This document shows positions 1 through 32,625 of a stretch of DNA of 32,625 bases, piece by piece. The DNA comes from an uncultured Puniceicoccaceae bacterium (GTDB taxonomy: Bacteria > Verrucomicrobiota > Verrucomicrobiia > Opitutales > Coraliomargaritaceae). The notes under the pieces are model-generated. The model did not search any database. It was not told the DNA's origin and was given only the letters and a program-made list of their open reading frames with translations. The translations under genes were made by a program, and so were the position numbers. Every line of letters begins with the position of its first letter. Positions within the stretch are counted from its first letter, which is position 1. The stretch is from contig CAJQOS010000041.1 in the NCBI GenBank assembly GCA_905479975.1, positions 1 to 32,625 of the forward strand. The letters are read 5' to 3'.

Positions 1-55
1 AGCAAAACGACAACCAGCACCTTCTCAACCCTCTAAATCACTACAATGAGCGGAC

Positions 56-157
56 TCATTGACGCCTCGAGTTCCAGCCAGATATGCGGCAAAGAAAGTA
101 GACTTCAGGCGACTCTTGTCCGAAATCCGTGAAGAACCAAATTTTGTATATTTTCAT
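56..157 (-). CDS. possible 33-residue small ORF after nrfH
   Basis: This ATG-started frame encodes 33 residues (begins MKIYKIWFF, ends RRQ). It starts 13 nt after the nrfH stop and has an AGGA about 9 nt upstream, one of the few SD-like sequences before a start in this window. It has no recognisable domain, signal peptide or haem motif, so it is not the start of nrfA. A small hairpin (AATGAG, 4-nt loop, CTCATT; 45-60) overlaps its end. It could be a chance frame. Confidence 0.2.
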   Translation of the reverse strand: MKIYKIWFFTDFGQESPEVYFLCRISGWNSRRQ

Positions 158-170
158 AACGGATTTCCTA

Positions 171-701
171 TTATTTGACTTCTTTAACGCCTAAATTATC
201 AGATGTGGTTGTTAGCCCACGAACCTTACCATGAGGCACACTCGTGTGGCAGTCCCAGCACTTTCGCTCAGAAGCTGCAGCGCTGTGTTCAACGATGTGG
301 TTGTTCTCACTGTTTGAGATCAACGTGCTAACTAGATTACTGTGACAAGAGATACAGTTTTTCTGCACACGGGCAGCTGCATGGTCACTGATCTGTATGG
401 CATTATCATACGTATCCAACGTAAACGCCACAGAGTGATTCCAACCATCATGAGCCTTGGCGATGTATTTATCCACAAAACTGTCGGTGGGCAAATGACA
501 CTCCACACAAGTAACCGTATTGTGAGAACTATGCTGCCACGTCGCATACTGCGTATTCATGACGTGGCAATTAATACATGCCTTAGGATCTGTAGAAAGA
601 TAAGAAAGCGCTTTCGATTCTTTGGTGACATACCCCGCCATGATTAACGCGATCATGAAGCAAGATAGTGCTGCAATCTTTAAAATAGTTGTTTTTTCCA
701 C
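171..701 (-). CDS. nrfH: NrfH/NapC-type tetrahaem cytochrome c (quinol dehydrogenase)
   Basis: This is a membrane-anchored periplasmic cytochrome that takes electrons from menaquinol and passes them to the pentahaem nitrite reductase NrfA (ammonifying nitrite reduction). The 176-residue protein has one N-terminal membrane helix (about residues 7-24) and four CxxCH haem motifs: CINCH (42-46), CVECH (65-69), CISCH (116-120) and CWDCH (148-152). The first is followed by Val-Met (CINCHVM), which fits the unusual Met ligand of NrfH haem 1. Size and haem count fit NrfH. The start is GTG, chosen because it gives a complete signal-anchor; the only other early Met codons are inside the helix. nrfA normally follows directly, but it does not begin within the 170 nt visible downstream, so the partner is either further away or this is a CymA-like electron hub. 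Confidence 0.85.
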   Translation of the reverse strand: MEKTTILKIAALSCFMIALIMAGYVTKESKALSYLSTDPKACINCHVMNTQYATWQHSSHNTVTCVECHLPTDSFVDKYIAKAHDGWNHSVAFTLDTYDNAIQISDHAAARVQKNCISCHSNLVSTLISNSENNHIVEHSAAASERKCWDCHTSVPHGKVRGLTTTSDNLGVKEVK

Positions 702-879
702 GATAGTTAGGATCGTTTAGTGCGTTATCAGAAATACGGGGTAAGTGTGAGACTACTGAAAGACCTTCAGGCCGAACATTCAACCAAATTCAATACTTAT
801 TTATCTTTAATTAATAATTTCACCCAGCCACATTTTTAAGGCAAGTCAACAATGGCTTAAATTAATTGCTCAATGCAAA

Positions 880-1755
880 TCAACGATGAGATCGGGCAAT
901 CGCATTCAAGCCATCCGGTAGCTTTTCGAGCGTATACACATCGTAGCGATTACTCTTCCCCTCCAGCACATGGCTCGGTGGCGGCCCAACTAATGCTGGC
1001 GCAATCCGTGGACGCTTCACCACCACCCGGTAACGCGCACAAGACAATGCCGCCTCTAATAAGCCGTCCGCATCACTGTCCGTGCCCACCAACGAATGAA
1101 ACACGCGCATCTCCTTTTTCACCATCGCACTCTTGGTGCGCACCGGAAACATCGGGTCTAAATACACTACATCCGGACGTTCCAACTCTGAAATCTCTCT
1201 CAAATAGTTCAGCGAATCCGCTTCGACTAAAGCCATACGATCCAGCACCTCCAGCAAACCTGGATCTTGAGCCGCACCGAAAATCCGCGCCTTTACCAAA
1301 CCGCCCTCCAACAAAGCGCGCACGACTGGCACACGCTCCAGCAACGTGACCTGGCAACCTAGACTCGACAATACAAACGCATCGCTCCCCAGACCGGCGG
1401 TGGCATCCAACACACGTGGAGACACGCCACTGCGCAGACCAACGGCCTTGGCAATCATTTGCCCCTTGCCGCCTCCCTGCTTTCGGCGATACGTCACCGT
1501 CGGTCCATGGAAGTCAGCTCGAATACTCACACTATCAGGCCCCACTGCATGCAAAGCCAAGCCCTCGTCGCCCAACACAAGTACAAACGCCTCCGCTTCG
1601 CCAGCGCACTGATCGACTAGAAAGCGCTGCAAGAATTTCGGCTTCGCCATCGCGACTGAACTGCCATCCACACAAGGCAGCGCAAACCGACTGGCCCACT
1701 GCTGGGCAGTCGCCTGCAACGCGGGATCCAGATATACGAGTGAAGTCAGTTTCAT
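880..1755 (-). CDS. rsmJ: 16S rRNA (guanine1516-N2)-methyltransferase RsmJ
   Basis: RsmJ methylates N2 of G1516 in 16S rRNA (E. coli numbering) in the cytoplasm, using S-adenosylmethionine. The 291-residue protein has the family layout: a variable N-terminal part, the SAM-binding loop DATAGLGSDAFVLSSLGC (about 116-133) ending in an acidic LLER, the catalytic-region motif VYLDPMFP (about 197-204), the family signature KSAMVKKEMRVFHSLVG, then VVVKRPR. These blocks closely resemble E. coli RsmJ (YhiQ), which is slightly shorter. The start is ATG (MKLTSLVYLD) with no Shine-Dalgarno sequence. It lies upstream of nrfH on the same strand with about 178 nt between them, so co-transcription is possible but not shown. 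Confidence 0.9.
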   Translation of the reverse strand: MKLTSLVYLDPALQATAQQWASRFALPCVDGSSVAMAKPKFLQRFLVDQCAGEAEAFVLVLGDEGLALHAVGPDSVSIRADFHGPTVTYRRKQGGGKGQMIAKAVGLRSGVSPRVLDATAGLGSDAFVLSSLGCQVTLLERVPVVRALLEGGLVKARIFGAAQDPGLLEVLDRMALVEADSLNYLREISELERPDVVYLDPMFPVRTKSAMVKKEMRVFHSLVGTDSDADGLLEAALSCARYRVVVKRPRIAPALVGPPPSHVLEGKSNRYDVYTLEKLPDGLNAIARSHR

Positions 1756-1855
1756 AATACGATGCGGCTCACCTTGCTGCGCTCACGTAAGATCTCCAAG
1801 AGCAAAATATGGCTTACGCCATGTAATTATTCCAGAGAGGAGCATTACCTTGCAG

Positions 1856-1915
1856 CACGGCGGCGAAGCCGTTGTGAGCGTCTCGCAAGTGCCTAACACT
1901 GGCTTCACCAGCGTT
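1856..1915. repeat. pair of hairpins downstream of the sugar dehydrogenase gene
   Basis: There are two stem-loops close together. The first is CACGGCGGC (1856-1864), loop GAA, GCCGTTGTG (1868-1876), with two G-U pairs. The second is AACACTGG (1895-1902), loop CTTCA, CCAGCGTT (1908-1915); it pairs fully only when read on the minus strand, where the mismatch becomes G-U. Neither is followed by a T-run. They could be a 3'-UTR structure of the minus-strand gene or part of a dispersed palindromic repeat. Confidence 0.4.
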
Positions 1916-1964
1916 CTACTAAAGAAGTGCAACAGACATCCTTACACTTCTAATTGCATGCCAC

Positions 1965-3380
1965 TCAATCCACCGGCACCAACCGCACGATCCGATCTGG
2001 CCCATTCAGCACCACATATAAATATCCATCAGGCCCGCTCGCGACGTCACGCACGCGTCCGACATCTTTAAGAATAATTCCGTCACTCACCACGTTTTGC
2101 CCCTCGATCTGCAAACGATGTAGCTCCTTCGAAGCTAAGCCGCCGGCAAACAAATCATACTTCCAATTCGGAAAGCGGTCGCCCTCATAGAAATCAATTC
2201 CACACACCGCGATTGAAGGCGTCCAATAATGTTTCGGTTGCTCCATCCCCGGCGCGGAAGTCGCATCGGCAATCGGTTTCCCATTATAATTGATGCCGTG
2301 CGTAATCACTGGCCAACCGTAGTTATTGCCAACCTCGATGATGTTGATCTCGTCGCCGCCGCGCGGCCCATGCTCCGATTCCCAAATGGCACCCGTCTGC
2401 GGGTGTAGATCCAAACCCTGCGGATTCCGATTCCCATAAGCCCAGATTGTCGGATACGCGTTCGACTCTGCACGAAACGGATTATCTTTCGGCACTCTAC
2501 CATCATCATGAATACGATGTATCTTACCATTCGGGCGGCTTAGATCCTGCGCCATCTCCATCGCTCCACGATCGCCGATACCAAAAAACAAGTAGCCGTC
2601 TTTAAACACAAAACGCGTACCGAAATGCACACCTGCGGAGCGATGCCACTCAAACGGCACTTCGAAAATCAGCTCTTCATCGATCCACTGATTATCTTGA
2701 AGTCGCCCCCGCACGACCTTCGTCATGCCCTGCGCCTTACCATCGCGCTCACCGCCACTGGAGGTCAGCCCAATATAAATCCAGCCGTTGTCTTTGTAAT
2801 CGGGGTGCAACGCGACTTCTAGCAATCCGCCCTGCCCGTGCTTCCACACTTTTGGCGTGCCCTTCACAGGAGGCAACAGCTCCCCCTCACGAAACACGCG
2901 CAACGCTCCAGAGCGCTCCGTAATCAGCAATGCGCCGTCTGGCAAAAACGCGAGCGACCACGGTATTGCCAACCCCTCAACCATCGTTTCCAAGCGAAAG
3001 CGATAACCACCCGCCTCATACACTCCATTTGATTCAGCAACGAGTGTCTTGCCCGCCCGCTCAGCCTTGTGCCGCACCTCTTGAATATAAATCTCTAATG
3101 AACGTAGTTGCGCATGACTCAGCACATCACCGAAGGGCGGCATGCCCTCATCCACTGAGCCTTGTTTCACATAGTCGTTAAAGGAGAGCTCCGAGTTGAT
3201 TCGAATCCAGTCCTCCGTGATCAAAGAGCGCCCAAGCCCACCTTCCAAATTCTCACCATGGCAACTCGCACACAGTTGATTAAACAACTGCTGCACTTCG
3301 CCCGTGCCGATACGATTCTGACCAAACAGCGAGAGCGGCAACAAAAAGCAGGCTAAACTGCGGCAAACACACGAAATCAT
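1965..3380 (-). CDS. cytochrome c-fused PQQ-dependent aldose/sugar dehydrogenase
   Basis: This is a probably periplasmic sugar dehydrogenase of the glucose/sorbosone dehydrogenase (GSDH) family, which oxidises aldoses with PQQ. The 471-residue protein starts with a signal peptide (hydrophobic to about residue 20). A small cytochrome c domain follows, with haem motif CASCH (37-41) and a likely axial Met in GMPPF (Met80). A six-bladed beta-propeller spans about 110-470, with family blocks IPWSLAFLPDG, LHPDYKDNGWIYIGL, GNRNPQGLDLHPQTGAIW and ESEHGPRGGDEIN. Fusion of haem domain and dehydrogenase implies electrons leave PQQ through the attached haem to the respiratory chain. Substrate cannot be told from sequence. 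It is divergent from the MscS gene with about 75 nt between the starts. Confidence 0.85.
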   Translation of the reverse strand: MISCVCRSLACFLLPLSLFGQNRIGTGEVQQLFNQLCASCHGENLEGGLGRSLITEDWIRINSELSFNDYVKQGSVDEGMPPFGDVLSHAQLRSLEIYIQEVRHKAERAGKTLVAESNGVYEAGGYRFRLETMVEGLAIPWSLAFLPDGALLITERSGALRVFREGELLPPVKGTPKVWKHGQGGLLEVALHPDYKDNGWIYIGLTSSGGERDGKAQGMTKVVRGRLQDNQWIDEELIFEVPFEWHRSAGVHFGTRFVFKDGYLFFGIGDRGAMEMAQDLSRPNGKIHRIHDDGRVPKDNPFRAESNAYPTIWAYGNRNPQGLDLHPQTGAIWESEHGPRGGDEINIIEVGNNYGWPVITHGINYNGKPIADATSAPGMEQPKHYWTPSIAVCGIDFYEGDRFPNWKYDLFAGGLASKELHRLQIEGQNVVSDGIILKDVGRVRDVASGPDGYLYVVLNGPDRIVRLVPVD

Positions 3381-3455
3381 GCTGCAACGCTAGGCCGCTT
3401 GATTGAATATGCAAAAAGATTGCGGCGACTCTTTCAAACGACTTACCCTCCCTAC

Positions 3456-4730
3456 ATGACTTTTCTCGAAAACTGGCAAGCCCACCTCGTGCCAAGCGGA
3501 ACCTTCCAAGCACAGGACCTATGGCAACTCCTCATCGTCATCGTCCTCTTCGCCATCAGCTCGAAAACACTCGGCTCCAAAGCTAACACAGTCCTCATCC
3601 CCCGCAGCACCCCCACCCTGTGGCTCAAACGCAACCTCTGCTTTCTGGCACTTTGGGCCGCAATTCTAGTCGCCTCAGGCATTTGTTTTGTCACCCAAAC
3701 CGAAGCACCTGTCTTTCGCTTCTTCAGCTACCTAGGCGGCATCTGGCTGATCATCGGCCTACTCACCAGCTTCATCCCTTCACGGTTCTGGTCTAAATCC
3801 GTCGCTGCGGTGTGTTATTTTTTGACCACAATGCTCAGCCTCTCACTAGTGGATGACAGCATAGAGACTCTGCAGGAGCTCCATTTTACCATCGGCACCA
3901 ATTCGATCTCTGCCTGGGGCATCCTATCCGGCATCCTTGCATTTGCTTTTACACTTTGGATCTCTCTGGCAATGGCCAAAGTTATTGAGACGCAAATCAA
4001 ACGCGTCCCACAACTCAGCGCGTCACTACAGGTACTGATCGCCAAGATCATTCGCATCGTGTTCATCCTCGTTGCGACCGCCATTGCCTTGAGCTCGATG
4101 GGCATCGACCTCTCCGCCCTCACGGTGCTCGGTGGTGCCATCGGCTTGGGCGTGGGTTTCGGTCTTCAAAAAGTCGTCTCCAACTTCATCAGCGGCATTC
4201 TGCTCTTGGTCGATAACTCCATCAAACCGGGTGACGTGATCGAAATCGACGGCACCTATGGTTGGATTAACAATCTGCGCGCACGCTACGCCTCCGTCAT
4301 TACCCGTGATGGCACCGAGCACCTGATCCCCAACGAAGACCTGATCACACAACGCGTGATCAACTGGACATTCACCAATAACCTGGTGCGCATGAAAGTG
4401 CCCATCGGCGTGTCGTATGATGCAGACCCGCACCAATGTATCGCTCTCGTCATTGCCGCCGCCCAATCCGTCGAGCGCGTTTTATCGGATCCTACCCCTG
4501 TCTGCCATGTGCTCGGATTCGGCGATAGCTCCATCGACCTTGAGCTGCGGTTCTGGATCACAGACCCGACCAACGGCGTTGCCAACGTGAAAAGTAAGGT
4601 GCTACTCAATATTTGGGATACCTTCAAAGCCAACAACATTGAGATTCCTTACCCGCAGCGCGATCTACACATTCGCTCCAGCGACGTCGCAATGCCATCA
4701 ACCGAGCAATCAAACAGCCCACAACGCTGA
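3456..4730 (+). CDS. MscS-family mechanosensitive ion channel
   Basis: This inner-membrane channel opens under membrane tension to release solutes on hypo-osmotic shock. With the ATG at 3456 it is 424 residues, longer than E. coli MscS (286) because of additional N-terminal membrane helices. The pore-lining helix and beta-domain junction is clear: LGGAIGLGVGFGLQKVVSNF near residue 223, then LLVDNSIKPGDVIEIDGTYG, and the beta/alpha-beta part with RDGTEHLIPNEDLI. A TTG at 3399 would add 19 residues, but that would leave only 18 nt to the divergent sugar dehydrogenase gene, so the ATG is preferred; neither has an SD sequence. The tlyA-like gene follows after 39 nt on the same strand. Confidence 0.88.
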   Translation: MTFLENWQAHLVPSGTFQAQDLWQLLIVIVLFAISSKTLGSKANTVLIPRSTPTLWLKRNLCFLALWAAILVASGICFVTQTEAPVFRFFSYLGGIWLIIGLLTSFIPSRFWSKSVAAVCYFLTTMLSLSLVDDSIETLQELHFTIGTNSISAWGILSGILAFAFTLWISLAMAKVIETQIKRVPQLSASLQVLIAKIIRIVFILVATAIALSSMGIDLSALTVLGGAIGLGVGFGLQKVVSNFISGILLLVDNSIKPGDVIEIDGTYGWINNLRARYASVITRDGTEHLIPNEDLITQRVINWTFTNNLVRMKVPIGVSYDADPHQCIALVIAAAQSVERVLSDPTPVCHVLGFGDSSIDLELRFWITDPTNGVANVKSKVLLNIWDTFKANNIEIPYPQRDLHIRSSDVAMPSTEQSNSPQR

Positions 4731-4769
4731 GCCTGCGCAGCACACTTCGAACTTCCACCCTTTTTCAAC

Positions 4770-5522
4770 ATGTCCACCGTTAAGAAAATCCGCCTCGACG
4801 AACTACTCGTCGCTCAAGGACTAGCCGACACCCGCTCGCGGGCAAAAGCCCTCATTCTCGCCGGCAAAGTCAAACTAGGCACCGATCGCCTCGACAAGCC
4901 CGGCCGCAGCCTCCCTGCAGATTCCCCCGTCGTAGTCGAGTCGCCCCCACGCTTCGTCAGCCGTGGCGGTGACAAGCTCGAAGGCTTTCTCGATCAATTC
5001 AAGATCGACGTCACTGGCCTGCGCCACCTCGACGTCGGTGCCTCCACCGGTGGCTTTACCGATTGCTGCCTCCAGCGCGGCACCGTTAGCGCGACCTGTG
5101 TCGATGTCGGTCGTGCGCAAATGCACAACAAGCTCATACAAGACGAGCGTGTCACCAACATCGAGAAAACCAACGCGCGCCACTTACAACCAGGCGATCT
5201 ACCATTCGATGACTACCCCCTCATCGTCATGGATCTTTCCTTTATTTCGCTCACCAAAGTGCTGCCCGCCGTGTGGCAATTCCTCGCGCCCAACGGTCGG
5301 CTCATCGCGCTGGTCAAACCACAGTTCGAAGCCGAAAAGCACGAAGTCGATGCCGGTCGCGGCATCATTCGCGACGAAGCGGTGCAGCAGCGCATATTAG
5401 CCAGCATCCAGTCCTTCGCCCTAGAGCAGCTCCGCGGAGCGACGCTCATCGGCACGATGGACTCCCCGATCAAAGGCACCGATGGTAACCGTGAGTTCCT
5501 GTTAGGGCTCACTCGGCAGTAG
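4770..5522 (+). CDS. tlyA: TlyA-family rRNA 2'-O-methyltransferase
   Basis: TlyA proteins are cytoplasmic SAM-dependent methyltransferases; the mycobacterial enzyme modifies C1409 of 16S and C1920 of 23S rRNA. The old name hemolysin is probably misleading. The 250-residue protein has an N-terminal S4 RNA-binding domain ([19 protein letters not shown], residues 8-26) and an FtsJ-like fold with SRGGDKL (64-70), the SAM loop [15 protein letters not shown] (88-102), VMDLSFISL and ALVKPQFE. The Lys/Asp/Lys positions expected for the K-D-K-E tetrad are present. Length matches the family. The start is ATG without an SD sequence. It probably shares a transcript with the channel gene 39 nt upstream. 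Confidence 0.87.
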
Positions 5523-5667
5523 TCACCGGAAAGAAGTATGGAAGCCTTGGGCACACATTGCATCAGAACTAATCCTTGTGGCATTGGGACTGAGCATACA
5601 AGGTGCTCTAGTTTCCCAACACAAAGAAGTTCAAAAAAATCATCTCAACTATCAACTAGCACTAACC

Positions 5668-6132
5668 ATGAAACTCAAATCACTCACTACCCTCGCCCTA
5701 GCACTTACACTCGGCACCACCGCACTCACACTGCCACAAACGGCAGACGCGCACTGCCAAGTGCCCTGCGGCATTTACGACGATGGCGCACGCGTGCAAA
5801 GTATGCTTGAAGACGCGGCCACCGTCGCCAAAGCCAGCAAGATGCTCGCGGAACTAGCCGGTAAGACCGACGCTCAATCGATTAACCAGTCCACACGCTG
5901 GGTGCTCAACAAAGAGAAACACGCACAAAGCATCATCGATACCATCAGCGACTACTTCCTGACCCAACGCGTTAAATCCAGTCAATCCGACTACACCGAG
6001 CGCCTAGTCAAGCACCACGCAGTCATCGTCGCAGCCATGAAAGCTAAGCAAAATGCCGACGGCAAATACGCGAACGCACTGGCAGAGAGCATCGAAGCAC
6101 TCACCGCTTACTACCCAGTGCACCGCCATTAG
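5668..6132 (+). CDS. sodN: nickel superoxide dismutase with Sec-type signal peptide
   Basis: Ni-SOD converts superoxide to hydrogen peroxide and oxygen with a nickel held by the N-terminal hook. Here the hook HCQVPCGIY is at residues 29-37: His-1, Cys-2 and Cys-6 of the mature enzyme correspond to His29, Cys30 and Cys34, and Tyr-9 to Tyr37; the usual Asp-3 is Gln. Before it is a typical signal peptide: MKLK, a hydrophobic core, and the signal peptidase I site ending Ala-Asp-Ala at residues 26-28. Cleavage there would expose His-1 and give a mature protein of 126 residues, near the family size. The start at 5668 is chosen because it gives a normal signal peptide; a GTG at 5578 would add 30 unlikely residues. 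No SodX processing-peptidase gene is visible. A strong terminator follows at 6170. Confidence 0.92.
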   Translation: MKLKSLTTLALALTLGTTALTLPQTADAHCQVPCGIYDDGARVQSMLEDAATVAKASKMLAELAGKTDAQSINQSTRWVLNKEKHAQSIIDTISDYFLTQRVKSSQSDYTERLVKHHAVIVAAMKAKQNADGKYANALAESIEALTAYYPVHRH

Positions 6133-6169
6133 TCGCCATCGTGCCTCTAAAGTAATCCTCTCAGAAACT

Positions 6170-6206
6170 GAGCCCCATTCGTTTGCGAAACGTGGGGCTC
6201 TTTTCG
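6170..6206 (+). terminator. Rho-independent terminator of sodN
   Basis: Stem GAGCCCCA (6170-6177) pairs with TGGGGCTC (6193-6200). An inner stem CGTTT/AAACG extends it, and TTTT follows at 6201. It lies 38 nt after the sodN stop. Confidence 0.9.
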
Positions 6207-6254
6207 TTTGGCAGCAACCTAGAAGCCGCCCGAAAAAAACGATCTAAAGATGTG

Positions 6255-6373
6255 TATAAGGATATACTGCCAAGAGGAGGTGTCTTAGCTTGCTAAGACG
6301 GAGGGGCATTCCTTCATGCCAAAACTGTTCTAAAAATGGCATGCATATACCTTATGGAGCGCTGCAAGCAGCG
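6255..6373. other. cluster of stem-loops between sodN and mntR
   Basis: Several inverted repeats crowd into about 120 nt between two convergent genes: GTCTTAG-CTTG-CTAAGAC (6282-6299), GGCAT-6 nt-ATGCC (6305-6320), CATGCCA-15 nt-TGGCATG (6315-6343) and CGCTGC-AA-GCAGCG (6360-6373). An imperfect outer pairing of the sequence near 6262-6271 with that near 6337-6349 could close a branched structure. None has a terminator T-run. It may be a structured RNA or a decayed repeat element; nothing recognisable is encoded. Confidence 0.35.
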
Positions 6374-6407
6374 GGGTATCAAACCCATAGCGAATGAAAT
6401 CGAGCAA

Positions 6408-7073
6408 CTAACTCGAGCGCACCAGAACTTTAGCCGCGGCGCCCAAGCCCAAGGTCAGGCTCTCATTCGCTGGTCCCAATTCGAGACGCACGGATTCGGC
6501 ACTCAAGCTACGCTCTACGACGCGCAACTCGACGCCGAGATTGAGCCCAGCGCTGGCGATGTATAGTAAGAAGTCCGGATCTTGATCGGTGATACGCGCA
6601 ACTGCCAGCGGCGTATCCAACGGGCATTCCACCAAGCTTTCGGAGCTGCCGTGAAATAATTCCCCCTCTGCCGAAGGAATCGGATCACCATGCGGATCTT
6701 CCGTCGGATGCCCTAAATATTTATCAATCCGCTCAAGTAGCAGATCCGAGACCACGTGCTCCATGCACTCCGCCTCTTCATGCACTTCCGACCAATCGAA
6801 GCCCAACACCTCGACTAAAAATTGCTCAATCAAGCGATGCCGGCGCAACACATGCAGCGCCAGCTTGCGCCCATGCTCCGTCAAATGCACACCTACGCGC
6901 GGTGCATAATCGACTAGGCCCGCGTCTGCCAACGCCTTCACCATCGTCGTCGCCGTGCCCGGCACCACGCCGAGCGCTTCAGCCACATGCCCCATCGACA
7001 CCTGATCCTTCCCCGACTTCTCAGAGACGAGGTAAATATGCTTAATATAATCTTCTACCGTAGAACTAGCCAT
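6408..7073 (-). CDS. mntR: DtxR-family metal-dependent regulator, MntR-like
   Basis: This is a cytoplasmic repressor that binds DNA when loaded with Mn(II) or Fe(II). The 221-residue protein has an N-terminal winged helix (HVAEALGVVPGTATTMVKAL, about 29-48), a dimerisation and metal-binding domain, and a C-terminal SH3-like/FeoA-type domain (about 150-221). In DtxR numbering, metal ligands appear as Asp8 (VEDYI), His79, Glu83, His98, Glu102, Glu105 and His106. Asp at 8 and Glu at 102, instead of the Met10 and Cys102 of DtxR/IdeR, point to MntR-type manganese preference; MntR Glu11 is Lys here. The ATG at 7073 puts Asp8 in register; an upstream ATG at 7238 would add 55 unlikely residues and overlap the divergent permease. 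No SD sequence is present. Confidence 0.85.
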   Translation of the reverse strand: MASSTVEDYIKHIYLVSEKSGKDQVSMGHVAEALGVVPGTATTMVKALADAGLVDYAPRVGVHLTEHGRKLALHVLRRHRLIEQFLVEVLGFDWSEVHEEAECMEHVVSDLLLERIDKYLGHPTEDPHGDPIPSAEGELFHGSSESLVECPLDTPLAVARITDQDPDFLLYIASAGLNLGVELRVVERSLSAESVRLELGPANESLTLGLGAAAKVLVRSS

Positions 7074-7151
7074 GTGCCAGACACGATCACTTCTCGCGCC
7101 CATAAGGCCAAGATCATTTTTATTTAAAGAACCATGCCCTGATCCCGTGAT

Positions 7152-7169
7152 ACAGACATTACTGTCTGT
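7152..7169. repeat. 18-bp palindrome in the mntR-permease divergent region
   Basis: ACAGACA-TTAC-TGTCTGT is a perfect 7-bp inverted repeat between two divergent starts, where a regulator operator would be expected. However, a near-identical palindrome lies at 31154-31171 in an unrelated place, so a dispersed repeat is the better explanation. Confidence 0.6.
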
Positions 7170-7210
7170 TCCTCCCGCGTCTCGTAAAAGTTTGTCAGTC
7201 AGCAGATCGT

Positions 7211-8368
7211 ATGAAGAATCATCCTCCGATGTTCGCATTCCTCAAAGCATTCGCCCGCAACACATGGGACATGGTCGCCGAAATGGCCCCCTACCTGATT
7301 TTCGGCTTCGCGGTCGCAGGACTGCTGCACATCCTCATCCGTAAGGAGCAAGTGCAACGCCTACTCGGCAGACCTGGCCTCGGCGCTGTGCTCAAAGCCT
7401 GCGCCATCGGTGTGCCCATGCCACTCTGCTCCTGTTCCGTCATCCCCGTCGCCGCCTCACTACGCAAGAGCGGCGCGAGCCGCGGAGCCACCGCCGCATT
7501 CCTCAGTTCGACCCCACAAACCGGAGTCGATAGCATCCTCGCCACCTATGCGCTCATGGGCGGCCTGTTCACCGCCGTGCGCGTCGCCGTCGCCTTCGTC
7601 AGTGGCATCGTCACCGGCTTTCTCATCGAGCTGTTTTGCAATGGTAAAATGGAGGGCAACGCTCCGTCGTTGCCGCCAGCGGCCAAACTCGCGCCACTGA
7701 GTCCTCCCCCCTCCAGTCTCAGTCCTCAGGCCCCTCAGCTCTCAAGCCTCCAGCCTCAGCCCTCACTCTCAGGTCTCAGCCCACAGCCTTCAAGTCTCCC
7801 AAAGCGGCGCCTAAGCGACGCTCTGAGATACGGCTTTATCAACCTGCCAGCCGACCTCGCCGTCGCCCTACTCGTCGGCCTCGCACTCGCGGGGCTGATC
7901 ACCACGCTACTCCCCCCGGATCTCATCAGTGGCTCCTTCAGCTCAGGGCCGCTCGCATTCTTGCTCGCCACTGCGATCAGCCTGCCGCTCTACATTTGCG
8001 CCACCGCTTCGATCCCCATGGCGTATGCCCTGATGGCCGCGGGACTCTCACCTGGAGCGGCATTGATCTTCCTGATCACCGGTCCTGCGACCAACACTGC
8101 CACCGTCGTGACCATCTGGAAACTGATCGGCCGACGCGCCACCTTAATTTACTTGAGCAGCCTAGTGGTGATCGCTTGGCTGGCCGGCTGGTTGTTTAAC
8201 GCCAGCCTCAGCACGGAAAATATCAGCCACGGTGCGCACCAACACGCAGCCATGCAGCCCACACTCTGGCAACACGCCAGCGGCATCGCCTTAATCCTCA
8301 TATTGATCCTCTCGCTCTACGCGAAGCGTAAACCAAAGCAGGCCGAAAAATCCTGCTGCTGCGGATAA
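7211..8368 (+). CDS. ArsP/SO_0444-type metal efflux permease
   Basis: This inner-membrane permease belongs to the DUF318/ArsP group; the SO_0444 branch is linked to Cu/Zn efflux. The 385-residue protein carries the family block PMPLCSCSVIPVAASLRKSG (about 71-90, with a CSC motif), then SSTPQTGVDSILATY, and in the second half ATAISLPLYICATASIPMAYA and LITGPATNTATV. It ends in Cys-Cys-Cys-Gly, and a His-rich stretch (HGAHQHAAM) lies near residue 343; both could bind metal. A central cytoplasmic loop of about 50 residues, rich in Ser, Pro, Leu and Gln, is encoded by repetitive DNA and looks inserted. An alternative ATG is at 7229. The gene is divergent from the MntR-like regulator, which suggests metal control. 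The exact substrate is unknown. Confidence 0.8.
   Translation: MKNHPPMFAFLKAFARNTWDMVAEMAPYLIFGFAVAGLLHILIRKEQVQRLLGRPGLGAVLKACAIGVPMPLCSCSVIPVAASLRKSGASRGATAAFLSSTPQTGVDSILATYALMGGLFTAVRVAVAFVSGIVTGFLIELFCNGKMEGNAPSLPPAAKLAPLSPPPSSLSPQAPQLSSLQPQPSLSGLSPQPSSLPKRRLSDALRYGFINLPADLAVALLVGLALAGLITTLLPPDLISGSFSSGPLAFLLATAISLPLYICATASIPMAYALMAAGLSPGAALIFLITGPATNTATVVTIWKLIGRRATLIYLSSLVVIAWLAGWLFNASLSTENISHGAHQHAAMQPTLWQHASGIALILILILSLYAKRKPKQAEKSCCCG
7651..7803 (+). repeat. palindrome plus CTCAG-rich low-complexity repeat inside the permease gene
   Basis: The palindrome GGCAACG-CTCCGT-CGTTGCC (7655-7674) is followed by about 105 nt (7698-7803) built of varied CTCAG/CCTCA/CTCCAG units. Reading stays open, coding Ser/Pro/Leu/Gln-rich residues. 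It sits exactly between the two membrane halves of the permease. Confidence 0.75.
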
Positions 8369-8474
8369 AATTGATGCGTCGTTACGCAACGAAAACCTAA
8401 GGCATCTCATTCATTTTCGGCGATCGCCGCGATAAAAATTTGCACTCACTAAAACGCCCTCTCAGCGTGTTGGC

Positions 8475-9461
8475 TTGGAATTAATACAGGCACAGATTGA
8501 AAGTTTCTCAGGTGGATGGACGCCGCTCGCCCTAGTGGGGGTTTTCCTCATCAGCTCCTTGCTAATCATCTGGCGACTGGAAATGATGACGCATCGCGGC
8601 GTCGAGGGCACGGTGCTCGGCACCCTCTTCATGCCCTACTTTAGCGGTTTGGGTAATTTGGTTTTTATTGCCGTCGTGCTGAAAAATAAAGGCCCGGCGG
8701 AGGAAGTCGCCATCAATTGTTGGACCAACAATGTCACGAACCTGTGCCTGTTACTGGCGGTGCCGGCACTGATCTGGGGGCTACAACTCAACTCGAAATC
8801 CAAGGCGAAAAAAGCCCAGCGCGAATCGAAGCTACATCGCCTGTCGCTCGCGCTGACTTTGATCGCCATGATCTTCTTCAGCCTAATGGTTTGGGTGTTG
8901 GGGCAAGACGGCATGATCGATCGATTCGACGGCTTCGCACTGGTCGGTCTCTTTCTCTTTTGGCAATGCTTCCACGTCTATGAGGTTTTAAAGGAAAACA
9001 CCCGCAGCGGCAGCTCATGGCATCCCGCCATCATCATTGATCTGGCGCTGATTCTAGTCGGCAGTGCGCTCACCTTAGTTTCTGTCGACGGCATTGTCAC
9101 CGCGATTATGGACAGTAAGAGCGGCTTTTTCAGCGCCAATCAGCTCGGCCTACTGACGGGTTGGTTGATGGTGCTGCCCAATGCGGTGTTAGCCTTTTAC
9201 TACGCCTACAAACGCAAAGCGGATGTGGTTTACAGCTCACAAGTCGGCGACGGACACATCTGCATCCCTCTGTGCATCGGGCTATATGCCATTTTTCAAC
9301 CAATGCAGCTTCCCGAGATGTTCGACATTGGATTACTTTTTATCGCAGTCGCAGCACTGCTACACTTAATCTGCGTCGTGCTATTCCGAGGACTACCCAA
9401 AATAGTGGCAGCGCTGCTTGTGGTCGCCTACGGCTACAGCTTGTATTGGCAATTTGCATAA
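8475..9461 (+). CDS. CaCA-like (sodium/calcium exchanger-type) membrane protein
   Basis: This is a polytopic inner-membrane protein of 328 residues with about ten hydrophobic segments. Two internally similar halves resemble the alpha repeats of cation/Ca2+ exchangers: GVEGTVLGTLFMPYFSGLGN with EEVAINCWTNNVTNLCLLL in the first half, and GLLTGWLMVLPNAVLAF with SSQVGDGHICIPLCIGLYAI in the second. Acidic and polar residues sit where the exchangers bind ions, but the standard GNVIGSN motif is altered, so the ion is uncertain. The start is TTG at 8475, chosen to include the first membrane helix; the next ATG (8583) would cut into it. It follows the permease by 106 nt, which include the palindrome CGGCGATCGCCG (8418-8429). 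Confidence 0.6.
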   Translation: MELIQAQIESFSGGWTPLALVGVFLISSLLIIWRLEMMTHRGVEGTVLGTLFMPYFSGLGNLVFIAVVLKNKGPAEEVAINCWTNNVTNLCLLLAVPALIWGLQLNSKSKAKKAQRESKLHRLSLALTLIAMIFFSLMVWVLGQDGMIDRFDGFALVGLFLFWQCFHVYEVLKENTRSGSSWHPAIIIDLALILVGSALTLVSVDGIVTAIMDSKSGFFSANQLGLLTGWLMVLPNAVLAFYYAYKRKADVVYSSQVGDGHICIPLCIGLYAIFQPMQLPEMFDIGLLFIAVAALLHLICVVLFRGLPKIVAALLVVAYGYSLYWQFA

Positions 9462-9507
9462 AAAGAGGCCGGTGCGCTTCGTATCAAATACGCTGCGCAC
9501 CGGCCTC
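9461..9507 (-). terminator. Rho-independent terminator of glgP
   Basis: The 13-bp stem GAGGCCGGTGCGC (9465-9477) / GCGCACCGGCCTC (9495-9507) has an inner CGTAT/ATACG stem. On the minus strand it is followed by TTTTT. It separates convergent genes; the plus strand has no T-run. Confidence 0.88.
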
Positions 9508-9532
9508 GGTGTAATGCTTTTAAGTGGTTGGC

Positions 9533-12079
9533 TTATTTGCCAATCTTAACTGGCTTCAAGTTCCAGATTTGCTCGGCGTATTCGCTGATCGTGCGGTCAG
9601 AGGAGAATTTACCCATGCTCGCAGTGTTAATGATCGCCATCTTCGCCCACCGCTTCTTGTCGCTGAACGCCTTGTCCGCATCTTCTTGAGCTCGGACGTA
9701 GTCGGCGTAGTCAGCCAAGCAGAGATACGGATCGCCGCCTTCGAGCAGACTGCTGCAAAGCGGTGCAAATGCATCTTTCTCACCTGGCGTGAAGGAATCA
9801 GAGCGCAACCAATCGATCACAGACTTTAGCTCCCAATTACTATTATAGTAATCGTATGGATTGTAGCCTTGTGCCTTGAGTGCTTCGACCTCATCCACGG
9901 TGTGTCCGAAGATGAAGATGTTCTCATTCCCCACTTCTTCACCGATCTCAACGTTCGCACCATCAAGTGTGCCAATTGTCAGCGCACCATTCAGCGCGAG
10001 CTTCATGTTGCCAGTGCCAGATGCTTCCTTACCTGCAGTCGAGATCTGCTCAGAAAGGTCAGCGGCTGGAATCATCTTCTCGGCCATCGTAACACGATAG
10101 TTTTGAGGGAAGACGATCTTGATCTTGCCGTTGATGCGCTCGTCGTTATTTACGAGCTCACCAATCTTGTTGATCGCACGGATAATGTTCTTCGCCAGCG
10201 CATAACCTGGAGCGGCCTTCGCACCGAAGATGAACACACGTGGATTCATTTCATAATCCGGATCGTTGAGTAAGCGACGGTAGAGCGTCAAGATGTGCAA
10301 CACGTTAAGGTGTTGGCGCTTGTATTCATGCAGACGTTTGATCTGCACATCGAAGAGCGCGTCTGGGCTGATAACAGTGCCGGAATCTTCGAGCACGAAG
10401 TCAGCAAATGCTTGCTTGTTCGCACGCTTGATGTCCATGAAGCGCTTTTGGAATTTCGCATCGTCTGCAAATTTAGCGATGCCTTGAAGCTGATCGAGAT
10501 GCTTCGGCCAATCACAGCCAACCTTCTCAGAGATCAAGTCGCTGAGGCCTGGATTACATGCCAACAACCAACGACGTGGTGTGATACCATTGGTCATATT
10601 GATCAGCTTGTTCGGATAGAGTTCGTGGAACGTCGCGAACAGATTCTTCTTAAGCAAATCAGTGTGCAATGCAGCCACACCATTGACCTTAGTCGAACCA
10701 ACGACCGACAGATATGCCATGCGAATCATCTTCGGATGCCCCTCTTCGATGATTGAAAGCTCAGCCTTCTTCGCGCTGTCACCAGGCCACTTCGCATCGA
10801 CTACGTTTTTAAGGAACTGTGAGTTAATCTCGAAAATGATCTCCAAGTGACGTGGAAGGACCTTTTCAAAGAGAGGTACGCTCCATTTCTCTAACGCCTC
10901 GGGAAGAAGCGTATGATTTGTGTAGTTGCAAGTCTTGCTGGTGATCGCCCATGCGTCGTCCCAATTGAGTCCGTAGTCGTCGATGAGCAAGCGCATCAAT
11001 TCCGGAATTGTAATCGCAGGGTGTGTATCGTTGAGCTGGATCGCATTGAACTCAGGGAACTCGGACCAATCGCTGTGATTCGCAAGGAAGCGGCGGATGA
11101 TATCCTTCAGCGAGCAACTCACGAAGAAATATTGCTGCACCAGACGCAGCTCCTTGCCGTTTTCAGTCGAGTCATTCGGATAAAGCACCTTGGAGATCGT
11201 CTCACCCATCGCCTTTTCGCGCACGGCTTCGACATAACCCCCATCATTAAAGATGTTGAAGTCGAACTCGCTCGATGCCTTCGAATCCCACAGGCGTAGG
11301 AAATTCACGGTTTCGCCACCATAACCGACGATCGCGATATCGTATGGCACACCTTCGATTGTCTTCTGGTCCACCCAGACTGGGCGGAATGCACCCTTGT
11401 CATCCATGTGATGCTCGACGCGACCATACAGCTGCACTTCTTGCGCGAAGTTTGGACGCATGACTTCCCAAGGGCAGCCCTTCTCCATCCAAGCATCCGG
11501 GTGCTCGATTTGGTGGCCATCCTTGAACTCCTGACGGAACAGCCCGAATTCGTAGTGAATACCATAGCCAATCGCTGGTAGATCGAGCGACGCCAAGGAA
11601 TCGAGGAAACACGCAGCCAAGCGACCGAGGCCACCATTACCGAGCCCCATGTCCGCTTCTTCGTCTGCGATGGCATTGAAATCCTGACCGAGATCACCCA
11701 ACGCATCACGAGTCTGCTCAAACAATCCAGAGTTGTGCAAGTTGTTGACCAACAATCGCCCCATCAAATACTCCAAGCTCAAATAGTAAGCACGGCGCAC
11801 CTTCTTCTCATGGTGCACACCCTGTGTCTTCATGAAGCGGTCAAGCACGCGGTCACGCACGGCGTAGCAAGTGGCAGTCCACCACTCGTCCTGACTCGCT
11901 TTCTCAGGGTGACGCGCGAGCGTGAAGCGTAAGTGATTGAGAATCGATGTCTTCATCGACTCCTTTGTCGATTCCGTGCTAAAGCGGAAGGATTGATCCG
12001 TAGCTTTTGTAACCTTTGCCTTTTTGGCTGCGGTTTTCTTAGCCGCAGGTTTTGCGGTTTTTTTTGCTGTAGTTGTCAT
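9533..12079 (-). CDS. glgP: glycogen/starch phosphorylase
   Basis: The enzyme cuts alpha-1,4-glucans with phosphate to give glucose 1-phosphate, in the cytoplasm. The 848-residue protein covers the whole family 35 fold: [14 protein letters not shown] near residue 95, [17 protein letters not shown] near 147, [27 protein letters not shown], and the pyridoxal-phosphate lysine in [20 protein letters not shown] (Lys near 692). An unusual tail of about 28 residues rich in Lys and Ala ([17 protein letters not shown]) precedes the conserved part. The start is ATG without an SD sequence; a TATAAT -10 element lies 20 nt upstream. The gene is alone on its strand and ends at a strong terminator. Confidence 0.96.
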
Positions 12080-12098
12080 AACGTATTGATGTGTGAAA

Positions 12099-12104
12099 AT
12101 TATA
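12099..12104 (-). promoter_or_regulatory. probable -10 element of glgP
   Basis: TATAAT on the minus strand ends 19 nt before the glgP ATG, giving a leader of only about 13 nt. No good -35 hexamer is seen 16-18 nt upstream. A TCTGC/GCAGA hairpin lies just upstream of it. Confidence 0.45.
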
Positions 12105-12553
12105 TAAAAATCTGCGAGAGCAGAAATAATTGAAGCAGAAAAATTAACTGATTTCCGAGGAGTTGAAAGAGAGAAAGCACAAAAGAGGCCAGTTCTTCGT
12201 AAAAATCATGCCACGAACAAGACGAAACTGAGCGTTTTGCTGCAACTTCAAATGAAGCGGCACACGTTCAACAGTTTACATACGTCATCCGCGCACAAAT
12301 ATGCACGATTCCGCTGCACTTGAGAACGCAGCGGTCGCGGAGTAGAGTTATACCATTTCCGAAAAACAATGCGCTTTATGGGGCGATTGCCAAATACGCC
12401 TTTCGTAGTCGAGTTCCTTCAGGTGCTCGACCGACACGGCCATTGCTATCATTTCCTCCAAGCTGGTGACCACCTAAAGGAAGCCACCAACGACTTCAGG
12501 CTCAAGACCCCGAAGACGGCGAACAATGCCTCACTCTCACTCGTCGCAGGCGG
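12105..12553. other. 449-nt gap upstream of glgP, no gene recognised
   Basis: The glgP-proximal part is AT-rich promoter-like DNA. A hairpin CCGCTGC/GCAGCGG lies at 12311-12334. From about 12369 to 12553 the composition becomes coding-like: the plus strand is open from 12369, and one minus-strand frame is nearly open, broken by a TAG. Neither translation is recognised. This may be a decayed gene or element fragment. Confidence 0.4.
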
Positions 12554-13987
12554 TCACTCCGTGCGCAGCACGGTGGGCAACAAAGCCGCATCCTTCATCC
12601 CGTGGATGATTTTCTTGTCTGCGGGGCACAATGTCGCAAGCACGCCATGCAAGTGGGCACGCTGCGCTGTTTCATCGACGAAATAATACGGGCAAAGCCG
12701 CACCCTGCCCTCCATTTGATACAGGCTACCATCTGCACTATAGACGGGATGCCGCAAACGGCGCGGTTTCTCATAGGTCTGTAAAATATGCAGCGACGTC
12801 TCAGCCATGGCCATCGCTTGCTGAATTGCACTCTCCCAGTCGGATTTCGATGAGTCACTACCCAGCGTCACACTGCGAGCCCCCCAAGCGCTTTCATGAA
12901 AACCGCTAATTTTAATAATCAAGTTGCGTTCCTTTTTACTCGCACCGGCCAACTGCAACCAATTCGTCATCGGCTTACCACCCACAAATGGCGCATCCAA
13001 CACCGCATTCGGCGGCAACTCCACTGGATCCATGATCCACGTCTGCGGAATCACCCGTTTCAGCACGCGATACGAGGCCTTCGGTAAATTTTCCTTCCAG
13101 AAATCCTCCAGCATGTGGTGGTGGAACAGCGCAAGATTCAGCTTTTCTTCCTGAAACGGTCGCATCGGCGGCGTCAGACTCAGTTGCGATTCGTGCCGCG
13201 CCTGCAACAAATGCTCAGCGATCGAGACGTTCGCTAAATCAAACAACTCCCAGAAGCGGTAGATCACATCCACCTGCTGCGGCTCGCCATCCATCGGCAC
13301 GCAAATGGTATCTCCCAGTGGCATGACATCGTCGGTATGATACACATATACACTGCGCCCGAGCAATCGAAGCTCCTCTGCGATCCACTCCATCTCAGGC
13401 CGATACGTCGCCGCTTCATCACTGACAAGAATCGCGATTATTGGCGCAACCACGTCCGGCGCACGGCTACTGAGCGCTTGATAAAACGCCTCCACCATAT
13501 CCTGCGTGTCTGCACCGATCAATGCATCCGTATGCACGCCCGTATAGAGGCGATTTAAAAACGCGGTCAGACCGATGCCGCCCGGCACCGAGTCGATCTC
13601 AGTCAGCGCAAAGCCATCTTCCGTCATTAACAGATCTGGGCGCACCACCATTGGCGTTGAGCCGCGGAGCGCCTTCGAGCGTGCATGCTCAATCAGCGCC
13701 TCGGGTTTACCACGGTCGAGATACTCCGCCACCCAGGGAGCCTTAAGCTCTCGGTTACGCAGTAAATTCTTCCCCGTAGCCGAGCGTATGTAGAGCGACT
13801 CATGTGCACGGTAGAAGTCGTAACAGGCCTGACCGATAAGTTCGATCTCCGCGACCTGCTTCGCATCCAGCGGAAACGCGACCGGCGAATAACGCCAAGT
13901 CTTGTTTTCAAATAAGCTTTGCTCCGAAAAGGCCTTTACCAACGCTTCGTAGCTCAATCCCTGCACACTGTCACTCGTATTACTCAT
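12554..13987 (-). CDS. ATP-grasp-like protein of unknown function, coupled to prfB
   Basis: This 477-residue cytoplasmic protein is not recognised with certainty. Blocks such as [20 protein letters not shown] followed by GGIGLT (about 115-140) and [18 protein letters not shown] (about 355-372) resemble the circularly permuted ATP-grasp / glutathionylspermidine-synthase type, where Glu and Lys hold ATP-Mg; this is inference from pattern only. No signal peptide or membrane helix is seen. The ATG at 13987 overlaps the prfB stop by 8 nt (ATGAGTAA), which decides the start and implies translational coupling to RF2; a longer frame from 14074 runs inside prfB and is unlikely. No terminator is evident after the stop. 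Confidence 0.6.
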
Positions 13988-15141
13988 CTCCAAATTCTCG
14001 TTCAGCCGCAGATTTACGCGAAGTCGGACCACCCGCCCGCAACCATGCATGAATGAACGGATCAAGCGCCCCATCCATGACCGCCTGGATATTGCCAGAC
14101 TCTACGCCCGTGCGCAGATCTTTAATCATTTGATACGGCTGGAAGACATACGAGCGGATTTGATTCCCCCACGCGATATCGCCCTTCTCACCATAAAATT
14201 TCTCCATTTCGCTGCGTTTCTCGTCCTCTTGCTTTTCATACAAGCGAGACTTCAACGTGCGCATCGCAGTAGCCTTATTCTTAATCTGCGAACGATCGTT
14301 CTGGCAGGTCACCACGATACCACTCGGAATATGCGTCAAGCGCACCGCCGACTCGGTCTTATTAACGTGCTGCCCGCCTTTACCGCTGGCACGATACACA
14401 TCCGTGCGAAGATCCGACGGATCGATCTCGATATCCGCATCATCTTCCAACTCAGCAATCACATCGACCGACGAGAAGGACGTATGCCGCCGCGCTGCGG
14501 AATCAAACGGACTAATGCGCACCAAACGGTGCACTCCGCGCTCCGCCTGTGCATAGCCAAAAGCATTCGGCCCAGAGATACGAATCGTCGCGGCATTGAT
14601 GCCCGCTTCTTCGCCTGGCGCGATGTCGAGCACCTCCACCGAAAAACCAGCACGCTCAGCCCAGCGCGAATACATACGAAACAGCATCTCTGCCCAATCA
14701 CAGGACTCCGTGCCACCAGCCCCCGAGTTCACTGTGAGCAGCGCATTGCAGCCATCATTTGGACCGCTCAAGAACGATGCCAACTCCAACTCATCGAGCT
14801 TCGGCTGTAAACGCGCCAAAGTATCCAAAACCTCTTGTTGGTAGGACTCCGCATCGGGATCGTCTGCCATCTCATCGACCAGTTCAAGCATTGCGGCCAA
14901 ATCGTCCAACTCCGCACGAAACGCCTTGGTCGGGTTAATCATCACCTTCATGCGATTCGCCTCGCCAATCACCTTTTGCGCCGACTTCTGGTCATCCCAA
15001 AAGCCTGGTTCAACCATTTTCGCTTCTAATTCTGCAATCTGTATCGTCTTTGTATCCCCGTCAAAGATACCTCCATATATGGCCAGCTCGACGGGTGACT
15101 TCTGTGATCTGAGAGCGTACATCTGGTGTAATCAAATTCAT
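13980..15141 (-). CDS. prfB: peptide chain release factor 2, with programmed +1 frameshift
   Basis: RF2 ends translation at UGA and UAA codons. The true start is the ATG at 15141 ([10 protein letters not shown]...), which reads 26 codons to CTT followed by an in-frame TGA (15063-15061). Shifting +1 at CTT skips base 15063 and continues with GAC to the stop at 13980, giving 386 residues. Upstream of the site is GGAGG-TAT-CTT-TGA-C, almost the same as the E. coli signal. The RF2 recognition motif SPF is at about 210-212 and the catalytic GGQ at about 255-257 ([17 protein letters not shown]). A start at the ATG at 15122 in the downstream frame would give a false N-terminus. It overlaps the next gene by 8 nt. 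Confidence 0.96.
15060..15074 (-). promoter_or_regulatory. programmed +1 frameshift site of prfB
   Basis: On the minus strand the site reads GGAGGTATCTTTGAC: an internal SD-like GGAGG, a 3-nt spacer, slippery CTT, then TGA C. RF2 shortage makes the ribosome pause at TGA and slip, so RF2 controls its own synthesis. Confidence 0.95.
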
Positions 15142-15278
15142 ACGCTAAGATAGGAACGAAGAGCGCACAGAGTTAAAGACAAAAATCGCGAAGCGATACC
15201 GAATCCGAAAAAGGCAACACAGGCGCACCTCAAATGGCACGACTTTAAGGTCAGGGGGATACGATGGCTCTCGGTGTT

Positions 15279-15308
15279 GTCGCGGTCTTCGCGAGCAAAG
15301 CCCCTACG
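15279..15308. repeat. REP-like palindromic sequence
   Basis: A stretch with CGCG-5 nt-CGCG and CTTCGCGAGCAAAG followed by CCCCTACGAA resembles small dispersed intergenic repeats (REP type). It lies in the 282-nt gap between prfB and the VF530 gene. Only one copy is in this window, so repetition is not shown. Confidence 0.3.
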
Positions 15309-15423
15309 AATTCAACTCGATTCTGATAGGTAATGCCATTCGGCGCGTCACCAGATGCCCCCAAACATCATCAACCAACACGACGAATGCGACGAATCCC
15401 GTGCGGAACGCACCTGCGCGACC

Positions 15424-15705
15424 CTAACTACCCCTCTCTTGCTCTTCAGTTCCCTCTGGTGCCTCCGGTTCCTCATCTGCGCCGTGTTTCTGTAACGTAT
15501 AAACAAACAACTCTTCCACCTTTTTACGCGCCCATGGCGTCCGACGTAAAAACTTTAGGCTAGATTTGACCGACGGGTTTTCGTTGAAGCAGCGCACCTC
15601 GATGCGACCGCCAAGGCCGTCCCATCCATAATAATCAGACAGACTGATGACAATCTGCTCGAGCGTGTAGCCATGTAAGGGGTTCTTAGGTTGTTCGTAA
15701 TTCAT
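15424..15705 (-). CDS. VF530-family (DUF2132) DNA-binding protein
   Basis: This is a small cytoplasmic protein of 93 residues. Residues 6-65 match the VF530 family well: [49 protein letters not shown]. The Vibrio protein has a double-stranded-DNA-binding fold; its cellular job is unknown. The C-terminal 20 residues form an acidic tail ([13 protein letters not shown]) beyond the usual domain. The start is ATG. It stands alone between prfB and the divergent nirB, with about 200 nt to nirB. Confidence 0.85.
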
Positions 15706-15858
15706 GCAATAAATTTGCCACTTAATCTAATCAAGCGAGCAAAGTGCCAGATCTAGTCGTGGATGTGAAGATTCAAATTTAGGCGATTCCTCATACCTCA
15801 ACTCATTAATAAAATTAATGAAAACGATTCATAGTAAAATATTACGAATCCTAAAAGT

Positions 15859-15873
15859 TGGCACAGCAATGGC
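15859..15873 (+). promoter_or_regulatory. sigma-54-type promoter of nirBD
   Basis: TGGCACAGCAATGGC fits the -24/-12 consensus TGGCACRNNNNTTGC with one clear mismatch (TGGC for TTGC); the GG and GC have the required spacing. Transcription would begin near 15885, about 20 nt before the nirB ATG. The AT-rich 100 nt upstream could hold enhancer sites. Confidence 0.7.
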
Positions 15874-15904
15874 TAATATCCTCGAATAATTTGCCACAAT
15901 CACT

Positions 15905-18424
15905 ATGAAAAAACAAAACATCGTCGTTATCGGAAACGGAATGGTCGGCTGCAAGTTCTGCTCTCGCCTCGTCGAAAAAGACACCGATAAACAATTCAAC
16001 ATCATCACCTTTTGTGAAGAACCGCGCCCAGCATACGATCGCGTGCATCTCTCCGAATACTTCTCAGGAAAGACCGCAGAGGACCTGACCCTTCAGCCGC
16101 TCAAGTGGTACGAGGAAAACGGCATCACAATCCACCTTGAGGACAAAGCGGTCAAAATTGATCGTGATGCAAAAAAAGTGACCTCCGCCAATGGCGTCGA
16201 AGTGAGCTACGATCAGTTAATTCTCGCAACGGGCTCCTCTCCATTTGTCCCGCCAGTGCCCGGCATCGACAAGACAGGCGTGTTTGTTTACCGCACCATC
16301 GAAGACCTTGAAGGCATGATGGAGCATGCTAAAGTCGCATCAAAGGCGGCCGTCATCGGTGGTGGCCTCCTCGGCCTCGAAGCTGCGAAAGCCGCACAAG
16401 ACCTCGGCCTCGAAACACACGTGGTCGAATTTGCCCCACGCCTCATGGCCAGACAAGTCGATGACGCAGGCGGTGCCATTCTCAAAGACATCATCGAGAG
16501 TCGCGACATCTCCGTGCACCTCAACAAGGCAACCACCAACATCGCTGGCGAAGGTGCCGTCTCTGGCATGGAGTTTAAGGACGACACGTCCCTCGATGTG
16601 GACATGATCATCGTCTCCGCAGGCATTCGTCCCCGCGACGAACTGGCCCGAGAATCTGGCCTCGAAGTCGGCGAGCGCGGCGGCATTTTGGTCAATGATC
16701 AACTGCGCACCAGCGACCCAGACATTTACGCAATCGGCGAATGTGCGCTTTATAACAATTTCATCTATGGACTCGTCGCACCAGGCTACACCATGGCCGA
16801 CGCCGTCGCCACGCAGCTCGTCGGCGGCGAAACTAGCTTCACTGGTGCGGACATGTCGACCAAGCTCAAGCTCATCGGCACCGACGTCGCCAGCTTCGGT
16901 AATATCGAGACCAAGGAGCCGCATAAGAATATCACGATCACCGACCCACATTCAGGGGTCTACAAACGCCTGATCCTCACAGAAGATGGCAAGCATCTCA
17001 TCGGTGGAATCTTAATCGGCGACGCCGAAGCCTACGGCAACTTACTGCAGATGACGCTCAACCGCATGGAGCTTCCCGAAGATCCGATGAAGTTGATCCT
17101 TCCAGCCAGCGATGGCTCTGAAGACATCGGCGGCGGCCCAGCAGCATTGCCCGACACCGCGACGATTTGCTCCTGCGAAAACGTCAGCAAGGGCGACATC
17201 TGTGGCGTCATCATTAACGACGGCGTGCGTACACTCGGCGACATCAAGAGTGTGACTAAGGCCGGAACTGGCTGCGGCGGCTGCGTGCCACTCGTCACCA
17301 AATTGCTCAACTATCAACTCGGCGAGCTGGGCGAAGAGGTCAACACCGACCTATGTGAGCACTTTGCTCATACACGCACCGAACTATACGACATCGTCAA
17401 AGTCTCCGGCATCACCACCTTCGACGCCCTCCTCGGCACACATGGTAAAGGCGAGCACGGCTGTGAAATCTGCAAGCCTGCCATCGGCTCGATCCTCGCA
17501 TCGATCCACAACGACAAGGTCATCGCCAAATCAAACGCCAAGCTGCAGGACACCAACGACCGCTTTCTTGCAAACATACAGAAGAATGGCACCTACTCTG
17601 TCGTACCACGCGTACCAGGCGGTGAAATTACAGCCGACAAATTAATCGTCATCGGCGAAGTCGCCAAAGACTACGATCTCTACGTCAAGATCACTGGCGG
17701 TCAACGCATCGATTTATTCGGCGCTCAATTAAACGACCTCCCCGACATCTGGCGCAAGCTGATCGACGCAGGATTCGAAAGCGGTCACGCCTACGGCAAA
17801 TCACTCCGCACTATCAAATCCTGCGTCGGCTGCAACTGGTGCCGCTTCGGAGTCCAAGATAGTGTCGGCCTCGCAATCCGTTTGGAGAATCGCTACAAAG
17901 GCATCCGCTCTCCGCACAAACTCAAGTCGGCCGTCAGTGGTTGCACCCGTGAATGTGCCGAAGCGCAAAGCAAAGACTTCGGCATCATCGCCACCGAAAA
18001 AGGCTACAACCTCTACCTCGGCGGCAATGGCGGCATGAAGCCACGGCACGCCGATCTATTTGCAATCGACCTCGATGAGGCCACCACCACCAAATATATC
18101 GATCGCTTCTTAATGTATTACATCAAGACCGCCGACCGCCTCACCCGCACTTCCGTATGGGTCGACTCACTCGAAGGCGGGATGGATCACCTGCGTGAAG
18201 TCATCGTCGATGACACGCTTGGCATCTGCGACGAACTCGACAAGCAAATGGAACACCTCGTCAACACCTACCACTGCGAATGGAAGGACGCCATCGAAGA
18301 CCCTGAAAAGCTCAAGCTCTTCAAGCACTTCGGCAACAGCGACGCCCGCGACCCGAGCGTCACATTCAACCGCGAACGCACACAAATCAAACCCGCCCTC
18401 GAAGGCGAACTTGCCAGTGTTTAA
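15905..18424 (+). CDS. nirB: NAD(P)H-dependent nitrite reductase, large subunit
   Basis: NirB reduces nitrite to ammonium in the cytoplasm, using NAD(P)H, FAD, iron-sulphur clusters and sirohaem. The 839-residue protein (E. coli 847) shows in order: FAD-binding GNGMVG (about 9-14), NAD-binding VIGGGLLGLEAA (about 148), DIYAIGECA, BFD-like [2Fe-2S] cysteines (CSCENV near 421 and GCGGC near 456), HGCEICKPAIGS near 520, a ferredoxin-like half domain, and the [4Fe-4S]-sirohaem ligands CVGCNWCRFG (near 638) and SGCTRECAEAQ (near 678). CVGCNWC has an extra Cys where CVGSTWC is common. The ATG has no SD sequence. nirD follows after 32 nt; a sigma-54 promoter lies upstream. Confidence 0.96.
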   Translation: MKKQNIVVIGNGMVGCKFCSRLVEKDTDKQFNIITFCEEPRPAYDRVHLSEYFSGKTAEDLTLQPLKWYEENGITIHLEDKAVKIDRDAKKVTSANGVEVSYDQLILATGSSPFVPPVPGIDKTGVFVYRTIEDLEGMMEHAKVASKAAVIGGGLLGLEAAKAAQDLGLETHVVEFAPRLMARQVDDAGGAILKDIIESRDISVHLNKATTNIAGEGAVSGMEFKDDTSLDVDMIIVSAGIRPRDELARESGLEVGERGGILVNDQLRTSDPDIYAIGECALYNNFIYGLVAPGYTMADAVATQLVGGETSFTGADMSTKLKLIGTDVASFGNIETKEPHKNITITDPHSGVYKRLILTEDGKHLIGGILIGDAEAYGNLLQMTLNRMELPEDPMKLILPASDGSEDIGGGPAALPDTATICSCENVSKGDICGVIINDGVRTLGDIKSVTKAGTGCGGCVPLVTKLLNYQLGELGEEVNTDLCEHFAHTRTELYDIVKVSGITTFDALLGTHGKGEHGCEICKPAIGSILASIHNDKVIAKSNAKLQDTNDRFLANIQKNGTYSVVPRVPGGEITADKLIVIGEVAKDYDLYVKITGGQRIDLFGAQLNDLPDIWRKLIDAGFESGHAYGKSLRTIKSCVGCNWCRFGVQDSVGLAIRLENRYKGIRSPHKLKSAVSGCTRECAEAQSKDFGIIATEKGYNLYLGGNGGMKPRHADLFAIDLDEATTTKYIDRFLMYYIKTADRLTRTSVWVDSLEGGMDHLREVIVDDTLGICDELDKQMEHLVNTYHCEWKDAIEDPEKLKLFKHFGNSDARDPSVTFNRERTQIKPALEGELASV

Positions 18425-18456
18425 CCTCCATTCTTAATTTTTAATTTCATATCCTC

Positions 18457-18801
18457 ATGTCAGACACACTTGAACAAACAACTTGGATCGAAGCAGGCGC
18501 CGAAGCCGACTTCCCCGAAGGCCTCGGCATCTGTATCCAACACGACGATCTTCAAATCGCCGTCTTCAACTTCAACACCGACGAATGGTATGCCGTGCAA
18601 AACCAAAGCCCATATAACAAGCAGATGGTGCTCTCCCGCGGCCTCACAGGCACACTGAACGGTGAGCCCAAGGTCGCCTGCCCGCTACACAAACACACCT
18701 TCTCACTCCGCTCCGGCGAGTTCCTGGGCGAAGGCGAATTACCCAGCCTAAGCACCTATCCCGTCAAACGCGAAGCTGGCCGAGTCTACCTACTAGTTTA
18801 A
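18457..18801 (+). CDS. nirD: nitrite reductase small subunit (NirD)
   Basis: This is the small subunit of the cytoplasmic NAD(P)H nitrite reductase. The 114-residue protein has a Rieske-like beta fold, with CPLHKHTFSLRSGEFLGEGE near residues 69-88. It lacks the first CxH pair of true Rieske proteins (the matching region is NQSPYNKQMVLSRG), as is typical for NirD, so it should carry no iron-sulphur cluster. It starts 32 nt after nirB and is surely in the same operon. The start is ATG. Confidence 0.92.
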   Translation: MSDTLEQTTWIEAGAEADFPEGLGICIQHDDLQIAVFNFNTDEWYAVQNQSPYNKQMVLSRGLTGTLNGEPKVACPLHKHTFSLRSGEFLGEGELPSLSTYPVKREAGRVYLLV

Positions 18802-18948
18802 AACCGAAATCCGGCAGTCAACAATGAGACAAGCGAGGGAGTGTATGATGTTGAGTGGATTACGCGTAAGCGAGCGGGCGCCATGATCGCGTCACGATTT
18901 CTCTCATATCATGACCGCTACTTAGGAGAGCTTTCCACCAATCCTGCG

Positions 18949-18992
18949 CTGCAAGCCACTTGCAGTGGTCACCACAGCTAAGTGGCTTGCAG
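18949..18992. other. 13-bp perfect stem-loop downstream of nirD
   Basis: CTGCAAGCCACTT (18949-18961) pairs perfectly with AAGTGGCTTGCAG (18980-18992) around an 18-nt loop that itself holds GTGGTCACCAC. There is no T-run. It sits in a 408-nt gap (18802-19209) with no recognisable gene; the gap otherwise holds two terminators. It might be a small RNA ending at the 19051 terminator, or an mRNA 3' structure. Confidence 0.55.
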
Positions 18993-19050
18993 GCAAGCCT
19001 TCCCAACTGCGATTTTAAGGTTAAAACACAATTCGCCAAACAATCTCACC

Positions 19051-19078
19051 AAACGGAGCACACATGTGCTCCGTTTTT
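19051..19078 (+). terminator. Rho-independent terminator, plus strand
   Basis: The 11-bp stem AAACGGAGCAC (19051-19061) / GTGCTCCGTTT (19066-19076) has loop ACAT and a TTTTT run (19074-19078). It is 250 nt after the nirD stop, so it ends nirBD or a separate short transcript. Confidence 0.92.
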
Positions 19079-19151
19079 GCGTGCGATCAACAAAGCCACT
19101 GACATTCAGTTTCACCGTGACACAGACATTGTTACGCCAGTAACAGGGACA

Positions 19152-19187
19152 CAAAAAAGGCAGGATCACCGAAACGACCCCGCCTTT
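19152..19187 (-). terminator. Rho-independent terminator of the porin gene
   Basis: On the minus strand the 12-bp stem AAAGGCGGGGTC / GATCCTGCCTTT (two G-U pairs) is followed by a T-run (TTTTTT from the stem end onwards). It starts 22 nt after the porin stop. Confidence 0.88.
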
Positions 19188-19209
19188 GATTTAAGAAATA
19201 AAATTGCGA

Positions 19210-20436
19210 CTAGTAAGCGAAATTCACGTCGAACGTGAACATACTCTTGTCCGCACCACCGGCACCAGCGAACTCATCGTCGGCCATGTAGTAGCCATAC
19301 TTCGCCATCAGGGAGACATACTCGTTCACCTTGTAGCTCGCAACGAAGTCGATTTCATCACCATAGTCGCGAGAGCCACCATCTGGATTGAATGAGTGGT
19401 AGATCACTTTAACAGGAATCGTTTTCTCGTCCCAGACTGGGATCTTGTAACCGACGTATGCATATAGATCCTGCAAGCCGTTTGTTAAGCCCTTCACAGG
19501 CAAGAAGACGTCTGCATAACCATTGAACTTATGCACGGTAGCCAGTGGAGTGCGAAAGCCATCACCAAGCACTTCAAAACCAAGACCACCTGTGAATGCC
19601 TCGAATGTCGCAGAGACATCACCTGCCCAGTAGTCTGCATCGATCTGATCAGTATCAAGATTCTCAGAGTTATCCTCCTGATGCGCATAGCTGAATGCAT
19701 ACTTCAAGGTCACTTCATCGATCTGATACTTACCAGTCGCACGAATGCCGGCTGTATCATTAGAGAATGCTGCGTTGTCGCTGCTCTTTATGTGATAGAA
19801 GAAACCGGTGAGGCTCAACGCCTCCGCGACCTTGTAGTTCACGTTCGCACCCGATGTGTCCATCTTAGTGTGGTCGGAATTCACGCGATTCACGTTGTCC
19901 ATGTAGAAGCCATTCACTGTGAGGTTTTCGACCATTGTGAAGGACCCAGTCGCAGCATCAAATGTCTGCATGTTCTGACGCCAACCGACGTTACCGACGA
20001 AACGCGCATCATCCAAGATGTAAATCTGGCGACCGACCTTGGCCTTACCATACTCCTCGTGCTGATAGCCAATCCAATACTGATTAAAGTCTGTGCCATC
20101 ACCCGCATCATCCAAAGGATGGATGTCATCGTGATCGCCACCGAGACGAGTCACCGTTTGCGCTTCGACCATGGCATTGAAGCCAGCATACGTTTCAGTG
20201 GTGTAACCGTAACGGATGCTTTCTGAAAAACCATCGCGATGGTCCGAAGGCTTCGCATTATTATTAAACACCTCGTAGCGAGTGCGGGAGTTAATATTGA
20301 ACTTACCCGGAACACTCTCTTCGAGGCTCGCGAATTGTTCATCAAGGAATGTTTCGACCGGATCGGCCGACTGGGCAAACGCGTTACCGGTAACGGCAAC
20401 TGCGGCGAGTAGTATGGTTGTTTGTATGTTTTTCAT
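19210..20436 (-). CDS. outer-membrane porin-like beta-barrel protein
   Basis: This 408-residue protein has a signal peptide (MKNIQTTILLAAVAVTGNAFA, cleavage after residue 21) and a long stretch of alternating amphipathic strands. It ends in FTFDVNFAY, the C-terminal aromatic signal for outer-membrane assembly. Blocks such as NINSRTRYEVFNN, QYWIGYQHEEYGKAKVGRQIY and VGWRQNMQTFDAAT resemble the alginate-export/Opr type of substrate porin; the substrate is not known. The protein is acidic and rich in Asp, Tyr and Gly, as expected for a marine barrel. It is read after aguA on the same strand, but the terminator at 20582 suggests its own promoter in the 159-nt gap. It has its own terminator. Confidence 0.82.
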   Translation of the reverse strand: MKNIQTTILLAAVAVTGNAFAQSADPVETFLDEQFASLEESVPGKFNINSRTRYEVFNNNAKPSDHRDGFSESIRYGYTTETYAGFNAMVEAQTVTRLGGDHDDIHPLDDAGDGTDFNQYWIGYQHEEYGKAKVGRQIYILDDARFVGNVGWRQNMQTFDAATGSFTMVENLTVNGFYMDNVNRVNSDHTKMDTSGANVNYKVAEALSLTGFFYHIKSSDNAAFSNDTAGIRATGKYQIDEVTLKYAFSYAHQEDNSENLDTDQIDADYWAGDVSATFEAFTGGLGFEVLGDGFRTPLATVHKFNGYADVFLPVKGLTNGLQDLYAYVGYKIPVWDEKTIPVKVIYHSFNPDGGSRDYGDEIDFVASYKVNEYVSLMAKYGYYMADDEFAGAGGADKSMFTFDVNFAY

Positions 20437-20581
20437 GTTTCAGCTTAGTTGTTAATTAAGAGCCTAAGCACAATGGAGATAGTGAACACACAACCCAGTA
20501 ACAATACTAATAGGCGCTATAAATACGATGAGCAGGTGTTTTAATACCAACTAGCAGGGCCACTAATAAGAGAAGGGCAAC

Positions 20582-20614
20582 AAAAAACCGACGCCCTAGG
20601 CTTGGGTAGCCGGT
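20582..20614 (-). terminator. Rho-independent terminator overlapping the end of aguA
   Basis: On the minus strand ACCGGC..CCC pairs with GGG.GTCGGT around loop AAGCCTA, followed by TTTTTTG. The stem includes the last aguA codons and its stop. Confidence 0.7.
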
Positions 20615-21645
20615 TGCTGTTGGCTCATGCAATGGATCGCGCCGCCTTCGCGGATGATGTCGCGACAATCGAACCCCGCGACCTCGCGCCCTGGATAGCA
20701 ATCAGCGATAATTGCCAGTGCTTCGGCATCACGCTGCGGCTGACCATAGGTCGGCACCAGCACCGCACCATTGAGCACGAGATAATTCATATAACTCGCC
20801 GCAAGGCGCTCCCCATCCAGATAAATCGGATCAGGCAAGGGCAACTGAACCGTCGCATACGGCTGACCACCTGGCGTTCTGAATGCTTGAATACGACTGA
20901 CATTTTCACTCAAGGCAGCGAAATTGTCGTCTTCTGGGTCGTTAACAGATGCCATTAAAATACCGTCTGCCTTAAAGAATCGGGCGAGATTATCAATATG
21001 CCCATCAGTATCATCGCCCTCCAAGCCATCATGCAACCAAAGCACCTCGTTGATACCCAATCCAGTAGCTAAGCGTACCTCAATCAGTTGCTTAGAGATC
21101 TCGCCATTTCGGTTCGGGTTGAGCAACACGACCTCAGTCGTCAACAGTTGCCCGCCCCCATTACTCTCGATCGCGCCGCCTTCTAGGACGGTATCAAACG
21201 CAAAACGACGCAGCCCCAAATGATCTGCGAGCCATGCGGACGCTTTGTTGTCCTTTTGCTGCAGAGGAAATTTGTTGCCCCACGCATTATAGACCCAATC
21301 CGTCATGCACAGCTCGGAGCCGTCTTCACTGAGCAGAAACAGCGGTCCATAATCACGGCACCACACATCGTCGGTCTGATAATCGTAAAATGTCACCGCA
21401 CTTGAATCGCCCGCCTTCGCCATCAAAGCGCGCAACTCGGCCTGTGCCGATTGCGGACACAGTACACGCACGGGTTGAAAACGAGCAGCGAGCACATAGA
21501 GCCCCGCCAATTGCTCACGCACCCGCGGCAACACGCCTGCCCACAGGTCATCACGCGTCGGCCACGCAAACCAAACCGCAGCCTGCGGTTCCCACTCTGC
21601 GGGAAAACGGTAGCCCAATTCTTTCGGTGTGCTCAATGCTGTCAT
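20596..21645 (-). CDS. aguA: agmatine deiminase
   Basis: The enzyme hydrolyses agmatine to N-carbamoylputrescine and ammonia in putrescine synthesis from arginine. The 349-residue protein belongs to the peptidylarginine-deiminase-like fold: PAEWEPQAAVWFAWP at the start, DDVWCRDYGPLFL near 92, LEGGAIESNGGGQLLTTE, GDDTDGHIDNLARF, and the catalytic Cys in GGAIHCMSQQQPA at residue 339. All expected blocks are present. Another Cys, in DVWCRDYGP, is not catalytic in the family. The ATG is 27 nt after the aguB stop. With AguB it forms a two-step pathway, and the order hisG-aguB-aguA suggests one operon. Confidence 0.95.
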   Translation of the reverse strand: MTALSTPKELGYRFPAEWEPQAAVWFAWPTRDDLWAGVLPRVREQLAGLYVLAARFQPVRVLCPQSAQAELRALMAKAGDSSAVTFYDYQTDDVWCRDYGPLFLLSEDGSELCMTDWVYNAWGNKFPLQQKDNKASAWLADHLGLRRFAFDTVLEGGAIESNGGGQLLTTEVVLLNPNRNGEISKQLIEVRLATGLGINEVLWLHDGLEGDDTDGHIDNLARFFKADGILMASVNDPEDDNFAALSENVSRIQAFRTPGGQPYATVQLPLPDPIYLDGERLAASYMNYLVLNGAVLVPTYGQPQRDAEALAIIADCYPGREVAGFDCRDIIREGGAIHCMSQQQPATQA

Positions 21646-21672
21646 ACTAAGAGAGGTCGATCCTCCAAGCGC

Positions 21673-22563
21673 TTAATCTTCGTCAATCATGCGGCGCGTC
21701 AAGCCACTGAAGCTATCAATCCGACGATCACGGAAGAACGGCCAAATCCGGCGCATAGCCTCAAGTGCCTTTAAATCGCAATCCGCTAAAAGAATCGCCT
21801 CGGCATCCACGGGCGCACGCTCCATCACCTGCCCATAAAAATCGGAGACGAAGGATTGCCCCCAAAATTCGGTCTCGCCTTCGGTGCCAGTGCGATTGAC
21901 CGCAGCCACATAGCAGCCATTGGCCACTGCATGCCCGCGTTGCACGGTTTCCCATGCGGTGTGCTGTGCTGCGCCAAGTTCCGCCTTCTCTTCGGGCAAC
22001 CAACCAATCGCGGTCGGATAAAACAGAATCTCCGCCCCCGCAAGTGCGGCGAGGCGAGCGGCCTCGGGATACCATTGATCCCAGCAAATCAACACCGCGA
22101 TCTTACCGAAACGCGTGTCCCAGACCTTGTAGCCAAGATCGCCTGGAGTGAAATAGAACTTCTCCTCAAAGCCCGGATCTTGCGGGATGTGCATCTTGCG
22201 ATACTTGCCCAAATACGAGCCGTCGGCATCAATCACAGCCGCTGTGTTGTGATAGACACCCGAAGCGCGACGCTCGAACAGCGAACCGATAATCACAACG
22301 CCCAACTCCCCTGCCACCACTGCCAGCGCATCCGTAGTCGGCCCGGGAACCGGCTCTGCGAGGTCGAACATCTCCGTGTCCTGAGTGCGGCAAAAATAAG
22401 GGGAGGTAAACAGCTCCTGCGTGCAAATGATTTGCGCGCCGCGAGCTGCAGCCTCCCTTATTTTATCAATCGTAGTGGCTAGATTGGCCTCCGCTGATCC
22501 TTGCTCACGAACCTGAATCAGGCCGATACGCACATTGCGATCAGTTGAAGCCGCTGCTGACAT
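21673..22563 (-). CDS. aguB: N-carbamoylputrescine amidase
   Basis: The enzyme hydrolyses N-carbamoylputrescine to putrescine, ammonia and CO2. This 296-residue nitrilase-superfamily protein shows the Glu-Lys-Cys triad: Glu50 (ICTQELFTSPYFC), Lys123 (YRKMHIPQDPGFEEKFYF) and Cys160 (VLICWDQWYPEAARL). The family blocks QDPGFEEKFYFTPGD and FYPTAIGWLPEEK are typical of AguB rather than of other amidases. Length matches. It starts 9 nt after the hisG stop and precedes aguA by 27 nt, so all three are probably one transcript. Agmatine production (SpeA) is not encoded here. Confidence 0.95.
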   Translation of the reverse strand: MSAAASTDRNVRIGLIQVREQGSAEANLATTIDKIREAAARGAQIICTQELFTSPYFCRTQDTEMFDLAEPVPGPTTDALAVVAGELGVVIIGSLFERRASGVYHNTAAVIDADGSYLGKYRKMHIPQDPGFEEKFYFTPGDLGYKVWDTRFGKIAVLICWDQWYPEAARLAALAGAEILFYPTAIGWLPEEKAELGAAQHTAWETVQRGHAVANGCYVAAVNRTGTEGETEFWGQSFVSDFYGQVMERAPVDAEAILLADCDLKALEAMRRIWPFFRDRRIDSFSGLTRRMIDED

Positions 22564-22572
22564 ACGCTGAAA

Positions 22573-23454
22573 TTAATAAACGACTTTATTAAGCGGATAC
22601 TCAATAATCCCCTCAGCGCCGTGCGCCTTCAATGCTGGGATCAGCTCGCGAGACACCTTCTCGTCGATAATCGTATCGATCGCCACCCACGCATCATCCG
22701 CAAGACGGTTGATCGTTGGGTTACGAAGCGCTGGCAGTTCCTCAAGGATCGCATCCAGCTTCACTTTCTCAATGTTAAGCTTTAGGCCTACCTTTGAGTG
22801 TGCTTCGAGCGCTGCCTGCAAGAGCATCGCGATATTTTCGATCTTCTTGCGCTTCTCAGGATTCTCCCAAGCCGCCTTGTTGGCGATCAGCACGGTGTTG
22901 GTGTAAAGCAGTGTGTCCACAATACGCAAGTTGTTCGCACGGAGCGAGTTACCCGTCTCAGTGAGATCCACAATCGCATCAACGAGGTCTGGCACCTTCA
23001 CTTCAGTGGCTCCCCAAGAAAACTCCACGTCGGCATTCACGCCATTGTCCTTCAAATATTGCCCAGTGATATTCACCACTTCAGTGGCGATACGCTTACC
23101 TTCGAGATCTTTGACGGTCTGCACAGTCGAAGCCTCTGGCACGGCAATGATCCACTTCGAGCGGCGGTTCGATGCGCGGCTATAAACGAGGTCACACACT
23201 TCGACGACATCTGACGCGTTCTCACGCACCCAGTCCTGACCTGTCAGGCCGCAATCAAAGTAGCCATGCTCTACATAGCGGCTCACTTCTTGTGCGCGCA
23301 CGAAGCGTCCGTCCAGCTCAGCATCGTCAAAAGACGGGCGATACGAGCGGGAACTCTTTGTGATACCGAAACCAGCTTTTGCAAAAAGCTTGATAGTCGA
23401 ATCTTCAAGACTGCCTTTAGGCAATCCGAGCATGAGTAATGGTGTCTTTTCCAT
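22573..23454 (-). CDS. hisG: ATP phosphoribosyltransferase, long form
   Basis: The enzyme catalyses the first step of histidine synthesis, joining ATP and PRPP. With the ATG at 23454 it has 293 residues ([16 protein letters not shown]...), typical of the long, histidine-inhibited form with a C-terminal ACT-like regulatory domain (about 215-293); this form needs no HisZ. The PRPP-binding region reads [20 protein letters not shown] (about 175-194). A start at 23508 would add 18 odd residues and is rejected. There is no SD sequence. It is the first gene before aguB (9-nt gap); no other his gene is nearby. Confidence 0.95.
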
Positions 23455-23686
23455 AGGGGCAGAGAACTTGATGCAGGATGTCGCAGGCACAAGAAAAATT
23501 TCCCACATTCAGCCCCGACTACTTGAAATATGTATTTGTAAAAAATTATCTTAGCGCTATTTTTACAATTACCCCTAAACTATAAACAATTCTGATGCCG
23601 CTCCCACTTCCACTTAGTTCAGGACAAAAAGCCCCTGCTTTCACTTATACAAGTACTGGAAGACCTATCCCAATTAACCTCTTAAC

Positions 23687-24433
23687 ATGAGCAATCAACC
23701 CAAGCCACTCATCGTCATCGCAGAAGACGACAACGATCTAGCCACTGTCATCGCTACGCATTTGGAACTCGCAAACATGCAAAGCCAAATCTGCAACGAA
23801 GCGGCTCACGTCGCGCGTTACCTGAAAGGCAATTTTGCGAACCTACTGCTATTAGACGTGCACCTCCCCGACTCCACTGGCTTCGCGCTCATGGACGAAT
23901 TACGCAAGGACGAGATCAATATTCCGGTCATTTTCCTGACCGGTGAGAACGCCGAACTTAAAAAAGTAAAAGCTCTGGAAATGGGCGGCGACGACTACAT
24001 CACCAAACCTTTTAGCTTCCCCGAGTTGATCGCTCGCATCAAAGCAGTGCTTCGCCGCGCCGAGACTGCAAATGATGCAAAAATCACTCAAAATGCAACG
24101 ACCTCGGATAAGCCGTTCACCTTCTGCGGAGCCGAAGTCAATCCGCAGCGCTTGGAAGTGCAATTTTCCGATGGTGTGGCAGAAAGTATCGGGCGCAAAG
24201 AACTCGGCATCTTTTCGTATCTCGCCGCAAATCCGAACAGTGTGTTAACGCGCAAGAATTTGATCCACTCAGTCTGGGGCATCCACGCCGACGTGCGCAG
24301 TCGCTCACTCGATCAATACATCGTAAAAATCCGCGACCTCTACAAGCGCCACGACCTTACGCTCGAAGCGTTCAAAACGGTGCACGGAGTCGGCTACATC
24401 TACGACGTCGATACGCCCGAAGAGGACGCTTAA
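23687..24433 (+). CDS. OmpR/PhoB-type response regulator, orphan
   Basis: This is a two-component response regulator of 248 residues. The receiver domain (about 8-125) has the acidic pair EDD (13-15), the phosphoacceptor Asp57 (LLLLDVHLPDS), Thr87 (FLTGEN) and Lys107 (YITKPF). The C-terminal winged helix (about 140-240) has RKELGIFSYLAANPNSVLTR, RSRSLDQYIVKIRDLYKR and TVHGVGYIY, the OmpR/PhoB pattern. No histidine kinase gene is adjacent, so its partner is unknown. The stop overlaps that of the convergent ATPase gene (TTAA, 24430-24433), so the two transcripts must overlap. The start is ATG. Confidence 0.9.
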   Translation: MSNQPKPLIVIAEDDNDLATVIATHLELANMQSQICNEAAHVARYLKGNFANLLLLDVHLPDSTGFALMDELRKDEINIPVIFLTGENAELKKVKALEMGGDDYITKPFSFPELIARIKAVLRRAETANDAKITQNATTSDKPFTFCGAEVNPQRLEVQFSDGVAESIGRKELGIFSYLAANPNSVLTRKNLIHSVWGIHADVRSRSLDQYIVKIRDLYKRHDLTLEAFKTVHGVGYIYDVDTPEEDA

Positions 24434-26142
24434 TCCTCCAGCTCAAGCTTCCACTCGCTCGTGGTGCGAGCCTCGACCTCATCCAAAGTCGTAAAGCCAA
24501 GCAAAGCCTTCTTTAACGCATCATAGCGCAAAGGGCGATACCCGGCACGTCGCGCGGCGACACCCAGCTCATCATCTGCCGCACCACGCGAGATCAGCAC
24601 ACGCATTTCCTCCGTAACCAAGGCCAATTCATGAAACGCAATGCGTCCAAAGTAACCGGTCTGTCGGCAATGCGCACATCCCACCCCATGATAAAGGAAC
24701 GGCGTATGCACTGAGTCGCTATCATAAAAATACCGCTCCAGCACATGCTCCTCAGGCGTATATGCGCGCTTGCAGTTCTCACAGATCCTAGCAGCTAGCC
24801 GCTGAGCCATCACCGCCAAGATCGATGGCGCTACCATATAGGGCTCAATACCCAGTTCCACCAAACGAACGACCGCTTGAATCGCGTTATTCGTATGGAG
24901 AGTCGAAAACACGAGGTGCCCCGTCAAGGCAGCTTCAGTCGCAATCTTAGCAGTCTCAAGATCTCGAATTTCACCGACCAGCATCACATCCGGATCCTGA
25001 CGTAGCAATGAACGCAAAATCGTCGAGAATTTCAGATCAATCTTAGCATTCACTTGCGACTGAATCACACCATCCATCCGCGTCTCGATCGGATCCTCAA
25101 TGGTGCAGATATTCACGTCCGGAGTATTAATCTCATGCAACGCCGCATACAAAGTAGTCGACTTCCCCGAGCCTGTCGGGCCGGTGACAAATACCATGCC
25201 ATTTGGGGCTCGAATCACCTCCTTAAAAGGCTGCAGAATCGTCTGCGACATCAACATCTGATCCAGCGACTTAAAATCCTTCTTCCCGGTGAGCGCTAAA
25301 ATACGCAGCACGATTTTTTCGCCATAAATCGTCGGAATGACTGAGACTCGAAAATTCACGTTCCCCGAACCCAACGGAATCGAAAAGCGACCATCCTGCG
25401 GGAAGCGAGTCTCTGCGATATTAAGATCACTCACGATCTTGATGCGCGAATTCAACGGCGCATGTAGCGCAGAAGCGACACGGAAGACCTGCTGTAACCG
25501 ACCATCCACACGAAAACGTATATTGGTATAGGACTCCAGCGGTTCGATATGGATGTCAGAGGCGCGCTCCTTAATCGCCAAATACAACAGTGCATCACAC
25601 AGACCAATGATCGACTTGGACTCGCCCATCCCCTCCAACTCCTCGGGCTTCAATTGAGCCAAAATCGTCCCCTGGGTGCGCTCCAGTTGGGCGATCAACT
25701 CCTGCACCGATTGATCCGTGCTATAATGCAATTCGATCGCATCGCGCACTTCGATACTCAAACAAAAGACAGGGCTGATATCCTTACCAGTAATCGCAGC
25801 AAGACGACGCACTAACTCCGTATCGTCAGGATTTGGCATCGCCACCGTAAGTGCATCCTCGATCACATAAAGCGGCATCACATTCCCTTTTTTCGCGATC
25901 TCAATCGGCACGCTCGCAATCGCTTCAGTGCTAATAATGGTCGAAAGCGGATCCACATACGCACGCCCGAGGCGATTGCTCCAAAGGTGACATGCCACAT
26001 CCTTTGTAATCGCGCCTGACTCAATCAAAGATTCCAGTAGCTCAAGTGAGTTTTCCTCCCCACTTGCCAGCGCAAGATCATACGCCTCGTTTGAAATCAG
26101 AACGTGGCTAGCCTCCAACTCTTCTCGAATAGTCATGCTCAT
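24430..26142 (-). CDS. GspE/PilB-family secretion or pilus ATPase
   Basis: This is a cytoplasmic hexameric ATPase that drives type IV pilus extension or type II secretion. The 570-residue protein has an N-terminal GspE/MshE-like part (about 20-160) and a core with ASDIHIEPLESYTNIRFRVDG, Walker A GPTGSGKST (about 320), the Asp box TIEDPIE, Walker B DPDVMLVGEIRD (about 386), the His box LVFSTLHTN and a four-Cys zinc site (CENC about 454, CAHC about 489). These are PilB/GspE features; PilT retraction ATPases lack the zinc site. It begins with ATGA overlapping the small upstream gene. No pilin, PilC or secretin gene is in the window, so it is separated from its machine or serves a dispersed one. 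Confidence 0.9.
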   Translation of the reverse strand: MSMTIREELEASHVLISNEAYDLALASGEENSLELLESLIESGAITKDVACHLWSNRLGRAYVDPLSTIISTEAIASVPIEIAKKGNVMPLYVIEDALTVAMPNPDDTELVRRLAAITGKDISPVFCLSIEVRDAIELHYSTDQSVQELIAQLERTQGTILAQLKPEELEGMGESKSIIGLCDALLYLAIKERASDIHIEPLESYTNIRFRVDGRLQQVFRVASALHAPLNSRIKIVSDLNIAETRFPQDGRFSIPLGSGNVNFRVSVIPTIYGEKIVLRILALTGKKDFKSLDQMLMSQTILQPFKEVIRAPNGMVFVTGPTGSGKSTTLYAALHEINTPDVNICTIEDPIETRMDGVIQSQVNAKIDLKFSTILRSLLRQDPDVMLVGEIRDLETAKIATEAALTGHLVFSTLHTNNAIQAVVRLVELGIEPYMVAPSILAVMAQRLAARICENCKRAYTPEEHVLERYFYDSDSVHTPFLYHGVGCAHCRQTGYFGRIAFHELALVTEEMRVLISRGAADDELGVAARRAGYRPLRYDALKKALLGFTTLDEVEARTTSEWKLELED

Positions 26143-26351
26143 TTTTTCGTCCTTTTGCGGTGGCGTTTATCTGCAAACATTTTGCCGATCTCAGTCGCGT
26201 CTAAAAGCTCACGCCCCATCGCAGAGTGCTTACGCTCCAAGCTTACCTCATCCATCATCTCCTTCAGCGAATAGCGAAGCCCTTGAGCCTGACGCTTGCT
26301 CCGCGGAGGTGTGTTACCTGATTCACTCTCTGTTGGTATTGGATCATTCAT
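26139..26351 (-). CDS. small charged protein between CheY-like and PilB-like genes
   Basis: This protein of 70 residues (MNDPIPTESES...) is not recognised. The N-terminal 20 residues look disordered; a helical middle (SLKEMMDEVSLERKHSAMGRE) is followed by ATEIGKMFADKRHRKRTKK, a very basic end. It has no signal peptide or membrane helix. Its stop overlaps the ATPase start (ATGA), and its start lies 11 nt after the receiver gene, so it is firmly within that operon and translationally coupled. The ATG at 26351 is preferred over a start at 26372, which would lie inside the upstream gene. It may be an adaptor for the ATPase (inference). Confidence 0.6.
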   Translation of the reverse strand: MNDPIPTESESGNTPPRSKRQAQGLRYSLKEMMDEVSLERKHSAMGRELLDATEIGKMFADKRHRKRTKK

Positions 26352-26362
26352 TTTAAATAAAA

Positions 26363-26743
26363 TTACTCCCAAATATCCTCAATCAAAGTGTTCAGTTGCT
26401 CCACGATCTCTTCCTTCGGTGTATCTTTACGGAGATAATAAGACGCGCCCAGTTCGACACTCCGCTCCACAGCCTGCCGCGACGCAACAGAAGACGCCAT
26501 CACAACCACCGCGTTTTCATCAAACTCCATGATTTCCTCAAGTGCTTCCATGCCTTCCTTAACTGGCATGTTCACATCCAACAACACCAAGTCAGGCCTT
26601 CGTGATTTATAGAGATCGACCCCTTCTTGCCCATTTTGGGCTTCAGAAAAAGTCTTAAAGCCAATCTGCTTTAAGAGAAGTTTTAAATACATGCGCAGGT
26701 GCGGCTCATCATCGACAATCAATGCAGTATAAGGGCGTTTCAT
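26363..26743 (-). CDS. CheY-like single-domain response regulator
   Basis: This is a receiver domain only, 126 residues. It has DDE (11-13), phosphoacceptor Asp56 (LVLLDVNMPVKEG), Ser in VVMASSVASR and Lys in YYLRKDTPKEE. There is no DNA-binding or output domain, so it must act through a protein partner. It heads an operon with the 70-residue protein (11 nt) and the PilB-like ATPase, which suggests it controls a pilus or secretion motor, as CheY-like PilG/PilH do in other bacteria (inference). The start is ATG. Confidence 0.88.
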   Translation of the reverse strand: MKRPYTALIVDDEPHLRMYLKLLLKQIGFKTFSEAQNGQEGVDLYKSRRPDLVLLDVNMPVKEGMEALEEIMEFDENAVVVMASSVASRQAVERSVELGASYYLRKDTPKEEIVEQLNTLIEDIWE

Positions 26744-26854
26744 GTTGATGAATCTTCTTGCTGATACATCGCATGTCGAGAAGAAACACAGCTATAAACG
26801 CGCCGACTTGACCTCAACCGCCACGCCTCCCAATCTCTGCGCTTTTCTCTCATC

Positions 26855-28363
26855 GTGTTTGCTAAACTCACCCTACTCGACGGCCTGATCGTCTTACTCT
26901 ATTTCGCTGCTGTTCTGGGCATCGGGCTCTACCACGCCCGCCGCAGTAAAGGCTCGGACGACTTCATCTCCGGCAGCCGGCAAATGCCCTGGCTCGCCGT
27001 GCTCGGCTCTATCGTAGCGACTGAAGTGAGCGCAGCGACTTTTCTCGCTACCCCCGGAGTCGGCTTTTCCGAGAATATGAGCTACTTACAGTTTGGCGTA
27101 GGCTCCTTTCTCGCTCGCCTCTTCATCGCCTTTGTCTTTCTCGGCGCTTTCTACGCAGCCAAAAGCCTCACGATCTACGAGTTCCTTGCCAAACGCTTCG
27201 GCAACGGCACGCGTTATACGGCCACCCTGTTTTTCATTGTCACACGTCTGCTTGCCTCCGCCGTGCGCCTGATGATCGCAGCGACAGGACTCAGTCTGAT
27301 TCTGGATGTGCCTTTTGCCGTCTGCCTCGCAATCTTCACCTTAGTCGCCATCATTTATACCGGCGGCGGCGGCATTCGCGGAATCATTTGGACCGATGTC
27401 TTGCAGGCCGTCGTCTTCATCAGTTGTGGCCTCGCACTGATCCTATATGTCGGTCAAAGCATCGGCTGGAGCACGATCACCGAAATCGGCACCGCCAACG
27501 GACGCTTTGAAATCTTCCGCTTCAGTCCGGCAGATAGCGACGGTGGCCTACTGGGGTGGCTAAATGACCCCAAACTCTTCTGGATCGCCGCAGTCTTTGG
27601 CTTCGTCAGCACCACGGCGGCCTTCGGCACCGACCAAGACATGACGCAACGGATGCTCACCTGTAAGGATGTCGGTGCCGCACGGCGCAGTGTCATCCTC
27701 AGTGGTTTTATTTCGATCCCCATCGCTGCGCTTTTTCTCTTTGTTGGTGTTGCGCTGTTCGCCTTTTACCAAGTGCATGCCGATGCCAGCTTGCCGATGA
27801 AACTACTCGAGAGTGGCAGCAGCGAAGTCGCCTCCGACAAGGTCTTCCCATGGTTTATCGGCACCCAGCTCCCCAGCGGACTCCGAGGCCTCCTATTGGT
27901 CGGCGTATTGGCGGCGGCCATGTCGAGCCTCGACTCTACCATGGGCGCGCTTAGCTCGTCTGCACTCGTCGATCTCTACCGCCCGCTGTTAAAGAAACAA
28001 ACCGACGACCAAACTGGGCTGCGCCTATCGCGCATCTTTGTATCGATCTTCGGCGTGGCGCTCGCCCTCACCGCATGGGCACTCAAAGATGCCGAAGGCT
28101 TCCTCTGGCTCACCTTCAAAATCGGCAGCATCACCTACGGGGCAATGCTCGGCGTCTTTCTACTGGGAATCGTCACCAAGCGTGGCTCAGACCGTGGCAA
28201 CTGGATTTCGATGCTCAGCGGCAGCCTGATCTGCGCGGGGCTCTTGGCCTTGATCGAGACCGGAAACCTCGCACTGGGCTGGACTTGGCTAATCGTCATC
28301 GGCACCGCATGGACCTTTGGCCTCGGCTGCTTATGGCACGAAAAAGCCCCGCGATCTGAATGA
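26855..28363 (+). CDS. sodium:solute symporter (SSS family)
   Basis: This is an inner-membrane secondary transporter importing a solute with Na+. The 502-residue protein has about 13 membrane helices. Family marks are DDFISGSRQMPWLAVLGSIV (about 35-54), VATEVSAATFLATPGVGF, IIYTGGGGIRGIIWTDVLQA, and the sodium-site helix AAAMSSLDSTMGALSSSA near residue 353. The substrate cannot be read from the sequence; the GIRGIIWTDVLQ pattern occurs in sugar, sialic acid and amino-acid types. The start is GTG at 26855, chosen because it gives a normal N-terminal helix. It is divergent from the CheY operon by 111 nt. A minus-strand terminator overlaps its last codons. Confidence 0.88.
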   Translation: MFAKLTLLDGLIVLLYFAAVLGIGLYHARRSKGSDDFISGSRQMPWLAVLGSIVATEVSAATFLATPGVGFSENMSYLQFGVGSFLARLFIAFVFLGAFYAAKSLTIYEFLAKRFGNGTRYTATLFFIVTRLLASAVRLMIAATGLSLILDVPFAVCLAIFTLVAIIYTGGGGIRGIIWTDVLQAVVFISCGLALILYVGQSIGWSTITEIGTANGRFEIFRFSPADSDGGLLGWLNDPKLFWIAAVFGFVSTTAAFGTDQDMTQRMLTCKDVGAARRSVILSGFISIPIAALFLFVGVALFAFYQVHADASLPMKLLESGSSEVASDKVFPWFIGTQLPSGLRGLLLVGVLAAAMSSLDSTMGALSSSALVDLYRPLLKKQTDDQTGLRLSRIFVSIFGVALALTAWALKDAEGFLWLTFKIGSITYGAMLGVFLLGIVTKRGSDRGNWISMLSGSLICAGLLALIETGNLALGWTWLIVIGTAWTFGLGCLWHEKAPRSE

Positions 28364-28376
28364 TCAACGGGGCTTT
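28341..28376 (-). terminator. Rho-independent terminator of the Cys-repeat gene
   Basis: The 9-bp stem AAAGCCCCG (28343-28351) / CGGGGCTTT (28368-28376) is followed on the minus strand by TTTTT (28345-28341). It overlaps the last codons of the convergent symporter gene. Confidence 0.82.
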
Positions 28377-28401
28377 GAGAGACTATTAAATCAAGCGAGA
28401 T

Positions 28402-28686
28402 TTATGCGCTGGGGCAGCATGACTTCTTAGCAGCAGGAGCTGCGGCAGCTTTCTTAGTGCATTCAGCTTTTTTCTTTGCGCAATCAGCAGCGGCCTTATC
28501 GCATTTTGCCGCCGACTTATCGCAATCCGCCGCAGGCTTATCACACTTAGCTGCCGACTTTTCGCACTTAGCTGCCGATTTTTCGCACTTAGCTGCATCT
28601 TTCGCGCAGCTAGAATCTGGACAGCCAGCGCTCGCAGTTACAACGCCAGCAATTAACAGAAGAGGAATGAGTAGTAGTTTTTTCAT
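28402..28686 (-). CDS. secreted cysteine-heptad repeat protein
   Basis: This 94-residue protein is not a recognised family. A signal peptide (MKKLLLIPLLLIAGVVTASA) is followed by GCPDSSC; the sequence before that Cys is not a normal lipobox, so signal peptidase I cleavage after residue 20 is likelier than lipidation. Eight cysteines stand exactly seven residues apart (27, 34, 41, 48, 55, 62, 69, 76) in units like KCEKSAA and DCDKSAA, with three more at 22, 90 and 91. In a helix they would line one face. Lys, Asp, Glu and Ala fill the other positions. It could bind metal or form disulphide-linked helices outside the cytoplasm. It has its own terminator and stands alone. Confidence 0.8.
   Translation of the reverse strand: MKKLLLIPLLLIAGVVTASAGCPDSSCAKDAAKCEKSAAKCEKSAAKCDKPAADCDKSAAKCDKAAADCAKKKAECTKKAAAAPAAKKSCCPSA
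28452..28617 (-). repeat. 21-bp tandem repeats in the Cys-repeat gene
   Basis: About eight units of 21 bp code the seven-residue repeat. The units nearest the start are almost identical at DNA level (GCACTTAGCTGCCGA followed by TTTTC on the plus strand), which suggests recent duplication; those nearer the C-terminus have diverged. Confidence 0.85.
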
Positions 28687-28816
28687 AATATTTTTGATTT
28701 TGAGATTTTGTATATGATACAGGTTCTAGGTCTTGTCGAATCTTTCGATAGACTTTCTATTGGAGCCTCCTAACTTCGTCCTATTCCCTGTTTTTCACAT
28801 AAAATTAGAACACCTA

Positions 28817-29800
28817 ATGCTTCCTTGGTTCCAAAATGATCAATTTCCGCTCTATCTCGCTCCCATGGCGCGAGTTACGGACATTGTCTTTCGTCAATTC
28901 TGTAAAGATCAAGGCGCCGATGTCATGGTCACCGAGTTCGTGCAGGCCGATGCCCTCACCCGCGAAGACCCAAAACTTTGGGAAACGGTCGACTTTACCG
29001 AAGAACAACGCCCGATGGGGGTGCAAATCTTTGGCTCCAACCCCGACTCCATGGCCGCCGCCGCACGTCTCCTCGCCGATCGCCTCCAGCCCGACTTTAT
29101 CGACATCAACTTCGGCTGCCCTGCCGATCGTGTCATCTGCATGGATGCCGGCTCGTCCATGCTGCGCAATCCCGCAAAAGTAGGCAAAGTCGTCGGCGCA
29201 GTCGTGCGCGCCGTGCCCGGCACCCCTGTCACCGCAAAAATCCGCACGGGCTGGGACGACGACACCATCGTCGCCCGCGAAGTCGGCCACATCTGCGAAA
29301 GCGAAGGCGCACAAGCACTCGCCATTCATGGTCGCACCAAAGTGCAAGGCTACAGCGGCGAGGCCAACTGGCCACTCATCGCCGAAGTCGCCGATGCGCT
29401 CACCATCCCCGTGATCGGCAATGGTAACATCCGCAGCGCGCACGATGTGATCCGCATCCGCGAACAAACCAACTGCTCAGGCCTGATGATCGGCCGCGCC
29501 GCCCTCGGCTATCCGTGGATTTTTCGCGATATTAAACATTATCTGGAGCACGGCGTCGTGCCCGAACCACCAAGCGTCGCCGAGCGATGGGACACCATCC
29601 TCGACTACACGCGCAAGCTCATGGATCGCCCCTTCCGCCAGCAAAAACACCCCGACCTACGCTGGATGCGCCCCAAGCTGATCGCGCTGACGAAAAGTAT
29701 GAACAGCTCACGCAAAATCCGCGGCGCACTCGGCCACGTCATTCAATTCGAAGACCTCGAACGCGTCGCCGCCGAACACATCGCACTTTTCGACGAATGA
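28817..29800 (+). CDS. dusB: tRNA-dihydrouridine synthase (DusB-like)
   Basis: The enzyme reduces uridines in tRNA to dihydrouridine with FMN and NADPH. The protein has 327 residues from the ATG at 28817. The TIM-barrel marks are [11 protein letters not shown] (12-22), [32 protein letters not shown] with catalytic Cys101, [28 protein letters not shown] and [13 protein letters not shown]. It is DusB-like by these blocks, but the exact tRNA position is not certain. A TTG at 28733 would add 28 residues before the barrel and is rejected. The next gene overlaps by ATGA, so translation is coupled. Confidence 0.92.
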
Positions 29801-30264
29801 AAAAGATCCTCTTCCTCTGCATGGGCAACATCTGCCGATCGCCCGCCGGCCACTGCGTCTTTCAGCATTTAGTCGATGAGGCCGGACTCACCGATCAATT
29901 CGAGATCGAGTCCGCCGGCACCATCGGCTTTCACGTAGGCTCACCGCCCGACAGCCGCATGCAACAATCCATGCGTGCACGCAACATCCCGATCATTGGG
30001 CACTCACGACAACTCAAAGTCGCTGACCTCGAGGACTACGATCTCATTCTAGCAATGGACAACGATAACCTCGTCGATGCCCGCGCTCTCGCCCCCAGCG
30101 GCGAATTGCAGCACAAAGTCCAGCTCTTCTGCGATTACTGCACCGCGCACAACGAAACCGAAGTGCCCGACCCCTACTACGGTGGCGACCGTGGCTTCGA
30201 ACACGTGCTCGACCTGATCGAAGACGGCTGCGCCAACCTCCTCAAAACGTTGAGCGCCCGATAA
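29797..30264 (+). CDS. low-molecular-weight protein tyrosine phosphatase family
   Basis: This is a cytoplasmic phosphatase of 155 residues. The P-loop Cx5R(S) is CMGNICRS with Cys8 and Arg14, and the general-acid Asp is in DPYYGG near residue 125. Family features [15 protein letters not shown] and ILAMDNDNL are present. The ATG overlaps the dusB stop (ATGA). Human LMW-PTP-A has been described as a protein-ribulosamine-5-phosphatase, and in several bacteria such a gene is next to a fructosamine-3-kinase homologue. The kinase remnant 10 nt downstream (30275) suggests that this gene once had such a partner, so a sugar-phosphate or protein-deglycation role is as likely as tyrosine dephosphorylation. 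Confidence 0.9.
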
Positions 30265-30274
30265 TTCGCCTGCG

Positions 30275-30394
30275 ATGGATCCAACACTGGCAAAAGCAAT
30301 CTCCGCGGCGATTCCCCTCGCGACCGACACCCCCTTTAGCGGCACACAGCAAGAGCCGATCAGCGGTGGCGATATCAACGATATCGCTCAATAA
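30275..30394 (+). pseudogene. N-terminal remnant resembling a fructosamine kinase
   Basis: An ATG frame starting 10 nt after the phosphatase stop reads 39 residues and then TAA. It begins MDPTLAKAISAAI and ends EPISGGDINDIAQ. The pattern of an N-terminal helix followed by a Gly-Gly-x-Ile-Asn strand resembles the start of fructosamine/ribulosamine-3-kinases, and the position after an LMW phosphatase is where such kinases are found. The remaining roughly 250 residues are absent: about 115 nt later the EF-P gene begins. It is either a truncated relic or a chance short ORF. Confidence 0.5.
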
Positions 30395-30452
30395 GCACAG
30401 CAAATGATCTTTCAACTACTGGCATAACTCCATTCGATCGACCCCGAATCGC

Positions 30453-30481
30453 TTGACAGCCCCGCAAAGCACTGGAAGATC
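30453..30481 (+). promoter_or_regulatory. possible sigma-70 promoter of efp
   Basis: A perfect -35 TTGACA (30453-30458) is followed after 17 nt by a weak -10, AAGATC. Transcription would begin about 20 nt before the efp ATG. Confidence 0.35.
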
Positions 30482-30509
30482 AACTCTTTTTTCAACACCC
30501 ACAAAATAT

Positions 30510-31067
30510 ATGGCATCACCAACAGACGTTCGTAAGGGCAAAGTCCTCAACTATCAAGGCACTCCGCACCTCGTGCTCGACGTGCAGCACCGCACCCAAG
30601 GTCGCCAAGCCGGCTTCATGCAAGTCACCATGCGCAACTTGAATTCTGGTTCCAGCACCAACACCAAGATCCGCACCACCGACTCCGTCGAAATCATGCA
30701 CACCGACATGGTGAAGCTTGAATACAGCTACGTCGATGGCGACGGCTACCACTTCATGGATCCCGAAACCTTCGAAGACATCATCCTCGATGCCGATCTC
30801 GTCGAAGACTCCAAGGACTTCCTCGTCGAAACACAGGCTTACAGCATCTTACACGTCAACGACAAGCCGATCCAGATCGAGCTCCCCGCGTCCATCGAGA
30901 TGAAAGTCACCGAATCCGCCGAAGGCATCAAAGGCGACACCGCCAGCAACGTGCAAAAGCCCGCCACACTCGAAACTGGTTTGGTCGTGCAAGTGCCACT
31001 CTTCATTAAAGCTGGCGACGTACTCAAGATCAGCACCTCCGAAAAGTCCTACATGGGCCGCGCATAA
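30510..31067 (+). CDS. efp: elongation factor P (EF-P/YeiP-like) with Arg at the tip
   Basis: EF-P relieves ribosomes stalled at consecutive prolines. The 185-residue protein has three beta-barrel domains: KGKVLNYQGTPHLVLDVQH (9-27), YSYVDGDGYHFMDPETFE, and the C-terminal signature KPATLETGLVVQVPLFIKAG followed by GDVLKI. The loop that reaches the peptidyl-transferase centre reads RTQGRQAGF, with Arg32 where the E. coli protein has modified Lys34 (KPGKGQAF). KGxVLNYxG also resembles the YeiP/EfpL branch. No modification enzyme (EarP, EpmAB) is in the window. The ATG at 30510 gives the normal N-terminus; a TTG at 30453 is inside the likely promoter. It ends at a strong terminator. Confidence 0.93.
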   Translation: MASPTDVRKGKVLNYQGTPHLVLDVQHRTQGRQAGFMQVTMRNLNSGSSTNTKIRTTDSVEIMHTDMVKLEYSYVDGDGYHFMDPETFEDIILDADLVEDSKDFLVETQAYSILHVNDKPIQIELPASIEMKVTESAEGIKGDTASNVQKPATLETGLVVQVPLFIKAGDVLKISTSEKSYMGRA

Positions 31068-31094
31068 GCGTTGCAACAAGACACCCTTTTTAAA

Positions 31095-31131
31095 CAAAAC
31101 GGCGAACACTTTACGTATTCGCCGTTTTTTT
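31095..31131. terminator. bidirectional terminator between efp and pyrC
   Basis: The 9-bp stem AACGGCGAA (31098-31106) / TTCGCCGTT (31118-31126) is followed by T7 (31125-31131) on the plus strand, which ends efp. On the minus strand a TTTT-G-TTT run follows, so it may also end pyrC. Confidence 0.9.
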
Positions 31132-31153
31132 GTGCCAGCTAGTTTGAAGTGAA

Positions 31154-31171
31154 ACAGACATTTCTGTCTGT
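31154..31171. repeat. 18-bp palindrome, second copy of the 7152 motif
   Basis: ACAGACA-TTTC-TGTCTGT differs from the copy at 7152 only in one loop base. It lies between convergent genes efp and pyrC, where no operator is expected. Confidence 0.7.
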
Positions 31172-31196
31172 CTCTTTGCATTTCTATAGGCAATGA

Positions 31197-31214
31197 ACAG
31201 GCAGAAATGCCTGT
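31197..31214. repeat. 18-bp palindrome, variant copy
   Basis: ACAGGCA-GAAA-TGCCTGT has the same architecture as the previous palindrome, with one compensated pair change (A-T to G-C) and the loop in reverse complement. It lies 25 nt further on. Confidence 0.65.
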
Positions 31215-31226
31215 GCCACTTCATAT

Positions 31227-32225
31227 TTAAACAATCGAAGTCACCGCCCATGGAATCGTTTCGCCTGCGCGATACGGCACCACATCACCATAGCGATCCG
31301 GCACGACCATGCCCGTCTTCTCGAGCTTCACCCGCTTCGACAGCGGCGTGAAATTGTGGATGCGTTGCGCATTGCCACTCACAAATGCCTGCAAGTTATC
31401 CAAGGCATCGTGTTGCTCAAATAGCTCAACCAGCGTCGGCAAACAAACCGGAGCCGTAAACAAACCCGCCGCACAACCGCAGCACTCTTTCTTAGAGACC
31501 GGATGCGGCGCAGAATCACTGCCGAACATCAATTTCGGGTGCGCCTGCAAGGCCGCAGCCAGCAAGGCTTCGCGATCCTCGGGACGCTTCGCAATCGGCT
31601 TACAGAACAGATGCGGCTGCAACATTCCGCCCGCCACATCGTTGAGTGTAATGATCAAGTGATGCAGCGTCACCGTCGCATGTAGATTCTCATAGCGATC
31701 CAGCATCTCGACCGCGTCGCGGGTCGTGATGTGCTCCATTGTGATCTTCAGCTTCGGATACTTCTGCGCCAAATACTCGTAACTCGCCAAAAACTCCTTT
31801 TCGCGATCCATCACAAAGCCATGCGTCTCACCATGGATCATGAGCGGGATGCCCATTTCTTCCATCAACTTAAAAGTGCTCTCGACCGCGCCGAGTTCTT
31901 TAACGCCCGCCTCACTATTCGTCGTCGCACCAGCCGGATACAGCTTAATGCCAAAGATGTGCTCACGCGCCGCAGCCAGCTCAGCCTCGCTGTAATTGCG
32001 GAAGAACAGCATCATCAGCGGATCAAACACCGCGTCGCCCTTCGCCGCATTGATCTGATCGCGATACACTTGCAAGCGCTCCAGATTATCAACCGGTGGC
32101 ACGAGGTTCGGCATAATGATCGCACCAGAGAAGTGCTCCGCCGTGAGTGGCGTCACACGCTCCATCATTGCCCCCTCGCGGAGGTGTAAGTGCATATCAA
32201 GAGGTGAATCAAAAACAAATTCCAT
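31227..32225 (-). CDS. pyrC: dihydroorotase, class II
   Basis: The enzyme closes N-carbamoyl-aspartate to dihydroorotate in pyrimidine synthesis. The 332-residue protein shows the zinc ligands: His12 and His14 (DMHLHLREG), the carboxylated Lys94 ([17 protein letters not shown]), His131 (MIHGETH), His165 (MEHITT) and Asp237 (GSDSAPH). Its length and the [11 protein letters not shown] block are those of the E. coli PyrC class. A cluster [12 protein letters not shown] follows the active-site Asp, also seen in relatives. The start is ATG ([10 protein letters not shown]). No other pyr gene is nearby. Confidence 0.95.
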
Positions 32226-32625
32226 CCCACAACGCTACGCCGCCCCACCCTCGGCTGCAAAGCATAAAGCAGCGAAATATTGCGAAGCCGTCGACCATCA
32301 GCGAAGATAAGCCGTGAGAATCCCCGAGCATGCCGCTTTAGGGAAAAATCGAAGGGGTCAAACGCAAAATGCAAAGATCCCTACGGGCAGACTCACGACG
32401 CCAGCACTGAATGGAGGCCGAGACGTCCGCCGCGCCCCTGATTCGGCCACAGCAAAAAGAGGGGCGTGTCATCATGCTTACAATTAGCTAGAGCTTGTCC
32501 CACCAGGGGGCGTTTCTGACGGCGGTGTTTTTTGAAAAAACATACACCCCGTTCATTTTGACATTACCTCGTTGTTCCTGACGCGATTCTACGCCTCAGC
32601 CGCGATTTTAGGGTAAAATGCGTAG
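32226..32625. other. 400-nt end region without a recognised gene
   Basis: No convincing coding frame, RNA gene or repeat was found. A near-perfect AT palindrome TGTTTTTTGAAAAAACA lies at 32525-32541. The first part must hold the pyrC promoter, but no clear -10/-35 pair is visible. Confidence 0.5.

Follow-up and report, generated by a model that had tools for sequence, protein, structure and literature searches.

A heptad cysteine array in one member of an unnamed, probably exported family of cysteine- and lysine-rich proteins in Coraliomargaritaceae

The window, a stretch of 32,625 nucleotides from an uncultured Puniceicoccaceae bacterium, carries a gene for a Cys-rich protein which, judged from its sequence, belongs to an unnamed family of Cys/Lys-rich proteins that are probably exported. 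The eight cysteines that follow each other at intervals of exactly seven residues in this protein are not common to the family. The reading we tentatively favour is that of an exported, metallothionein-like thiol/metal buffer.

The open reading frame of the first-pass annotation was recovered exactly in strand and length, with cysteines at positions 22, 27, 34, 41, 48, 55, 62, 69, 76, 90 and 91 of the 94 residues (Table 1), giving spacings of 5, seven times 7, 14 and 1. The annotated run of eight cysteines at spacing 7 was likewise reproduced; when 11 cysteines were scattered at random over the 74 residues of the mature chain, none of 200,000 trials produced eight of them in a heptad run. This mature chain consists of 15% Cys and 23% Lys, and contains no F, W, Y, L, I, V or M. 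Comparison with the orthologue of a congener (G010) gave a dS of 1.09 and a dN of 0.13 over 78 codons (ratio 0.12; the mature part alone gives a dS of 2.06, near saturation), and cysteine is retained in 8 of 9 Cys columns. A ratio of about 0.12 argues that the frame is a real gene, translated and under purifying selection. For eight other pairs of members the ratios range from 0 to 0.92, the highest two (0.92 and 0.56) resting on few changes. The N-terminus, MKKLLLIP, opens what by eye is a signal peptide (MKK, a hydrophobic core and an ASA cleavage site). As this signal-like N-terminus is common to the relatives, the secretion first proposed is borne out as probable export.

Table 1. Features of the gene and its surroundings (positions within the window)
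Feature	Position	Strand	Evidence
Gene for a 94-aa Cys-rich protein, probably exported	28402..28686, stop codon included	(-)	ORF and dN/dS
Signal peptide, residues 1-20, probable cleavage ASA/GC	28627..28686	(-)	Read from sequence; relatives' N-termini similar
Array of eight units of 7 residues (27-82), each with one Cys; consensus C-x-K-x-A-A-(K/D/E)	28441..28608	(-)	
C-terminal CC pair, residues 90-91	28414..28419	(-)	Sequence; CC in last ten residues of 25 of 35 members
GGGAATA element, candidate for the -35 box of an alternative-sigma promoter	28782..28788	(-)	Family upstreams
Inverted repeat in leader, core TCGAA-AGA-TTCGA	28730..28753	(-)	Upstream alignment, by eye
Neighbour, sodium:solute symporter	26855..28363	(+)	Pfam SSF 2.9e-41
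Divergent neighbour, tRNA-dihydrouridine synthase (dus)	28817..29800	(+)	Pfam Dus 4.9e-78

A search with the window protein returned matches in 11 of 57 genomes, its own counted. With profiles, which include their training sequences and give some partial matches, the family was found in 36 of the 43 genomes of the window's taxonomic family (ten members), in 47 of 372 genomes at the level of the order, 36 of these in the same taxonomic family (24 members), and in 21 of 387 at the level of the phylum (19 members), many of the last being weak matches that are not counted as members. The two sets of 36 genomes differ, G008 appearing only with the ten-member and G029 only with the 24-member profile. 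Completeness is at least 90% in 20 of the 43 family genomes, and G013, rated 100% complete, has no match to the family. Counts over 35 members, as used below, omit partial matches (e.g. G008, G028), second copies per genome, sequences with unread letters, and G026, G029, G036 and G062, which were not extracted. The first-pass statement that the protein matches no known family agrees with these searches: Pfam and NCBIfam gave no credible match for the window protein (best E 0.021 and 0.66) or over 24 members (best E 0.021 and 0.01), no metallothionein family was among the matches for either, and a PDB sequence search had no match for the window protein or the family profile. A literature search of limited depth found no description of the family.

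Directly after the signal peptide, 31 of 35 members carry CGxC(G/A), in the form CGxCG in 23 and with a preceding His in 19. The window protein has GCPDSSC at that place, without CGxCG and without the His, and G010 has GNADSSC; the orthology of the window protein consequently rests on position and profile, as its gene adjoins dus and the profile matches along its length. In 27 mature chains Cys makes up 11-21% and Lys 11-24%, with 0-6 hydrophobic residues in 26 of them and 11 in one; the number of cysteines is even in 15 and odd in 12. The gene adjoins dus in 15 of the 21 family loci (the window and L064-L083), lies beside a YmdB gene in genus g3 (Pfam 3e-93, L069), and is found between a putative valS and an amidohydrolase gene in L084, L087 and L100 of family f21 (read by eye). 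Further afield, the phylum match in L117 is a long protein resembling a membrane-fusion protein, the likeness of a Tardiphaga MAG protein (L014) to the window protein lies mainly in the signal peptide (by eye), and the short Cys-rich proteins of two Verrucomicrobiaceae MAGs (L015, L016) are of doubtful homology.

Two further groups of exported proteins were observed alongside this family. A second Cys-rich family, with CGDGCGDKKDK-like repeats, is encoded at L095:6058-6447, L097:5774-6169, L098:5124-5519 and L099:5836-6258; the last three genes lie near a putative metH, and in L099 the next gene encodes a peroxiredoxin (AhpC-TSA 1.8e-23). The sequence KWWKFWG(E/G)E ends two unrelated-looking low-complexity exported proteins, one at L130:3868-4359, beside metal-efflux-type genes of the window's own genome, and one in L111 (C-terminus).

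TRF detects the repeat of the window gene as a 21-bp array at 28474-28596 (score 106). Units 2 and 3 are 95% identical and every other pair of units 43-81%, which points to one recent duplication inside an older array; the recent repeat growth suggested at first pass thus holds for units 2 and 3, the remaining pairs being older. The number of heptads is 8 in the window protein and 6 in G010, where two heptads (14 residues) are absent, and repeat number thus varies between two species of one genus. Heptad Cys runs of at least 5 occur in 5 of 35 members from three genera (window 8, G010 6, G023 6, G020 6, G032 5). Because the units differ among members (C-x-K-S-A-A-K, CSKDKAE, CGDKKAD), these arrays could stem from separate expansions or from strong divergence, both being possible. 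Apart from G010, the same-genus orthologues at the matching chromosomal position have CC-containing 14-residue repeats or irregular spacing, and no heptad.

Across all 35 members, Cys lags of 7, 14 and 21 seem enriched (z 3.2, 5.0 and 7.1). In the 22 representatives that remain when the five long heptad arrays and near-duplicates are taken out, lags 7 and 14 lie near chance (z 0.9 and 0.7), and the heptad was rejected as a family-wide rule. Lags 8, 20 and 21 remain raised in this set (z 2.5, 4.9 and 3.0), perhaps through CC-containing repeats. The same representatives are enriched in CC (z 5.5) and, beyond residue 28, depleted in lag 2 (CxC; z -5.4, 2 counted vs 24.6 expected) and lag 3 (z -4.4). 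With lag 7 at chance, CC enriched and CxC depleted, the heptad is, on the sequences compared, only one solution within a family that mainly conserves Cys density, and a variable feature of few members. The orthologues without Cys periodicity contradict the heptad as a general principle, and with it the helical rod of the first-pass annotation, but leave the reading as an exported thiol-rich protein standing.

AlphaFold2 without an alignment predicts two helices, at residues 25-46 and 52-82 of the full-length protein (mean pLDDT 67.1) and at 25-46 and 52-81 of the mature chain (mean pLDDT 72.7), with a pTM of 0.46-0.48 over both models and a pLDDT of 78-85 per ten-residue block over residues 31-80. 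The break between the helices falls at the proline-containing fourth unit, and confidence in this single-sequence prediction is low. Ala- and Lys-rich sequences are readily modelled as helix, which makes the prediction a weak one. Foldseek returned nothing at E below 0.001 (best E 3.4). Heptad position a is Cys, and position d is S, K, D, P or A; since d is not hydrophobic, the window protein is not a classical coiled coil. With about 10.5 Å between them, cysteines i and i+7 of a single helix are too far apart to share an ion, so that a metal site would need a second helix or chain.

The role as an exported, metallothionein-like buffer is suggested by the few hydrophobic residues, the lack of Cys parity, the failure to find DsbB or VKOR (see below) and the DUF3347 relatives beside RND pumps. 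Metal binding, as already proposed in the first-pass annotation, thus remains the best guess, though not in the form of a regular helical rod. The chain would be exported by Sec, and its mature part would stay largely unfolded or loosely helical until metal arrives. Soft metal ions, for example Cu(I), Ag(I), Zn(II) or Cd(II), could then be held by its thiolates, between cysteines of two helical arms or of two chains. Free periplasmic metal would be lowered in this way beside a Cus-like efflux system encoded in the same genome, whose RND, CusB-like and OEP genes form a set with two HMBD stretches. Capacity might be gained and lost as short Cys units grow and vanish, of seven residues here and of other lengths in relatives.

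The DUF3347 relatives are three distant profile matches (G362 9.5e-7, G297 9.2e-5, G338 6.1e-4), in which (H/R)CGxCG after the signal is followed by DUF3347 (46.6, 21.6 and 31.8 bits, respectively; cut-off 25.5). Each gene adjoins an RND pump gene, all of these falling in one cluster (confirmed by Pfam ACR_tran in G362), and lies beside a membrane-fusion gene; in G297, where this was tested, the latter is of the CusB type and has two HMBD stretches. The link of the family to these proteins rests on the signal peptide and (H/R)CGxCG, the latter reading RCGGCG in L102. Of the 43 family genomes, 12 have a DUF3347 (PF11827) match above the cut-off, and its distribution does not follow that of the Cys gene. 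A rhodanese (2.9e-8) or DUF2059 (8.9e-13) domain was found in further distant proteins with HCGxCG, and the N-terminal motif is hence not tied to one function. A literature search for DUF3347 together with copper found nothing. At L089:5382-6616, tandem DUF3347 proteins are encoded behind an RND pump gene, and only the second (L089:6053-6616) begins HCGTCG.

A conserved metal-gene neighbourhood was not found for the family (21 loci). No metal gene was recognised next to the window gene or among the named neighbours of 20 family loci, mostly housekeeping genes, in a survey of 218 ORFs across the 21 loci, 27 of them unclustered and unannotated, for which most clusters were named by eye. Eight phylum loci were also read by eye, and in two of these (L123, L127) a ferritin gene lies 1.5-3.3 kb away.

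Four other readings were weighed against the metal buffer. A helical rod, as a natural coiled coil whose Cys stripe would form stacked metal-thiolate layers in the manner of designed three-stranded Cys coiled coils, draws on the five members, from three genera, with heptad runs of 5-8 and on the block-wise pLDDT of the two predicted helices over residues 31-80. It must contend with a non-hydrophobic position d, the proline in one unit, the near-chance lag 7 in the 22 other representatives, single-sequence models of low confidence and the empty Foldseek search, and is in our judgement improbable. Much the same doubt applies to its elaboration as a tunable exported metal ladder, where paired or oligomeric heptad helices would gain one thiolate layer with each 21-bp unit; if true, metal capacity would be set by repeat number, and the protein would correspond in nature to the designed Cys coiled coils. 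Alternatively, exported chains could be zipped via a Cys ladder into a disulphide-cross-linked protein that stiffens the cell envelope. Such cross-linking has been proposed for cysteine-rich outer-membrane proteins of chlamydiae. A probably exported, Cys/Lys-rich, repeat-grown chain almost without hydrophobic residues would be suited to this, and register-tolerant cross-linking of repeats would explain the free variation in spacing. However, neither DsbB (PF02600; controls positive in 6 of 14) nor VKOR (PF07884; controls positive in 3 of 14) was found in any of the 43 family genomes, which, together with the odd Cys number in 12 of 27 members, also weakens the disulphide-zipped bundle proposed at first pass. 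As G013 has no match, the protein is moreover not an obligatory envelope part, and a structural role of this kind is unlikely. That the protein is a copper-binding RiPP precursor akin to bufferins or methanobactin, with cysteines modified by an MNIO enzyme, is scarcely credible. Bufferins and other MNIO-modified copper peptides are small, exported and Cys-containing, and the window protein shares these traits; it differs in that no MNIO enzyme (PF05114; controls positive in 2 of 14) was found in any of the 43 family genomes, and the reading was rejected on this ground.

The upstream regions bear on a sacrificial thiol or sulphur buffer, in which exported cysteines would be consumed by oxidants or reactive sulphur, or would serve as a sulphur store, under envelope-stress sigma control. 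GGAATA, which looks like an ECF-type -35 box, is present in 20 of the 29 family upstreams (mean 2.0 and maximum 9 after shuffling) and upstream of 10 of 197 other conserved genes in these loci, five of the ten being dus genes, and it spans different gene contexts (beside dus, YmdB and valS-like genes). A distant, exported HCGTCG protein (L112:1441-1977, distant family) contains the rhodanese domain (2.9e-8) mentioned above, a peroxiredoxin lies 1.4-5.1 kb off in 6 of 21 family loci (AhpC-TSA 4.7e-29 for L064, the rest by clustering), and in L099 one directly adjoins the second Cys-rich family. Conversely, the promoter class is read from likeness in 29 related upstreams, a single genus contributing 11 of them, genera g5 and g8 showed no such element, and no peroxiredoxin of this kind lies within 22001-32625 of the window. 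On balance we regard this buffer, too, as unlikely. The inverted repeat in the leader is kept in most aligned members of the genus, some with altered loop bases (by eye); Rfam gave no match at the gathering score and one chance-level 5.8S rRNA match below it.

CxC and CxxC motifs are usual in metallothioneins. These proteins are small, Cys-rich and poor in hydrophobic and aromatic residues (in part after PMC7558416). The window protein resembles the bacterial metallothioneins SmtA and MymT in being small, very Cys-rich and almost without hydrophobic or aromatic residues. In contrast, its family is probably exported, repeat-built and without a Pfam match, and CxC is depleted in the family and absent in the window protein. 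Csp1 (PMC7558416) is a periplasmic protein with a Tat signal and a pre-folded four-helix bundle whose core contains Cu(I). The window protein is presumably periplasmic as well, with many cysteines that might sit on helices, but it has a Sec-like signal with no twin arginine, low complexity and no hydrophobic core. Its single-sequence models show two helices (mean pLDDT 67-73) with no Foldseek match at E below 0.001. The DUF3347 proteins beside RND pumps (L089:6053-6616, L101, L102) share the signal peptide followed by (H/R)CGxCG, and differ in containing the DUF3347 domain, at a weak to moderate profile score. Designed Cys coiled coils combine heptad Cys placement with a hydrophobic a/d core. 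In designed three-stranded coiled coils with Cys layers, the cysteines are set in the helical repeat (PMC10299331). Position d of the window protein is, unlike theirs, polar, charged, Pro or Ala.

In combination, these observations expose an unnamed, fast-changing and probably exported Cys-rich family in genomes in which neither DsbB nor VKOR was detected, and where free thiols outside the cytoplasm may consequently be normal. If metal-binding, the family would be a repeat-tuned, exported counterpart of the metallothioneins, and its members with 5, 6 and 8 heptads would constitute a natural series in which capacity could be related to repeat number.
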